Positions 1-64,000 of a DNA stretch of 64,000 nt are shown in pieces. The translations under genes were made by a program, and so were the position numbers. This DNA comes from Cupriavidus agavae. GTDB lineage: Bacteria; Pseudomonadota; Gammaproteobacteria; Burkholderiales; Burkholderiaceae. Each line of letters begins with the position of its first letter. The first letter of the stretch is position 1. A model generated the notes under the pieces. The model saw only the letters and a list, made by a program, of their open reading frames with translations. It had not been told where the DNA came from and did no database searches. The stretch covers positions 186,001 through 250,000 of the forward strand of contig NZ_SGXM01000001.1 in the NCBI RefSeq assembly GCF_004217045.1, in the 5' to 3' direction.

Positions 1-94
1 TCCCGACCTGCTGGGCCAGGCATACGATGGCGTCTTTCAGCGCCTGGCGCGCGTCACCCATGTTGGCGCCAATGCCGATGAAGGCAAGCGTCAT
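1..94 (-). CDS. folK: 2-amino-4-hydroxy-6-hydroxymethyldihydropteridine pyrophosphokinase, partial (N-terminus only)
   Basis: Only the first 31 codons are inside the window; the gene runs off the left edge. The visible start reads MTLAFIGIGANMGDARQAL, the usual opening of HPPK (an [IL]G[SA]N-type segment for pterin/ATP binding). HPPK transfers pyrophosphate from ATP to the pterin in folate synthesis in the cytoplasm. The ATG (94-92) follows the pcnB stop codon (98-96) by 1 nt, so the two are co-transcribed and probably translationally coupled; pcnB-folK is a common proteobacterial order. Assignment rests on the short N-terminus plus this neighbour. Confidence 0.85.
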   Translation of the reverse strand, partial: MTLAFIGIGANMGDARQALKDAIVCLAQQVG

Positions 95-95
95 G

Positions 96-1652
96 TCATT
101 CCTCCGGCTGGGCGGGGCGCGATTCCTTCACGGCGTGTTCGCCATCGGCGGAATCCGCCTCGCTGCGGGAAGACACTGTATCCGATTTCCGGGGATTCCG
201 CCGACGGCGCCGCTTGCGCGCCGGGGCGTCGCCCGTGGGCTCGCCGGCGTGCTCCGGACCGTCCTCTTCCATTGACTTGCCGGCCTTGCCGCGCGTGGGC
301 TTGACGGACTGGATCAGCGCCTCGCGCTCGTCGGGCGGCGAGTTCTGGAAATCGGTCCACCACTGGCCCAGCTCGGCCGGCTGCTCGCCGGCTTCGCAGC
401 GCAACTGCAGGAAATCGTAGCCGGCGCGGAAGCGCGGCGATTCGAGCAGGCGGAACGGCATGCGGCCCACGCGCTTCTCGAAGCGCGGCTGCATGCCCCA
501 GATGTCGCGCATGTCGGTCACGAAGCGGCGCTGGATCGCCAGCTGGCCGGTCTGCTTTTCGAGCACCATGTCCATGGCCGTGTTCAGCGCCGCGATCGGA
601 TGCTCGCCGCCTTCGCGCAGCTTGGTCCAGCGCTGCAGCACGTGGTGCCACAGCAGCGAGGCGAACAGGAAGCCCGGCGAGACCGGCTTGCCCGCCTGCA
701 CGCGGCGGTCGGTGTTGTCGAGCGCCAGCTGCACGAAGCGCTGGCCCATCGGCTGCTCGATCGCCACGTCCAGCAGCGGCAGCAGGCCCTTGTGCAGGCC
801 GGCCTTGCGCAGCTCCTGCAGCGACGCCCAGGCGTGGCCCGACATCAGCAGCTTGAGCATTTCGTCGAACAGCCGCGCGCTCGGCACGTTGTGGATCAGC
901 GGCGCCAGCTCGGCGATCGGCACGCGGGTGTCCTCGTCGATGCCGAAACCGGTCTTGGCGGCAAAGCGCACCACGCGCAGCATGCGCACCGGGTCTTCGC
1001 GGTAGCGCGTGACCGGGTCGCCGATCATCCGCAGCGTCTTCGCGCGGATGTCTTCCATGCCGTGATGGTAGTCATGCACGGTCTGGGCGGCCGGATCGTA
1101 GTACATCGCGTTGATCGTGAAATCGCGGCGCTCGGCGTCCTCGGCCTGCGAGCCCCAGACGTTGTCGCGCAGCACGCGGCCGCTGGCGTCGATCGCATGG
1201 GTCTTGCTGTCGAGCTCGGCGCGCTTCAGGCGGCGGCCTTCGGGCAGCGTCTCGCTGGCCACGGCGTCCACGAGGGCGCGGAACGTCGACACCTCGATGA
1301 TTTCCTGCTCGCGGCCGCCGTAGAACGTCACATGCACGATCTGGAAGCGCCGGCCGATGATGCGCGAGCGGCGGAACAGCGCCTGCACCTGCTCGGGCGT
1401 GGCGTTGGTGGCCACGTCGAAATCCTTGGGCTTGATGCCGAGCAGCAGGTCGCGCACGGCGCCGCCCACGATGAAGGCCTGGTAGCCGGCCTGCTGGAGC
1501 GTGGACGTGACCTTGACCGCATTGCGCGAGATCAGCGACGGGTCGATGCGGTGTTCGTCCACGCCGACCACGCGCTGGGTGTGGGCGCGGCCGGTGCGGC
1601 GCTGCTTGGGGCCCGGCTTGCCGAGCAGCCGGTTGATGAGCTTCTTGATCAC
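96..1652 (-). CDS. pcnB: Poly(A) polymerase I (518 aa)
   Basis: Adds 3' poly(A) tails to RNAs and so promotes their decay. The nucleotidyltransferase core is clear: the GGAVRDLLLG loop and the KDFDVATNATPEQV metal-binding segment with its DxD-type acidic pair, then RRDFTINAMYYD and the REDPVRMLRVVRFAAK segment of class II nucleotidyltransferases. The C-terminus carries an Arg-rich tail (RKRRRRRNPRK), typical of PcnB rather than of CCA-adding enzyme. The start is a GTG at 1652 reading (M)IKKLINRLLGKPG. It begins 1 nt after the stop of the upstream HAD gene; a longer reading frame upstream is only overlap with that gene. Likely operon: HAD phosphatase-pcnB-folK. Confidence 0.95.
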   Translation of the reverse strand: MIKKLINRLLGKPGPKQRRTGRAHTQRVVGVDEHRIDPSLISRNAVKVTSTLQQAGYQAFIVGGAVRDLLLGIKPKDFDVATNATPEQVQALFRRSRIIGRRFQIVHVTFYGGREQEIIEVSTFRALVDAVASETLPEGRRLKRAELDSKTHAIDASGRVLRDNVWGSQAEDAERRDFTINAMYYDPAAQTVHDYHHGMEDIRAKTLRMIGDPVTRYREDPVRMLRVVRFAAKTGFGIDEDTRVPIAELAPLIHNVPSARLFDEMLKLLMSGHAWASLQELRKAGLHKGLLPLLDVAIEQPMGQRFVQLALDNTDRRVQAGKPVSPGFLFASLLWHHVLQRWTKLREGGEHPIAALNTAMDMVLEKQTGQLAIQRRFVTDMRDIWGMQPRFEKRVGRMPFRLLESPRFRAGYDFLQLRCEAGEQPAELGQWWTDFQNSPPDEREALIQSVKPTRGKAGKSMEEDGPEHAGEPTGDAPARKRRRRRNPRKSDTVSSRSEADSADGEHAVKESRPAQPEE

Positions 1653-1653
1653 G

Positions 1654-2328
1654 TCAGAACAGGTCCATGATGGGCCAGCCGGCCTCGGCCGCGCGGTTGC
1701 GCAGGCGGTCGTCGGGGTTGGCGGCCACCGGCTCGCTGACCTTCTCGAGCAGCGGCAGGTCGTTGGCGGAATCGCTGTAGAACGTGGTGGTGCCGAAGTC
1801 ATCCCACTTGGCGCCCAGGCTCTTGAGCCAGCTTTCCACGCGGGTGATCTTGCCTTCGCGGAAGCTCGGCACGCCAAAGACCTCGCCGGTGAAGGCGCTG
1901 TCCGGCTTGCCGTCGAGCGTGGCCGGTTCGGTGGCGATCAGGTGCTTGATGCCGAACGCCTGGGCGATCGGGGCGGTGACGAAGCTGTTGGTGGCGGTCA
2001 CCACGGCGCACAGGTCGCCCGCTTCCAGGTGCTTGTAGACCAGCGCGCGGGCCTGCGGCGTGATCACCGGCTCGATGACCTCGTGCATGAAGCGCACGCG
2101 CCACTGGTCCAGCCGGTCGCGCGGGTTGGCGGCCAGCGGCGCCAGCGCGAAACGCAGGAATTCCTGGATATCGAGCGTGCCAGCCTTGTATTGGCTATAG
2201 AACTCGTCGTTCTTGCGACGATACGATTCCTCGTCGACGACGCCCATGCGGACCAGGAAGCGGCCCCATTCATGGTCGCTGTCGGTCGGGATCAGGGTGT
2301 GGTCGAGGTCAAACAGTGCCAGATTCAT
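1654..2328 (-). CDS. HAD-superfamily hydrolase, subfamily IB (SerB-like phosphatase, 224 aa)
   Basis: The N-terminal motif FDLDHTLIPTDSDHEWG is HAD motif I (DxDxT) with the extended first Asp pair used by SerB-type phosphatases; motif IV is seen as FYSDSANDLPLLEKV. Family members hydrolyse small phosphomonoesters such as phosphoserine or histidinol phosphate; the substrate here cannot be read from sequence. The start at 2328 (MNLALFDLDHT) places motif I at residues 7-11, as usual; an upstream in-frame Met adds nine residues without family support. It lies directly upstream of pcnB, a pairing common in Burkholderiales. Confidence 0.88.
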   Translation of the reverse strand: MNLALFDLDHTLIPTDSDHEWGRFLVRMGVVDEESYRRKNDEFYSQYKAGTLDIQEFLRFALAPLAANPRDRLDQWRVRFMHEVIEPVITPQARALVYKHLEAGDLCAVVTATNSFVTAPIAQAFGIKHLIATEPATLDGKPDSAFTGEVFGVPSFREGKITRVESWLKSLGAKWDDFGTTTFYSDSANDLPLLEKVSEPVAANPDDRLRNRAAEAGWPIMDLF

Positions 2329-2436
2329 GGGGCGCGATTTTACATTAGAGTGCAACGGGCGGTCGGATTGGCCCGGCGCGGGAGGTGAGCGGGTTTCATG
2401 CCAGCGCGCCCCCTGGAGGCGTCCGCCGGCGGGCGG

Positions 2437-3150
2437 CTACTCGCGGAATTCGGCAAACATCTCCCGAAGCAGCGGCAGCGTCACGGCGCGCTTGCGTTCC
2501 AGCGCGTACATGTCGAGCGCGTCGAGCAGGGCCATCAGGCTGGGCATGTCGCGGTAATGCCGCGTCACGAGCCAGTGCGGGATCTCGGGCGAGAGCTGCA
2601 GCCCCCGCTCCCGGGCCGCCTGCACCAGGGCGGCCATCTTGTCGTCGTCTGACAACGATTCGAGCTGGTAGACCAGCCCCCAGCCCAGCCGTGTGCGCAG
2701 ATCTTCACGTACCGGCATGGCGCGCGGCGCCAGGCCGCCCGCCACCACGATGGCGCAGCGTACGTGGGCGCGCACTTCGTTGTATAGCGAGAACACGGCG
2801 ATCTGGCGGGCTTCGTCGAGCAGTTCGACGTCGTCCACGGTATAGATCTGGCAGGCCGGGTCGAAGATGAAATCGGACAGCGCGTGGTGCGGGCTCAGGT
2901 AGCGGCAGTTCAGCCCGCCGTGCAGCGCGGCGTCGCAGATGGCGTGCAGCAGATGCGTGCGGCCCGAGCCGGTCTCGCCCCAGAGGTAGATCAGGCGGTC
3001 GTCGGCATGCTCGCGCGCCACCAGCCCCGGCAGCTCGCGCAGGCGTTGCACGGGCTCGCGGTTGGCGGCCACGAAGAAGTTCTCGAACGTGGACGGCGGC
3101 GGGCTGCCCAGTTCGAGCGACAACTGCTTATGACTTGGACGCGGTGACAT
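2437..3150 (-). CDS. hda: DnaA regulatory inactivator Hda (237 aa)
   Basis: Hda is a DnaA-like AAA+ protein that, bound to the DNA-loaded sliding clamp, stimulates hydrolysis of DnaA-ATP and prevents re-initiation of replication. The N-terminus carries a clamp-binding segment (KQLSLELG, about residues 8-15). The Walker A region reads [11 protein letters not shown], with Arg at the usual Lys position as in other Hda proteins. Walker B reads YTVDDVELL. Length and lack of the DnaA DNA-binding domain IV fit Hda. Start chosen at 3150 ([10 protein letters not shown]); ten extra upstream residues are possible. Divergent from purM across 213 bp. Confidence 0.93.
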
Positions 3151-3242
3151 TGGCGCGCATCGAAAGGCCCGGCGGGGCAAGGGTTGGCAGGGCGGCAGGC
3201 GGTTTCTCGGCGAGTCACTGGTCGCCGGGAGCCTGTATCCGT

Positions 3243-3258
3243 TAAAATCGCGATTTTA
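3243..3258. promoter_or_regulatory. 16-bp perfect palindrome between hda and purM (paired TAAAAT -10-like hexamers)
   Basis: TAAAATCGCGATTTTA is self-complementary and lies about midway in the divergent hda-purM intergenic region. Each half gives a TAAAAT -10-like hexamer, one per strand, so it could be a face-to-face promoter core or an operator. I could not find convincing -35 boxes at 16-18 nt on either side. Confidence 0.4.
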
Positions 3259-3363
3259 CTGGAGTCGCGCCCGTGTTCCGCGTCCGTTTCGCCTTTCCGG
3301 CGTCGGAAGCGTCTCAAGCGGCGTATTCCAGACTTTACCCTCCTCAAAGACAAGCAGGTTCTC

Positions 3364-4416
<1,053 letters not shown>

Positions 4417-4433
4417 CTTTTCCACTGCTGGTT

Positions 4434-4460
4434 TTCCCCTCTCCCTCTGGGAGAGGGGAA
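4434..4460. repeat. CTCTCCC/GGGAGAG hairpin repeat, copy 1
   Basis: Perfect inverted repeat, arms TTCCCCTCTCCC and GGGAGAGGGGAA, loop TCT. It sits between the convergent ends of purM and miaA. Same core as the copies near 24614, 27554, 51903, 55586 and 60900. Confidence 0.9.
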
Positions 4461-4482
4461 CAAAGACCAGGCGGTGAAGAAA

Positions 4483-5448
4483 CTACCACCCCGCCGCCCG
4501 CTCCACCTCAGCAACGTAATCCCCCCCCAGGCAGTCCACGCTCACCCGTTCGGGTGTACTCCGCAGCCACGTCAACTGCCGCTTGCACAGTTGCCGCGTC
4601 GCCGCGATCCCGCGCTCGCGCATCGTGGCGTAATCGCAATCCCCATCGAGATACTCCCAGACCTGCCGGTAGCCGACGCAGCGCATCGACGGCAAGCCCA
4701 GGTGCAGGTCGCCGCGCGCGCGCAGGCGCTCCACTTCGGCAATCAGCCCGCCGGCCAGCATGGCGTCGAAACGTTCGGCGATCCGGGCGTGCAGCACGGC
4801 GCGGTCCGACGGCTCCAGCGCAATCACGCGATAGCGCGCGTCGGCGGCGCCCGTGAAGGTGCGCGCCGCGGCCTCGCGCGCCAGCAGCGCGGACATCGGC
4901 TGGCCGCTCAGGCGGTGGATTTCCAGCGCGCGCTGGATCCGTTGCGCATCGTTGGGCGCCAGCCGCGCGGCGGTGACCGGATCCACCTCGGCCAGCATCG
5001 CGTGCAGCGCGGGCCAGCCGCGCCCCGCGGCCAGCGCATCGAGTTCGGCGCGCACGGCGGGGTCGGCCTGCGGCAGGTCGTTGAGGCCCTGCGTCAGCGC
5101 CTTGTAATAGAGCATCGTGCCGCCGACGATCAGTGGCGTGCGATCGCGCTGGCGGATTTCGCCGATCAGCCGCTCGGCGTCGGCCACGAACTGGGCGGCC
5201 GAATAGCTGTCGAGCGGGTCGATGATGTCGATCAGGTGGTGCGGCGCGCTGGCCAGCTCGGCTGGCGTGGGCTTGGCCGTGCCGATATCCATCTGGCGAT
5301 ACACCAGCGCGGAATCCAGGCTGATGATCTCGACCGGCCGGCGCGCGGCCAGCGCCAGCGCGGCAGCGGTCTTGCCCGACGCCGTGGGCCCGAGCAGGCA
5401 GACGACCGGCGGAAACGCGGAAAACGGCGCGGAAAGCTGCGATGACAT
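4483..5448 (-). CDS. miaA: tRNA dimethylallyltransferase (321 aa)
   Basis: Transfers a dimethylallyl group to N6 of A37 in tRNAs that read codons starting with U. The P-loop [11 protein letters not shown] (about residues 20-30) and the following [18 protein letters not shown] segment are the MiaA signature for DMAPP/tRNA binding; length is normal. It ends 22 nt past hairpin repeat copy 1. Its start is 13 nt downstream of mutL on the same strand, giving a mutL-miaA operon as in many proteobacteria. No hfq follows here: purM is convergent. Confidence 0.97.
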
Positions 5449-5461
5449 GGCGGAAATACGA

Positions 5462-7444
5462 TTACTGGCCGCGCAGGAACAGCCGGTCCAGTTCGGCCAC
5501 CGTGAGCTGCACCCAGGTGGGGCGGCCGTGGTTGCACTGGTCGGCGCGCTCGGTCTGTTCCATCTGGCGCAGCAGCGCGTTCATTTCCTCGATGGTCAGC
5601 TTGCGATTGGCGCGCACGGCGCTGTGGCAGGCCAGCGTGGCCAGCAGTTCGTTCTGGCGCTCGGCCAGCACGCGCGAGCCGCCGAACGATTGCAGGTCGC
5701 GTAGCACGTCGCGCGCCAGCGCCTCGGCGTCGGCCTGCTTGAGCAGCGCGGGAATGGCGCGCACGGCCAGCGTCGTGGGCGACACCGGCGCGATGTCGAA
5801 TCCCAGTAGCTGCAGCGTTTCCTGATGTTCCTCGGCGGCGCCGATCTCCACCGGGTTGGCCGGCAGCGTGACCGGGATCAGCAGCGGCTGCACGGCCAGG
5901 TCGCGCGCATCGAGCCCGGCCTTGATCTGTTCGTAGAGGATGCGCTCGTGCGCCGCGTGCATGTCCACCAGCACCAGCCCGCGCGCGTTCTGCGCCAGCA
6001 CGTAGATGCCATGCAGTTGCGCCACGGCGTAGCCGAGCGGATGGTCGTCGCCGGCCCCCGGCTCGTCGCCGGGCAGTGCCGACGGCTGCGCCGGCAGCCG
6101 GTCGAGCAGGCTCGGCGGCTCGTCGGCGCGGGCCGCCTGAGCGTCGGCCAGCCAGGCGGGCGGCTGTGACGAAGGCTGCCAGGCCCGCGCCGCCGTGCCA
6201 TCGCCGGACGTGGCGGCGCGCACCATGCCGAGGTAGGCCTGGCGCGGCTGGGCGATGCCGAGTTCCGACTGGCGCCCGGCAGAGTAGTTGATCCACTGCG
6301 AAGCGCCGCCCGGCGCGGCCGGCGCGTTCGGAGCCGACGAGGGCGAGAGGCCCGCGCCGTCGCCGGTATCGGAATGCAGGCTGTCGCCCACCTCGCCGGC
6401 CTGGCGCGCCAGGCAGCGCTGCACCGCGTGGTAGACGAACTGGTGCACGGCGCGCGATTCGCGGAAGCGCACCTCGATCTTGGACGGATGCACGTTCACA
6501 TCGACCAGTTCGGGCGGCAGGTCCAGGCACAGCACGTACGAGGGAAAGCGGTCGCCGTGCAGCACGTCCTGATAGGCACTGCGTACGGCGTGGGTCAGCA
6601 GCTTGTCGCGCACGAAGCGGCCGTTGACGAAGAAATACTGCTGGTCCGGCCGCCCGCGCGAGGCGGTGGGCAGCCCGGCAAAGCCGTAGAGGTGCAGCGC
6701 GTCGGCGCCTTCGTCGAGCGGCAGGCGGGCACGCGCGAAGTCGCTGCCAAGCACCTGCGCGGTGCGCGTGGCGACGTCGCCGGCATTCCAGTGTTCGAGC
6801 GGTTTGCCGTTGTGATGCACCGAGATCGTGACGTCAGGCCGCGCCAGCGCCACACGCCGGATCATCTCCAGGCAATGCCCCACCTCGGTCTGCTCGGTCT
6901 TGAGGAATTTACGACGTGCCGGCGTGTTGAAGTACAGGTGCTGCACGTCGATCATCGTGCCCACGCCGCCGGAAGCCGGCTGAACGTGGCCGGTATCGGC
7001 GCTGATCTGGGTGGCGTGCGCGTCGGCGGCGGTGCGGCTGGTCAGCACGAGGTGCGAGACCGAGGCAATCGACGCCAGCGCCTCGCCCCGGAAACCCAGC
7101 GTCAGTACCGATTCGAGTTCGTCGAGCGAGGCGATCTTGCTCGTGGCATGGCGCATCAGCGCCACGGGCAGTTCGTCGGCCGGGATGCCGCAGCCGTTGT
7201 CGGTGATGACGATACGCCGCACGCCGCCTTCTTCCAGCCGGATGCCGAGCTGCGTGGCGCCCGCGTCGAGCGCGTTTTCAAGCAGTTCCTTGACCACCGA
7301 GGCCGGCCGTTCCACCACCTCGCCGGCGGCGATCTGGCTGATCAGCTGGTCGGGCAGCGGCCTGATCGGGCGGCCCGGCTGCGCGGTGCGCGCGGTGTTG
7401 GGGGCAGGCGTGGAAAGGTCAGGGCGGGCGGCGTCGGCGGGCAT
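5462..7444 (-). CDS. mutL: DNA mismatch repair protein MutL, endonuclease type (660 aa)
   Basis: The N-terminal GHKL ATPase motifs are clear: [19 protein letters not shown] and [12 protein letters not shown] proline/alanine-rich linker follows (roughly residues 350-450), then the C-terminal dimerisation domain. That domain contains [13 protein letters not shown], matching the DxHA(x)2E(x)4E metal-binding endonuclease motif absent from E. coli MutL. It also contains ACHSAVRAN and CNHGRPTW, two further segments of endonuclease-type MutL. This implies nicking by MutL itself rather than a MutH partner (family knowledge). Start MPADAARP at 7444 is preferred over a 54-residue longer frame that runs into the upstream intergenic region. 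Confidence 0.96.
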
Positions 7445-7559
7445 CGGGCGATTATACGTGCGCGCGGACACGATTTCGGCACAGTTATGACAGTTCCGTA
7501 ACCTCGGCGCCAAACCGGCTCTTGTATGATGGGGGCCTTCTTCAATTGGGGACACCGCG

Positions 7560-8222
7560 TTGGATACCGTATTGCACCTGATGGACATGGTTCTCCATGT
7601 CGACAAGTTTCTCGACCAGTTCGTGCTGAATTACGGCGTCTGGGTCTACGGCATCCTGTTTGCCATCGTCTTCGCCGAAACCGGCCTCGTGGTGCTGCCC
7701 TTCCTGCCGGGCGACTCGCTGCTGTTCATTGCCGGGGCGATGTGCGCCACGGGCGCAATGAACGAGTGGGCGCTGTCGGGCCTGCTGTTCGCGGCCGCGA
7801 TCATCGGCAACACGGTCAATTATTTCGTCGGCAGCTGGATCGGGCCCAAGGTGTTCGACCAGCACTGGCGCTTCCTGGACCAGAACGCGCTGCGCAAGAC
7901 GCATGATTTCTACGAGCGCCACGGCGGCAAGACGCTGGTGATGGCGCGTTTCATCCCGATCGTGCGCACGTTCGCGCCGTTCGTGGCCGGCGTGTCGCAG
8001 ATGACGTTCGTGCGCTTCCAGCTGTTCAACGTGATCGGCGCGGCCGCCTGGGTGTTCGGCCTGGTGTTCGCCGGCTACTTCTTCGGCAACCTGCCGTTCA
8101 TCAAGCAGTACCTGAACCTGATCGTGCTGGCCGGTATCGGCGCGGCCGTGGTGCCGCTGGTGCTGGGCGGCCTGTGGAAGCTGGTGCGCGGCCCGCGCCG
8201 CCCGGCAAGCCGCAAGCCCTGA
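7560..8222 (+). CDS. DedA-family membrane protein (220 aa)
   Basis: Inner-membrane protein of the DedA/SNARE-associated family (VTT domain), linked to membrane homeostasis and lipid carrier recycling. It has the family core FAETGLVVLPFLPGDSLLF, a re-entrant-like segment, and the conserved FMARFIPIVRTFAPFVAG-type arginine motif; four or five hydrophobic segments are visible. The start is a TTG at 7560 reading (M)DTVLHLMDMVLH; the weak GGGGAC upstream supports it, and nearby ATGs (7581, 7587) lack ribosome binding sites. Divergent from mutL; the closest E. coli relatives are YqjA/YghB-type. Confidence 0.9.
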   Translation: MDTVLHLMDMVLHVDKFLDQFVLNYGVWVYGILFAIVFAETGLVVLPFLPGDSLLFIAGAMCATGAMNEWALSGLLFAAAIIGNTVNYFVGSWIGPKVFDQHWRFLDQNALRKTHDFYERHGGKTLVMARFIPIVRTFAPFVAGVSQMTFVRFQLFNVIGAAAWVFGLVFAGYFFGNLPFIKQYLNLIVLAGIGAAVVPLVLGGLWKLVRGPRRPASRKP

Positions 8223-8246
8223 TCAGGGCGTACCCCGCCGCACGCC

Positions 8247-9095
8247 TCAGTCGAGGCTGCGGCTCATGTTGCGCAAGGCCGGCATGCGGTCGCGGATCTG
8301 GGTGGAATCGGCCGCGTCGGGGCGGGCCTGGACATAGGCTTCCAGGTCCTCCAGCGCCGGCCGGAAGCACTCCAGGTTGGCGTACGCCAGCCCCCGGTCG
8401 CGGACTTCCTCGATCGAATCGGGCAGCAGGATCACCAGCCGGTTCTGCACCGCCAGCAGCCGCTGCCAGCGCGATTCCTGCAGATAGATCGCCTTCAGGT
8501 TGCGCAGCATGCGCGCGATGATCTCGCGGTGCCCGGCCACCTGCAGGAACAATCCCAGCGGCACCTCGGATGCATCCGAAATCCCTTCCCGTTCGAGATA
8601 GGGCTCGAGCATCTCCTGCAGTTGTTCCTTCGACAGCGTTTCACCGGTCAGCGGATCGAGCACGACCTCGCCGGCCGGAATCGTCATGCGCACCAGGAAA
8701 TGGTTCGGGAACGACACGCCCTTGAGCGGCAGCCCGATCTGCTGGCCCAGCTCCAGGTACAGCACGGCCAGCGAGATCGGAATGCCCCGGCGCTGCTTGA
8801 GCACCATGTTCAGGTACGAGTTGTCGGGGTCGTAGTAGTCGTTCGCGTTCGGGCCGAAGCCGAGGTCGCGGTAGAAGAAATGGTTCAGCAGGCGCAGGCG
8901 CTGGATGGCGGGGGTGCCTTCGGCGATACGGCGCTTGAGCCTTACGGCCAGCACGTCCAGCGCCGCCAGTTCCGCCTGCAGGTCGAGGTCCGGGTAGGCA
9001 TCCTGGGCGATGGCGAGCGCGGTTTCCGTGAGCGGGATCGCATCGTCGTCGGCCACGAGGCTGGCAAAGTAATCCAGGACTTTCGTGGAGGTCAT
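8247..9095 (-). CDS. SirB1-family protein, transglutaminase-like and TPR-like domains (282 aa)
   Basis: Contains the SirB1 signature in the order LNHFFYRDLGFGPNANDYYDPDNSYLNMVLKQ.. then RRGIPISLAVLYLELGQQIGLPLKGVSFPNHFLVR; this is a transglutaminase-like fold in which the usual catalytic Cys is not obvious. The C-terminal third is helical and resembles TPR repeats. The function is not established (a role near peptide-chain release factor genes is known only as gene context in enterics). Start at 9095 (MTSTKVLDYF); the gap to the murJ stop is 16 nt, so it is probably co-transcribed with murJ. Confidence 0.85.
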   Translation of the reverse strand: MTSTKVLDYFASLVADDDAIPLTETALAIAQDAYPDLDLQAELAALDVLAVRLKRRIAEGTPAIQRLRLLNHFFYRDLGFGPNANDYYDPDNSYLNMVLKQRRGIPISLAVLYLELGQQIGLPLKGVSFPNHFLVRMTIPAGEVVLDPLTGETLSKEQLQEMLEPYLEREGISDASEVPLGLFLQVAGHREIIARMLRNLKAIYLQESRWQRLLAVQNRLVILLPDSIEEVRDRGLAYANLECFRPALEDLEAYVQARPDAADSTQIRDRMPALRNMSRSLD

Positions 9096-9111
9096 GGGCG
9101 GTGTTTCCTGA

Positions 9112-10662
9112 CTAGCCGGCGCGGCGCCGGAAGGCCGCATAGCGCAGGCCCATGAGCCACAGTGTACCGAAGTAGACCGTTGCCGCAAGTACCAGGCAGG
9201 CCGCCAGCAGCGCCACGCGCAGCCACGGCGTGCCCCCCAGCGCCACCCAGTCGAAATTGCGCGCAAACCACATCAGCATGCCCGACAGGATCAGCATGGC
9301 CGCCACCAGCCGCAGCAGGAACAGCCCCCAGCCCGCCGAGGGCCGGTAGAAGCCACGCCGGCGCAGCCCGAAGAACAGCAGCAGCGCGTTGACCGTGGAG
9401 CCGAAGCTGATCGACAGCGGCAGGCCGGCGTGCCCGAGCAGCGGCACGAACGCGAAGTTGGCCAGCTGCGTGATGATCAGCACGAAAATGGCGATCTTGA
9501 CGGGCGTGCGGATGTCCTGCCGCGCATAGAAGCCCGGGGTCAGGATCTTGATCAGGATGATCGCCAGCAGCCCGATTCCGTAGGTGGCCAGCGCCTGGCG
9601 CGTCATCTCGACGGCATGGGCGTCGAAGCGGCCATAGTTGAACAGCACCGAGGTCAGCGGCGTGCCGAACAGGATCAGCCCGGCCGCGCACGGCAGCGCC
9701 AGCAGGAAGGTCAGCCGCAGGCCCCAGTCGAGCAGGCCCGAATATTCCTCGCGGTTGTCGGCGGCGTTGGCCTTGGACAGGCTGGGCAGCAGGATGGTGC
9801 CGAGCGCTACGCCAAGCAGCGCCGTCGGGAATTCCATCAGGCGGTCGGCATAGGTGATGTACGACACCGCCCCGGCGCCGAGCCGCGACGCGATGTTGGT
9901 ATTGATGATCAGGCTGATCTGCGCCACGGACACGGCCAGCAGCGCCGGCGCCATCTGCTTGACCACGCGCCGCACGCCGGGGTTGGCCCAGGCCGCGCGC
10001 AGGTTCAGCGAGACCCGCGGCAGCACGCCCAGGCGGCGCAGGGCGGGCACCTGGATCAGCAGTTGCAGCACGCCGCCCACCAGCACGCCCCAGGCCTGGG
10101 CGTAGATCGGCTGGTCCATGTGGGGGCCGACGAAGACCGCCGCCACGATCAGGCTCAGGTTCAGCAGCACCGGGGTAAAGGCCGGCACCGCGAAGTTGCG
10201 CCAGGTGTTCAGCACGCCCGAGGCCAGCGCCACCATCGAGATCAGGCCGATGTACGGGAACATGACGCGCGTCATGAACACGGCGGCGTCGTAGGTGCCG
10301 GCCTCGCCCCGGAAGCCGGTGGCCACCACGGTCATGACCACCGGGGCGCCGATCACGCCGAGCAGCGACACCGCGGCCAGCGCCCAGGCCATGACCGTGG
10401 CCACGGCGTCGATCAGGTGCCGGGTCTCCTCGTCGCCGCGCTTGCCGTGGTACTCGTTCAGGATCGGCACGAAGGCCTGCGAGAACGCGCCCTCGCCGAA
10501 GATCCGGCGCAGCAGGTTGGGGATGCGGAAGGCCACGTTGAAGGCGTCGGTCAGTTCCGAGGCGCCGAATGCGCGGGCAATCAGGATTTCGCGCAGCAGG
10601 CCGGTGATGCGCGACAGCATCGTCAGGCCGCTGATGGTGGCAAGCGCTTTGAGCAGGTTCAA
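9112..10662 (-). CDS. murJ: Lipid II flippase MurJ/MviN (516 aa)
   Basis: Polytopic MOP-superfamily transporter moving lipid II across the inner membrane for peptidoglycan synthesis. About 14 hydrophobic segments are visible, and the N-terminal signature SGLTMLSRITGLLREILIARAFGAS is typical. The start is taken as TTG at 10662, reading (M)NLLKALATISG; the frame stays open for another 89 codons upstream, but those are Arg/Pro-rich and unlike any MurJ. A TATAAT lies on the minus strand at 10780-10775, about 110 nt upstream. Divergent from rpsT, a conserved beta-proteobacterial arrangement. Confidence 0.93.
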   Translation of the reverse strand: MNLLKALATISGLTMLSRITGLLREILIARAFGASELTDAFNVAFRIPNLLRRIFGEGAFSQAFVPILNEYHGKRGDEETRHLIDAVATVMAWALAAVSLLGVIGAPVVMTVVATGFRGEAGTYDAAVFMTRVMFPYIGLISMVALASGVLNTWRNFAVPAFTPVLLNLSLIVAAVFVGPHMDQPIYAQAWGVLVGGVLQLLIQVPALRRLGVLPRVSLNLRAAWANPGVRRVVKQMAPALLAVSVAQISLIINTNIASRLGAGAVSYITYADRLMEFPTALLGVALGTILLPSLSKANAADNREEYSGLLDWGLRLTFLLALPCAAGLILFGTPLTSVLFNYGRFDAHAVEMTRQALATYGIGLLAIILIKILTPGFYARQDIRTPVKIAIFVLIITQLANFAFVPLLGHAGLPLSISFGSTVNALLLFFGLRRRGFYRPSAGWGLFLLRLVAAMLILSGMLMWFARNFDWVALGGTPWLRVALLAACLVLAATVYFGTLWLMGLRYAAFRRRAG

Positions 10663-11002
10663 GATCGGAAACCGGGGGACGAGCGGGTGGCGGACGCGTT
10701 TCAGACGCCCGCACGGTCGTTTGGTTGCGGCGGCGCCACGTTTTCGAGGGTGCCGGGCGCCAGATGTGGCGCTTATTATACGGATCGGCCAACGGCGGCG
10801 GCACTTGCGGCCGGTTCGGGGCGGAAGCGGTTGGCAGGCTTGCCTGCGCCGCCGACGTGTGTGTATAATCGCCGATTCGCAAGGACAGTCGCGTCCAAGG
10901 ATTCGTTTGTCGAACATCCCGGGTCGCAAGATGTGACTTAATTGTTGCGTCCCAAATTATTGCGTCGCCCCGGGCGCGCACACTGAATTCAGGAAGAGAT
11001 AC
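10663..11002. promoter_or_regulatory. Divergent murJ / rpsT regulatory region
   Basis: This 340-bp gap carries a minus-strand TATAAT (10780-10775), a likely murJ -10 with only a weak TGCCGC-type -35, and the plus-strand rpsT promoter described separately. I see no ORF or RNA gene in it. Confidence 0.55.
10840..10869 (+). promoter_or_regulatory. Sigma-70 promoter of rpsT
   Basis: TTGCCT (10840-10845), 18-nt spacer, TATAAT (10864-10869). Predicted start near 10876 gives a leader of about 125 nt, long enough for the S20 autoregulation known in enterics, though that is only an analogy. Confidence 0.65.
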
Positions 11003-11269
11003 ATGGCAAATTCCGCACAAGCTCGCAAGCGCGCGCGCCAGGCCGTCGCCGCGAACGCCCACAACTCCAGCCTCCGCTCGCGTCTGCGTACCGCCGTCAA
11101 GGCCGTTCGCAAGGCCATCGACGCTGGCGACAAGGCAGCCGCTGCCGAGATCTTCAAGCAGTCGCAGACCATCATCGACAGCATCGCCGACAAGAAGATC
11201 GTGCACAAGAACAAGGCTGCACGCCACAAGTCGCGCCTGTCGGCCGCCATCAAGTCGATGGCTGCCTGA
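11003..11269 (+). CDS. rpsT: 30S ribosomal protein S20 (88 aa)
   Basis: Small basic helical protein binding 16S r[23 protein letters not shown] at the start and [13 protein letters not shown] near the end are diagnostic. AGGAAGAG lies ahead of the ATG, and a strong terminator (11306-11339) follows. Monocistronic. Confidence 0.98.
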
Positions 11270-11305
11270 TCGCTGCCCCGGCCGCCCGCGTGGTGGCCGA
11301 GCAGT

Positions 11306-11339
11306 TGCAAAAAGCCCGTCTCCGGACGGGCTTTTTGCA
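11306..11339. terminator. Intrinsic terminator after rpsT (bidirectional)
   Basis: Perfect 15-bp stem, TGCAAAAAGCCCGTC pairing with GACGGGCTTTTTGCA, loop TCCG; A- and T-runs within the stem give termination on both strands. Confidence 0.9.
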
Positions 11340-11391
11340 TTTCGGGCCCGGTTTCGCTTCGGTCCCGGTTTTCCGGACGGCGGGCAACAAA

Positions 11392-11414
11392 AAACCCGGC
11401 GTCCGGCCGGGTTT
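11392..11414 (-). terminator. Intrinsic terminator of the DUF3579 gene
   Basis: On the minus strand, a 9-bp stem AAACCCGGC/GCCGGGTTT with a 5-nt loop is followed by a T-run (TTTTTTGTTG). It lies 28 nt past the 11442 stop. Confidence 0.85.
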
Positions 11415-11441
11415 GCTTGTTCAGGCGGCGGGGTCAGCCGC

Positions 11442-11744
11442 TCATTCGAGCGAGCACGCCTCTACCACCTGCAGGTCGTTGTCGCGCGCGAAGTTCAGCA
11501 CGAAGTCGAGCGCCTTGGGCTCGATGTCGCGCAGGCGGGAATCGACCACCACGTTCTTGACGCCCGCCACGATCACCGGCCGCACATAGGGCGAGTAGGT
11601 CAGGCGGGGATCGCCGGTATCGCCCTCGGGCCGGAACTGCGCCATCACGCCGCACAGCCGCTCGGCCCAGTCGCTGGGACGAAAGGTCCTGCCTTCCTTG
11701 GTGACGCCTTGGATGAAGTACTCGCGAACGTGGGGGGTAGTCAT
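11442..11744 (-). CDS. DUF3579 family protein (100 aa), function unknown
   Basis: Small acidic protein with the family-like core REYFIQGVTKEGRTFRPSDW, then ERLCGVMAQF and MAQFRPEGD..; the C-terminal half (NVVVDSRLRDIEPKALDFVLNFARDNDL) looks like a compact alpha/beta domain. No signal peptide or membrane segment. The family is restricted mainly to beta-proteobacteria and is often found next to argF. Start MTTPHVREYF at 11744; a longer frame adds 53 low-complexity residues. Divergent from argF, so its promoter shares the 11745-12070 region. Confidence 0.82.
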   Translation of the reverse strand: MTTPHVREYFIQGVTKEGRTFRPSDWAERLCGVMAQFRPEGDTGDPRLTYSPYVRPVIVAGVKNVVVDSRLRDIEPKALDFVLNFARDNDLQVVEACSLE

Positions 11745-12070
11745 GGACTGCGGGGGTCTGCTTTGTGACTCGACGGTAAACCCGCTCACGACGGGCGCCC
11801 GTTTGACGCGTCCGGCTGGCGATTGGTTCGCACACGGCCGGAATAAGACGAGCGGGGCGCTGGGTGTCGGCGGGGGCACTTTTGATGCCGGGCGGCGGGC
11901 CATGGCAAGGGTATGCCGGGCCCCGCGTGAATCAGCGGGTATTATATCTTATATAAGACTCACGCATACGTCGTTTTCCTGTCGGGAAGCTGTCAGCGGG
12001 CGATGTCCGGCGGCTTGCGGGGCGCTCCCGGTATAACGGCGCGGACTCGCCAAAGCTGGAATAATCCCTT
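11745..12070. promoter_or_regulatory. Divergent DUF3579 / argF intergenic region
   Basis: This 326-bp gap has no convincing ORF. An AT-rich island near 11940-11960 contains the perfect palindrome CTTATATAAG (11948-11957). AATAAT at 12060-12065 is a possible -10 for the argF leader; I found no good -35 for it. TATAAC at 12032-12037 is an alternative -10. Confidence 0.45.
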
Positions 12071-12151
12071 ATGATCATTGCCACTACATTGCGCAAGCGA
12101 CGCGAAAGGCGGCTCCGCGACACGAAGCGAGCCGCCTTCTTTGTTTTATGA
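12071..12151 (+). CDS. Putative arginine-rich leader peptide of argF (26 aa)
   Basis: Short ORF ATG..TGA encoding a peptide with 7 Arg and 2 Lys, six of the Arg within codons 8-16 (LRKRRERRLR). It reads straight through the terminator hairpin at 12106-12138, and its TGA overlaps the argF ATG (ATGA, 12148-12151). argF itself has no Shine-Dalgarno sequence (the bases ahead are T-rich), so it probably depends on re-initiation after this ORF. An AATAAT -10-like hexamer lies 5 nt before the ATG, making a leaderless start possible; GGA at 12058-12060 could instead be a weak ribosome site. Role in arginine-responsive attenuation is inference. Confidence 0.68.
   Translation: MIIATTLRKRRERRLRDTKRAAFFVL
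12106..12147 (+). terminator. Intrinsic terminator/attenuator immediately upstream of argF
   Basis: Perfect 10-bp stem AAGGCGGCTC (12106-12115) / GAGCCGCCTT (12129-12138), 13-nt loop, then TTCTTTGTTTT. It ends at the argF ATG. The nearest upstream gene points the other way, so no known upstream transcript needs ending here; it must act on argF's own transcript. Confidence 0.8.
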
Positions 12152-13071
12152 GCCCAACCCCGATCAAGCATTACCTCCAGTTCAGCGACCTCGGTGCCTC
12201 GGAATACGAGTACCTGCTGGACCGCGCGAGAATCCTGAAGGCGAAGTTCAAGAACTACGAGACCTGGCACCCGCTGCACGACCGCACGCTGGCCATGATC
12301 TTCGAGAAGAATTCCACGCGTACGCGCCTGTCGTTCGAGGCGGGTGTCCACCAGCTTGGCGGCCATGCGGTGTTCCTGAACACGCGCGATTCGCAACTGG
12401 GCCGCGGCGAGCCGATCGAGGACGCCGCGCAGGTGATCTCGCGCATGGTCGACATCATCATGATCCGCACGTACGGCCAGGACATCCTGGACCGCTTTGC
12501 GGCGCACTCGCGCGTGCCGGTCATCAACGGCCTGACCAACGAATACCACCCGTGCCAGGTGCTGGCCGATGTGTTCACCTACATCGAGCAGCGCGGCAGC
12601 ATCGCCGGCAAGACCGTGGCGTGGATCGGCGACGCCAACAACATGTCGTACACCTGGATCCAGGCCGCCGAACGCCTTGACTTCACGTTCCATTTCTCGG
12701 CGCCGCCGGGCTATCAGCTCGATCCGGCCATGGTGCCGCAATCGGCCGCCGCGCGTGTCAAGGTGTTCGACAACCCGCTGGAAGCCTGCCAGGGCGCCCA
12801 CCTGGTGACCACCGACGTGTGGACCAGCATGGGTTTCGAGGCCGAGAACGACGTCCGCAAGCGCGCCTTCAAGGACTGGATGGTGACCACGGCCATGATG
12901 GACCGCGCCACCGACGACGCGCTGTTCATGCACTGCCTGCCCGCCCACCGGGGCGAGGAAGTCGAGGCGGCGGTCATCGACGGCCCGCAGAGCGTGGTCT
13001 GGGATGAAGCCGAGAACCGCCTGCATGTGCAGAAGGCGCTGATGGAATACCTGCTCTGCGGCCGCTATTGA
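12148..13071 (+). CDS. argF: Ornithine carbamoyltransferase (307 aa)
   Basis: Makes citrulline from ornithine and carbamoyl phosphate in arginine synthesis. The carbamoyl-phosphate loop is seen as [12 protein letters not shown], the STRTR motif (about residues 54-58). HPCQVLAD and the ornithine-side loop [11 protein letters not shown] follow at the expected places; length is normal. It starts with ATG at 12148 without a ribosome binding site, overlapping the leader peptide stop by 4 nt. Another arginine gene, argD, lies about 40 kb away with a comparable leader. A terminator (13089-13111) follows. Confidence 0.97.
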
Positions 13072-13088
13072 GCCACAGGGTTGAGAGA

Positions 13089-13111
13089 AAGGGAGCCGTG
13101 ACGGCTCCCTT
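13089..13111 (+). terminator. Intrinsic terminator after argF
   Basis: 10-bp stem AAGGGAGCCG/CGGCTCCCTT, loop TGA, then a T-run, 18 nt past the argF stop and upstream of ppnP. Confidence 0.88.
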
Positions 13112-13154
13112 TTTTGCGTCCGCAGTTTTGTTTTTCGTTTCCGAGGAGAGTGAG

Positions 13155-13466
13155 ATGAGCCAGTTCGACAACGTGTCCGTGGTCAAGAAGGCCAACCTGT
13201 ATTTCGACGGCAAGTGCATCAGCCACACGGTCCTGTTCGCCGATGGCACGCGCAAGACGCTGGGAGTGATCTTCCCGGCCACGCTGACGTTCAACACGGG
13301 CGCGCCGGAAGTGATGGAAGTCAATGCCGGCAGCTGCCGCGTGCGCCTGGCGGGTGCCGACGACTGGCAGACCTACGGCGCCGGTCAGCAGTTCAACGTG
13401 CCGGGCAACAGCAGCTTCGACATCGAAGTGACCGAGACGCTCGATTACGTCTGCCACTTCGAGTAA
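13155..13466 (+). CDS. ppnP: Pyrimidine/purine nucleoside phosphorylase (103 aa)
   Basis: Compact cupin-like protein of the former DUF1255/YaiE family, whose E. coli member phosphorolyses several nucleosides. The conserved opening [21 protein letters not shown] and [12 protein letters not shown], plus the closing ETLDYVCHF, match the family at full length. A GAGGAGAG ribosome site precedes the ATG at 13155. It is separated from argF by a terminator, so it should have its own promoter unless reached by read-through. Confidence 0.9.
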
Positions 13467-13481
13467 GGAAGCAGGTTTCGC

Positions 13482-14492
13482 CTAGAGGATCACCGGTTCC
13501 GGTTCGATCCTCACCCCGAAGCGGGCCTCGACCGTATCGGCGATGCGGTTGGCCAGGCCCAGCAGCGCCGCGCCGGTGCCGCCGCCGTGGTGCACCAGCA
13601 CCAGCGCCTGCTTGCCGTAGACGCCCACCGGGCCATCGTCGAGCCCCTTGAAGCCGCACTGGTCGATCAGCCAGCCGGCGGCCAGCTTGTAGCGGCCGTC
13701 CGGTTGTGGATAGCTGACCAGCGCCGGGTATTGCGCCGACAGGGCGTCGCGCCGCGCAGCCTCCACCACCGGATTCTTGAAGAACGACCCCGCGTTGCCG
13801 ATCTGCGCCGGATCCGGCAGCTTGCGCGAGCGGATGGCAATCACCGCCGCGCGGATCTGCGCCGCGTCCGGTGCCGGTATCGATTCCAGCTCGCGCGCCA
13901 GTTCGCCGTAGTTCAGCACGGGCTGCCAGACCTTGGGCAGGCGCAGCGTCACGGCCGTGATGATGTAGCGGTCGCGGCCGTCGCGCTTGAACAGGCTGTC
14001 GCGGTAGCCAAAGGCGCAGGTGTCGAGGTCGAGCGTGACGAACTGGCCGGTCTGGCGGTCAAGCGCGCGCAGGCTGTGGAAGCGCTCGCGCAGCTCCACG
14101 CCATAGGCGCCGATGTTCTGGATCGGCGCGGCGCCCACCGTGCCTGGGATCAGGGCCAGGTTTTCGAGGCCCGGCATCCCGTCGGCGATCGTGCGGCCCA
14201 CCGTGGCGTGCCAATTCTCGCCCGCCCCCACCGTCACCAGCCAGTTGGCGGCATCGTGTCCGACCTCGTAGCCCGGAATTTCCATCAGCAGCACACTGGC
14301 GTCGAGATCCCCGGTCAGCACCACGTTGCTGCCGCCGCCCAGCACCACCACCGGCAGGCCGGCCGCCCGCGGGTCGGAGAGGGCCGAGACGAGGTCGGAT
14401 TCGCTGCGGATATGTGCAGCCAGACGCGCGTGGCTGTCGAAGCCGAATGTATTGTGGGCGCGCAGGGGATAAAATTCGTGGAAATCTGCCAT
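13482..14492 (-). CDS. murB: UDP-N-acetylenolpyruvoylglucosamine reductase (336 aa)
   Basis: NADPH/FAD-dependent reduction of UDP-GlcNAc-enolpyruvate to UDP-MurNAc for peptidoglycan. The FAD-binding [15 protein letters not shown] segment, [18 protein letters not shown] and [12 protein letters not shown] (type I MurB signature with the catalytic Ser) are present. Start [17 protein letters not shown] at 14492. Convergent with ppnP, ends 16 nt apart. Confidence 0.97.
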
Positions 14493-14563
14493 GCAAGGTC
14501 GGGAAATCACCCCGGGCCGGGGCAGGCCCCGATTATACGTAACCGCATTCCAGGAGAAATACG

Positions 14564-15049
14564 ATGCCGTCGTTCGATGTAGTGTGCGAAGCCAATATGG
14601 TGGAAGTGAAGAACGCCGTGGAGCAGGCCAACAAGGAAATCTCCACGCGCTTCGACTTCAAGGGCTCCGACGCCCGCGTGGAGCACAAGGAGAACGAACT
14701 GACCGCGTTCGCCGACGACAACTTCAAGCTCGACCAGGTCAAGGACGTGCTGATCAACAAGATGGCCAAGCGCAACGTGGACACGCGCTTCCTGGACCAT
14801 GGCAAGGTCGACAAGGTCAGCGGCGACAAGGTCAAGCAGGTCATCACGATCAAGAAGGGCGTGACGGGCGACCTGTCGAAGAAAATCGTGCGCCTGATCA
14901 AGGACAGCAAGATCAAGGTGCAGGCCAGCATTCAGGGCGACGCCGTGCGCGTGTCGGGCGCCAAGCGCGACGACCTGCAATCGGTCATGGCGATGCTGCG
15001 CAAGGACGTGAGCGAAGCCCCGCTGGACTTCAACAACTTCCGCGACTGA
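14564..15049 (+). CDS. YajQ-family nucleotide-binding protein (161 aa)
   Basis: Full-length member of the YajQ/UPF0234 family; some homologues (e.g. in Xanthomonas) bind cyclic di-[37 protein letters not shown] and [12 protein letters not shown] are the family landmarks. A CAGGAGAAA site precedes the ATG. Divergent from murB. Whether this protein binds c-di-GMP cannot be decided from sequence. Confidence 0.92.
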
Positions 15050-15092
15050 GCTTCAGTTTCAGCCCCAAGCCCCAGCCGCGGCGCCCGCGCGG

Positions 15093-15551
15093 CTACTGCG
15101 CCTGCCGCGGCTGCGGCAGGCCGCCAATCTTCGCGCCGGGCTTGATGCCCTTCTGCGCAAACCAGCCCTTGTTCATCTCCAGCGCATAGCGCACGGCGGC
15201 GCGCGGGCAATGGTTGTCCTCGGTCTGCGGCGCCATGTCCTCGATATTGACGATGCTGCCGTCATCGGCCAGGAAGGCGATCGACAGCGGCAGGTTGGTG
15301 TTCTTCATCCAGAAGCAGTGCCCGGCCTTGTCCTCGAAGACGAACAGCATGCCGGTGTTGGCCGGCATCGTCTTGCGGTACATCAGCCCGCGCTCGCGCG
15401 CTTCGGGCGACGCGGCCACCTCGGCCTGGATGGCGTACATGCCTGCGGTCAGCGGGATCACGGGCAGCGCGGTCTGGGCGTGCGCCGTGGCGGACAGCGC
15501 GGCGGCACCCATCGCGCCGACGATCAGCAGGGTCTTGAACACGTGAGGCAT
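15093..15551 (-). CDS. DUF192 family exported protein (152 aa)
   Basis: The N-terminus MPHVFKTLLIVGAMGAAALSATAHAQ is a Sec signal peptide with likely cleavage after AHA. The mature part carries the DUF192 core ERGLMYRKTMPANTGMLFVF, then CFWMKNTNLPLSIAFLADDG and GWFAQKGIKPGAKI. The family is periplasmic and of unknown function. The reading frame stays open upstream through the 48-bp tandem repeats, which is a by-product of their length being a multiple of three; MPHVFK at 15551 is the only start giving a signal peptide. Confidence 0.88.
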   Translation of the reverse strand: MPHVFKTLLIVGAMGAAALSATAHAQTALPVIPLTAGMYAIQAEVAASPEARERGLMYRKTMPANTGMLFVFEDKAGHCFWMKNTNLPLSIAFLADDGSIVNIEDMAPQTEDNHCPRAAVRYALEMNKGWFAQKGIKPGAKIGGLPQPRQAQ

Positions 15552-15630
15552 GGCGGAATCGATATGGAAGTTCGACGGCAGGCCGCAAGCATAGCGCAGC
15601 CGGCGCCGGTGCGCGTTGCAGGCGACCATG

Positions 15631-15774
15631 AAAAAAGGCAGGCCGCTGGGGCGGGCCTGCCTTGCATCGCCGTCAGGCAAAAAAGGCAGGCCGCTGGGGC
15701 GGGCCTGCCTTGCATCGCCGTTTGGCAAAAAAGGCAGGCCGCTGGGGCGGGCCTGCCTTGTATCGCCGTTTGGC
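15631..15774 (-). repeat. Three tandem 48-bp repeats, each carrying an intrinsic terminator
   Basis: Units at 15631-15678, 15679-15726 and 15727-15774 are nearly identical. Each contains AAAAAAGGCAGGCC, a short GC-rich loop and GGGCCTGCC; on the minus strand this is a GC hairpin followed by TTTTTT. They lie 3' of the small secreted-protein gene (15797-15985), so its transcript meets three terminators in series. They also separate it from the DUF192 gene. Confidence 0.92.
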
Positions 15775-15796
15775 CAGATTGACCAGATTGGCCAGA

Positions 15797-15985
15797 TCAG
15801 CTGGCCGATGCCGGGGCGGCGGCCTTCTTGGCGGCGTGCTTCCTGGTGTGCTTCTTGTGGGTCTTCGCGGGCTTGGCCGATTGCGTGGCGGCCGGCGTGG
15901 CGTCAGCCGCGGGAGCGGCCGGAGCCTGTGCAAACGCGCCGGTGGCGAACAGGCCGACAACCGCGGCAGCGATCAGTTTTTTCAT
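15797..15985 (-). CDS. Small secreted Ala/Lys-rich protein (62 aa)
   Basis: MKKLIAAAVVGLFATGAFAQ is a clear Sec signal peptide (cleavage after AFA). The mature 43 residues are Ala/Pro-rich and then strongly basic, KTHKKHTRKHAAKKAAA, resembling acid-shock (Asr-like) or histone-tail-like periplasmic proteins. No enzymatic domain. AGAGGTAATCGCA precedes the ATG. It is too simple in composition for a functional call; the triple terminator downstream suggests the transcript is abundant. Confidence 0.75.
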   Translation of the reverse strand: MKKLIAAAVVGLFATGAFAQAPAAPAADATPAATQSAKPAKTHKKHTRKHAAKKAAAPASAS

Positions 15986-16112
15986 TGCGATTACCTCTGG
16001 AATTTGAGTCCGGGTTCGGAGGGGCGACGCGTGTTGATACGTGTCTGCATCCAGAAACGGCGCGCCATCTTCTGCCGTTGACCCGCCAATAATCGTGATT
16101 TGTAACCGCGTT

Positions 16113-16724
16113 TTACGGTCTTGCGCGAACTTGTATTGCGCGCCGGACAGGTGTGCGGGCTTCCGCAAGTCCTAATGCGCGGACATCCACCGCGCACCAT
16201 TGGCCGGGCCCCAGCCCAAGTTCGGCTACCGAGACCTTGCCGATCGACGCGCGCACCAGCCGCAGCGTCGGAAAGCCCACCGCCGCCGTCATGCGCCGCA
16301 CCTGGCGGTTCTTGCCCTCGCGGATCTTCACTTCGAGCCAGGTGGTAGGAATGGCTGCGCGATACCGGATCGGCGGATGCCGCGCCCAGAGCCAGGCCGG
16401 TTCGCCGACGATGCGGGCCTGTGCCGGCAGCGTCGTGAAATCGCCAAGATCGACACCACGGCGCAGGCGCGCCAGCGCAGCGTCGTCGGGCACGCCTTCC
16501 ACCTGCGCGAGATAGGTTTTTTCGAGCTTGTGGCGCGGGTCCGCGATGCGGGTCTGCAGCGCGCCATCGTCGGTCAGCAGCAGCAGGCCCTCGCTGTCGG
16601 CATCGAGCCGGCCGGCCGGATACACGCCGGGCAGGTCGACGCAATCGGCCAGCGTGGGCCGCGTCGGATGCGCCGAGAACTGGCTCATCGTCTGAAAGGG
16701 CTTGTTGAGGGCGATCAGGGTCAT
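16113..16724 (-). CDS. Pseudouridine synthase, RluE/RsuA family (203 aa)
   Basis: Contains the catalytic motif [18 protein letters not shown] (Asp nucleophile in GRLD), then KTYLAQVEG and [24 protein letters not shown], the family's C-terminal signature. There is no N-terminal S4 domain, which points to the RluE type (23S rRNA U2457 in E. coli) rather than RsuA/RluB. The start [19 protein letters not shown] gives the typical NKP motif at once. Divergent from icd. Confidence 0.88.
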
Positions 16725-16865
16725 GGGCGCGCATTATCCTCCAGCCGCGCGGGCGCGCCACGGCGCAACGCCCGTTACAATGACTCGCACAACACAATCG
16801 CAGCGCGCGGGGCCGCCCCCGATGGCCCGGCGCCAGTCATGACCCATCGGCAGTTGGAGACAGAT

Positions 16866-18116
16866 ATGTATCAGCACATCAAGGTGCCGGCAGGCGAGAA
16901 GATCACGGTGAACGCCGATTTCTCGCTGAACGTGCCCGATCACCCGATCGTTCCGTACATCGAAGGCGACGGGATTGGCGTAGACATCACGCCCGTGATG
17001 CTGAAGGTGGTGGATGCGGCCGTGGCCAAGGCCTACGGCGGCCAACGCAAAATCGGCTGGATGGAGATCTACGCGGGCGAGAAGTCCACCCGGATCTATG
17101 GCCCGGACGTCTGGCTGCCCGACGAGACGCTCGAAGCGGTCAAGGACTACGTGGTGTCGATCAAGGGACCGCTGACCACGCCGGTGGGCGGCGGCATCCG
17201 CTCGCTCAACGTGGCGCTGCGCCAGCAGCTCGACCTCTATGTCTGCCTGCGTCCGGTGCGCTATTTCAAGGGCGTGCCCTCGCCGGTGCGCGAGCCCGAG
17301 AAGACCGACATGGTGATCTTCCGCGAGAACTCGGAAGACATCTATGCCGGGATCGAATGGGAAGCCGGCAGCGAAGGCGCGAAGAAGCTGATCGCGTTCC
17401 TGCAGGAGGAGATGGGCGTCAAGAAGATCCGCTTTCCGGACACCTCTGGCGTGGGCGTCAAGCCGGTGTCGAAGCAGGGCACCCAGCGCCTGGTGCGCAA
17501 GGCGATCCAGTATGCGATCGATAACGACAAGCCCTCGGTGACGCTGGTGCACAAGGGCAACATCATGAAATACACCGAGGGCGGGTTCCGTGACTGGGGC
17601 TATGAACTCGCGCTGGGCGAGTTTGGCGCCGAACTGGTGGACGGCGGCCCGTGGTGCAAGATCAGGAATCCGAAGACCGGCCGCGACATCGTGGTCAAGG
17701 ACGCCATCGCCGACGCGTTCCTGCAGCAGGTGCTGCTGCGTCCGGCCGAATACTCGGTGATCGCCACGCTGAACCTGAACGGCGACTATATCTCCGACGC
17801 GCTGGCGGCCCAGGTGGGCGGCATCGGCATCGCGCCGGGCGCCAACATGTCCGATTCCGTGGCGATGTTCGAGGCCACCCATGGCACGGCCCCGAAGTAC
17901 GCTGGCAAGGACTACGTCAATCCCGGCTCGGAGATCCTGTCGGCGGAAATGATGCTGCGCCACATGGGCTGGACCGAAGCCGCCGACCTGATCATCGCCT
18001 CGATGGAGAAGTCGATCCAGTCGAAGAAGGTCACCTACGACTTCGCCCGGCTGCTGGAGGGCGCCACGCAGGTGTCGTGCTCGGGCTTCGGCCAGGTCAT
18101 GATCGACAATATGTGA
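16866..18116 (+). CDS. icd: NADP-dependent isocitrate dehydrogenase (416 aa)
   Basis: TCA-cycle oxidation of isocitrate to 2-oxoglutarate. [15 protein letters not shown] at the N-terminus, substrate loop [13 protein letters not shown], and the cofactor segment [13 protein letters not shown] followed by [13 protein letters not shown] fit the E. coli-type dimeric NADP enzyme in length and motif. A GGAGA site lies ahead of the ATG at 16866; a longer open frame upstream is antisense to the pseudouridine synthase. A TACAAT near 16775 is a possible -10. Confidence 0.97.
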
Positions 18117-18128
18117 TTGCCGGGGCGC

Positions 18129-18869
18129 TTATTCCGAGCCCGTGACCGCCCGGCCGTGCAGCGGCTGGGTAGGGCGGGCGTTCATCGGATAGATCTCGCG
18201 GAACGCTGCGATCTGGCCAGCGCTCGCTTCAACCGGCTCCCTGAGCACATACCACTTCACGCCTTCGGTGCAGGGCGGCGTCGTCAGGCTGCCGTCGAAT
18301 GCGTAGTAGTTCCGGCTCACCGGCAGCAGTTCCGACACATTGAGCCGTTCGATCTTGTTCCGGTCGCCGCGATCGTGCGGCAGGGCCGAGAACACCGGGG
18401 CGAGGATCGGATTGTTGGCACCCTGCCGGAACAGCACCGCCACCACGGCCAGCTGGCCCGCCGCGTTGCGGTGGACGAAATGTGCGGTCAACGGATAGGC
18501 GCGCCCGTCGAAAGTGACTTCGCTGGGCGAGTGGAAGTGGAACTGGAGCAGGTCGAACTCGCCGTCCGGCAGGTGGACCGAACCGCCCTTGGCAGGCACG
18601 ACCTTGATCGTGTGGCCATTGTTGACGACCTTGGCGCTGGTCGGGCGATAGTCGAAGCCGATCGTGTCATGCGTCACGCGCGTGGTGGTGACGATGTCGA
18701 TCGGCGACTGGAACTGGCCTTTCTTGCACGCGGCGAACGATTCCTCCAGATCGCCCCAGTGTTCCGCGCCGTGCGGGCCTGCATAGCCCCATTCCGTGCG
18801 GTGTCCCGCGGCCTGGGCCGCGCCGGCCAACATGAATGTGCAAAGGGCGAACGCAATCGATCGTTTCAT
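18129..18869 (-). CDS. Secreted alpha-class carbonic anhydrase (246 aa)
   Basis: A signal peptide (MKRSIAFALCTFMLAGAAQA, cleavage after AQA) points to the periplasm. The mature protein has the alpha-CA set: GYAGPHGAEHWGDL, QSPIDI, VNNGHTIKV, LLQFHFHSPSE with two zinc-ligand His, AHFVHRN with the third, and LTTPPCTEGVKW with the Thr-rich substrate gate. It should interconvert CO2 and bicarbonate outside the inner membrane. A GAGGCTCCGAG stretch precedes the ATG at 18869. Convergent with icd, ends 12 nt apart. Confidence 0.95.
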   Translation of the reverse strand: MKRSIAFALCTFMLAGAAQAAGHRTEWGYAGPHGAEHWGDLEESFAACKKGQFQSPIDIVTTTRVTHDTIGFDYRPTSAKVVNNGHTIKVVPAKGGSVHLPDGEFDLLQFHFHSPSEVTFDGRAYPLTAHFVHRNAAGQLAVVAVLFRQGANNPILAPVFSALPHDRGDRNKIERLNVSELLPVSRNYYAFDGSLTTPPCTEGVKWYVLREPVEASAGQIAAFREIYPMNARPTQPLHGRAVTGSE

Positions 18870-19184
18870 CTCGGAGCCTCGTAGATTCTTCAAAACGGGG
18901 GCATGGCGGACCATGCCGTCGGAGCGAGCTTGAGTTTAGGTAGCGTCGCACCGCCCGGAAATCGCAAATCCCTGAAACTCGGGTGTCAGAAGTGTCAGAA
19001 ACAGAAACGCCCGGCACATGGTTCACATGTGCCGGGCGTCTCGCCGGATGCCTGGCGTACTGCCTTTCAGTGCGCCGTGCCGGTCATTGCCCGGTACGGC
19101 GCCGGATCCCGTTCCGAAGGGTGCGATCCCTCCGCATCCGCATGGGCCGACGCAGCTCTACCGGCGCGCTCGGCCGCGGCGCAC
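18870..19184. other. Carbonic anhydrase upstream region and cspA 3' region
   Basis: This 315-bp gap holds the cspA terminator hairpin (19008-19038). The carbonic anhydrase promoter must also be here, but I do not see a clear sigma-70 match. The remainder shows no supported ORF. Confidence 0.5.
19008..19038 (-). terminator. Intrinsic terminator of the cold-shock gene
   Basis: Perfect 13-bp stem CGCCCGGCACATG/CATGTGCCGGGCG with loop GTTCA; on the minus strand it is followed by TTTCTGTTTCTG. It lies about 150 nt past the cspA stop, leaving an unusually long 3' untranslated stretch. Confidence 0.8.
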
Positions 19185-19391
19185 TTAGTGGGCTTCCTGG
19201 ATATTCGTGGCCTGCTTGCCCTTGGGGCCCTGCACGACCTCGAACACCACCCGCTGGCCTTCCTTCAGCGTCTTGAAACCGGACATCTGGATTGCCGAAA
19301 AGTGCGCAAACAGTTCTTCCTCGCCGTCGTCCGGCTTGATAAAGCCGAAACCCTTGGCGTCATTGAACCATTTGACGATACCGCTAGCCAT
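19185..19391 (-). CDS. Cold-shock domain protein, CspA family (68 aa)
   Basis: Single OB-fold RNA chaperone. RNP1 (KGFGFI, residues 13-18) and RNP2 (ELFAHFSAI region, where LFAHF replaces the common VFVHF) are intact. GGGGGAG precedes the ATG. The promoter match at 19656-19628 predicts a 5' UTR of about 230 nt, in line with the long thermosensing leaders of cold-shock mRNAs, so post-transcriptional control is likely (inference). Confidence 0.95.
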
Positions 19392-19627
19392 AAACTCCCC
19401 CAACGAAGTAACTGATTTCAAGCGGGGAAACCGATGGCCAGCCGAAAACCGCCGGCGCCACGCATCGGAAATGCGCGGCGCATCGGGTTTCGCGCGGCCA
19501 TCCATACGCGCAATCCGAAGATCGGCGAAAATGGCGGACCGGCGCCGGTCGTGGGCCTCCCTGCTCACGGAAACATCCGGACGGGCCTGTATGCCTGGCT
19601 CGCGGGCCCATGCCGGATGTGCAATCG

Positions 19628-19656
19628 ATTCTTTCGGTAAAGGCACAGGCTGTCAA
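19628..19656 (-). promoter_or_regulatory. Predicted promoter of the cold-shock gene
   Basis: Minus strand TTGACA (19656-19651), 17-nt spacer, AAGAAT (19633-19628). Predicted start near 19621 yields a long leader before the ATG at 19391. Confidence 0.55.
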
Positions 19657-19866
19657 TCCGGCAGATTCCCCACTGGGCGTGGGGTGTGGCGGGATTGAAA
19701 CGGCCGCAGATGGTACGCTTTGCCGGCGTGGTGCATGGTGTTGGCGTACGTTGGCGGCAGGCCGGCCGGATGCACCGGGAGCGTGCGCGGCGCGCACCTC
19801 TGTGCGTTCGCGCACGCCCGGATATTTCGTAGGTGCGGGGCTTGAATAAGGGCCCAGTTCCCCAAA

Positions 19867-19894
19867 TTGCAGACTTGTGAGTAAGGGTTAGAAT
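19867..19894 (+). promoter_or_regulatory. Predicted clpS promoter, leaderless geometry
   Basis: TTGCAG (19867-19872), 16-nt spacer, TAGAAT (19889-19894). The transcription start should fall at 19901-19902, on or beside the A of the clpS ATG. There is no Shine-Dalgarno between. Confidence 0.55.
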
Positions 19895-19901
19895 AAAAGC
19901 C

Positions 19902-20228
19902 ATGGCGACACGGCTGGCGAACACCCCCCAACGCGAAGCAGGCACTGTCATCGAGCGGAAGGAGCAGCAGCTCAAGCCGCCGGCGATGTACAAGGTGGTC
20001 CTGCTCAATGACGACTACACTCCGATGGAGTTTGTCGTGATGATCCTGCAGCAGTATTTCAGCAGGGACCGGGAAACGGCTACGCAGATCATGCTGACCG
20101 TGCACCGGGAAGGCAAGGGCGTCTGCGGTATCTACACACGGGATATCGCGGCAACCAAGGTCGAGCTTGTATCAACCCATGCGCGGCAGGCGGGCCACCC
20201 GCTGCAGTGCGTGATGGAGGAAGCATGA
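19902..20228 (+). CDS. clpS: ATP-dependent Clp protease adaptor ClpS (108 aa)
   Basis: Binds N-degron substrates and the ClpA N-domain to steer proteolysis by ClpAP. The core [21 protein letters not shown] contains the ND-x-T-P-M-EFV substrate pocket; [16 protein letters not shown] follows. The N-terminal about 28 residues are variable, as usual. The clpA ATG overlaps its stop (ATGA), giving a coupled clpS-clpA operon. The start may be read from a leaderless mRNA. Confidence 0.97.
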
Positions 20229-22522
20229 TTGCGCAAGAATTGGAAGTCAGTCTCCACATGGCCTTCGTCGAGGCGCGCCAGGCGCGCCACGAGTTCATTA
20301 CCGTGGAACACCTTCTGCTGGCGTTGCTCGACAACCCCACCGCAGCCGAGGTGCTGCGAGCGTGCGCGGCCAATATCGAGGACTTGCGCACGAGCCTGAA
20401 GAATTTCATCGCCGACAACACGCCGGTCGTACCGGGCACCGACGAGGTGGACACGCAGCCCACGCTGGGCTTCCAGCGTGTGATCCAGCGCGCCATCATG
20501 CACGTGCAGTCGACCTCGAACGGCAAGAAGGAAGTGACCGGCGCCAACGTGCTGGTGGCCATCTTCGGCGAGAAGGATTCCCACGCGGTGTACTACCTGC
20601 AGCAGCAGGGCGTCACGCGCCTGGACGTGGTCAACTTCATCAGCCACGGTATCCGCAAGGACCAGGCCGAGCCGGCCAAGCACGGCGAGGGCAATCCGGA
20701 AGGCGAGGGCGGCGACGGCAAGGAAAGCCCGCTGGAACAGTACACCCAGAACCTGAACGCGCTGGCCAAGGCCGGCAAGATCGATCCGCTGATCGGCCGC
20801 GACAGCGAAGTCGAGCGCGTGGTGCAGGTGCTGTGCCGCCGGCGCAAGAACAACCCGCTGCTCGTGGGCGAGGCTGGCGTGGGCAAGACCGCCATCGCCG
20901 AGGGGCTGGCGTGGCGCATTACCAAGAACGAAGTGCCCGACATCCTTGAGAAGGCGGTGGTCTACTCGCTGGACATGGGCGCGCTGCTGGCGGGCACCAA
21001 GTACCGCGGCGATTTCGAGCAGCGCCTCAAGGGCGTGCTGAAGTCGCTCAAGGACAATCCGAACGCGATCCTGTTCATCGACGAGATCCATACGCTGATC
21101 GGCGCGGGCGCCGCGTCGGGCGGGACGCTGGACGCCAGCAACCTGCTCAAGCCGGCGCTGTCGTCGGGCCAGCTCAAGTGCGTGGGTGCCACGACGTTCA
21201 CCGAATACCGGGGCATCTTCGAGAAGGACGCCGCGCTGTCGCGCCGCTTCCAGAAGATCGACATCGTCGAGCCGTCGGTGGACCAGACCATCCAGATCCT
21301 GCGCGGCCTGAAGTCGCGCTTCGAGGAGCACCACGGCGTCAAGTACGCGGCGTCGGCGCTGACCGCGGCGGCCGAACTGTCGGCACGCTTCATCACGGAC
21401 CGGCACCTGCCGGACAAGGCGATCGACGTGATCGACGAAGCGGGCGCGGCGCAACGCATCCTGCCGAAGTCGAAGCAGAAGAAGACGATTGGCAAGAACG
21501 AGATCGAGGACATCGTCTCGCGCATCGCACGCATCCCGCCGCAGAGCGTGAACCAGGACGACCGCAGCAAGCTGCAGACGCTGGAGCGCGACCTGAAGTC
21601 GGTGGTGTTCGGCCAGGACCCGGCCATCGAGGCGCTGGCTTCGGCGATCAAGATGTCGCGGGCCGGCCTCGGCAAGACCGACAAGCCGATCGGCTCGTTC
21701 CTGTTCTCGGGCCCCACGGGCGTGGGCAAGACCGAAGTGGCCAAGCAGCTCGCGTTCATCATGGGCATCGAACTGCTGCGCTTCGACATGTCCGAATACA
21801 TGGAGCGCCATGCGGTGAGCCGGCTGATCGGCGCGCCGCCGGGCTATGTCGGTTTCGACCAGGGCGGCCTGCTGACCGAGGCCGTCACCAAGAAGCCGCA
21901 CTGCGTGCTGTTGCTCGATGAGATCGAAAAGGCACATCCGGACATCTTCAACATCCTGCTGCAGGTCATGGACCATGGCTCGCTGACCGATAACAACGGC
22001 CGGCGCGCGGATTTCCGCAACGTGATCATCATCATGACCACGAACGCGGGTGCGGAGACCATGAACCGGGCGACCATCGGCTTCACGACGGCGCGCGAGC
22101 AGGGCGACGAGATGGCGGACATCAAGCGGATGTTCACGCCGGAGTTCCGCAACCGCCTGGATGCGACGATCAGCTTCCGTGCGCTGGACGAGGAAATCAT
22201 CCTGCGCGTGGTGGACAAGTTCCTGATGCAGCTCGAAGAGCAGCTGCACGAGAAGAAGGTGGAAGCCAGCTTCTCGGAAAAGCTGCGCAAGTATCTGGCG
22301 AAGAAGGGCTTCGACCCGCTGATGGGCGCGCGGCCGATGCAGCGCCTGATCCAGGACATGATCCGCAAGGCGCTGGCCGACGAACTGCTGTTCGGCAAGC
22401 TGGTGACCGGCGGTCGCGTGGCCGTGGATCTGGACGCCGAGGATCAGATCAAGCTGACCTTCTCCGAAGGCGATCCGGAGCCGCCCGATACGGGCGAGAC
22501 CGAGGAGCGCGCCGAGGTCTGA
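20225..22522 (+). CDS. clpA: ATP-dependent Clp protease ATP-binding subunit ClpA (765 aa)
   Basis: AAA+ unfoldase of the ClpAP protease. N-domain with two Clp-N repeats ([31 protein letters not shown]..) up to about residue 140, a basic/acidic linker, then D1 with Walker [15 protein letters not shown] and D2 with Walker [15 protein letters not shown]. Lacks the middle coiled-coil of ClpB. The ATG at 20225 overlaps clpS. A strong terminator follows at 22556. Confidence 0.98.
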
Positions 22523-22555
22523 AGCACGGACCGGAGCGGGTAGCGAGCGCCAATG

Positions 22556-22584
22556 ACGGCCGGGTTTGTCCCGGCCGTTTTTTC
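22556..22584 (+). terminator. Intrinsic terminator after clpSA
   Basis: Stem ACGGCCGGG/CCCGGCCGT, loop TTTGT, followed by TTTTTT, 34 nt past the clpA stop. Confidence 0.9.
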
Positions 22585-22733
22585 GTCCGGCGACTGCCGA
22601 TTGTTCCAGTTTCTGGGCGATCAGCGATGGAGGCCGGGCAGCCTGGGCGATCATCGGGCAAAATACCGGGTGGCGGCATGCCGCCCTTTTCTTTTCTGCC
22701 CCGCGGCCCCCGGCCGTCTAGCCCGAGTTTGCG

Positions 22734-23738
22734 ATGTCCTCTCCCGACCGCATGCGGTTGCGCCGCCTGCTGCTGAAATCCCTGCCGATGGGCGCCATGC
22801 CCGTAGCGGCGCTGTCCGGTCTCGCCCAGGCCGCCGAACATGGCGCCAGCTCCCGGCCGATTTCGCTGGTACTGCCGTTCCCGCCGGGCGGCAGCGTCGA
22901 CATCGTGGCGCGGCAACTGCAGCCCGGCCTCAAGGCCGCGCTGGGCCAGACCGTGGTGGTAGACAACAAGCCGGGCGCCGGCGGGCTGATCGCCAGCAGC
23001 AACGTGGCCCGGGCCAAGCCGGACGGCACCACGCTGCTGATGGCGTTCGATACCCACGCCATCAACCCGTTCGCGTACAAGAACCTGCCGTACGATACGT
23101 TCAGGGACTTCACGCCAATCAGCCAGCTGGTGCGCTTTCCGCTCGTTATTGCCGCGAACCCAGCTGTATCGGCATCTAACGTGCGCGAACTGGTGGAACT
23201 GGCGAAGTCGAATCCGAATGGCGTGCGGTACGCCTCGTCGGGCATTGGCAGTCTGAACCAGCTGGCCGCCGAGGCGCTCGGCACCGAGGCTGGCGTGAAA
23301 TTCCTCCACGTGCCCTACAAGGGCGGTGGCCCGGCCGTGCAGGCGGTGTTGTCGGGCGAGGTTGACGTGTTCTTCAGCAGCTACGCGGCCGTGCAGGCCC
23401 ATGTGGCCGCCAAGACGATCAAGGTGCTCGGCGTGACCGGCACGAACCGTATCAAGCAGCTTCCGCAGGTGCCGACCGTGGCCGAGCAGGGTTTCAAGGG
23501 CTTCGAGGCGTATTCGTGGATCGGGGTCTTCGGCCCGGCCAACCTGCCCGCGGACCAGGTCACGCGGCTGCACGACGCGTTTGCCGCGTCGATCAGGCAG
23601 CCGAAGGTGGTGGAGGCGCTGACCGCACAGGGCTTCGAGATCGCCGTGGGCACGCCGGCCGAACTGGGCCAACTGGTGCGCCGCGAGCATGACAAGTGGC
23701 AGGCCGTGGCCCGCAAGGCCAATATCCAGTTCGAATGA
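22734..23738 (+). CDS. Bug/TctC-family tripartite tricarboxylate transporter substrate-binding protein (334 aa)
   Basis: Periplasmic binding protein of the large Bug family that is expanded in Burkholderiales. A Tat-like/Sec signal region with RLRRLLLKSLP and a hydrophobic stretch ends near AQA. The conserved PFPPGGSVDIVARQL, NKPGAGG and FLHVPYKGGGPAVQAVLSGEVD motifs are present. No membrane partners (TctA/TctB) are nearby, as is common for orphan Bug proteins. Ligand unknown. The downstream VOC gene overlaps its stop by 4 nt, suggesting a shared pathway. Confidence 0.92.
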   Translation: MSSPDRMRLRRLLLKSLPMGAMPVAALSGLAQAAEHGASSRPISLVLPFPPGGSVDIVARQLQPGLKAALGQTVVVDNKPGAGGLIASSNVARAKPDGTTLLMAFDTHAINPFAYKNLPYDTFRDFTPISQLVRFPLVIAANPAVSASNVRELVELAKSNPNGVRYASSGIGSLNQLAAEALGTEAGVKFLHVPYKGGGPAVQAVLSGEVDVFFSSYAAVQAHVAAKTIKVLGVTGTNRIKQLPQVPTVAEQGFKGFEAYSWIGVFGPANLPADQVTRLHDAFAASIRQPKVVEALTAQGFEIAVGTPAELGQLVRREHDKWQAVARKANIQFE

Positions 23739-24589
23739 GCGGGGCGGCCTTGCAAGTGTCCGAACCATTCGACCACGCCGTCATCGTCTGCAACGATCTC
23801 GATGCCGCCGTGGCCCGCTGGCAGGCGCTGGGCTTCACGCTGACGCCGCGCGGCTTCCACACGCTGGGGTCGCAGAACCACTGCATCATGCTGGCGCGCG
23901 ACTATCTGGAACTGCTCCACGTCACCGCGCCAAGCCCGAGCCGCCAGTATTACTGGGACGCCCAGCAGCGCGGCGATGGCTGCGCGGCGATGTCGTGCAA
24001 GAGCCGCGACGCGTTTGCTACCGCCGACCGGCTGCGGGCGGCGGGTTTCCAGCCGTCCGACCCGATCGAATTCTCGCGTCCCGTGCGTCTCGACGACGGC
24101 AGCGAGCATCCCGCCACGTTCCGCGTGACGGCGCTCGACAACGCGCCGGGCGCCCGCTACTTCGTCTGTGAACACCGTACCCCGGAACTGCTGTGGCGGC
24201 CCGAGTGGACGGCCCACGCCAATGGCGCCACGGCGATTGCCGCGACGTATCTGGTAGTGGAAGCCGGCGAGGTGGCGCGCACGGCGAATGCCTACGCGAC
24301 GCTGACCGGCGGCGCGATGACCCACGTTTCTGGCGAAATGGCGATGCTTGATATCGCCGGGGCTTCGTTTGTGGTCACGGCACCCCAGGCGCTGGCCGAT
24401 GCGGCTGACGTGCCGGGGCTGCACGCGACGGCGGGTTACGCGGCGATTCGGCTGATGACGGACGATCTGGAGCGGGCTCGGACGCACTGGCGTGCGAACG
24501 GCGTGCGGCCGGAGGATGTGTCGGCGACGGTGTCGGTGATTCCGGGGGAGCACGCCAACGGCGTGACGCTGGTTTTCGAACAGCGCTGA
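23735..24589 (+). CDS. VOC/glyoxalase-like domain protein (284 aa)
   Basis: Two tandem beta-alpha-beta-beta-beta units typical of the vicinal oxygen chelate fold: FDHAVIVCNDLDAAVARWQALGF near the N-terminus with an early metal-ligand His, and a second, weaker unit from about residue 160. It resembles the glyoxalase-like domain found in fused or stand-alone form in catabolic gene clusters. The substrate is unknown. The ATG overlaps the Bug-protein TGA (ATGA), so the two are one operon. Hairpin repeat copy 2 follows 25 nt downstream. Confidence 0.82.
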   Translation: MSGAALQVSEPFDHAVIVCNDLDAAVARWQALGFTLTPRGFHTLGSQNHCIMLARDYLELLHVTAPSPSRQYYWDAQQRGDGCAAMSCKSRDAFATADRLRAAGFQPSDPIEFSRPVRLDDGSEHPATFRVTALDNAPGARYFVCEHRTPELLWRPEWTAHANGATAIAATYLVVEAGEVARTANAYATLTGGAMTHVSGEMAMLDIAGASFVVTAPQALADAADVPGLHATAGYAAIRLMTDDLERARTHWRANGVRPEDVSATVSVIPGEHANGVTLVFEQR

Positions 24590-24613
24590 GTCTCACCCAT
24601 ATCCCATTGTTTT

Positions 24614-24644
24614 CTCCCCTCTCCCGCATGGCGGGAGAGGGGAG
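24614..24644. repeat. CTCTCCC/GGGAGAG hairpin repeat, copy 2
   Basis: Perfect 14-bp arms CTCCCCTCTCCCGC/GCGGGAGAGGGGAG with loop ATG, between the convergent ends of the VOC gene and dut. Confidence 0.9.
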
Positions 24645-24666
24645 CATCACATCAGCGGGAAGAAAC

Positions 24667-25164
24667 TTAACCCGCCTTCACATGCGCCACGCCCGTGGAC
24701 CCAAATCCACCGGCACCACGCACCGAATCCTCGGAAAATTCCTCTACCGTCGTGAATACCGGCCGCAGCACGGGCACGAACATCATCTGGGCGATGCGTT
24801 CGCCGGGCTGGATGACGATGGGCTCGGTGCCGGGCGCGTTGCGGTTCCACACGCTGACCATGATCTGGCCCTGGTAGTCGGCATCGATCACGCCGATCGA
24901 GTTGCCGAGCACGAGGCCCTTCTTGTGGCCCAGGCCCGAGCGCGGCACGATGGTCGCGCACATGTACGGATTGCCCATGTGCACGGCGATGCCGGCCGGC
25001 ACCAGTTGGGCGGCGGTACCGGGGGCGATGGTCAGCGGGCCGTCCACGCAGGCGTGGAGATCGATGGCCGCGGCCATGTCGCTCTGGTAGGCGGGCAGGC
25101 CCCAGTCATTGAGGCGGGCGTCGAGAACCTTGATTTCGACGGTGGGGTTGGCGGTGACGGTCAT
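24667..25164 (-). CDS. dut: Deoxyuridine 5'-triphosphate nucleotidohydrolase (165 aa)
   Basis: Homotrimeric dUTPase producing dUMP and limiting uracil in DNA. Motifs 1-5 are recognisable: SDMAAAIDLHA, VPRSGLG, NSIGVIDADYQGQI, ERIAQMMFVP and the C-terminal RGAGGFGSTG lid. Start MTVTANPTVEIKVLD at 25164; an upstream Met adds 38 residues with no family support. Probably last gene of the minus-strand run from coaBC. Confidence 0.97.
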   Translation of the reverse strand: MTVTANPTVEIKVLDARLNDWGLPAYQSDMAAAIDLHACVDGPLTIAPGTAAQLVPAGIAVHMGNPYMCATIVPRSGLGHKKGLVLGNSIGVIDADYQGQIMVSVWNRNAPGTEPIVIQPGERIAQMMFVPVLRPVFTTVEEFSEDSVRGAGGFGSTGVAHVKAG

Positions 25165-25219
25165 GAGTGCGGATTCCTGCGGACGAAGGCGGCATGATAC
25201 CGCGCCCGGCCCGCCGATC

Positions 25220-26251
25220 TCAGGCACCCAGTTCGAATGCCTCGGCCAGCAGCTCGTAGGTGCGCCGGCGCGCGGCATACGACGCGGCCACGCTCAGCAC
25301 CACCAGTTCGTCGGCGGCAAAGCGGTCGCGCAGCGCCAGCATGCGCTCGGCCACGTGGTCCGGCGTGCCGCAGATCGTGCGCGGACGTTCGCGCTCGATG
25401 ATCAGCCGGTCACGCTCGGTGGGCGTGTAGCTGTCCGCCTGCGCCAGCGACGGGATCGGCGCGTTGACGCCGTAGGCCATCTGCAGCCGGCGGATATCGA
25501 CGGCCCGCTCCAGCGCGGCCGCCTCGGCCCCGGTATCGGCGCAGATCACGAAGATCGCGGCGGCGCTGTAGGGCTGCTCGTGATAGCCGGGCTCGAAATC
25601 CTGCCGGTACTGCTGCGCCACGGCGTGGCCGCCGTGGGCGTTGATGAAGTGCGCGAACGCGAAGCGCAGGCCCATCCGGGCCGCCAGCGCACCGCCGAAA
25701 TCGCTCGATCCCAGTACCCACAGCTCCGGGTGGGTGTCGATGGCCGGCTGCAGCAGCACGCCTTCGGCCAGGTGGTCGGCCGGCACCTCTCCACGTAGCA
25801 AAAACGCCAGATCCTGGACCTGCTGCGGAAACTGGTCGCCCCGGTTGTACTGGCCCATGGCCACGGCCTGCGCGGTGCGCATGTCGCCGCCGGGCGCGCG
25901 GCCCACGCCAAGGTCGATCCGGTTCGGGAACAGCGCTTCGAGCATGCGGAACTGCTCGGCCACCTTGAACGGGCTGTAGTAGGGCAGCATCACGCCGCCC
26001 GAGCCCAGCCGGATCCGTTTTGTCACGCTGCCCAGGCGGGCCAGCATGACTTCGGGCGCCGGGTTGCAGACGCCTTGCAGGCCGTGGTGTTCGGCGCACC
26101 AGTAACGGGTGTAGCCGAGGTCGTCGGCCATCTGGGCCAGTTCGACGGTGGCGGCCAGCGCGTCGCGTGCGGTATGGCCGTGGATGACCGGGCTCTGGTC
26201 GAGCACGGACAGGCGCAGCCTGGGGCGGTGGGGGGTCTCGGCAGGGCTCAT
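25220..26251 (-). CDS. LLM-class flavin-dependent oxidoreductase (343 aa)
   Basis: Bacterial-luciferase-like TIM barrel. SVLDQSPV at the start, YWCAEHHGLQGVCNPAPEVM and RIDLGVGRAPGGD place it in the YhbW-like subgroup of single-component oxidoreductases with FMN. Substrate unknown. It sits 21 nt downstream of coaBC and 55 nt upstream of dut on the same strand. Confidence 0.9.
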   Translation of the reverse strand: MSPAETPHRPRLRLSVLDQSPVIHGHTARDALAATVELAQMADDLGYTRYWCAEHHGLQGVCNPAPEVMLARLGSVTKRIRLGSGGVMLPYYSPFKVAEQFRMLEALFPNRIDLGVGRAPGGDMRTAQAVAMGQYNRGDQFPQQVQDLAFLLRGEVPADHLAEGVLLQPAIDTHPELWVLGSSDFGGALAARMGLRFAFAHFINAHGGHAVAQQYRQDFEPGYHEQPYSAAAIFVICADTGAEAAALERAVDIRRLQMAYGVNAPIPSLAQADSYTPTERDRLIIERERPRTICGTPDHVAERMLALRDRFAADELVVLSVAASYAARRRTYELLAEAFELGA

Positions 26252-26272
26252 GATGGATGGGTTCGGACGGTC

Positions 26273-27472
26273 TCAGACAGGCTTGCGCGGCAGGCGCTGG
26301 CCGATGGCACCCACCAGTTCGCGCGCCAGCGACAGCTTGTCGGCGCGCGGCAGCCGCGTCATGCCGTTGGCATCGAACAGCACGATCTCGTTGTCATCGA
26401 GCCCGAACGTGTGGTGGCCGATGTTGCCCACCAGCAGCGGCACGCCCTTGCGCTGGCGCTTCTGCTCGCCGTACTGCTCCAGGTTCTCGCTCTCGGCCGC
26501 GAAGCCCACGCAGTAGGGCGCATCGGCGCGGGCGGCCACGGCGGCCAGGATGTCGGGGTTCTGCACGAACGCCAGCGTCGGCGTATCGGAATCGTTGGCC
26601 TTCTTGAGCTTCTGCTGCGCGACTTCCGCCGGCCGCCAGTCGGCCACGGCGGCCACGGCCACGAAGACATCGACATCACGAAGCTGGGCCATCACGGCGT
26701 CGTGCATCTGCTGGGCGCTGCGCACGTCGGTGCGCGCCACGCCGCGCGGGGTGGGCAGCGCGGTGGGGCCAGCCACCAGCCGCACGTCGGCGCCCGCTTC
26801 ACGCGCGGCGCGGGCAATCGAGAACCCCATCTTGCCCGACGAGAGATTGGTGATGCCCCGTACCGGGTCGATCGCCTCGAAGGTCGGGCCGGCAGTTATC
26901 AGTACGCGCTTGCCGGCCAGCGGCTTGGGCTGGAAGAACGCGATCAGGTCTTCGACGAGTTCCTCGGGTTCGAGCATGCGCCCGTCGCCGATCTCGCCGC
27001 ACGCCTGGTCGCCGGTGCCCGGACCCAGGATCGCCACGCCATCGGCGCGCAGTTGCGCCGCGTTGCGCTGGGTGGGTGCCGCCGCCCACATCTGGCGGTT
27101 CATCGCCGGCGCCACCAGCAGCGGGCATTCGCGGGCGATGCAGAGCGTGGTCAGCAGGTCGTCGCAGAGGCCGTTGGCGAGCTTGGCCAGGAAATCGGTG
27201 GAAGCCGGGGCGATCAGGATGGCGTCGGCCTCGCGCGAGAGGTCGATATGCGCCATGTTGTTGTCCACGCGCGCATCCCATTGCGAGAGGTACACCGGCC
27301 GCCCGGACAGCGCCTGCATCGTGACCGGCGTAATGAAATGCGTCGCCGCCTCGGTCATGGCCACCTGCACGGTGGCACCGGCCTTGGTCAGCAGCCGGAC
27401 CAGCTCGGCCGACTTGTAGCAGGCAATGCCGCCAGTCAGGCCAAGGACGATGTGCTTGCCGCGCAGATCCAT
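26273..27472 (-). CDS. coaBC: Bifunctional phosphopantothenoylcysteine decarboxylase / phosphopantothenate-cysteine ligase (399 aa)
   Basis: Second and third steps from phosphopantothenate to coenzyme A. The N-terminal CoaC flavoprotein domain (GLTGGIACYKSAELVRLL, the PAMN-type motif in VAPAMNRQMW, and the active-site Cys in the GTGDQACGEIGDGRM loop) spans about residues 1-185. The C-terminal CoaB domain starts at RVLITAGPTFEAIDPVRGITN and runs to the end, with SSGKMGFSIA. Fusion and length are normal. lspA lies 134 bp upstream, separated by hairpin repeat copy 3. Confidence 0.97.
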   Translation of the reverse strand: MDLRGKHIVLGLTGGIACYKSAELVRLLTKAGATVQVAMTEAATHFITPVTMQALSGRPVYLSQWDARVDNNMAHIDLSREADAILIAPASTDFLAKLANGLCDDLLTTLCIARECPLLVAPAMNRQMWAAAPTQRNAAQLRADGVAILGPGTGDQACGEIGDGRMLEPEELVEDLIAFFQPKPLAGKRVLITAGPTFEAIDPVRGITNLSSGKMGFSIARAAREAGADVRLVAGPTALPTPRGVARTDVRSAQQMHDAVMAQLRDVDVFVAVAAVADWRPAEVAQQKLKKANDSDTPTLAFVQNPDILAAVAARADAPYCVGFAAESENLEQYGEQKRQRKGVPLLVGNIGHHTFGLDDNEIVLFDANGMTRLPRADKLSLARELVGAIGQRLPRKPV

Positions 27473-27553
27473 GGGGAAGGGCTCTTCAGAAATCGGGGGT
27501 TCCGCATGATACCGCTGGCGGGGGAGGTGTGCTGGGGGGGCGGGTTGGTTTTG

Positions 27554-27583
27554 CTCCCCTCTCCCGCGCGCGGGAGAGGGGAG
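27554..27583. repeat. CTCTCCC/GGGAGAG hairpin repeat, copy 3
   Basis: 13-bp arms CTCCCCTCTCCCG/CGGGAGAGGGGAG with a CGCG centre, between lspA and coaBC, which lie on the same strand. It could end or attenuate the ribF-ileS-lspA transcript. Confidence 0.9.
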
Positions 27584-27606
27584 AACACTGTCAGCGGAGG
27601 CGAGGC

Positions 27607-28143
27607 TTAGTGCCGCCTCACCCGCCGCAACTCATCCACGATCAGCAGCACCGCGCCTACCGTGATCGCGCAGTCCGCCACATTGAAAGCCGGGAAGTGC
27701 ATGTTGCGCAGATGAAAATCCAGGAAGTCGATCACGTGGCCGTGGAGGATGCGGTCGATCACGTTGCCGATGGCGCCGCCGAGGATCAGCGACACCGCCA
27801 GGCAGAACATCTTCTGGCCCGTGTGGCGGTACAGCAGCCAGACGATGAAGGCGCCCACCACCACGGCCAGCAGCGTGAAGAACCAGCGCTGCCAGCCGCC
27901 CGCGTCAGCCAGGAAGCTGAACGCGGCGCCCTTGTTGTAGACCAGTACCAGGTTGAAGAAGCTCGTGACCGGGCGCGACTCGCCGTAGGTGAACGAGCGC
28001 GAGATCACGACCTTGAAGAACTGGTCGAGCAGCACCACCAGCGCGGCAAACGCCATCCACAGCAGCGGGGTGACGTTGGTGCTGCCCTTCTTCTTGCTGC
28101 GCGCCGGGGCCGGCCGCGTGGAACGGGTGGAAGACGATGCCAT
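27607..28143 (-). CDS. lspA: Lipoprotein signal peptidase (178 aa)
   Basis: Inner-membrane aspartyl protease that cleaves prolipoproteins at the lipobox. Four hydrophobic segments; the two catalytic Asp lie in [18 protein letters not shown] and [11 protein letters not shown]. The N-terminus has a basic Ser/Thr-rich extension of about 25 residues before the first membrane helix. Its ATG overlaps the ileS stop by 1 nt (TGATG). The liv operon's binding protein in this window is a likely substrate. Confidence 0.97.
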
Positions 28144-31022
28144 CAGGCGTGGCTCCTGTGTTCACCGGCGCCGAACAGGTTGCTGTCGCAGCGGCCGCAG
28201 AGGGTGGGGTGGGCCGGGTTGTGGCCCACGTCGGCGCGGTAGTGCCAGCAGCGCTCGCACTTGGCGTGTGACGACGGCGTGACGGTGACCAGCAGGTCGC
28301 CGCCCTCGGGGGCCGGCGTGACCTTGGCCGCCGAAGTCAGCAGCACGAAGCGCAGGTCGTCGTCCAGGCTCTGCAGCGCGGCCAGCACCGGGCCGCCGGC
28401 CGCGATGGTGACCTCGGCCTGCAGCGACGAACCGATCTCGCCTTCCACGCGCACCGCTTCGAGCTGGCGCGTGACTTCGGCGCGCACGGTACGGATCTCG
28501 TGCCACTTCTGCAGCAGGTTGTCCGCCTCGTCCACGGCCGGCACGTCGTAGTACGTGCTCGTGAAGATGGTGTCGGTGTGCTCGGTGCCGTGGGCGAAGA
28601 TCTGCCAGGCTTCCTCGGCCGTGAACGACAGGAATGGCGCCATCCAGTGCAGCATCGCCTGGGTGATGTGGTAGATCGCGTTCTGGGCCGCGCGGCGCTC
28701 GCGGGAGCCGGCTGCGGTGGTGTAGAGGCGGTCCTTGAGCACGTCGAGGTAGAAGCCGCCGAGATCCTCCGAGCAGAACGTCTGCAGCTTGGCCACCACC
28801 GGGTGGAACTCGTACTGCTGGTAGTGCGACAGCACCTCCACCTGCAGGCGCCCGGTCAGCGCCACGGCGTAGCGGTCGATTTCCAGCCACTCCGACGCCG
28901 GCAGCGCGTGCTTGCCGTGGTCGTAGTCGGTCAGGTTGGCCAGCAGGAAGCGCAGCGTGTTGCGGATGCGGCGATAGCCTTCCACCACGCGCTTCAGGAT
29001 TTCGTCAGAGATCGACAGTTCGCCCGAGTAGTCGGTCGAGGCCACCCACAGGCGGATGATTTCGGCGCCCATCTTGTTCGAGATGTCCTGCGGCGCCACG
29101 GTGTTGCCGATCGACTTGGACATCTTGCGGCCTTCGCCATCGACCGTGAAGCCGTGCGTCAGCAGCGCCTTGTAGGGCGGCTTGCCGTACAGCATCGAGG
29201 CGGTCAGCAGCGACGAGTGGAACCAGCCGCGGTGCTGGTCCGAGCCTTCGAGGTACAGGTCGGCCAGGCGGCCGTCGGGCTGGTCGGCGGACGGATCGTA
29301 CAGCTCGTCGCGGTGCGAGCCGCGGATCACGGTCCAGTGCGTGGTGCCGGAGTCGAACCAGACGTCGAGCGTGTCGCGGTTCTTCTCGTAGAACGCGGCG
29401 TCGTCGCCGAGCAGTTCCTTCGGGTCGAGCGACTGCCAGGCCTCGATGCCGCTCTTTTCCACGCGCTTTGCCACTTCTTCGAGCAGCGCCGGGGTGTTCG
29501 GGTGCAGCGCGCCGGTTTCCTTGTGGACGAAGAACGCCATCGGCACGCCCCACTGGCGCTGGCGCGAGAGCGTCCAGTCCGGCCGGTTGGCGATCATGTT
29601 GTGCAGGCGCTGCTTGCCCCAGGCCGGGAAGAACTCGGTGTTGTCGATGCCGGCCAGCGCGGTCTCGCGCAGCGTGGCACTGTTGTCCACCGGCGTCACG
29701 TCCATGCCCGCGAACCACTGCGACGTGGCGCGGTAGATGATCGGCGTCTTGTGGCGCCAGCAGTGCATGTAGCTGTGCTCGTACTTGTGCGAGTTGAACA
29801 GGTTGCCCGACTCACGTAGTACTTCTACGATTTTTGGGTTCGCATCCCAGATCGACAGCCCGCCGAACAGCGGCAGCGTGCTGGCGTAGACGCCATCGCC
29901 CATCACGGGGCTGATGATGTCGGCGTCGGGCATGCCATGGGCCTTGCACGACTGGAAATCCTCCACGCCATAGGCCGGGGCCGAGTGGACGATGCCGGTG
30001 CCGGTATCGGTGGTCACGTAGTCGCCCAGGTACACCGGCGACGTGCGCGCGTAGCCGGCATCCATCTTGGCCAGCGGATGGTGGAAACGCACCTCCGACA
30101 GCGCATCGCCGCGTGCCGTGGCCACCACCGTGCCTTCCAGCGCGTAGGTCTTGAGCTGTTCCTCGACGCGGTCCTTCGCCAGGATCAGGAAGCCGCGCGC
30201 GGTGTCCACCAGCGCGTATTCCACTTCCGGGTGCATGTTCAGCGCCTGGTTCGACGGGATGGTCCACGGCGTGGTGGTCCAGATCACCACCCAGCCCGGC
30301 TTGCCTTCCAGCGAGGCCAGCGGCACGTGGAACGCCTGGGCGATCTTGTCGGTGTCCGCGAACGGGAAGCCCACGTCGATCGACAGGTCCACCTTGTCCT
30401 TGTACTCCACCTCGGCCTCGGCCAGCGCGGAGCCGCAGTCGAAGCACCAGTTCACGGGCTTCAGGCCGCGGAACACGTAGCCCTTCTCCATGATCTGGCC
30501 CAGCGCGCGAAGCTCGTCGGCCTCGTTGCTGAAGTTCATGGTCAGGTACGGGTTGTCCCAGTCGCCGAGCACGCCCAGGCGCTCGAAATCCTTCTTCTGG
30601 CGGGCGATCTGCTCGGTGGCGTAGGCGCGCGCCTTGGACTGCACTTCCTGCACCGGCAGGCCCTTGCCGAACTGCTTCTCGATCTGGATCTCGATCGGCA
30701 TGCCGTGGCAGTCCCAGCCCGGCACGTAGACCGCGTCGAGGCCGGTCAGCCCGCGCGCCTTGATGATCATGTCCTTGAGGACCTTGTTTACGGCGTGGCC
30801 GATGTGGATGTCACCGTTGGCGTACGGGGGGCCGTCGTGCAGCACGAACTTCTTCGCGCCCTTGCGCGCGGCGCGGATCTTCTTGTACAGCTGCTTGTCC
30901 TGCCATTGCTTGACCCACAGCGGCTCGCGCCTGGGCAGGTCGCCACGCATCGGGAACGGGGTATCCAGCAGGTTCACCGGGTACTTGCTTTTTTCGGGCT
31001 TGGCGCGTTTGTCGTCGGACAT
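28143..31022 (-). CDS. ileS: Isoleucyl-tRNA synthetase (959 aa)
   Basis: Class Ia synthetase with the HIGH motif in [16 protein letters not shown], an editing (CP1) domain with [14 protein letters not shown], the KMSKS loop [10 protein letters not shown], and a C-terminal zinc site [20 protein letters not shown]. This is the normal bacterial type-1 arrangement. Start [15 protein letters not shown] at 31022; the open frame continues 72 codons upstream without similarity. The ribF-ileS-lspA order is widely conserved. Confidence 0.98.
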
Positions 31023-31140
31023 GTTCGATTCTCGGGGCAATTCGTGGGGCGCGGCTGGCGGATGGCCGCCGCGCGTGTCATTTCGGATGAGGCAGGGCGG
31101 GTCCGGCGGCGGGGCAGGGTCTGCACCGCGCTGCCGGCCG

Positions 31141-32130
31141 CTAGCTAATTCGGTCGGTGGCCGAGGTGGCAAAGTCGCGCCGGCCGCTGCCCGCCTCGGG
31201 CGCCGACAGGCCGAAGAACGCGCGCGCATCGTCGGCATCCTTCGCGATGGCGGCGGTCAGGGCCTCCAGCGTGTGGAACCGTTCCTCGTCGCGCAGCTTC
31301 TTCATGAATTCCACGCGCACGAGCTTGCCGTAGAGGTTCTCGCTGACGTCGAACAGATGCACTTCGAGCAGCACGCGCCCGGCATCCTCGACGGTCGGCC
31401 GCACGCCGATACTCGCCACGCCGGGCAGCGGGTGGTCGGCAATGCCATGCACCTGCACCACGAAGATGCCGTTCACGGCGGGCCGCTTGTGCGAGATCTT
31501 GAGGTTCAGCGTGGGGAAGCCGAGATTGCGGCCCAGCTTGCGGCCGTGGATCACGTGCCCGCTGATGGCGTAGCCGTGGCCCAGCAGCCGGCGCGCGTGT
31601 TCGAGGTCGCCCTCGGCCAGCGCCTGGCGCACCGCCGAGCTGGAGATGCGGATGCCGCCTTCGGAGACCGAGCCCATCTGCTCCACGTCGAAGCCGAACT
31701 CGCGGCCCGCTTCCTGCAGGTAGGCGAAGTCGCCGGCGCGGCGCGCGCCGAAGCGGAAGTCGTCGCCCACCAGCACCCAGCGCGCGTGCAGCCCGTTCCA
31801 GAGCACGTTCTCGACGAACTGCTGCGGCGACTGGGCGGCGAAATGGGCGTTGAAATGCTCCACGACCACGCGGTCCACGCCGTTGCGGCGCAGCGCGTCG
31901 AGCTTGTCGCGCAGCAGGGCGATCCGGGTGGGAGCGTGTTCGGGCGCGAAAAACTCGCGCGGATGGGGCTCGAACGTCATCACGCACAGCGGCAGGCCAC
32001 GCGCATCGGCGGCCGCGCGGGCGCGGGCGAGCAGCGACTGGTGGCCGCGATGCACACCGTCGAAATTACCGATGGTGAGCGCGCAGGGCGCCCGGCTTTC
32101 GGCGTTGGGCAGGCCGCGGAAGACTTTCAC
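31141..32130 (-). CDS. ribF: Bifunctional riboflavin kinase / FAD synthetase (329 aa)
   Basis: Converts riboflavin to FMN and then FAD. The N-terminal FAD synthetase domain shows [17 protein letters not shown]; the C-terminal kinase domain shows [16 protein letters not shown] and a downstream EVHLFD. The start codon is GTG at 32130. A minus-strand TATAAT at 32171-32166 predicts a start near 32159 and a short leader. Heads the ribF-ileS-lspA operon. Confidence 0.96.
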
Positions 32131-32387
32131 GAGGACGGCGGACGAGCGTTTTAGGGAAAGCGAGCATTATAAGGCGAATGGCCCGCCTTGCCCCGTGGTT
32201 CCCCGAATTGCGGGCCACCCGCCGGCGCTGGTGTGGGCAAGCCGCCAAAAATGGCGAAATTGTGGTGGACAGGGCCGCCCGACGATGGCGCGGCGCTGCG
32301 AAAGGCGGCATGATATGCGCCATTCCGAACATAAACCGCGCGATTCCCGCAACAGTCGGTCGCCATCCGCCTCCCGAGCCTGCCTCC

Positions 32388-34178
32388 TTGAACGCGCTGC
32401 TCAACAAGCTCCTGCCGCCGCCCGGCCCGCAGCTGGACACCGAAACGCGGGCCAAGCTGCTGGTGACCGTGCATCGGGTCTCCCCCACGGCCATCGCGTC
32501 GTCGGTGCTGCTGCCCGGCCTGACCACCTGGGCCTTCTGGTACGAAGCCAACCAGATGGCGCTGTTGCTGTGGTGCGCCACCATGCTGGTGCTCACGGCG
32601 GCCGGTAGCTGGTTCTATGTGGGATTCAAGCGCGACAGCGGCAAGATGAGCCGTTCGGCGCACACGCGCAAGTGGTGGAACCACATGCGCGCCATCGCCT
32701 TCCTGACCGGCCTGACCTGGGGCAGCTCCGCGCTGCTGCACCTCTATACCAGTTCGATGGTGTTCTCGGCGGTGCTCTACCTGCTCACGCTGGGCGTGCT
32801 GGCCGGGGGCGCCACGTCGCAATCGCCGATCCCGTCGAACCTGGTCTTCGCCGGCGTGCCGATCCTGGTGCCCAACATCCTGCTGGCCGACTTTGCCTTC
32901 CCGGGGCATGGCGGCTACGTGCAGATCCTGCTGGTGGTCTACGCGCTGATGCTGGCGCGCCATTCGCTGAACCTGCAGCACACGCTGGTCCGGGCCATCC
33001 AGCTCGAATCGGAGAGCCGCCGGCTGGCCAAGCAGTTCCAGGAAGAAAAGGAGCGTGCGCTGCACGCCAGCGAGGAAAAATCGCGCTTCCTGGCCGCCGC
33101 CAGCCACGACCTGCGCCAGCCGGTCCATGCGCTGGTGATGCTGGTCGAGGCGTTGCGTGCGCGCAACCAGTCCACCGCGCTGCATCCGCTGGTGGAGCAG
33201 GTGGCCGCCGGCACGCAGACCATCGACCTGCTGTTCCGCTCGCTGCTCGACCTTTCCAAGCTCGAAGGCCGCAAGGTGCTGCCGACGCTGGAGCCGTGCG
33301 AACTCAATGCGCTGATCCACGACGTGATGGGCCAGTTCGCCGCCGATGCGCGCGAAAGCGGCCTGACGCTGACCCCGCGCGTGCCCGACGAACTCTATGG
33401 CATGGCCGAGCCGGTGCTGCTGCGCCGCGCGCTGTTCAACCTCGTGCAGAACGCGCTGCGTTACACAAAGCGCGGCGGCATCCTGGTGACAGCCCGCCAG
33501 CGGCGCAAGCATGTGCGCGTGGAGGTCTGGGATACCGGCGCGGGCATCACGCCCGAACACCTGCCCGAGATCTTCTCGCCGTACTACCAGGTCCACAATC
33601 CGCAGCGCGACCCCTCGCAGGGGCTCGGCCTGGGCCTGGCGATCTTCAAGGAGTGCGTGCGGCTGATGCGCGGGACGTACGGCGTGCGTTCGGTGCCTGG
33701 CAAGGGCTCGGTATTCTGGTTCGCGCTGGCGCCGGTGCCGGCCGAGACCGTGGCCAGCGTGCGCGCGATGCGCAAGAACGCGCAGGCCGAGGAGGCGCGC
33801 CAGGATCGGCTGCGCGGCACGGTGCTGGTGGTCGATGACGACAGCCAGATCCGCAAGGCGTGGATTGCGCTGATGGAAGCGTGGGGCATACGCGTGGCGT
33901 GCGCCGCGCACGGGCAGGAGGCCGACGCGCTGTTCGCCAAGGGCCTCAAGCCGGACATCATCTTCTGCGACCTGCGCCTGCCCGGCAACGAGAACGGCCT
34001 GGACCTGCTGGAACGGTGGCAGACCACGCAGCCGCAAGCGCGCAGCGCGCTGCTGACCGGCGATCTGAAATCGGCCGCGCTGCTGGCGGCCGAGGATGCG
34101 GGCTACTTCGTGCTGCCCAAGCCGGTGGACCCGGCCAACCTGCGCATGCTGCTGCGGCGCTGGCTCACGGCGGTGTGA
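32388..34178 (+). CDS. Hybrid sensor histidine kinase with C-terminal receiver (about 596 aa)
   Basis: N-terminal about 190 residues hold five or six membrane segments (e.g. AIASSVLLPGLTTWAFW, LLLWCATMLVLTAAGSW). A coiled linker follows, then a HisKA domain with the phospho-His in AAASHDLRQPVHAL, and an ATPase domain with N-box FNLVQNALRY, DTGAGI and GLGLGLAIF. The last about 120 residues are a receiver (VLVVDDDSQIRKAW, phospho-Asp in FCDLRLPG, Lys in LPKPVDP). The start is uncertain: TTG at 32388 is chosen because codons upstream, from the ATG at 32310, lose the strong G/C third-position bias. The convergent NarL-type regulator is the likely partner. Confidence 0.85.
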   Translation: MNALLNKLLPPPGPQLDTETRAKLLVTVHRVSPTAIASSVLLPGLTTWAFWYEANQMALLLWCATMLVLTAAGSWFYVGFKRDSGKMSRSAHTRKWWNHMRAIAFLTGLTWGSSALLHLYTSSMVFSAVLYLLTLGVLAGGATSQSPIPSNLVFAGVPILVPNILLADFAFPGHGGYVQILLVVYALMLARHSLNLQHTLVRAIQLESESRRLAKQFQEEKERALHASEEKSRFLAAASHDLRQPVHALVMLVEALRARNQSTALHPLVEQVAAGTQTIDLLFRSLLDLSKLEGRKVLPTLEPCELNALIHDVMGQFAADARESGLTLTPRVPDELYGMAEPVLLRRALFNLVQNALRYTKRGGILVTARQRRKHVRVEVWDTGAGITPEHLPEIFSPYYQVHNPQRDPSQGLGLGLAIFKECVRLMRGTYGVRSVPGKGSVFWFALAPVPAETVASVRAMRKNAQAEEARQDRLRGTVLVVDDDSQIRKAWIALMEAWGIRVACAAHGQEADALFAKGLKPDIIFCDLRLPGNENGLDLLERWQTTQPQARSALLTGDLKSAALLAAEDAGYFVLPKPVDPANLRMLLRRWLTAV

Positions 34179-34210
34179 ACCAGACATCGTAAAACGGCCA
34201 GAAAAACCGC

Positions 34211-34870
34211 TTACTGCCGCAGCCGGAACCGCTCCATCCGCGACATGACCTGCATGCGCGTGCGCACGCCCAGGCGTTGCAGAATGGCGGAAACGTGTTC
34301 CTTGACGGTGTTCTCGGTCAGTCCCAGCTTGCGCGCGATCACCTTGTTCGGCAGCCCTTCGAGCACCAGCGCCAGCACCGAGCCCTGGCGCGGCGTCAGG
34401 CCCAGCTCGGCCGGCGTCACGGGAATGCCGTGCGCGGGGCCGAAGGACTGGGCGCGGCCGGACAGCGCCTCGTCGGTCGGAAAGCTCGTGTCGCCGGCCA
34501 GTACCTTGCGTACGGCGGCCGTGAAGGCGTTGGCGTCGAGATGCTTGCCGACGAAGCCGCACGCGGACAGCGCGCGGGCGCGGCCGACGATTTCGGGCGT
34601 GGCTTCGGCGGACATGAAGATGAAGCGTGCGCCGGGGATCACGGTCTTGAATGCCTGCATGGCGTCGAAGCCGGTGCCATCATTCAGCCAGATATCCAGC
34701 AGCACGATATCGGGACGGAGTCCCTGGTTCAGCGAGTGGAGAGCTTCCTTGGCGCTGCCGGCAGCATGGACTGCAACGTCGGGCATCACCTCCGCCAGAA
34801 ACGCGGTGGTGCCGGAAAGAGCCATAGGATGATCATCGACCACCAACAGAGTCGGTGCAGCGTTCGACAT
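34211..34870 (-). CDS. NarL/FixJ-family response regulator (219 aa)
   Basis: Receiver domain at residues about 8-125 (LLVVDDHPMAL with the acidic pair, phospho-Asp in VLLDIWLNDGTG, Lys in FVGKHLDA), then a LuxR-type helix-turn-helix from about 155 (LTPRQGSVLALVLEGLPNKVIARKLGLTENTVKEHVSAIL). Convergent with the hybrid kinase, 3' ends 32 nt apart. DLRQP-type hybrid kinases are often paired with such regulators in Burkholderiales. Target genes unknown. Confidence 0.92.
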   Translation of the reverse strand: MSNAAPTLLVVDDHPMALSGTTAFLAEVMPDVAVHAAGSAKEALHSLNQGLRPDIVLLDIWLNDGTGFDAMQAFKTVIPGARFIFMSAEATPEIVGRARALSACGFVGKHLDANAFTAAVRKVLAGDTSFPTDEALSGRAQSFGPAHGIPVTPAELGLTPRQGSVLALVLEGLPNKVIARKLGLTENTVKEHVSAILQRLGVRTRMQVMSRMERFRLRQ

Positions 34871-35107
34871 GCGTATTCCCGTCTAATTTCCCGTTTCGTC
34901 CTTGTTGTCACCGTAATCCGAAGATCCGGCGCGTGGACGTAGGGACCACTCTAACAGAGCGGGGTGCGCGTCACAATCCGTCGCACCGTGATGTTTCATG
35001 TTGCAATTAAACCCGAGAGCGTTGCCCCGTGCGCGTTTGGCGGTAATTAAGTACCTAATGTGCATGCTTTGCGGGCGTTTGCACCACAGCTTGGTAGAAT
35101 CGCGGCG

Positions 35108-35767
35108 ATGAAAAATATTGTCATATTGATTTCCGGGCGCGGCTCCAACATGGAAGCGATCGTCCGGGCCTGCGCAGCCGAGCGATGGCCGGCGCGCGTG
35201 GCCGCCGTGCTGTCGAACCGGCCCGATGCCTCGGGCCTTGAATTCGCGGCCGGCCACGGCATTGCCACCGGTGTGGTGGACCACAAGCAGTACCCCGACC
35301 GTGCCGCGTTCGATGCCGCCATGCGCGATGCCATCGATGCCCACCAGCCCGACCTCGTCGTGCTGGCCGGCTTCATGCGCATCCTGACCACGGAGTTCGT
35401 CGAGCACTACGCGGGGCGCATGCTGAACGTGCATCCGTCGCTGCTGCCGAGCTTCCCCGGCATGCATACGCACCGCCAGGCGCTCGAAGCGGGCGTGAAG
35501 CTGCACGGCGCGACGGTACATTTCGTCACGCCGGAACTGGACCACGGCCCGATCGTGATCCAGGCCGCGCTCGATGTTCTGCCAGGCGATACCCCTGAAT
35601 CGCTGGCCGATCGTCTGCTCGATAGCGAACATGTCATCTACCCGCGCGCAGTGCGCTGGTTTGTCGAAGACCGCCTGCACGTGCAGGACGGTATTGTTCA
35701 AGTTCAACCGGCCGAACCCCAATGGTTCATGGCCATCTCGCCCACAGCGGCAGGAAAACAGCCATGA
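35108..35767 (+). CDS. purN: Phosphoribosylglycinamide formyltransferase (219 aa)
   Basis: Formylates GAR using 10-formyl-THF in purine synthesis. ILISGRGSNMEAI at the start, catalytic Asn/His in MLNVHPSLLPSFPGMHTH and the Asp in ELDHGPIV are present. The tail is a little longer than in E. coli PurN. A TAGAAT (35095-35100) lies 7 nt before the ATG, so the mRNA may be leaderless; no Shine-Dalgarno is seen and no clear -35 is found. Overlaps the next gene by 4 nt. Confidence 0.96.
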   Translation: MKNIVILISGRGSNMEAIVRACAAERWPARVAAVLSNRPDASGLEFAAGHGIATGVVDHKQYPDRAAFDAAMRDAIDAHQPDLVVLAGFMRILTTEFVEHYAGRMLNVHPSLLPSFPGMHTHRQALEAGVKLHGATVHFVTPELDHGPIVIQAALDVLPGDTPESLADRLLDSEHVIYPRAVRWFVEDRLHVQDGIVQVQPAEPQWFMAISPTAAGKQP

Positions 35768-37152
35768 GTCGCAATCCCGCAACTTCCCCGGACAACCGCC
35801 AGCGCCCGCGTTCCAGCAAGGGCAAGGGCAGTCCCATCCGCCAGGCGCGTGCGCCGGGCGCCGACGGCCCGCGCCATCCGGGCGGCCTGCAGGCGTTCCA
35901 CCTGCAACATATCGAGCGGCTGCTCGGCAAGGTGCTGCTGTTCGCGCGTCCGTCGGATGCCGTGGTCAGCTACTACTTCCGAGAAAATAACAAACTTGGC
36001 CATCGTGACCGCGGAATCATTGCTGAAGCGATTTTTGCAGTGTTGCGTAGACGCGTCGAATTTGGTCAATTTGCCGAAAGCGGCACCGGATCCGCCACAC
36101 GGCGGCTGGGTCTGCTGGGTCTGGCATCGACGCTGGGCCGCGACACGTTGACGCCGTTCCTGTACCCGGACGAGTCCGAGTGGCTGGATCGCCTCACGAC
36201 GATCGAGCGGTCGAGCCTGGCGCCGCGCGTGCGCGCCAACCTGCCGGAATGGCTCTATGACGAACTCGTCACGCAGCACGGCGAACCGTTCACCGCGGCG
36301 CTCGGCGATGCGTGGCTGCGCCCGGCCCCGCTCGACCTGCGTGTGAACACTGCCAAGCTGTCGCGCGAGGAAGCGCTGGCCGAACTGGAGACGGCCGGCA
36401 TTGCCGCCGAGCCCGCCCCGATGGCGCCGGCCGGCATCCGCCTCAAGGGCAAGCCCGCGCTGAACCAGTTGCCGCTGTTCATCAATGGCGGCGTGGAGGT
36501 GCAGGACGAAGGCAGCCAGCTGCTATGCCACCTGGTGGCGCCGAAGCGTGGCGAAATGGTGGTGGACTTCTGCGCCGGCGCGGGCGGCAAGACGCTGGCG
36601 CTGGGCATGCAGATGCGCTCGACCGGCCGCCTGTATGCGTTCGACGTTTCCGAGAAACGCCTGACCAACCTCAAGCCGCGCCTGGCGCGCAGCGGCCTGT
36701 CGAACGTGCATCCGGTGCTGATCGACTCCGAGCGCGATCCCAAGGTGAAGCGTCTGGCCGGCAAGATCGACCGCGTGCTGGTGGACGCACCTTGCAGCGG
36801 GCTCGGCACGCTGCGCCGCAATCCCGATCTGAAGTGGCGCCAGACGCCGGAATCGATCACCGAGCTGACGGCCAAGCAGGCTGCCATCCTCGACGCTGCC
36901 GCCAAGCTCGTGAAGGGTGGCGGACGTGTGGTATACGCCACTTGCAGCGTGATCGCCGCCGAAAACGAGAAGATCGTGGCCGATTTCCTCGCGCGCAACG
37001 AGAATTTCCGTCTCGTACCGGTAGCCGAGGTGCTGGCCGAGCAGAAGATCGATGTTCCGAACTTGCCGGCAGAAGGCGGCATGCTGGCGCTGTATCCGCA
37101 CGTCCACCAGACTGACGGCTTCTTCGCTGCCGTCCTTGAACGGACGCGTTGA
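35764..37152 (+). CDS. RsmB/NOP2-family RNA m5C methyltransferase (462 aa)
   Basis: SAM-dependent cytosine-5 RNA methyltransferase. The C-terminal Rossmann domain has MVVDFCAGAGGKTLALG, FDVSEKRL, the catalytic Cys motif VDAPCSGLGTLRRNPD and the second Cys in VYATCSV. The N-terminal about 40 residues are basic and variable; a NusB-like region is degenerate. It resembles RsmB (16S C967) but the RNA target is inferred only. A patch near 35980-36070 is noticeably less G/C-rich at third positions. Coupled to purN by an ATGA overlap. Confidence 0.9.
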   Translation: MSRNPATSPDNRQRPRSSKGKGSPIRQARAPGADGPRHPGGLQAFHLQHIERLLGKVLLFARPSDAVVSYYFRENNKLGHRDRGIIAEAIFAVLRRRVEFGQFAESGTGSATRRLGLLGLASTLGRDTLTPFLYPDESEWLDRLTTIERSSLAPRVRANLPEWLYDELVTQHGEPFTAALGDAWLRPAPLDLRVNTAKLSREEALAELETAGIAAEPAPMAPAGIRLKGKPALNQLPLFINGGVEVQDEGSQLLCHLVAPKRGEMVVDFCAGAGGKTLALGMQMRSTGRLYAFDVSEKRLTNLKPRLARSGLSNVHPVLIDSERDPKVKRLAGKIDRVLVDAPCSGLGTLRRNPDLKWRQTPESITELTAKQAAILDAAAKLVKGGGRVVYATCSVIAAENEKIVADFLARNENFRLVPVAEVLAEQKIDVPNLPAEGGMLALYPHVHQTDGFFAAVLERTR

Positions 37153-37179
37153 GACCACGTTGAGCGCTGATTGCACGCG

Positions 37180-38532
37180 ATGAACGAACTTTCGCTGGCC
37201 GAGCTGGCCCGCTCCCACTCCGTACTGGGCAAGATGCTCGACGACCTGCTGCACGATGCCGGTGGTCCGGGCTTCTTCTGGCAGATCGGGGTGCTGGTGG
37301 CCTGCCTGGGCGTGGCGTGGCCGCTGGCCCGCTACGTGGTCCGGCGGCTGGCGGCGCGCCACGAGGATTCCAGCTTCGCGCTGCGCCTGGCGGCCGTGAG
37401 CCTGGAGCGGGCGATGTTCCCGCTGTTCGGGTGGGTGCTGGTGCTGGTGGCCCGCTTTGCGCTGGCGCCGTTTGTCTCGGTCAGCGTGCTGCGGCTGGCG
37501 CTGGTGCCGCTGTTCGGCATTTCATCGCTTTATATCGCGTTCTACGTGCTGCGCCGGGTGATTTCGGCAAGCGGCCAGTTGCACGGCATGCTGGTGCTGC
37601 TGGAGAAGGTGCTGACCACGCTGGTCTGGATCGGCATGGCGCTGTACGTGGTGGGCCTGCTGCCCGACGTGATCCGCTGGATGGAGGAAGTACGATTCCC
37701 GGTGGGTGGCAAGCACCCGATCAGCATTGCCGATGCGCTGATGGGCGTGGTCTGGATTCTGCTGACCGTGCTGGTGGCGATGTGGTTTGGCTCGTGGCTC
37801 GAAGAGCGCCTGATGCGGGCGCGCAGCCTCGACGCCAACCTCAAGGTCGTACTCACGCGCGTGACCAAGGCGCTGCTGCTGCTGGTGTCGCTGCTGCTGA
37901 GCCTGTCGCTGGTGGGCATCGACCTGACCGTGCTGTCGGTGTTCGGCGGCGCGCTGGGGGTGGGGCTGGGGCTGGGCCTGCAGAAGATCGCCAGCAACTA
38001 CATCTCGGGCTTCATCATCCTGCTGGACCGCTCGGTCACGCTGGGCGACCAGATTACCGTGGACAAGTACACCGGGATCGTCTCGCAGATCCGCACGCGC
38101 TACACCGTGGTGCGCAACGGCGACGGCGAGACACTGGTGCCGAACGAGCAGCTCGTGGCGCAGGCGGTGCAGAACCATTCGTTCTCGGGTACCAACGTGC
38201 GCGTGGCGGTGCGGGTGCAGGCCGACTACGCTGCCGACCCGGAGACGGTGATCGAACTGCTGCAGCGCTGTGTGCGCGATATTCCACGTGTGCTGGCCGA
38301 TCCGGTGCCAACGGCGTTCCTGGTGGCGTTCGCGGACAGCGGCATCGAGTACGAAGTGGCCGTCAACATCGCCGATCCCCAGAATGGCAAGCTCGGCGTC
38401 CAGTCGGCGATGAACCGGGCGATCTGGCGCACGTTCCAGGAACATGGCATCTCGATCCCGTATCCGCAGCGCGAACTGCGTGTGCTGAACGCCGCTTCGG
38501 TGCCGGCCGGCGCCGTGGCGGCCCCCGACTAG
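37180..38532 (+). CDS. MscS-family mechanosensitive channel (450 aa)
   Basis: Six or so membrane helices, more than the three of E. coli MscS. The pore-lining helix is seen as VFGGALGVGLGLGLQKIASNYISGFIILLDRSV, followed by the beta domain LGDQITVDKYTGIVSQIRTRYTVVRNGDGETLVPNEQ, and a cytoplasmic alpha/beta vestibule domain. Opens under membrane tension to release solutes (family knowledge). ATG at 37180 is preferred to the TTG at 37171 three codons earlier. Confidence 0.93.
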   Translation: MNELSLAELARSHSVLGKMLDDLLHDAGGPGFFWQIGVLVACLGVAWPLARYVVRRLAARHEDSSFALRLAAVSLERAMFPLFGWVLVLVARFALAPFVSVSVLRLALVPLFGISSLYIAFYVLRRVISASGQLHGMLVLLEKVLTTLVWIGMALYVVGLLPDVIRWMEEVRFPVGGKHPISIADALMGVVWILLTVLVAMWFGSWLEERLMRARSLDANLKVVLTRVTKALLLLVSLLLSLSLVGIDLTVLSVFGGALGVGLGLGLQKIASNYISGFIILLDRSVTLGDQITVDKYTGIVSQIRTRYTVVRNGDGETLVPNEQLVAQAVQNHSFSGTNVRVAVRVQADYAADPETVIELLQRCVRDIPRVLADPVPTAFLVAFADSGIEYEVAVNIADPQNGKLGVQSAMNRAIWRTFQEHGISIPYPQRELRVLNAASVPAGAVAAPD

Positions 38533-38836
38533 ATGGCGTTGGCGGCACCTCGGGAACGTTTGCTCCGGCAGACAATCAGAGTCGGGGAAATAGCGGATGT
38601 CCCTTCCGCGCCGATCCGGTAGAATGACGGGTTGTCGCGGGTAACGCTACCCGCCGTCCCACACCAGACAACCGCCAGATTGCAGCGGTTCGTGCCTCGG
38701 CCAGGCGCCCCTCAGGGTCAAGCCCGCGCCAGAAAGCTATCGCAATCGACTTCTTTGCAGTCTTTTTTCTGCGCGACAGGTGCGCCGCACGGTGGTGCCG
38801 CGCTGCAAACACTCGTTTTACGACGGAGAACATAGT
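38533..38836. promoter_or_regulatory. mscS-desaturase intergenic region and desaturase leader
   Basis: This 304-bp gap holds a TAGAAT -10 candidate at 38620-38625, a 7-bp hairpin GCGGGTA/TACCCGC at 38637-38654 just after the predicted start, and a long leader of about 200 nt before the desaturase. No ORF is supported. No terminator for mscS is evident. Confidence 0.45.
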
Positions 38837-40027
38837 TTGTTCGACTCAATTCTTGACTGGGCCGCCAACGGCCTTGCCAACTGGTCCTGGTGGGAGATCG
38901 TGATCTACACGCTCGTGATGACGCACATCACGATCGCGGGCGTGACCATCTTCCTGCACCGCTGCATGGCGCACCGGTCGCTGGACCTCCATCCGATCGC
39001 CCAGCACTTCTTCCGCTTCTGGCTCTGGATGACCACGGGCATGGTGACCAAGGAATGGACCGCCATCCACCGCAAGCACCACGCCAAGTGCGAGACCGAG
39101 GACGATCCGCACAGCCCGCAGACCCGCGGCATCCGCAAGGTGCTGCTGGAAGGCGCCGAGCTGTACCGCGCGGAGTCCAAGAACAAGGAAACCATCGCCA
39201 AGTTCGGCCATGGCACACCCAATGACTGGGTCGAGCGCAATGTGTACTCGCGCTTCGGCTGGCAGGGCGTGGGCCTGATGCTGATCATCGACCTGGCACT
39301 GTTCGGCGTGATCGGCATGACCGTGTGGGCCGTGCAGATGCTGTGGATTCCGATCCATGCCGCCGGCATCATCAATGGCCTGGGCCACTGGTGGGGGTAT
39401 CGCAACTACGATTGCGAGGATGCTTCGACCAATGTCTCGCCGTGGGGCTTCATCATCGGTGGCGAGGAACTGCACAACAACCACCACACGTATCCGACGT
39501 CGGCCAAGTTCTCGATCAAGTGGTACGAGATCGACGTGGGCTGGTGGTACATCCGCGCCATGCAGGCGGTAGGCCTGGCCAAGGTCAAGAAGACCCCGCC
39601 CAAGGCACGCCTGGTGGAAGCCCGCGAGGTCGACCACAACACGCTGGAAGCGATCATCGCCAACCGGTATGACGTGATGGCCCGCTACGCCAAGGCGCTG
39701 AAGGCCGCGTACCGCGAGGAAATGCTCAAGCACAAGGAAGGCGGCTCGCCGGAATACACGCACTACAAGCCGGCGCGCAAGTGGTTCCACCGCGAGGAAA
39801 TGAAGCTGGGCGCGCCGCAGCGCCAACAGCTCGCCACGATCACCGAGCAGAACAAGATGCTGCACACGTTCGTGGAAATGCGCCGCGAGCTGGCCGTGAT
39901 CTGGGGCCGCTCGAACATGACGCGCGAGCAACTGCTGGCCCAGTTGCAGGCATGGTGCCATCGCGCCGAAGCCAGTGGCATCCAGGCGCTGCAGGAGTTT
40001 TCGCTGCGCCTGCGCCGGTACGCCTGA
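38837..40027 (+). CDS. Membrane fatty-acid desaturase with C-terminal extension (396 aa)
   Basis: Di-iron acyl desaturase: the three His boxes are HRCMAH (HxxxxH), HRKHH and HNNHH, with membrane helices between. The start is TTG at 37-39 of the 38800 block, reading (M)FDSILDWAANGLANW, with a good GGAGAA site 6 nt upstream; an upstream ATG at 38780 has no site. After the desaturase core (about residue 260) comes a soluble, charged extension of about 130 residues ending LQAWCHRAEASGIQALQEFS. Probably introduces cis double bonds into phospholipid or CoA acyl chains. Confidence 0.93.
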   Translation: MFDSILDWAANGLANWSWWEIVIYTLVMTHITIAGVTIFLHRCMAHRSLDLHPIAQHFFRFWLWMTTGMVTKEWTAIHRKHHAKCETEDDPHSPQTRGIRKVLLEGAELYRAESKNKETIAKFGHGTPNDWVERNVYSRFGWQGVGLMLIIDLALFGVIGMTVWAVQMLWIPIHAAGIINGLGHWWGYRNYDCEDASTNVSPWGFIIGGEELHNNHHTYPTSAKFSIKWYEIDVGWWYIRAMQAVGLAKVKKTPPKARLVEAREVDHNTLEAIIANRYDVMARYAKALKAAYREEMLKHKEGGSPEYTHYKPARKWFHREEMKLGAPQRQQLATITEQNKMLHTFVEMRRELAVIWGRSNMTREQLLAQLQAWCHRAEASGIQALQEFSLRLRRYA

Positions 40028-40057
40028 TACAATCGGCGACACGCCCGTCATGGCTAC

Positions 40058-40082
40058 AAAGCCCCGCCCCGTGCGGGGCTTT
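40058..40082 (+). terminator. Intrinsic terminator after the desaturase gene
   Basis: 10-bp stem AAAGCCCCGC/GCGGGGCTTT, 5-nt loop, followed by TTGTTGTT. Confidence 0.88.
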
Positions 40083-40174
40083 TTGTTGTTGGCTTTCGCT
40101 CCCCATGTTGCTGGCAATAGACCGCGTGAGGCAAAGCGCGGCGGCACTGGGTGCCCCGAGGAGTACGTGAAGAG

Positions 40175-41329
40175 ATGACCCCACAGACCATCAAGACCGT
40201 CGAGTTCGAGAAGCCGAACCTGACGGATGCCCAGAGCGCCGCCGGCGGAAGCTGCGTGGCGCATGCGTGGGCCAAGGTGCCCCCGGCACTGACCCCCGAC
40301 GAACGATCGGCGCTCAAGGATCGCATCCGCAGGCTGCTCAAGGAGCGCAACGCGGTGCTGGTGGCGCACTACTACGTCGATGCCGACCTGCAGGACCTGG
40401 CCGAGGAAACGGGCGGATGCGTGTCCGACTCGCTCGAAATGGCCCGCTTTGGCCGCGATCACGCGGCGCAGACGCTGGTGGTGGCCGGGGTGCGCTTCAT
40501 GGGCGAGACCGCCAAGATCCTGAGCCCCGAGAAGACGATCCTGATGCCCGATCTCGACGCGACCTGCTCGCTCGACCTGGGCTGCCCGGCTGACGACTTC
40601 TCGGCATTCTGCGATGCCCACCCGGACCGCACCGTGGTGGTCTACGCCAATACCAGCGCCGCCGTGAAGGCACGCGCGGACTGGATGGTGACATCGAGCA
40701 TCGGCCTGAAGATCGTCCAGCACCTGCACGCGCAGGGCAAGAAGATCCTGTGGGCGCCGGACAAACACCTTGGCAGCTACATCCAGAAGGAAACCGGCGC
40801 CGACATGCTGCTGTGGCAGGGCTCCTGCCTGGTGCACGACGAGTTCAAGGGCATCGAACTCGACCTGCTGCGCCGCGAGCATCCGAAGGCGAAAATCCTG
40901 GTGCATCCGGAATCGCCCGCCAACGTGGTGGAGCAGGCCGACGTGATCGGCTCGACCAGCCAGCTGATCGCCGCCGCCCAGGAACTGGACGCCAACGAAT
41001 TCATCGTGGCCACCGACAACGGCATCCTGCACAAGATGCGGATGGCCGCGCCGGGCAAGGTATTCATTGAGGCGCCTACCGCCGGCAACAGCGCCACCTG
41101 CAAGAGCTGCGCGCACTGCCCGTGGATGGCCATGAACGCGCTGACCAACCTGGCCGAAGTGCTGGAGACGGGCCGCAACGAAATCCACGTCGATCCCGTC
41201 ATCGGCCGGCAGGCCGTGGTCTGCATCGACCGCATGCTTGACTTCGCCGCGCAGCAGAAAGCCAGGGTGCGCCCCGCCGCCGACCTCGCCGCCGAGGGCG
41301 CGCTGTTCCAGGGAGTGGGTCCGGCATGA
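40175..41329 (+). CDS. nadA: Quinolinate synthase A (384 aa)
   Basis: [4Fe-4S] enzyme condensing iminoaspartate and DHAP to quinolinate in NAD synthesis. [36 protein letters not shown] and the Cys-rich [17 protein letters not shown] segment match the family. Start [11 protein letters not shown] at 40175, with a GAAGAG site close by. Forms a coupled operon with nadC (ATGA overlap); nadB is convergent downstream. Confidence 0.97.
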
Positions 41330-42189
41330 GCGTGAACGCGATTTTCGACAGCTACGGCCCCGCGCTGGCGGCAGCGCTGGAAGCGAACGTCAAGGCGGCG
41401 ATTGCCGAGGATGTGGGCACCGGCGACCTGACCGGCCTGCTGGTGCCGGCCGACAAGCCGGTGCAGGCGCGCGTGATCGTGCGCGAGTCGGCGGTGCTGT
41501 GCGGGCGGCCATGGTTCGAGGCCTCGATGCGCGCCGTGGACGAACAGCTACGTGTGACGTGGCGCCAGCAAGAAGGCGCGCGGATACAGGCCGACGACGT
41601 GGTGTGCGAGATCGCCGGCCCGGCGCGCGCACTGCTGACGGCGGAGCGGCCGTCGCTGAACTTCCTGCAGTTGCTCTCGGGCGTGGCCACGGCCACGCGC
41701 CGCTACGCCGACCTGATCGCCGACACCCGGGCGCGCGTGCTCGATACGCGCAAGACGCTGCCCGGTCTGCGGCTGGCGCAGAAGTACGCGGTCAGGGTGG
41801 GCGGCGGCGAGAACCAGCGGCTGGCGCTCTATGACGGCATCCTGATCAAGGAAAACCATATCGCCGCCGCGGGCAGCATCACCGCCGCCGTGCAGGCGGC
41901 GCTGGCGCTGGGCACCGACGCGTCGATCCAGGTCGAGGTCGAGTCGATCGCCGAGTTGCGCGAAGCGCTGGAGGCGGGTGCAAAGTCCATCCTGATCGAT
42001 AACTTCACCGTGCCGATGATGCGCGAAGCCGTGGCGGTCAACGCCGGGCGCGCGCTGCTGGAGGTATCGGGCGGCGTGAACTCCGAGACGATCCGCGAGT
42101 TCGCCGAGACCGGTGTGGACCGGATCTCGGTGGGCGCGCTGACGAAGGATGTCAGGGCGACCGATTATTCGCTGCGGGTGATCGGGTAG
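41326..42189 (+). CDS. nadC: Nicotinate-nucleotide pyrophosphorylase, carboxylating (287 aa)
   Basis: Quinolinate phosphoribosyltransferase giving nicotinate mononucleotide. [40 protein letters not shown] and [20 protein letters not shown] are diagnostic, with [13 protein letters not shown] later. Overlaps nadA by 4 nt and ends 13 nt before the nadB stop on the opposite strand. Confidence 0.97.
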
Positions 42190-42202
42190 GGGGCTGCGGC
42201 GC

Positions 42203-43792
42203 CTACCGCCTGGCGCGGGCCGGCCGCAGCACGGTCGGCAGCGCCTTCGGCAGTGTTTCCGGATAGTCGCGGCTGAAATGCAGTCCGCGGCTCTCATGCC
42301 TGGAATAGGCGCTTTCCACGATCATCGACGCCACTTCCACGAGGTTGCGCAGTTCCAACAGGTCGCGCGTGACACGGAAGTTCGCGTAGTACTCGGCGAT
42401 TTCCTCGCGTAGCAGGCCGATTCGATGCTGGGCGCGTTCCAGCCGCTTGTCGGTGCGTACGATCCCGACGTAATTCCACATCATCCGGCGCAACTCGTCC
42501 CAGTTGTGCGACACCACCACTTCCTCGTCGGCATCGGACACGCGGCTTTCGTCCCACGCGGGCAGGCGGATGTCTGGCGCGCCGGCCTTGCCATGGGCAG
42601 CGATGTCGGCGGCGGCCGCCTGGCCGATCACCATGCATTCGAGCAGCGAGTTCGACGCCAGCCGGTTGGCGCCGTGCAGGCCCGTGCAGCCGGTCTCGCC
42701 CACCGCATACAGGTTGCCGATGTCGGTGCGTCCGGCCGTGTCGGTGACCACGCCGCCGCAGGTGTAGTGCGCGGCCGGTACCACCGGAATTGGCTGTTTT
42801 GTGATGTCGATGCCGAGTTCCAGGCAGCGCGCATGGATTGTCGGGAAGTGTTCCCTGAGGAAGGCTTCGGGCTGGTGCGTGATGTCGAGATAGACGCAGT
42901 CGAGGCCGCGCTTCTTCATCTCGAAATCGATTGCACGTGCCACCACATCGCGCGGCGCCAGCTCGGCGCGCTCGTCGTGGGCCGGCATGAAACGCGTGCC
43001 GTCCGGCAGCTTGAGCAGGCCGCCTTCGCCGCGCACGGCTTCGGAAATCAGGAAAGACTTGGCGTAGGGGTGGTAGAGGCAGGTCGGGTGGAACTGGATG
43101 AATTCCATGTTGGCCACCCGGCAGCCGGCGCGCCACGCCATGGCGATGCCGTCGCCGGTGGCCGTGTCGGGGTTGGTCGTATACAGGTAGACCTTGCCGG
43201 CGCCGCCAGCGGCAAGCACGGTCTGCGTGGCCGTCATCGTGCGGACTTCGTCGGTGGCGGCGTCGAGCACGTAGAGGCCGTAGCAACGGTGGCCGGGCAG
43301 CCCCAGCTTGGCCGACGTGATCAGGTCGATGGCGAACTGGTCTTCAAGGATCGTGATGTTCGGATGCTGGCGTGCCTGCTCGGCCAGCGTGGTCACCACG
43401 GCATGGCCCGTCGCGTCGGCGGCATGGATGATGCGCCGGCGGCTGTGGCCACCTTCGCGGGTCAGGTGGAAGCCCAGTTCGGCCTCGGCGTCGCGGGTAA
43501 ATGGCACGCCCCGGTCGATCAGCCACTGGATCGCCTCGCGGCCGTGCTCGACAATGTAGCGCGTGGCTTCCTCGTCACAGAGCCCGGCGCCGGCAACCAG
43601 GGTGTCCTGCGTGTGTTCGTCGTGGCTGTCGCCCGAGTCGAGCACCGCTGCGATGCCGCCCTGTGCCCAGTCGCTCGCCCCGGCGGTCATGCTGCGTTTG
43701 CTGAGGATGACCACCTTGTGGGTATCGGCCAACTGCAGCGCGACGGTAAGGCCGGCCAGACCGCTGCCGACGATCGCGACATCGAAGTTCAT
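42203..43792 (-). CDS. nadB: L-aspartate oxidase (529 aa)
   Basis: FAD enzyme oxidising L-aspartate to iminoaspartate, the NadA substrate. The FAD-binding start [49 protein letters not shown]-like [14 protein letters not shown] and [15 protein letters not shown] motifs are clear. Start MNFDVAIVG at 43792. Convergent to nadAC, so all three quinolinate genes are together but on two transcripts. Confidence 0.97.
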
Positions 43793-43928
43793 GGTGCAGG
43801 GGGTCGCCAGAAGGCGAGGGGGCGTGTGGGGACCGGGAAGTCTACACCCGACTGCCACAATCCTGACATCTTTCCCTTGTACGACAAGGGTCTGCGGGGC
43901 GGAAGACCTGCGGGCGCCCCAAAAGCAA

Positions 43929-43952
43929 AAAGCCTCGCAAAGGCGAGGCTTT
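43929..43952. terminator. Intrinsic terminator after rpmB-rpmG
   Basis: 10-bp stem AAAGCCTCGC/GCGAGGCTTT, loop AAAG. On the minus strand a TTTTTGCTTTT tract follows, ending the ribosomal protein transcript. Confidence 0.9.
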
Positions 43953-43973
43953 CGGCTGAAATCCAGGGATCAA

Positions 43974-44144
43974 TTACTTGATCTTGGTTTCCTTGTAAGG
44001 CACGTGCTTGCGGGCGACGGGATCGAACTTCGAGATCTCCATCTTTTCCGGCATGGTGCGCTTGTTCTTGGTGGTCGTGTAGAAATGACCCGTACCTGCG
44101 GTCGATTCCAGCTTGATCTTGTCGCGTCCGCCTTTGCTGGCCAT
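43974..44144 (-). CDS. rpmG: 50S ribosomal protein L33 (56 aa)
   Basis: Begins [20 protein letters not shown], then [10 protein letters not shown] and ends [11 protein letters not shown]; the standard short L33 without the Cys zinc ribbon. Follows rpmB by 13 nt. TAGGAGTACG precedes the ATG. Confidence 0.97.
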
Positions 44145-44157
44145 AACGTACTCCTAA

Positions 44158-44391
44158 TTAGACTTCGCCACGTGCGCGCAGGTCTGCGAGCACGGAGTCG
44201 ATGCCTTTCTTGTCGATCAGGCGCAGACCGGCGTTCGAGACGCGCAGGCTCACCCAGCGGTTTTCCGATTCAACGAAGAAGCGGCGGTTCTGCAGATTGG
44301 GCAGAAAGCGGCGCTTGGTCTTGTTGTTTGCGTGGGAAACGTTGTTGCCGACCATCGGCGCTTTCCCGGTCACTTGACAGACGCGTGCCAT
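44158..44391 (-). CDS. rpmB: 50S ribosomal protein L28 (77 aa)
   Basis: [20 protein letters not shown] and [21 protein letters not shown] identify L28. AGGAGTGCTTC precedes the ATG. First gene of the rpmB-rpmG operon. Confidence 0.98.
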
Positions 44392-44720
44392 GAAGCACTC
44401 CTAAATCTTATTCGTGGACAATGTTCGCAACAGATCAACAAAAGGCGCGCGGGCCCGGACTGCAGCGGATTGGTATTTCAGCAAGACGAACATTATAGAC
44501 CGGAAACGAGCGGCGAATCAATGCCTTCCGAGAGGATCGGAAGGGTGATGTTGCGCGGTGCCGCCTGCGTCACGTGGTATTGACGCGTCGGAAGCCGGTC
44601 CTGCTCAGGCTTGTCGCGGATGCTGCGATGCGGGCCACACTGTAATGGGGCGGACGGCCGATGTCCAGCGCGGGGTCACCGGAGTCGCATACAATGGCGG
44701 CTGTTGACCGGTTGACTCAC
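44392..44720. other. rpmB / FKBP divergent intergenic region
   Basis: This 329-bp gap holds the rpmB promoter and, on the plus strand, TACAAT at 44690-44695 as a possible -10 for the FKBP gene (no good -35 seen). Nothing else is recognised. Confidence 0.5.
44492..44521 (-). promoter_or_regulatory. Promoter of rpmB-rpmG
   Basis: Minus strand TTGATT (44521-44516), 18-nt spacer, TATAAT (44497-44492); predicted leader about 95 nt. Confidence 0.65.
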
Positions 44721-45197
44721 ATGACTCTGCAAACTTCTGCGCCCGCCTTGACCGGGCGCAAGACCGTCCAGGCCGATTCCTTCCTGACGCTTCATTACAG
44801 CATCGCCCTCGAGAACGGCACCGAGGTCGTCAGTACCTTCGAGGAGAAGCCGGCCACGCTGCTGCTGGGCCAGGGCCAGATGGCGCCCACGCTCGAACAG
44901 GCGCTGCTCGGCATGCCCGAGGGCGAGCGCATGACCTACCGCCTGGCGCCGGAACTGGCGTTCGGCCCGCGCAATCCCGAACTGCTGCAGTGGGTCTCGC
45001 TGGCCACGCTGCGCGAGAACAGCTCGTTCGAAGAGGAATACACGCCCGGCGATCTCGTCGAATTCAATGCGCCCGGCGGCGGCAAGTACGCCGGCGTGCT
45101 CAAGGAATACGGCGACACCGCGGCACTCTTCGACTTCAACCACCCCCTGGCCGGACAGACAATCCTGTTCGACGTCCAGTTGATCGGAATTCTCTGA
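44721..45197 (+). CDS. FKBP-type peptidyl-prolyl isomerase, SlpA-like (158 aa)
   Basis: SlyD/SlpA-type FKBP with the insert-in-flap domain: [35 protein letters not shown], then [18 protein letters not shown]. It lacks the metal-binding tail of SlyD. The ATG at 44721 fits the -10 at 44690; an upstream in-frame ATG would lie inside that -10. Overlaps ispH by 1 nt (TGATG). A slpA-ispH pairing is typical in proteobacteria. Confidence 0.9.
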
Positions 45198-46183
45198 TGT
45201 CCGCCGTGGCGATGGAACGCAGCATGACCGATATCACTACCTCCGCCGACGCGGAGATCCTGATGGCCCAGCCGCGCGGGTTCTGCGCGGGCGTGGATCG
45301 CGCCATCGAGATCGTCGAGCGGGCGCTGACGCTGTTCGGCGCGCCGATCTACGTGCGCCACGAGATCGTGCACAACGCCTACGTGGTGGCCGACCTGCGC
45401 AAGAAGGGTGCGATCTTCATCGACGAGCTCGAGGAAGTGCCCGCCGGCTCGACCGTCATCTTCAGCGCGCACGGCGTGTCGAAGGAGGTGCGCGCCGATG
45501 CGACGCAGCGCGGCCTGACCGTGTTCGACGCCACCTGCCCGCTGGTGACCAAGGTGCACGTCGAGGTGGGCAAGATGCGCGCCGAAGGCTGCGAGATCAT
45601 CATGATCGGCCACAAGGGCCACCCCGAGGTGGAAGGCACCATGGGGCAGTCCGAAGCCGGCATGCTGCTGGTGGAATCGGTCGAGGATGTGCAGACGCTG
45701 GTCGTGGCCGATCCGGCCCAGCTGGCCTATGTCACGCAGACCACGCTGTCGGTGGACGAGACCGCCGAGATCGTGGCCGCGCTCAAGGCGCGCTTCCCGC
45801 TGATCCGCGAGCCCAAGAAGCAGGACATCTGCTATGCCACGCAGAACCGCCAGGATGCCGTGAAGTTCATGGTGCCGCAGGTGGAGGTGGTGATCGTGGT
45901 GGGCAGCCCGAACAGTTCGAACTCGAACCGGCTGCGCGAACTGGCGGACCGCCTGGGCGTGCCGGCCTACATGGTCGACGATCCGGACCAGCTCAAGCCC
46001 GAGTGGGTGGCCGGCAAGCGCCGCATCGGCCTGACGGCTGGCGCGTCGGCGCCCGAGGCGCTGGCGCAGGCCATCGTCGAGCGGCTGCGCACCTTCGGCG
46101 TGAAGTCGGTGCGCGCGCTCGAAGGCGTCGAGGAGAACATGTCGTTCCCGCTGCCGCGCGGCCTGGCCAACGTGACGGCCTGA
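45197..46183 (+). CDS. ispH: 4-hydroxy-3-methylbut-2-enyl diphosphate reductase (328 aa)
   Basis: [4Fe-4S] enzyme for the last MEP-pathway step to IPP and DMAPP. The three cluster Cys lie in [32 protein letters not shown] and [22 protein letters not shown] and [14 protein letters not shown] are also present. Start [12 protein letters not shown] at 45197 by overlap with the FKBP stop; a second Met at residue 10 is possible. A terminator follows at 46210. Confidence 0.97.
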
Positions 46184-46209
46184 CGCCTGCCACCCTCGGC
46201 AGGACCCCG

Positions 46210-46240
46210 AACGCCGCTGGCTCGCCCCAGCGGCGTTTTT
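46210..46240 (+). terminator. Intrinsic terminator after ispH
   Basis: 11-bp stem AACGCCGCTGG/CCAGCGGCGTT, 6-nt loop, then TTT; 27 nt past the ispH stop. Confidence 0.88.
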
Positions 46241-46605
46241 CTTTGGTGCCGCACCGCCCTGGTGCGCGGCCGGAATACCCCTTCAGCAAGTATGGCCGTG
46301 CGTTGGAAACGTGCGTCCGACCCTCCCGCTGCCCGCCAACCCGCATGCCAATGCGAGGCTTTCCAGATAATCAAGGGAATTACCATGTGCTACGCCGGAG
46401 AAAATCAGGGTAATCCCGGAGAGTGGGGTTTTCCCTATTATGGTGCGGCGTAACATTCTGCACATTAGAGTTAGTGCTCGGGATTTGAAATGAAATGCCT
46501 AATTAATAGCGTGGCATTAAGGGTGGCGCCGGAGAGCCTTATGCCGTGGCGTAAGCGCCTCTGCAGGCGCTGCGGGCACGATTCTTGAAAGGGAAGGAGA
46601 CGGGT

Positions 46606-46669
46606 CCGCCAATTGGGCTTTGATTGCCCCAATCTGTGCATTGGGGAAATTCCCTAGCTCAATTGGTGG
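46606..46669 (+). other. Nested inverted repeat upstream of the liv promoter
   Basis: Outer arms 46606-46618 (CCGCCAATTGGGC) and 46657-46669 (GCTCAATTGGTGG) pair over 13 bp with two G-U wobbles. Inside is a 7-bp hairpin CCCCAAT/ATTGGGG (46627-46646), which competes with GGG-AAATT-CCC (46644-46654). It may be an unannotated structured RNA or paired binding sites (two inverted CCAATTG boxes) for a regulator. Confidence 0.5.
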
Positions 46670-46698
46670 GTAAAAGGTTCAGGTTGTTGCGTCGCGTA

Positions 46699-46726
46699 TT
46701 GCATCCGCAAAGAAAGGGGATACAAT
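46699..46726 (+). promoter_or_regulatory. Predicted promoter of livKHMGF
   Basis: TTGCAT (46699-46704), 16-nt spacer, TACAAT (46721-46726); predicted start near 46733, giving a leader of about 92 nt. Confidence 0.65.
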
Positions 46727-46732
46727 GCGCGC

Positions 46733-46747
46733 GTTTCAAATTGAAAC
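46733..46747. promoter_or_regulatory. Operator-like perfect palindrome at the liv transcription start
   Basis: GTTTCAA-A-TTGAAAC, 7-bp perfect inverted repeat with a 1-nt centre, placed exactly where the livK transcript should begin. Position suits repression; the binding protein is unknown. Confidence 0.5.
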
Positions 46748-46762
46748 TAAACAAAGGCGGTC

Positions 46763-46803
46763 CAGGGATTACGTCCGGGAGGCGTAACTAAAACCCTGTT
46801 TTT
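46763..46803 (+). terminator. Possible attenuator hairpin in the livK leader
   Basis: CAGGG/CCCTG and TTACG/CGTAA form a two-part stem with an asymmetric internal loop, followed by TTTTT, ending about 20 nt before the livK ATG. Weak stem; no leucine- or valine-rich leader ORF precedes it. Confidence 0.35.
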
Positions 46804-46824
46804 GTGAATCCTAGGAGATCACTC

Positions 46825-48027
46825 ATGCAATTCACGTTTGCCAAGATTCTGCCGATCGCGGCCGCTGTGGCGCTGGTCGCTGCATGTGGCAAGAAAGAAG
46901 AAAAGCCGGCGGATACGGCAGCATCCGCACCGGCAGCCGCGGCGCCCGCCGCCGCCGGTGGTGACGTCGTCGTCAAGATCGGCCACGCTGCGCCGCTGAC
47001 CGGCGGCATCGCCCACCTTGGCAAGGACAACGAGAACGGCGCTCGCCTGGCCGTCGAGGAAGTGAACAAGGCCGGCCTTGAGGTCGGTGGCAAGAAGATC
47101 AAGCTGGAACTGGTTGGCGAAGACGACGCCGCCGATCCGAAGACGGGTACCGCCGTGGCCCAGAAGCTCGTGGACGCCAAGGTCGTGGCCGTGGTGGGTC
47201 ACCTGAACTCGGGCGTCTCGATCCCGGCCTCGAAGATCTACAGCGATGCCGGCATCGTGCAGATCTCGCCGTCGTCGACCAACCCCGACTACACGAAGCA
47301 GGGCTTCAAGACCACGTACCGCGTGGTGGCCACCGACGCCCAGCAGGGTCCGGCACTGGCCAACTACGCCGCCAAGAGCCTGAACGCCAAGAGCGTGGCC
47401 ATCGTCGACGATGCCACCGCCTACGGCAAGGGCCTGGCCGACGAGTTCGAGAAGACCGCCAAGGCGGCCGGCGTGAACGTGGTGGCGCGTGAAGCCACCA
47501 ACGACAAGGCCACCGACTTCAAGGCCATTCTGACCAAGATCAAGGGCAAGAAGCCGGACGTCATCATGTTCGGCGGCATGGACGCCACTGGCGGCCCGTT
47601 CACCAAGCAGGCCAAGGAACTGGGCATCGGCTCGAAGATCGTGGGCGGCGACGGCGTCTGCACGGACAAGGTGGCCGAACTGGCCGGCGACGCCGTGACG
47701 AACCTGATCTGCTCGGAAGCAGGCCTGGCCCTGTCGAAGATGGAGAACGGCGCCGACTTCCAGAAGCGCTACCAGGCTCGCTTCAACGCCCCGGTGCAGA
47801 TCTACGCACCGTTCACCTATGACGCCGTCATGGTGATCGTGGATGCCATGAAGCGCGCCAACTCGGCCGAACCGGCAGCCATCCTGGCCGAAATGCCCAA
47901 GACGAACTACAAGGGCGTGATCGGCAACATCGCCTTCGACGAGAAGGGCGACATGAAGGAAGGCACCATCACGCTGTACGAGTACAAGGACAAGAAGAAG
48001 TCCGTCCTCGACGTCGTGAAGATGTAA
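46825..48027 (+). CDS. livK: Branched-chain amino acid ABC transporter, substrate-binding lipoprotein (400 aa)
   Basis: Type-I periplasmic binding protein. Signal MQFTFAKILPIAAAVALVAAC with a lipobox (LVAAC) gives lipid attachment at Cys21, then a flexible Ala/Pro linker, then the LIVBP core: KIGHAAPLTGGIAHLGKDNENGARLAVEEVN, VGHLNSGVSIPASKIY, PSSTNPDYT, VAIVDDATAYGKGLADEF. TAGGAGA precedes the ATG. Followed by a terminator before livH, so it is probably made in excess over the membrane parts. Ligand among Leu/Ile/Val or related amino acids is inferred from the operon type. Confidence 0.95.
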   Translation: MQFTFAKILPIAAAVALVAACGKKEEKPADTAASAPAAAAPAAAGGDVVVKIGHAAPLTGGIAHLGKDNENGARLAVEEVNKAGLEVGGKKIKLELVGEDDAADPKTGTAVAQKLVDAKVVAVVGHLNSGVSIPASKIYSDAGIVQISPSSTNPDYTKQGFKTTYRVVATDAQQGPALANYAAKSLNAKSVAIVDDATAYGKGLADEFEKTAKAAGVNVVAREATNDKATDFKAILTKIKGKKPDVIMFGGMDATGGPFTKQAKELGIGSKIVGGDGVCTDKVAELAGDAVTNLICSEAGLALSKMENGADFQKRYQARFNAPVQIYAPFTYDAVMVIVDAMKRANSAEPAAILAEMPKTNYKGVIGNIAFDEKGDMKEGTITLYEYKDKKKSVLDVVKM

Positions 48028-48049
48028 TCCGGGCTTACCGGCCCACCTG

Positions 48050-48086
48050 AACGGCACCGTGATGACATTGCGGTGCCGTTCTTTTT
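48050..48086 (+). terminator. Intercistronic terminator between livK and livH
   Basis: 10-bp stem AACGGCACCG/CGGTGCCGTT, 11-nt loop, then CTTTTT. It sits inside the liv gene set and should let only a fraction of transcripts reach livHMGF. Confidence 0.85.
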
Positions 48087-48243
48087 AGTCTCGCCAACGT
48101 GTCATCGGCATCCTTACCATGGATGGAACAGGGCGGGCAGCACACCAGCAACTGACTACCAACCTACCCTTACCATTCACATTACGTCCCTTCCACGGCA
48201 TCCACACCATGCCGGCCGGACTGGGGCCGAAGCAGGAGTTTTC

Positions 48244-49179
48244 ATGGATATCTTTATCCAGCAGATCGTGAACGGTCTGGTGCTCGGCAGCATCTACGCG
48301 CTGATCGCACTGGGCTACACCATGGTCTACGGCATTCTGGGCATCATCAACTTCGCCCACGGCGACGTGCTGATGATTGGCGCGCTGACCGCCCTGTCGG
48401 CAATCCTTGGGCTGCAGAAATTCGCGCCCGGCCTGCCCGAATGGCTGACGCTGGTGATCGCCACGCTGATCGCCATGCCCGTCTGCGCAGTGCTCTCGTA
48501 CACCATCGAACGCGTCGCCTACCGGCCGTTGCGCAATGCGCCGCGCCTGGCGCCGCTGATTACCGCGATCGGCGTCTCGATCATCCTCCAGACCGTGGGG
48601 ATGCTGATCTGGTCGCGCAACCCGCTGACGTTCCCGCAACTGCTGCCCTCGGAGCCGATCGACATCGGCACCACCGGCGCCACCATCACCGGCAAGGAAA
48701 TGGTCATCATCGGCATGGCCGTGATGGTCATGGCCGGCCTGCTGGCCCTGGTGAACCGCACCAAGCTCGGCCGCGCCATGCGCGCCACCGCCGAGAACCA
48801 GAAGGTGGCGGGCCTGATGGGCGTGAACCCCAACTTCGTGATCTCGGCCACGTTCATGATCGGCGCCGCGCTGGCGGCGCTGGCAGGCGTGATGATGGCC
48901 ACGAACTACGGTAACGCCCACTTCTACATGGGCTTCATCCCGGGCCTGAAGGCGTTCACCGCCGCAGTGCTGGGCGGCATCGGCAACCTGGCGGGCGCCA
49001 TGGTGGGCGGCATGCTGCTGGGGCTGATCGAGGCGCTCGGCGCCGGCTATATCGGCGACCTGACCAATGGCGTGTTCGGCTCGAACTACCAGGACGTCTT
49101 CGCGTTCATCGTGCTGATCATCGTGCTCGTCTTCCGTCCGTCCGGCATCATGGGCGAACGCGTGGCCGACCGCGCCTGA
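48244..49179 (+). CDS. livH: Branched-chain amino acid ABC transporter permease LivH (311 aa)
   Basis: Polytopic permease with about eight helices; QQIVNGLVLGSIYALIALGYTMVYGILGIINFAHGD at the start and GFIPGLKAFTAAVLGGIGNLAGAMVGG later are family signatures. GCAGGAG precedes the ATG at 48244. It lies 216 bp after livK, across a terminator. Confidence 0.96.
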   Translation: MDIFIQQIVNGLVLGSIYALIALGYTMVYGILGIINFAHGDVLMIGALTALSAILGLQKFAPGLPEWLTLVIATLIAMPVCAVLSYTIERVAYRPLRNAPRLAPLITAIGVSIILQTVGMLIWSRNPLTFPQLLPSEPIDIGTTGATITGKEMVIIGMAVMVMAGLLALVNRTKLGRAMRATAENQKVAGLMGVNPNFVISATFMIGAALAALAGVMMATNYGNAHFYMGFIPGLKAFTAAVLGGIGNLAGAMVGGMLLGLIEALGAGYIGDLTNGVFGSNYQDVFAFIVLIIVLVFRPSGIMGERVADRA

Positions 49180-49196
49180 GGAAGGAGACTGCAATC

Positions 49197-50351
49197 ATGA
49201 ACGCTCCGATCCAAACCGCAGCCGTGACCGCGCCGTCGCGCGTGCCGGCCAAGACCCTGGCGGCCCTGCTGGGCTTCCTCGTCATCGCGCTCTGCGCACC
49301 GTTCTTCGTCCAGAGCTTTGGCGGCAACTACTGGGTGCGCGTGCTGGACTTCGCGCTGCTCTACATCATGCTGGCGCTGGGCCTGAACATCGTGGTGGGC
49401 TTTGCCGGCCTGCTCGACCTGGGCTACATCGCGTTCTACGCGGTGGGCGCCTACTGCATGGCGCTGCTCGGCTCGCCGCACCTGGCAAACCAGTTCGAGT
49501 GGATCCAGCAGATCTTCCCGAACGGCATCCACCTCACAATGTGGCTGGTACTGCCCATAGCGATCCTCGTGGCGGCCACCTTCGGCGTGTTGCTGGGGGC
49601 GCCGACGCTGAAACTGCGCGGCGACTACCTGGCCATCGTGACGCTGGGCTTCGGCGAAATCATCCGTATCTTCATGAACAACCTGGACCGTCCGGTGAAC
49701 ATCACCAACGGGCCCAAGGGCATCACGGCGGTGGACCCGGTGCACATCTTCGGCTTCGATTTCTCGAAGTCGCACGAGATCTTCGGGATGAAGTTCACGC
49801 CGGTGTTCATGTATTACTACCTGCTGGTGTTCCTGGTCATCGTGATCGTGTTCATCTGCCTGCGCCTGCAGAACTCGCGGATCGGACGCGCCTGGGTGGC
49901 CATCCGTGAAGACGAGATCGCGGCCAAGGCCATGGGCATCAACACCCGCAACATGAAGCTGCTGGCGTTTGCCATGGGCGCTTCGTTCGGAGGTGCTTCG
50001 GGTGCTGTATTCGGCGCTTTTCAGGGCTTCGTATCGCCGGAATCGTTCACGCTGTGGGAATCGATCTACATCCTCGCCATCGTGGTGCTGGGCGGCATGG
50101 GCCATATCCCGGGCGTGATTCTGGGCGGCATCCTGCTGGTGGGCTTCCAGGAACTGCTGCGCGTGGTGGCGGAGCCGATGCAGACCGGCCTGTTCGGCCA
50201 TGTGATCGTCGATGCCGAAGTGCTGCGCCAGCTGCTGTTCGGCCTGGCGCTGGTGGGCGTGATGCTGTATCGCCCGGCCGGTATCTGGCCGTCGCCGCGC
50301 AAGGAAGACCGTCCGGTGGTACGCCGCGCGGGTTCCGTGGGCCGTTTCTGA
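49197..50351 (+). CDS. livM: Branched-chain amino acid ABC transporter permease LivM (384 aa)
   Basis: Second permease. LNIVVGFAGLLDLGYIAFYAVGAY and LRGDYLAIVTLGFGEIIRIFMNN are typical, with about nine helices. AAGGAGA precedes the ATG; 17 nt after livH. Confidence 0.96.
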   Translation: MNAPIQTAAVTAPSRVPAKTLAALLGFLVIALCAPFFVQSFGGNYWVRVLDFALLYIMLALGLNIVVGFAGLLDLGYIAFYAVGAYCMALLGSPHLANQFEWIQQIFPNGIHLTMWLVLPIAILVAATFGVLLGAPTLKLRGDYLAIVTLGFGEIIRIFMNNLDRPVNITNGPKGITAVDPVHIFGFDFSKSHEIFGMKFTPVFMYYYLLVFLVIVIVFICLRLQNSRIGRAWVAIREDEIAAKAMGINTRNMKLLAFAMGASFGGASGAVFGAFQGFVSPESFTLWESIYILAIVVLGGMGHIPGVILGGILLVGFQELLRVVAEPMQTGLFGHVIVDAEVLRQLLFGLALVGVMLYRPAGIWPSPRKEDRPVVRRAGSVGRF

Positions 50352-50364
50352 ACAGGGGGATAAC

Positions 50365-51141
50365 ATGAGCAATTCCGATTTCCTCCTGTCCGTACAGGGG
50401 GTCAACAAGCGTTTCGGCGGCCTGCAGGCGCTGTCCGATGTGGGCCTGCAGATCAAGCCCGGCGAGATCTACGGCCTGATCGGTCCGAACGGCGCCGGCA
50501 AGACCACGTTCTTCAACGTGATCACGGGCCTCTACACGCCCGATTCGGGCGAGTTCGTGCTGGGCGGCAAGCCGTACCAGCCCACGGCCGTGCACGAGGT
50601 GGCCAAGACCGGCATCGCGCGCACGTTCCAGAACATCCGCCTGTTCGGCGACATGACCGCGCTGGAGAACGTGATGGTGGGTCGCCACGTGCGGACCAAG
50701 GCCGGCATTTTCGGCGCCGTCTTCCGTCCGCCCTCGGTGCGCCGCGAAGAAGAGGGCATCGAGGACATGGCCCACGACCTGCTGGACTACGTGGGCATTG
50801 GCAAGTACGCCAATTTCACGTCGCGCAACCTGTCGTACGGCCACCAGCGCCGCCTGGAGATCGCCCGTGCGCTGGCCACCGAGCCGAAGCTGCTGGCGCT
50901 GGACGAGCCCGCCGCCGGCATGAACGCCACCGAGAAGGTGGAGCTGCGCGGCCTGCTGGAGAAGATCAAGAACGATGGCAAGACCATCCTGCTGATCGAG
51001 CACGACGTGAAGCTCGTGATGGGCCTGTGCAACCGGCTGACCGTGCTCGACTACGGCAAGGTCATCGCCCAGGGCCTGCCGCACGAAGTCCAGAACAATC
51101 CTGCCGTGATCGAGGCTTACCTCGGCGCGTCGGCGCACTAA
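50365..51141 (+). CDS. livG: Branched-chain amino acid ABC transporter ATPase LivG (258 aa)
   Basis: Walker A GPNGAGKTTFFNVITG (about residues 39-54), signature segment NLSYGHQRRLEIARALA, Walker B LLALDEPAAGMN and switch His in LLIEHDVKLV. The LivG-type tail ends EVQNNPAVIEAYLG. 13 nt after livM. Confidence 0.97.
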   Translation: MSNSDFLLSVQGVNKRFGGLQALSDVGLQIKPGEIYGLIGPNGAGKTTFFNVITGLYTPDSGEFVLGGKPYQPTAVHEVAKTGIARTFQNIRLFGDMTALENVMVGRHVRTKAGIFGAVFRPPSVRREEEGIEDMAHDLLDYVGIGKYANFTSRNLSYGHQRRLEIARALATEPKLLALDEPAAGMNATEKVELRGLLEKIKNDGKTILLIEHDVKLVMGLCNRLTVLDYGKVIAQGLPHEVQNNPAVIEAYLGASAH

Positions 51142-51166
51142 GGCCAGAAAGGCGGGAGCGAAGCAA

Positions 51167-51883
51167 ATGACACAGACGATCCTGAAGATTTCCGGCCTGA
51201 AGGTGGCCTACGGCGGCATCCAGGCCGTCAAGGGCGTGGACCTGGAAATCCATGATGGCGAACTGGTGACGCTGATCGGCGCCAATGGTGCCGGCAAGAC
51301 CACGACCATGAAGGCCATCACCGGCCTGCAGGGCTGGGCGGCCGGCGACGTGGAGTACATGGGCAAGTCCATCAAGGGCGTGCCCAGCTACAAGCTGCTC
51401 AAGCAGGGGCTGGCGATGGTGCCGGAAGGCCGCGGCGTGTTCGCGCGCATGACGATCACCGAGAACCTGCAGATGGGTGCGTACACGCGCAACGACGAGG
51501 CCGGCATCAAGGCCGACATCGATCGCATGTTCGAGACCTTCCCGCGCCTGAAGGAGCGCGCCAACCAGCTGGCCGGCACGATGTCGGGCGGCGAGCAGCA
51601 GATGCTGGCCATGGCGCGCGCGCTGATGAGCCAGCCCAAGCTGCTGCTGCTGGACGAGCCGTCGATGGGTCTCTCGCCGATCATGGTCGAGAAGATCTTC
51701 GAGGTGGTGCGCACGGTGTCGGGGCAGGGCGTGACGGTGCTGCTGGTGGAGCAGAACGCGCGCCTGGCGCTGCAGGCCGCGCACCGCGGCTACGTGATGG
51801 AATCGGGGCTGATCACCATGAGCGGCGACGCGAAGGCGATGCTGGACGACCCGAAGGTGCGGGCGGCGTATCTGGGGGAGTGA
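51167..51883 (+). CDS. livF: Branched-chain amino acid ABC transporter ATPase LivF (238 aa)
   Basis: Second ATPase. Walker A GANGAGKTTTMKAITG, signature TMSGGEQQMLAMARALM, Walker B LLLLDEPSMGLSP, and the closing DDPKVRAAYLGE. Completes livKHMGF. Followed by hairpin repeat copy 4 and a strong terminator. Confidence 0.97.
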   Translation: MTQTILKISGLKVAYGGIQAVKGVDLEIHDGELVTLIGANGAGKTTTMKAITGLQGWAAGDVEYMGKSIKGVPSYKLLKQGLAMVPEGRGVFARMTITENLQMGAYTRNDEAGIKADIDRMFETFPRLKERANQLAGTMSGGEQQMLAMARALMSQPKLLLLDEPSMGLSPIMVEKIFEVVRTVSGQGVTVLLVEQNARLALQAAHRGYVMESGLITMSGDAKAMLDDPKVRAAYLGE

Positions 51884-51902
51884 GCTCCCTGCCGCTGGGT
51901 TT

Positions 51903-51933
51903 CTCCCCTCTCCCACAAAGTGCGAGAGGGGAG
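51903..51933. repeat. CTCTCCC/GGGAGAG hairpin repeat, copy 4
   Basis: Arms CTCCCCTCTCCCACA and TGCGAGAGGGGAG with one mismatch, just after livF; the most diverged loop of the set. Confidence 0.8.
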
Positions 51934-51961
51934 CCAACAATCGGTCGGCCGCTCAGCAAAG

Positions 51962-51989
51962 AAAAAACCCGCTTCGCAGCGGGTTTTTT
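51962..51989. terminator. Bidirectional terminator between livF and argD
   Basis: AAAAAACCCGC/GCGGGTTTTTT with loop TTCGCA; perfect stem with A and T tracts, serving both convergent genes. Confidence 0.9.
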
Positions 51990-51995
51990 TCCTTC

Positions 51996-53183
51996 TTACC
52001 CCAGCTTCTTCAGCAGCTCGCGCAGCATCCCGATCATCTGGTCGATCTCCTCGCGCGTGACGTTCAGGGCCGGCATGAAGCGCAGCAGGTTGGGGCGCGG
52101 GGCGTTCAGCAGCAGGCCGGTGGGGTTCATCTCGCGGGCTTCTTCCACGATCTGCGGGCCGATGTCCTTGCCCAGCACCAGCGCGCGCAGCAGCCCTTCG
52201 CCACGCTCGCCGCCCAGGCCGAATTCCTCCGACAGTTTCAGCAGTTGCTCGCGCAGGTACTGGCCCTTGGCCTTGACGTCGTCCAGGAAGCCCGGTGCCG
52301 TGAGCTGCGCGATCACCGAGCTGCCCACGGCGGTCATCAGCGGGTTGCCGTTGTAGGTGCCGCCCTGGTCGCCGGCCTCGAAGCTGGCCACGTCGGCCTT
52401 GCACAGCAGCGCGGAGAGCGGCACACCGCCGCCGATGCCCTTGCCCAGCGTCATGATGTCCGGCTCCACGCCCGACAGCTCGTAGGCGAACAGCGTGCCG
52501 CAGCGGCCGCAGCCGGTCTGCACCTCGTCCACGATGAACAGCAGCTTGTGCTTGTCGGCCAGCGCACGCAGGCCCTGCATGAACTCGCGCGTGGCGGGAA
52601 TCACGCCGCCTTCACCCTGCACCGGCTCCAGCATGATGCCCACGGTCTTGTCCGTGATCAACTTCTCGACCGAAGCCAGGTTGTTCAGCTCGGCCTTCGG
52701 GAAGCCCGGCACCTGCGGCGCGAAAATCGTGTCCCAGCCGGCCTTGCCCGACGCGCTCATGGTCGCCAGCGTGCGGCCGTGGAAGCTGTGGTCCATCGTG
52801 ATGATCTCGAACGCGCCGTTCTTGTGCTTGCGGCCCCACTTGCGCGCCAGCTTGATGGCGCCTTCGTTGGCCTCGGCGCCGCTGTTGGCGAAGAAGACCT
52901 TGTCGAAGCAGCTGTTGTCGGTCAGTTGCCGGGCCAGCTTCAGCATCGGCTCGTTGTAGAACGCCGGGCTCGGGTTCAGCAGCTTGCGCGCCTGCTTCTC
53001 CAGCGCCTCGATCATGCCCTCGTTCGAGTGGCCCAGCGAATTGACCGCCCAGCCCTGGACGAAGTCCAGGTAGCGCTTGCCGTTATGGTCCGTCAGCCAC
53101 GAGCCCCTGCCTTCGGTGAAGACCAGCTCGGGACGGTTGGTGATGTACATCAGGGACTGGACGGGAAACTCAGCAAATGCCAT
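51996..53183 (-). CDS. argD: Acetylornithine aminotransferase (395 aa)
   Basis: PLP enzyme of arginine synthesis (class III aminotransferase). [22 protein letters not shown], the HSFHGRT motif, [21 protein letters not shown] and the PLP-Lys in [13 protein letters not shown] are present. Family members can also take N-succinyl-diaminopimelate or succinylornithine; the arginine-linked leader supports the ArgD role. Start [12 protein letters not shown] at 53183, with CAGGAG upstream. It lies 50 nt downstream of a terminator that follows an arginine-rich leader ORF. Confidence 0.93.
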
Positions 53184-53232
53184 GGCGGACTCCTGGGATC
53201 GGCATGAAACGATGGACGGAAAAACTGGCTGG

Positions 53233-53267
53233 AAAAAGCAAAAAGCCACGGGGGTTGCCCGTGGCTT
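53233..53267 (-). terminator. Intrinsic terminator/attenuator between leader and argD
   Basis: Minus strand: perfect 10-bp stem AAGCCACGGG (53267-53258) / CCCGTGGCTT (53252-53243), loop CAACC, followed by TTTGCTTTTT. It lies 50 nt upstream of the argD ATG and 27 nt past the leader stop. Confidence 0.85.
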
Positions 53268-53300
53268 GTCGACCTGAACAGACGCAATCTGCGGTCAGCC
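53263..53300 (-). promoter_or_regulatory. Possible antiterminator competing with the argD terminator
   Basis: GGCUGACC (53300-53293, the last leader codon plus stop) can pair with GGUC (53274-53271) and AGCC (53266-53263), with CAGA/UCUG inside. AGCC is part of the terminator 5' arm, so the two structures exclude each other. About 12 bp in total by hand; no energy calculation was made. Confidence 0.45.
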
Positions 53301-53360
53301 GCGCGGCACCCCGGAAGGGAGCAACGTACGTGCGCGGCGTCGGATGATGGCGGTGTTCAT
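53295..53360 (-). CDS. Putative arginine-rich leader peptide of argD (21 aa)
   Basis: ORF ATG..TGA encoding a peptide with the run IIRRRARTLL: four Arg in codons 7-11 and a fifth at codon 20. It is followed by the terminator at 53267-53233 and then argD. The promoter at 53396-53368 places the transcription start on or next to the A of this ATG, and there is no Shine-Dalgarno, so translation from a leaderless mRNA is predicted. It resembles classical amino-acid-operon leader peptides in layout; arginine response is inferred from codon content. Confidence 0.72.
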   Translation of the reverse strand: MNTAIIRRRARTLLPSGVPRG

Positions 53361-53367
53361 GGGGGCC

Positions 53368-53396
53368 AATATAAGGCGCATGCGCCGGGCTGTCAA
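53368..53396 (-). promoter_or_regulatory. Near-consensus sigma-70 promoter of the argD leader
   Basis: Minus strand TTGACA (53396-53391), 17-nt spacer, TATATT (53373-53368). The spacer contains the perfect palindrome GGCGCATGCGCC. Predicted +1 at 53361 or 53360, the latter being the A of the leader ATG. Confidence 0.82.
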
Positions 53397-53457
53397 AGCG
53401 AAATATGGCAGGCCCGGGTGGCATTGTTGTGTCGGCGGAACGCGCAGCGGGCCTGGA

Positions 53458-54513
53458 TCAGGCCGCGCCGGCCGGGTGCAGGTCGGCCTCTGATGTGAAC
53501 GAATCGGCGAAGAAGGCGTCCTCGTGGAGCCGGCACTGCGCCGTGAAATCGGTGCGGGCCGCGTTGACCATGACCGGCGCGCCGCAGGCGTAGACCTCGT
53601 GGTTCGACAGGTCGGGGTGGTCGGCCATCACGGCCTGGTGCACGAAGCCGGTACGGCCGGCCCAGTTGTCAGCGTCCTGCGCGTTGGAGACCACGGGCAC
53701 GTACTTGAAGTTAGGCAGCTCGCGCGCCCACTGCTCGCACAGCGCGTGCATGTAGAGGTCCTGCGGGCGGCGGCCGCCCCAGTACAGCGTCATCGGGCGC
53801 GTGATGCCGGTGTAGGCCGCGTGCTCGACGATGGCCTTGATCGGCGCGAAGCCGGTGCCCGACGCCAGCAGCACGATTGGCTTGTCCGAATCCTCGCGCA
53901 GGAAGAAGCTGCCCAGCGGGCCCTCGAAACGCAGGATGTCGCGCTCCTTCATGGCCGGCATGCCTTCCCGGGCGCCGAACACGTAGTCCGTGAACGCGCC
54001 GCCGGGCATGTGGCGGATGTGCAGTTCGATCGGGCCTTCCTCGTGCGGCGGCGTGGCGATCGAGTAGCTGCGGCGCTTGCCGTCGCGCAGCAGGAATTCC
54101 ACGTACTGGCCGGCCAGGAACTGCATGCGCTCGGTGGCGGGCAACTGCAGCTTGATGGCGATGACGTCGTCCGCCAGGCGTTCCATGGTGCTCACGCGGC
54201 AGGGCACCTTCTTGATGGGGATGTCGCCGGCGCCGTGCACTTCGCGGCACTCGATGGTGATGTCCGAGGTGGCGTTGGCGCAGCAGAACAGTGCGCGGCC
54301 TTCGGTCTTTTCCTGCGCCGTCAGCGCCGAGGCGGCATGGTCGCCCTGTTGGATCGTGCCCTCGGTGACGCGGCCCTTGCAGGAGCCGCAGGCGCCGTTC
54401 TTGCAGCCATAGGGCAGGCCGATGCTATGGCGCAGCGCGGCGCCAAGGATGGTTTCGTCCGCGGCCACTTCGAACTTGTGGCCACTCGGCATGACGGTAA
54501 CTTGATAAGCCAT
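53458..54513 (-). CDS. Ferredoxin-FAD-NAD(P)H reductase, CDP-6-deoxyglucoseen reductase-like (351 aa)
   Basis: N-terminal plant-type [2Fe-2S] domain with CKNGACGSCKGRV and the fourth Cys in ALFCCA (residues about 37-75). Next comes an FAD domain with RSYSIATPP and a NAD(P) domain with VLLASGTGFAPIKAIVEH and the closing EVYACGAPVMV. It is annotated in many Burkholderiales as AscD/RfbI-like, but no deoxysugar genes are nearby. It is more likely an electron-transfer reductase for an unidentified oxygenase or other partner. Start MAYQVTVMPSGH at 54513, only 10 bp from the divergent gene's ATG. Confidence 0.88.
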   Translation of the reverse strand: MAYQVTVMPSGHKFEVAADETILGAALRHSIGLPYGCKNGACGSCKGRVTEGTIQQGDHAASALTAQEKTEGRALFCCANATSDITIECREVHGAGDIPIKKVPCRVSTMERLADDVIAIKLQLPATERMQFLAGQYVEFLLRDGKRRSYSIATPPHEEGPIELHIRHMPGGAFTDYVFGAREGMPAMKERDILRFEGPLGSFFLREDSDKPIVLLASGTGFAPIKAIVEHAAYTGITRPMTLYWGGRRPQDLYMHALCEQWARELPNFKYVPVVSNAQDADNWAGRTGFVHQAVMADHPDLSNHEVYACGAPVMVNAARTDFTAQCRLHEDAFFADSFTSEADLHPAGAA

Positions 54514-54523
54514 AATCGGGTCT

Positions 54524-55558
54524 ATGAACCAAATCCTGTCGCCGCAAGCGGCGTTGTCTTCCCCTGGTGGCATCCGGCAGGGACGCCGGCTGGGCCGCCC
54601 GCGCCTGCTGATCGTGGGCTGCGGCGACGTCGGGTCGCGCGTCCTTCGGCTGCTGGCGTCGCGCCTGCGCGTCTTTGCCGTCACTTCCCAGCCATCGCGC
54701 CGCGACGAGCTGCGCGCGGCCGGGGCCGTGCCGCTGGTGGCCGATCTCGACCGGCCCGGCTCGCTGGCGCGGCTGGCCCACCTCGCCGATCGCGTGATGG
54801 ACCTCGCGCCGCCGCCCGGCCTGGGCGATGGCGATCCACGTACGCGCGCCTTGCTGGGGACGTTGCGACGCGCGGCATGGCGCCGGGCGCGGACCATGCG
54901 TTTCGGCGCCAGTCCCGGCGAGGCCGCCATTCTACCCGAGCGGGGCTGGCACCGCGCGTTTGAGGCGTCGGCCCGGTACCGTGCCAACGGTGCGTTCATC
55001 TACGCCAGCACCACCGGCGTCTATGGCGACCGGGGCGGCGCGCGCGTGCGGGAATTCGATAGCGTGCGCCCGCAGACCGCCCGAGCCCGGCGGCGCGTGG
55101 CGGCGGAGTCGGCGGTGCGCCAGTTCGGACGCGACGCCGGCTGGCGCGCCAGCATCGTCCGCATTCCCGGCATCTATGCCGAAGACCGCCTGCCGGTGGC
55201 CCGGCTGAACAAGGGCACGCCGGCGCTGGCGCCGCAGGACGATGTCTACACCAGCCACATCCACGCCGACGACCTGGCCCGCGCGATGATCGCCTCGCTC
55301 TGGCGCGGCCGGCCCCAGCGCGTGGTCCATGCCAGCGACGACACCGAACTGCGCATGGCCGATTACTTCGACCTCGTGGCCGACCGCAAGGGTCTGCCAC
55401 GCCCGCCCCGCATCAGCCGCCAGCAGGCGCGCGAGACGATCGACGCCAACCTGCTGAGCTTCATGAGCGAATCGCGCCGGCTGGACAACGGGCGGTTGAA
55501 GCGCGAGCTGCGGGTACGGCTCAGATATCCGACTGTGGCGGCGTTTTTTGATCGGTAG
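54524..55558 (+). CDS. NAD-dependent epimerase/dehydratase-like protein (344 aa)
   Basis: Rossmann fold with RLLIVGCGDVGSRVLRLLASR (GxGxxG-type), an atypical SDR with YASTTGVYGDRGG (the Ser-Thr-x-Tyr region) and a late HIHADDLARAM segment, like the YeeZ family. Residues about 115-145 (RRAAWRRARTMRF..) look like an insertion. The first about 25 residues are low in conservation; a later start, at a GTG or TTG, is possible given the 10-bp divergence. Function unknown. Confidence 0.78.
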   Translation: MNQILSPQAALSSPGGIRQGRRLGRPRLLIVGCGDVGSRVLRLLASRLRVFAVTSQPSRRDELRAAGAVPLVADLDRPGSLARLAHLADRVMDLAPPPGLGDGDPRTRALLGTLRRAAWRRARTMRFGASPGEAAILPERGWHRAFEASARYRANGAFIYASTTGVYGDRGGARVREFDSVRPQTARARRRVAAESAVRQFGRDAGWRASIVRIPGIYAEDRLPVARLNKGTPALAPQDDVYTSHIHADDLARAMIASLWRGRPQRVVHASDDTELRMADYFDLVADRKGLPRPPRISRQQARETIDANLLSFMSESRRLDNGRLKRELRVRLRYPTVAAFFDR

Positions 55559-55585
55559 GCGCTAACACTCGGGTCGGTTTTCTCC

Positions 55586-55618
55586 TCTCTCCCTCTCTCC
55601 CGTGGCGGGAGAGGGGAG
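55586..55618. repeat. CTCTCCC/GGGAGAG hairpin repeat, copy 5 (imperfect)
   Basis: Right arm GCGGGAGAGGGGAG is identical to copy 2; the left arm has an extra CTCT and pairs imperfectly. Lies just past the epimerase-like gene. Confidence 0.8.
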
Positions 55619-55668
55619 AAAGCCGCCGAGAAGGCATGGCTCTTGCAGCGTAGTGCGCCCAGCTTCCC

Positions 55669-55678
55669 TGTCTATACA
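55669..55678. promoter_or_regulatory. HutC-type operator 1
   Basis: TGTCTATACA, identical to the operator at 55747 and the reverse complement of that at 59287. Lies about 70 bp upstream of the promoter, suiting cooperative or looped repression. Confidence 0.7.
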
Positions 55679-55740
55679 ACCGTGGTGCATCCGGTGCCGA
55701 AATGTCCATTTTCAGTGCACCGCTAAGGTAAACCCCGGGT

Positions 55741-55769
55741 TTGACTTGTCTATACAGGCTGGCTACATT
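55741..55769 (+). promoter_or_regulatory. Promoter of the hut transporter operon with HutC operator 2 in its spacer
   Basis: TTGACT (55741-55746), 17-nt spacer, TACATT (55764-55769). The operator TGTCTATACA occupies 55747-55756, directly after the -35, so repressor and RNA polymerase cannot bind together. Confidence 0.78.
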
Positions 55770-55831
55770 GCCCGTCAGGTCCAGGAGACGGGACCCTCAA
55801 ACCAGAACGACGCCCACAGGGAGCCGACAGC

Positions 55832-56779
55832 ATGAAGCTGCACCGCCGCGCCGCATTGACCCTCATTTCCACCGTGCTGGCCACCGCGGCCCACGCCCAG
55901 AACACGCCGGTGACCATCGGCATGAGCGGCTGGACCGGCTTTGCGCCGCTGACGCTGGCCGACAAGGCCGGCATCTTCAAGAAGAACGGCGTCGATGTGG
56001 AGATCAAGATGATTCCGCAGAAGGACCGGCACCTGGCGCTGGCGTCGGGCGCGATCCAGTGCGCGGCCACCACCGTGGAGACCCACGTCGCCTGGAACGC
56101 CAACGGCGTGCCCATCACGCAGATCGTGCAGCTCGACAAGAGCTATGGCGCGGACGGGCTGGCCGTGCGGGCCGACGTCAAGTCGTTCGCGGACCTCAAG
56201 GGCAAGACCATCGGCGTCGATGCGCCGGGCACCGCGCCGTACTTCGGCCTGGCCTGGATGCTCAAGAAGAACGGCATGACGCTCAAGGACGTGAAACTGA
56301 CCACGCTGTCGCCGCAGGCCGCCGCGCAGGCGTTCGTGGCGGGGCAGAACGATGGGGCGATGACCTACGAGCCGTACCTGTCGACGGTGCGCGCCAACCC
56401 AGACAAGGGCAAGATCCTGGCCACCACGCTCGACTACCCGATGGTGACCGATACCCTGGGCTGCGCTCCGAAATGGCTCAAGGACAACCCCAAGGCCGCG
56501 CAGGCGCTGGTGGACAGCTACTTCGAGGCGCTGGAGATGATCCGCAAGGACCCGGCGAAGTCGAACGAGATCATGGGCGCCGCCGTGAAGCAGACCGGCG
56601 AGCAGTTCGCCAAGTCGTCGGCCTACCTGCGCTGGCAGGACAAGGCGGCCAACAAGGCGTTCTTTGCCGGCGAGCTGGCCAGCTTCAGCAAGGAGGCCGC
56701 CGACGTGCTCAAGGATATCGGCGTTATCCGCCAGGTGCCCGACGTGACGGCGCTCTATGACGCCCGCTTCCTCAAGTAA
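55832..56779 (+). CDS. ABC transporter substrate-binding protein, SsuA/NitT-like (315 aa)
   Basis: Signal peptide MKLHRRAALTLISTVLATAAHA (cleavage after AHA). The core follows the SsuA/THI5 pattern: VTIGMSGWTGFAPLTLADKAGIFKKNGVDVEI, then DLKGKTIGVDAPGTAPYFGLAWML and NDGAMTYEPYL. Being behind a HutC-controlled promoter and in front of hutC-hutHUDI, it probably binds histidine, urocanate or a related imidazole compound (inference); the family otherwise binds sulfonates, nitrate or pyrimidine precursors. Confidence 0.88.
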   Translation: MKLHRRAALTLISTVLATAAHAQNTPVTIGMSGWTGFAPLTLADKAGIFKKNGVDVEIKMIPQKDRHLALASGAIQCAATTVETHVAWNANGVPITQIVQLDKSYGADGLAVRADVKSFADLKGKTIGVDAPGTAPYFGLAWMLKKNGMTLKDVKLTTLSPQAAAQAFVAGQNDGAMTYEPYLSTVRANPDKGKILATTLDYPMVTDTLGCAPKWLKDNPKAAQALVDSYFEALEMIRKDPAKSNEIMGAAVKQTGEQFAKSSAYLRWQDKAANKAFFAGELASFSKEAADVLKDIGVIRQVPDVTALYDARFLK

Positions 56780-56792
56780 GCCGGAGGCCGGC

Positions 56793-57671
56793 ATGTCGCA
56801 AGCCACCACCTCCGCCGCGCCGGGCGCCGCCGCCCGCGCCCCGGCGCCGATCCAGCAGGCTCCCGGCCACGCCACGCGCGCGCGCCACCCGTGGCTGTCG
56901 CCGCTGGTGCCGGTCTCGGCGCGGGCCCGCTGGGTGCTGGGCCTGGCGTTCTTCGTGCTGTTCTTCGCGGTCTGGGCCGCGGCCACGCTGGGCGGCTTCG
57001 TGTCGCGCACGTTCCTGGCCGATCCGCTGACGATGGCGCGCGAAGGCTGGGCGCTGTTTGCCGAGTACGGCTTCATCGGCGATATCGGCATGACGGTCTG
57101 GCGCGTGCTGGGCGGCTTCATCCTGGCCGCCGTGCTGGCCGTGCCGCTGGGCATCCTCATGGGCGCGTACAAGGCGGCCGAGGCGTTCTTCGAGCCGTTC
57201 GTGTCGTTCTGCCGCTACCTGCCGGCCTCGGCGTTCATCCCGCTGCTGATCCTGTGGGCCGGCATCGGCGAGACGCAGAAGCTGCTGGTCATCTTCATCG
57301 GCTCGTTCTTCCAGATCGTGCTGATGGTGGCCGTGACCGTGGGCGGCGCCCGCAAGGACCTGGTGGAGGCCGCCTACACGCTGGGCGCCACGCCGCGCGG
57401 CATCGTGCGGCGTGTGCTGATTCCGGGCGCGGCGCCGGAAATCGCCGAGATCCTGCGCCTGGTGCTGGGCTGGGCGTGGACCTACGTGATCGTGGCCGAG
57501 CTGATCGGCTCGTCGTCGGGTATCGGGCACATGATCACGGACAGCCAGGCGCTGCTCAACACCGGGCAGATCATCTTCGGCATCATCGTCATCGGCTGCA
57601 TCGGGCTGGTGTCGGACCTCGTGTTCAAGCTGGCCAACCAGCGGCTGTTTCCGTGGAGTTCGATCAAATGA
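56793..57671 (+). CDS. ABC transporter permease, SsuC/NitT-like (292 aa)
   Basis: BPD-type permease: a proline/alanine-rich cytoplasmic N-terminus of about 45 residues, then six helices. The EAA loop reads EAAYTLGATPRGIVRRVLIPGAAPEI. GGAGGCCGGC precedes the ATG at 56793. Overlaps the ATPase gene by 4 nt. Confidence 0.92.
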   Translation: MSQATTSAAPGAAARAPAPIQQAPGHATRARHPWLSPLVPVSARARWVLGLAFFVLFFAVWAAATLGGFVSRTFLADPLTMAREGWALFAEYGFIGDIGMTVWRVLGGFILAAVLAVPLGILMGAYKAAEAFFEPFVSFCRYLPASAFIPLLILWAGIGETQKLLVIFIGSFFQIVLMVAVTVGGARKDLVEAAYTLGATPRGIVRRVLIPGAAPEIAEILRLVLGWAWTYVIVAELIGSSSGIGHMITDSQALLNTGQIIFGIIVIGCIGLVSDLVFKLANQRLFPWSSIK

Positions 57672-58447
57672 GCGCGCTGTCGATCCAGCAGGTATCTCGT
57701 ACTTTCGCCAATCCGAACGGTGGCAGCACGCAGGCGCTGCTGCCTGTGGACTTCGAGGTGCGCGACAACGATTTCGTGACGATCCTGGGGCCTTCGGGCT
57801 GCGGCAAGTCCACGCTGCTGCGCATCGTGGCCGGCCTCGACACGCCGAGCGGTGGCCGGGTGCTGCTCGACGGACAAGCCGTGGCCGGCCCCGGCGCCGA
57901 TCGCGGCATGGTGTTCCAGTCGTACACGCTCTTTCCGTGGCTGACGATCGAGCAGAACGTGCGTTTCGGGCTGCGCGAACGCGGCATGAGCGTCGCCGAG
58001 CAGAAGGAACGTAGCGATTTCTTTATTTCTCGCGTCGGGCTGCGTGGCTTCGAGCAGCATTTCCCGAAGCAGTTGTCGGGCGGCATGCAGCAGCGCACCG
58101 CCATTGCCCGGGCGCTGGCCAACGATCCCAAGATCCTGCTGCTCGACGAACCGTTCGGCGCGCTCGACAACCAGACCCGCGTGCTGATGCAGGAACTGCT
58201 GCTCGGCATCTGGGAGTCGCACCGCAAGACGGTATTATTCGTCACGCACGATATCGACGAGGCCATCTTCATGGCCAACCGCGTGGCGGTGTTCTCCGCG
58301 CGGCCCGGTCGGATCAAGAGCGAGATCGCGGTGGAGTTTCCCCATCCGCGCCATTACACGATCAAGACGTCGCCCGAATTCTCCGTGCTCAAGGCGCGGC
58401 TGACCGAAGAGATCCGCGCCGAGGCGATGGCCTCGGCCGAGCATTGA
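57668..58447 (+). CDS. ABC transporter ATPase, SsuB/TauB-like (259 aa)
   Basis: Walker A GPSGCGKSTLLRIVAGL, Q-loop MVFQSYTLFPW, signature QLSGGMQQRTAIARALA, Walker B ILLLDEPFGALD and switch His VTHDIDEAIFMA. Third part of the hut-linked importer, 20 nt before hutC. Confidence 0.93.
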   Translation: MSALSIQQVSRTFANPNGGSTQALLPVDFEVRDNDFVTILGPSGCGKSTLLRIVAGLDTPSGGRVLLDGQAVAGPGADRGMVFQSYTLFPWLTIEQNVRFGLRERGMSVAEQKERSDFFISRVGLRGFEQHFPKQLSGGMQQRTAIARALANDPKILLLDEPFGALDNQTRVLMQELLLGIWESHRKTVLFVTHDIDEAIFMANRVAVFSARPGRIKSEIAVEFPHPRHYTIKTSPEFSVLKARLTEEIRAEAMASAEH

Positions 58448-58467
58448 CGGGCACCTTCCAACGCATC

Positions 58468-59229
58468 ATGAACGCACCGGCCGCACCTGCCCCTTCGTCG
58501 TCCACCACGCCTGCCGCGCTCTACCAGCAGGTCAAGGCATATATCGCGCGCCAGATCCAGAGCGGCGCGTGGCAGCCCGGCGACCGCGTGCCGTCCGAGC
58601 AGGAGCTGGTGAACCGCTTCTCGGTGTCGCGCATGACGGTCAACCGGGCGCTGCGCGAGTTGTCGGAGCAGGGCCGCGTGGTGCGCGTGGCCGGCGTGGG
58701 CACGTTCGTGGCCGAGCACAAGCCGCAGTCCACGCTGCTGTCGGTGGTGAACCTGCAGGACGAGATCCGGCTGCGCGGCCATGACTATGCGTGCGACGTG
58801 ATACTCGTGGAGCGCGTGTCGGCGTCGATCGAGGTGGCGGCCGCGCTGGAGCTGCGCACCGGGGAGTCGGTCTACCACTCGCTGTGCATCCACCGCGAGG
58901 ACGGCGTGCCGGTGCAACTGGAAGACCGCTACGTGAACCCGCGCGCCGCGCCCGACTTCATCACCCAGGATTTTTCGGACACCCAGCCGGGCGAGTACCT
59001 GCTGCGCAACGTGCCGTTCGACCAGGTGGAACACGTGGTGGACGCCATTGCCGCCACGCCCGAGCAGGCCACGCAACTGGAAATGCCGCCGAGCCAGCCT
59101 TGTCTGCTGCTGACGCGCCGCACCTGGACGCACGGCATGCCCGTGACGTTCGTGCGTTGCCTGCACCCGGGCAACCGCTACCGGCTGGGCAGCCGCTTTC
59201 GCGCCGACGGCAATCCCGCCTTCGGCTAG
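58468..59229 (+). CDS. hutC: Histidine utilisation repressor HutC, GntR family (253 aa)
   Basis: N-terminal winged helix (YIARQIQSGAWQPGDRVPSEQELVNRFSVSRMTVNRALRELSEQG) and C-terminal UTRA domain for effector binding (in known HutC, urocanate). Y-rich PVQLEDRYVNP is typical. Its likely operators are the three TGTCTATACA/TGTATAGACA sites, including one after its own gene. A TTG at 58444 would add eight residues; the ATG at 58468 is preferred. Confidence 0.93.
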   Translation: MNAPAAPAPSSSTTPAALYQQVKAYIARQIQSGAWQPGDRVPSEQELVNRFSVSRMTVNRALRELSEQGRVVRVAGVGTFVAEHKPQSTLLSVVNLQDEIRLRGHDYACDVILVERVSASIEVAAALELRTGESVYHSLCIHREDGVPVQLEDRYVNPRAAPDFITQDFSDTQPGEYLLRNVPFDQVEHVVDAIAATPEQATQLEMPPSQPCLLLTRRTWTHGMPVTFVRCLHPGNRYRLGSRFRADGNPAFG

Positions 59230-59286
59230 GAATCTGTCCCGGGGGCTGACCAAAAGCCAGCCCGCGGGCAATATTTTCGACTAACC

Positions 59287-59296
59287 TGTATAGACA
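59287..59296. promoter_or_regulatory. HutC-type operator 3, upstream of hutH
   Basis: TGTATAGACA lies 19 nt before the hutH ATG. No strong -35/-10 pair was found; CATACA at 59301 may be a poor -10. AAGGA (59306-59310) is the hutH ribosome site. Confidence 0.7.
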
Positions 59297-59315
59297 GGCG
59301 CATACAAGGATATCC

Positions 59316-60878
59316 ATGACCGACGATTCCCAACCTCTCCTCACACTGACCCCCGGCGAAGTGACGCTCGACCAGCTTCGCCAGATCCACCGTGGCGCGG
59401 TCCGGCTGGCGATGGCTGACGCCGCCTGGGCCGGCGTGCGGGCGGCGCAGGTCACGGTGCAGGACATCATCGACGCCGACGCCGTGGTCTACGGCATCAA
59501 TACCGGCTTCGGCAAGCTGGCCCAGTCCCGCATTCCCCACGACAAGCTGGCCGAGCTGCAGCGCAACCTGGTGCTGTCGCACAGCGTAGGCACCGGCCCG
59601 GACCTCGCCGCCGACACCGTGCGGCTGATCCTGGCGATCAAGGCGGTGAGCCTGGCGCGCGGGCACTCGGGCGTGCGGCCGGAACTGATCGAGGCATTGC
59701 TGGCGCTGGCCAACCATGGCGTGACGCCGTGCATCCCGGCCAAGGGCTCGGTGGGTGCCTCGGGCGATCTGGCGCCGCTGGCGCACATGTCGTGCACGCT
59801 GCTCGGCGTGGGCGAGGTCATGATCGACGGCCAGCGCCGCAGCGCCGCCGAGGGGCTGGAATACGCCGGGCTCAAGCCATTCACGCTGGGTCCCAAAGAG
59901 GGGCTGGCGCTGCTCAACGGCACGCAGGTGTCCACGGCGCTGGCACTGGCCGGACTGTTCGCCGCCGAGGACGCGTTCGCGGCCGGGCTGGTGGCGGGCG
60001 CGCTGTCGCTCGAAGCGATCAAGGGTTCGGTCAGGCCGTTCGACGCCCGCATCCATGCGGCACGCGGCCAGGCCGGGCAGATCGCCGTGGCCGGCGCGGT
60101 GCGGGCGATGCTCGACGGCAGCGAGATCGTCGATTCGCACAAGTCGTGCGGCCGGGTGCAGGACCCGTACTCAATCCGCTGCCAGCCGCAGGTGATGGGC
60201 GCCTGCCTCGACAACCTGACGCACGCTGCGCGCATCCTGCGCATCGAGGCCAACGCCGCGTCAGACAATCCGCTGGTCTTCTCCGAAGCCGGCGACGTGG
60301 TGTCGGGCGGCAACTTCCACGCCGAGCCGGTGGCGTTTGCCGCCGACATCCTGGCGCTGGCCGTTGCCGAGATCGGCGCGATCTCCGAGCGCCGGCTGGC
60401 GCTGCTGCTCGATACGGGGCTCTCTGGCCTGCCGCCGTTCCTGGTGCGCGACGGCGGGCTGAACTCGGGCTTCATGATCGCGCAGGTCACGGCGGCGGCG
60501 CTGGCGTCCGAGAACAAGTGCCTGGCGCACCCGTCGAGCGTGGACAGCCTGCCGACTTCGGCCAACCAGGAGGATCACGTGTCCATGGCCACCTACGGCG
60601 CGCGGCGCCTGGGCGAGATGGCGGCCAACACGGCCGTGATCGTCGGCATCGAGGCCATGGCCGCCGCGCAGGGTATCGAGTTCCAGCGCCCGCTGGAGTC
60701 GTCGCCGCTGATCGAGCAGGAACTGGCGCGCATCCGCAGCCGCGTGGCATTCGTCGATACCGACCGCTACCTTGCCCCCGATATCGAGGCGATGAAGCAG
60801 TGGGTGGTGCAGGGCGACGCTGGCGCGGGCTGGCCGGCGGCGGTGCGCGCGATCCTGCCGACGAATACCGGCGTCTGA
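59316..60878 (+). CDS. hutH: Histidine ammonia-lyase (520 aa)
   Basis: Deaminates L-histidine to urocanate. The Ala148-Ser149-Gly150 triad in [15 protein letters not shown] forms the MIO electrophile; [26 protein letters not shown] and [17 protein letters not shown] are the other family signatures. Slightly longer than the usual 500-510 aa. First enzyme of the degradative operon, separated from hutC by operator 3. Hairpin repeat copy 6 lies between it and hutU. Confidence 0.98.
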
Positions 60879-60899
60879 TGCGCTGGCCCTCTCCCCCGG

Positions 60900-60927
60900 C
60901 CCCTCTCCCGCCTGCGGGGGAGGGGAG
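60900..60927. repeat. CTCTCCC/GGGAGAG hairpin repeat, copy 6
   Basis: CCCCTCTCCCGC / GCGGGGGAGGGG with one mismatch, preceded by a direct half-copy CCCTCTCCCCC. Sits in the 85-bp hutH-hutU gap; the only copy inside an evident operon. Confidence 0.82.
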
Positions 60928-60963
60928 CAAGCCGAACCAGACATAATCGAGAACGAGACAACC

Positions 60964-62661
60964 ATGAACGCCAACGAAACCCAATTCACCGCCCGCGGCC
61001 AGCGTGAGATCCGTGCCCCGCGCGGCACCCAGCTCCATTGCAAGAACTGGTTGATCGAAGCGGCCTACCGCATGATCCAGAACAACCTGGACCCCGATGT
61101 GGCGGAACGTCCGCAGGATCTGGTGGTCTACGGCGGCATCGGCAAGGCCGCGCGCAACTGGGAGTGCTTCGACGCCATCCTCGACAGCCTGCGCCGGCTG
61201 GGCGAGGAAGAATCGCTGCTGGTGCAGTCGGGCAAGCCGGTGGGCGTGTTCCGCACCCATGCCGACGCGCCGCGCGTGCTGATCGCCAACTCGAACCTCG
61301 TGCCGCACTGGGCCAACTGGGACCATTTCAGCGAACTCGACCGCGCCGGGTTGATGATGTACGGCCAGATGACGGCGGGTTCCTGGATCTATATCGGCAC
61401 GCAGGGCATCGTGCAGGGCACGTTCGAGACCTTTGTCGAGGCCGGCAACCAGCACTTTGGCGGCGACCTGACCGGCAAGTGGATTCTCACGGCCGGGCTG
61501 GGCGGCATGGGCGGCGCGCAGCCGCTGGCCGGCGTGCTGGCCGGGGCGTGCGTGCTGGCGATCGAGTGCCAGGAGTCGCGCATCGACTTCCGCATCCGCA
61601 CGCGCTATCTCGACAAGAAGGCGACCACGCTGGACGAGGCGCTGGCGATGATCGACACCGCCACGAAGGCTGGCGAGGCGATTTCCGTGGGCCTGCTCGG
61701 CAACGCGGCCGAGATCGTGCCGGAACTGGTGCGCCGCGCGCAGGCCGGCGGCATTCGTCCGGACATCGTCACCGACCAGACCTCGGCGCACGACCTCGTC
61801 AACGGCTACCTGCCCGAGGGCTGGACCGTGGCGCAGTGGGAAGACCTGCGCCAGCGCGACCCCAAGGCGGTCGAGGCGGCGGCGCGCAGCTCGATCGTCA
61901 GGCACGTCAACGCCATGCTGGCGTTCCAGCAGATGGGCGTGCCGACGCTCGACTACGGCAACAACATCCGCCAGGTGGCGTTCGACGAAGGCGTGGAAAA
62001 CGCGTTCGACTTCCCGGGCTTCGTGCCGGCGTACATCCGCCCGCTGTTCTGCCGGGGCAAGGGGCCGTTCCGCTGGGTGGCGCTGTCGGGCGACCCCGAG
62101 GATATCTACAAGACCGATGCCAAGATGAAGGAGCTGTTCCCCGAGGACAAGCACCTGCACCGCTGGCTCGACATGGCGCGCGACCGTATCGCGTTCCAGG
62201 GGCTGCCGGCGCGCATCTGCTGGGTGGGGCTGGACGAGCGCCACCGCGCCGGGCTGGCGTTCAACGAGATGGTGAAGTCCGGCGAACTGAAGGCGCCGGT
62301 CGTGATCGGCCGCGACCACCTGGACTGCGGCTCGGTGGCGTCGCCGAACCGCGAGACCGAGGCGATGCGCGATGGCTCCGATGCCGTGTCCGACTGGCCG
62401 CTGCTCAACGCGCTGCTGAACACGGCCGGCGGCGCCACGTGGGTCAGCCTGCACCACGGCGGCGGCGTGGGCATGGGCTTCTCGCAGCATGCCGGCGTGG
62501 TGATCGTCTGCGACGGCACCGACGCGGCCGCTAAGCGCATCGAGCGCGTGCTCTGGAATGACCCCGCCACCGGCGTGATGCGCCATGCCGACGCGGGCTA
62601 CGAGACCGCCATCGACTGCGCGAAGGAGAAGGGCCTCGACCTGCCGATGGTGAAACGATGA
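60964..62661 (+). CDS. hutU: Urocanate hydratase (565 aa)
   Basis: NAD-dependent conversion of urocanate to imidazolonepropionate. [33 protein letters not shown] (dinucleotide-binding), [15 protein letters not shown] and the late [18 protein letters not shown] and [16 protein letters not shown] segments are diagnostic. Coupled to hutD by a 4-nt overlap. Confidence 0.98.
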
Positions 62662-63236
62662 CCCGCAGGTTTGCCCTGGCCGAGATCGCCGCCACGCCGT
62701 GGAAGAACGGCGGCGGCACCACGCGCGAAATTGCCGTCTGGCCGCCCGGCGCGGGCATGGACGCCTTCGCGTGGCGCGTGAGCGTGGCCGATATCGCGAC
62801 CGATGGCCCGTTCTCGGCGTTTCCGGGCATCGACCGCCAGATCGTGCTGCTGGACGGCGCCGGCGTGCATCTGCAGGCTCACGACGATTCGTTCTGCCAC
62901 AAGCTGCTGAAGGTGGGCGAGCCGTTTGCGTTTTCCGGCGACACCGCCGTGCATGCCACGCTGGTCGATGGCGCCACGCGCGACTTCAACGTGATGACGC
63001 GGCGGGGCGTGTGCCGCGCCGAGGTGCGGCCGATGCGCGAGCCATTCGACGCCGGTTCCGACGAGGCCACCGTGCTGCTGCTGGCCGTGCGCGGCGCATG
63101 GCAGGGCGACGGCGCGCGGCTGGCCGAAGGCGAGGGCGTGGTGCTGGAAGCCGGTGTGCCGGCCGTCACGCTGCGCCCCGCCGATCCCGACGCGCTCTGC
63201 CTGCGCGTGACCCTGAACCTGGAGCCCGAACGATGA
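62658..63236 (+). CDS. hutD: HutD-family protein (192 aa)
   Basis: Cupin-like protein conserved in hut operons; proposed in Pseudomonas to limit hut over-expression, with no proven biochemical activity. [27 protein letters not shown] at the N-terminus is the signature, with [21 protein letters not shown] next. Overlaps hutU and hutI by 4 nt each (ATGA), so translation is coupled. Confidence 0.92.
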
Positions 63237-64000
63237 CACCCCACGACGCGCCGTCCGCCGATGGCATCTGGCACCACTGCCACCTGCTGCCCGATGCCGA
63301 TCCCGAACGGGCCATCCGCGACGGCGCCCTGGTGGTCGTGGATGGCCGCATCGCGTGGCTCGGGCCGCTCGCGTCGCTGCCGGAGTCGTTCGCCACGCTG
63401 CCGCGCCATGACGCCGGCGGGCTGTGGATCACGCCAGGACTGGTCGATTGCCATACGCACCTGGTCTACGGCGGCCAGCGCGCCGACGAGTTCGCCATGC
63501 GGCTGGCCGGGGCCAGCTACGAGGAGATCGCCCGCGCCGGCGGCGGCATCGTGTCGACCGTGCGCGCCACGCGCGAGGCCGACGAAGCCACCCTGTTCGC
63601 GCAGGCCGCGCCCCGGCTCGAAGCCTTGCTGGCCGAGGGCGTCACGGCCATCGAGATCAAGTCCGGCTACGGGCTCTCGCTCGATGCCGAGCGCAAGCAG
63701 TTGCGGGTGGCACGGCGACTGGGCGAGACCTGCCGCGTGGCGGTCCACACCACCTTCCTCGGCGCCCACGCGCTCCCGCCCGAGTACGCCGGGCGGGCCG
63801 ACGACTATATCGATCTGGTGTGCGGCACGATGCTGCCGGCGCTGGCCGAGGAGAAACTGGTCGATGCCGTCGATGCGTTCTGCGAAGGCATCGGATTTTC
63901 TCCAGAACAGACCGCCCGCGTGTTCGACGCCGCCGCACGCCATGGCCTGCCGGTCAAGCTGCACGCCGAACAGTTGAGCAACCTCGGCGGCGCGGCACTG
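63233..64000 (+). CDS. hutI: Imidazolonepropionase, partial (first 256 codons)
   Basis: Amidohydrolase opening the imidazolone ring to formiminoglutamate. The metal site [47 protein letters not shown] and [12 protein letters not shown] are present; [10 protein letters not shown] is at the window edge, where the gene is cut (about 400 aa expected). The remaining pathway genes (hutF/hutG or hutG alone) should follow outside the window. Confidence 0.97.

Follow-up and report, generated by a model that had tools for sequence, protein, structure and literature searches.

A probable arginine-codon attenuator before argD in Cupriavidus agavae and its relatives

Described attenuators and the locus before argD

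The classical leader-peptide attenuators are those of the trp, his, leu, thr, ilv and phe operons, and to our knowledge arginine is absent from the amino acids these operons serve. In eukaryotes, the fungal arginine attenuator peptide senses free arginine through its nascent chain and acts on translation; like the locus described here, it is an arginine-linked upstream ORF before an arginine gene. The Rfam entry BcKCsr7 (RF02884, Burkholderia sRNA 7), which was reportedly first found as a transcript in work on B. cenocepacia KC-01, is filed as 'Gene; sRNA', with no function in the entry data examined. In Staphylococcus aureus, the leader peptide rbfL senses arginine shortage via rare Arg codons; as far as its parts are described in the sections of that source used here, it acts on translation initiation of a biofilm regulator, represses on stalling and, unlike the argD leader, has no terminator switch (PMC13009471). 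Control by ArgR is likewise an arginine feedback on arginine genes, exerted by a protein repressor, whereas the argD leader is an RNA in genomes without an ArgR match. In the sections used here of a comparative study, ArgR is conserved in gammaproteobacteria and absent from the other classes compared, and argD is a taxon-specific ArgR target (PMC5343134). Among the literature matches listed, no title or abstract opening describes an arginine attenuator of argD.

We examined the DNA before argD of Cupriavidus agavae within a stretch of 64,000 nucleotides, referred to here as the window, and consider it highly likely that this DNA encodes a conserved ribosome-mediated transcription attenuator of argD that senses charged arginyl-tRNA. 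Judged from its sequence, the locus is predicted to work like the classical attenuators and has most of their structural features: a short ORF with codons for the end product, proposed alternative 1:2, 2:3 and 3:4 pairings, a terminator and a biosynthetic gene. Its differences from them are a probably leaderless start, a rare CGA as the first codon of the run, and short-leader variants that stop before region 2.

All parts lie on the minus strand. The promoter consists of a -35 box TTGACA (53391..53396) and a -10 box TATATT (53368..53373) with a 17-nt spacer; it matches the consensus at 11 of 12 positions, and no second sigma-70-like site was found in the 601 bases scanned, where shuffles give an expectation of 0.1. 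The leader ATG (53360) starts 7 nt past the -10 box and opens an ORF of 21 codons (53295..53360), MNTAIIRRRARTLLPSGVPRG and stop, which has counterparts in relatives. It is a short ORF with a run of end-product codons, RRRAR at codons 7-11 (53328..53342; CGA CGC CGC GCA CGT), so that Arg stands at codons 7, 8, 9 and 11, and also at codon 20; the run is the proposed stall site and region 1. Between the leader ORF and the structural gene lies an intrinsic terminator (3:4; 53233..53267), with a 10-bp stem (53267-53243) and a U-rich tract, the sequence 3' of the stem being TTTGCTTTTT. A Shine-Dalgarno-like AGGAG (53190..53194) precedes argD (51996..53183, ATG at 53183), whose product scores 785 bits against the NCBIfam equivalog NF002985 (cut-off 568), acetylornithine transaminase, which places the gene within the pathway of arginine itself. 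The earlier note, made from the letters of this DNA, had described the same order of promoter, 21-codon RRRAR ORF, 10-bp terminator and argD, and every part is present at the coordinates given above.

That note had further claimed that the end of the ORF can pair with GGUC and AGCC, and this is indeed seen: GGCUGACC (53300-53293) is able to pair with GGUC at 53274-53271 and with AGCC at 53266-53263, the latter inside the 5' arm of the terminator and thus part of the 3:4 stem. The proposed 2:3 antiterminator (53263..53300) would accordingly join GGCU (53300-53297) to AGCC (53266-53263) and GACC (53296-53293) to GGUC (53274-53271), with a CAGA/UCUG hairpin inside; it is suggested by the fold of the stalled state and by the clade-swap test given below. 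The note had also proposed folding the RNA. The 138-nt leader folds better than all 200 of 200 shuffles (z -2.5), and its minimum-energy fold contains a 1:2 hairpin (53298..53338) in which GCCGCGC (53338-53332) pairs with GCGCGGC (53304-53298), our proposed anti-antiterminator.

Recurrence of the leader and its Rfam counterpart

A terminator by itself is unremarkable here, since a terminator scan found one against 0.5 expected. We used a strict layout scan, which asks for a -10-like hexamer before an ATG, an ORF of 12-40 codons with at least three Arg in four codons, and a terminator within reach. Over both strands of the window it returns one site, the argD leader. Over the 80 loci listed from named relatives (658,570 strand-bases) it returns 68 matches, of which a single one does not precede argD, and 66 of the 80 argD upstream regions are recovered. 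By DNA similarity the leader occurs once in its own genome, with no further copy found. A model of the argD leader has three matches in that genome: the argD leader, a terminator without leader (39.5 bits, L174) and a third match of 27.1 bits; within the window the next best match reaches 18 bits.

Within the genus, 60 genomes were searched and 59 have a close argD, the other (G011, 54% complete) giving a distant match only. Leader and terminator precede argD in 59 of 59 genomes by an automatic criterion, and we read the upstream regions of all 59, that is 60 loci, one genome being represented twice. All 60 loci have a leader ORF ending in VPRG or VPRR before the stop, and in all 60 the 5' arm of the terminator starts 27 nt past that stop. 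The 49 distinct leader-to-terminator sequences vary in length by whole codons within the ORF (66, 69 or 75 nt). The leader is variable at residues 2-6 and constant at the two Arg codons that open the run, with variants of the run such as RRRAR, RRRSFR, RRSFR, RRSYR, RRQSR and similar; in many members the run has just three Arg codons, a pair and a third a little further on. In two loci (L016 and L018) the last codon has changed from GGC to CGC, giving VPRR, and CGCU replaces GGCU, so that the pairing proposed for GGCU with AGCC is broken; the attenuator of these two may be working differently or decaying.

The hairpin could also be read as a mere terminator of the upstream reductase gene, with the ORF a chance frame, for that gene ends at 53458 and the interval 53100-53700 holds no second terminator-like site that we could find. 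We reject this as extremely improbable: the stretch from the reductase gene to the hairpin contains a promoter and a probably leaderless ORF, which recur together with the hairpin, all 60 genus loci retain the ORF, its stop and the 27-nt spacing, and the layout is found once in the window.

In the family sample, a close argD was found in 98 of the 120 genomes searched; 88 of the 98 belong to other genera, and 80 of these 88 loci were read (all but three of g12 and five of g10). Leader and terminator stand before argD in 59 of the 80, covering 11 of 18 genera. Another locus (L121) has the terminator, and its start codon falls in masked bases. In the remaining 20 of 80 the criterion used finds no leader and no terminator; these comprise all those read of g2, g12, g15, g16, g18, g19 and g23 and one of g20, and in the three g16 loci argD lies only a few bases after the upstream reductase gene. 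A named set of at least 80 loci from Cupriavidus, Ralstonia, Paraburkholderia, Caballeronia, Burkholderia and Trinickia, which overlaps partly with the genus and family genomes, has leader and terminator in 79 of 80 genomes among the matches listed. The exception is Candidatus Burkholderia pumila (L266), which keeps argD and has no leader or terminator that we could find before it. The comparison of argD upstream regions among relatives had been put forward in the earlier note, along with the outcome that would speak against an attenuator, a terminator conserved without the leader ORF or its Arg codons; in the relatives that outcome did not occur, and leader, Arg codons and terminator occur together.

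Beyond the family, 19 of the genomes searched in other families of the order have a close argD. Three loci (L156, L178 and L154) pass the strict layout scan. Three more (L149, L150 and L151) have full-length matches to the leader model before argD (E 4e-12 to 1.5e-7) and fail the strict scan, and in seven (L181, L186, L188 and L191-L194) a leader is discerned by eye alone, most weakly in L193 and L194. No convincing leader was seen by eye in 9 of the 17 order loci fetched. An order-wide tally of model matches (97 of 300 genomes) was set aside, since the matches read were mostly plain terminators; among the model matches listed, 28 were read, and five of these lie before argD with an Arg run (L149, L150, L151, L154 and L156). 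In one family of the order, the match of the model in L163 and L164 is, by eye, a small ORF and terminator before a gene for an EamA-like transporter, the small ORF of L164 reading MNSQSLTLVRVRPVARLHKACRSSFRGRESQR and stop.

The position of the start codon is itself conserved. Across 81 distinct upstream stretches the gap between -10 box and leader ATG is 6-7 nt in 78; in 42 the best -35 candidate is a perfect match over its 6 bases, and in 29 it agrees at 5 of 6. Transcription probably starts at or beside the leader ATG, and the leader is thus probably leaderless, because the ATG follows the -10 box by 7 nt. With a start at the ATG no Shine-Dalgarno sequence could precede it, and the leader would therefore be translated as a leaderless mRNA.

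The argD leader RNA of Burkholderia and relatives is already catalogued as the Rfam sRNA RF02884, the same RNA in the same place before argD. Nothing in the window matches Rfam at the gathering score. At a relaxed threshold the window leader matches RF02884 over its full length (1-157) with 22 bits (E 0.016), below the gathering score of 59 bits. Genomic position and architecture agree nonetheless: the match in the window (53239-53374) spans -10 box to terminator before argD, as does the match in another locus (L078, 2721-2887). Over the argD leaders, scores are 164.7-167.6 bits in Burkholderia, 139 in Paraburkholderia and 59.9-103.8 in L091, L077, L074 and L108, and a Ralstonia leader scores 31, below the cut-off of 59. 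Eight of 14 sources pass (L274, L078, L244, L073, L091, L077, L074 and L108, with L078 and L244 from the same genome), and L106 and L118 also reach the gathering score; the six that fail (L064, L122, L150, L156, L149 and L147) include leaders from Ralstonia, Cupriavidus and other families. Downstream of the 3' end of argD in L074 (282-406, minus strand) there is a match to another Rfam Burkholderia sRNA, RF02421 Bp1_684 (45.7 bits, cut-off 44).

It might be asked whether BcKCsr7 is mainly a trans-acting small RNA, with its ORF and its position before argD incidental or secondary. Its Rfam class, 'Gene; sRNA', fits that reading, and terminated attenuator leaders can work in trans, as is reported for rnTrpL of Sinorhizobium. 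We think it quite improbable: in 79 of 80 named genomes the RNA carries an Arg-run ORF and stands upstream of argD (among the matches listed, at loci fetched through argD), the leaders diverge save around the Arg codons, and an in-frame CGA-CGY behind an AUG beside a -10 box is needless for a trans-acting RNA. An attenuator also accounts for a small transcript, since premature termination predicts a short RNA. In the sections used here of a study of B. cenocepacia, 82 short 5'UTRs arise from processing or attenuation, and argD may be among them (PMC5688073).

The arginine codons and the proposed switch

What is kept in the leaders is the arginine codons. The leaders of Ralstonia (MNQALHLRRRRTLLPPGSRAAVC), Paraburkholderia (MNRIQSELRRRRSPLP), Burkholderia (MNRFLSALRRRRSPLRPDAAGSSRTRA) and a further relative (MNTLTIRRRRSTLPFRAPRG) share recurring Arg codons, and the N-terminus, the C-terminus and the position of the stop change; codon sensing is therefore favoured. 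All of the 89 distinct leaders open the run with CGA. By the usage of this window alone, CGA accounts for 3.2% of the Arg codons (1337 codons, from 47 long ORFs taken as genes). An invariant CGA at the start of the run fits a stall site, because this codon is poorly read by inosine tRNA; part of the invariance could be due to pairing.

Alternatively, the leader peptide itself might capture free arginine, or ornithine, inside the exit tunnel and arrest the ribosome near the stop, in the manner of TnaC or the fungal arginine attenuator peptide; all 60 genus loci do share one ending, VPRG, with VPRR in its place in L016 and L018. This ending is confined to the genus: VPRG is found in none of 59 leaders of other genera, and outside the codon run no C-terminal or tunnel residues proved to be conserved, C-termini and lengths differing among genera. 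Moreover, in Burkholderia the stretch GCCGCCGGCUCGUC lies in the translated leader, and in Paraburkholderia the near-identical GCCGCUGGCUCGUC lies past the stop codon, as L078 and L073 show; translated in one and untranslated in the other, the stretch is therefore conserved as RNA, and in L073 this speaks against nascent-peptide arrest. Sensing through VPRG was rejected, and nascent-peptide arrest as a whole is very improbable.

For codon sensing we infer the following start site, leader translation, stall, switch and arginine response. RNA polymerase would begin on the leader AUG or right beside it, and the leaderless end would take up a ribosome. When Arg-tRNA is scarce, the ribosome would stall on the run starting CGA-CGY and cover region 1, leaving region 2 (GGCU onward) free to capture the 5' arm of the terminator (AGCC), and polymerase would enter argD. 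When Arg-tRNA is ample, the ribosome would pass the Arg run. In long leaders, of the type in the window, it would then sit on region 2 at the stop and the terminator would form; in short leaders it would be released, regions 1 and 2 would pair, and again the terminator would form. Termination would leave a short RNA of about 125-130 nt. The two leader types bear on a claim of the earlier note, that a ribosome at the stop masks GGCUGA. In non-genus leaders (n=59) the ORF ends 2 to 20 codons past the Arg run, and most of the leaders read from Paraburkholderia and Caballeronia have their stop 4 codons past the run, upstream of region 2. As a general rule the claim therefore fails, and for long leaders such masking may hold; in the short leaders, with their stop 4 codons past the run, the 1:2 hairpin formed after ribosome release would do the masking.

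For 103 distinct sequences (47 from the genus, 56 from the family) we calculated how probable it is that the terminator's 5' arm is paired upstream while its 3' arm is still to be transcribed. A ribosome placed on the Arg run gives 0.87 in the genus and 0.93 in the family; the values are 0.36 and 0.34 when no ribosome is present, and 0.69 and 0.55 when one sits at the stop. Because the control with shuffled spacers is high (0.51 in the genus, 0.58 in the family), the contrast is moderate. In L016 and L018, with CGCU for GGCU, upstream pairing falls to 0.14. With these two as exceptions, an antiterminator exclusive with the terminator and freed by a stall on the run is found in silico.

Mutual information over 83 unique pairs of region 2 and region 3 was swamped by phylogeny and was replaced by a clade-swap test on 90 unique region-2/region-3 pairs in 15 clusters; the same 4 of 141 sequences, which lack GGCT, were dropped from both. 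Native 2:3 duplexes have -9.23 kcal/mol against -7.38 when swapped, and in 14 of 15 clusters the native pairing is the stronger (Wilcoxon p 0.0006). The same swap applied to the 1:2 helix, whose native duplex averages -19.0 kcal/mol, gave no signal of co-evolution (p 0.65, 11 clusters, sequences without GGCT left out), and an RNAalifold consensus recovered just the terminator, with two-sided change in one of eight pairs.

Once the whole terminator is made, with region 1 covered, it is still the minimum-energy fold in 83 of 103 sequences. The terminator being thus favoured at equilibrium, antitermination would have to be kinetic, the antiterminator forming first, and in known attenuators too antitermination depends on the antiterminator forming first. 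The 2:3 pairing exists whatever frees region 2, so Rho or a protein such as an RNA-binding regulator could in principle control the leader with no stalling of ribosomes. Such control leaves both the in-frame, CGA-first Arg codons and the leaderless start unexplained, and we give it hardly any likelihood.

Arginine genes in genomes without an ArgR match

The earlier note had set the locus against the ArgR-type control of enterics, and the contrast is borne out by the family genomes: the ArgR model PF01316 has no match in any of 21 genus or 120 family genomes. Among 160 genomes of the order none exceeds the cut-off and two have weak matches below it; in the controls, 9 of 14 genomes match, E. 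coli among them.

Other arginine genes were inspected in the same genome. No comparable leader was found at argG or argC. Before argF (12148) there is a possible second arginine leader, at 12071-12151 of the window on the plus strand, with its stop overlapping the ATG of argF. A terminator-like hairpin (AAGGCGGCTC..GAGCCGCCTT, CTTTGTTTT) has a 5' arm that overlaps with the Arg codons of this leader, and all 7 of the same-genus loci read retain the motif LR(K/M)RRERR; upstream of argF in six Ralstonia-like and several Burkholderia-like loci the hairpin, by eye, is kept and the Arg run is not. The argF gene may thus have a leader of different build. A broader proposal would be that in the ArgR-less Burkholderiales arginyl-tRNA attenuation replaces ArgR at argD, through BcKCsr7, and probably at Cupriavidus argF, with the terminated argD leader perhaps serving as a trans-acting sRNA of arginine status; taken as a whole we regard this as speculative and rather unlikely.

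If the attenuator acts at argD as we propose, it would provide a function for an Rfam sRNA (RF02884), and arginine would join the amino acids for which a conserved transcription attenuator exists, in this case one whose leader ORF is leaderless. It would also explain how arginine synthesis is adjusted in a large group of bacteria without an ArgR match.
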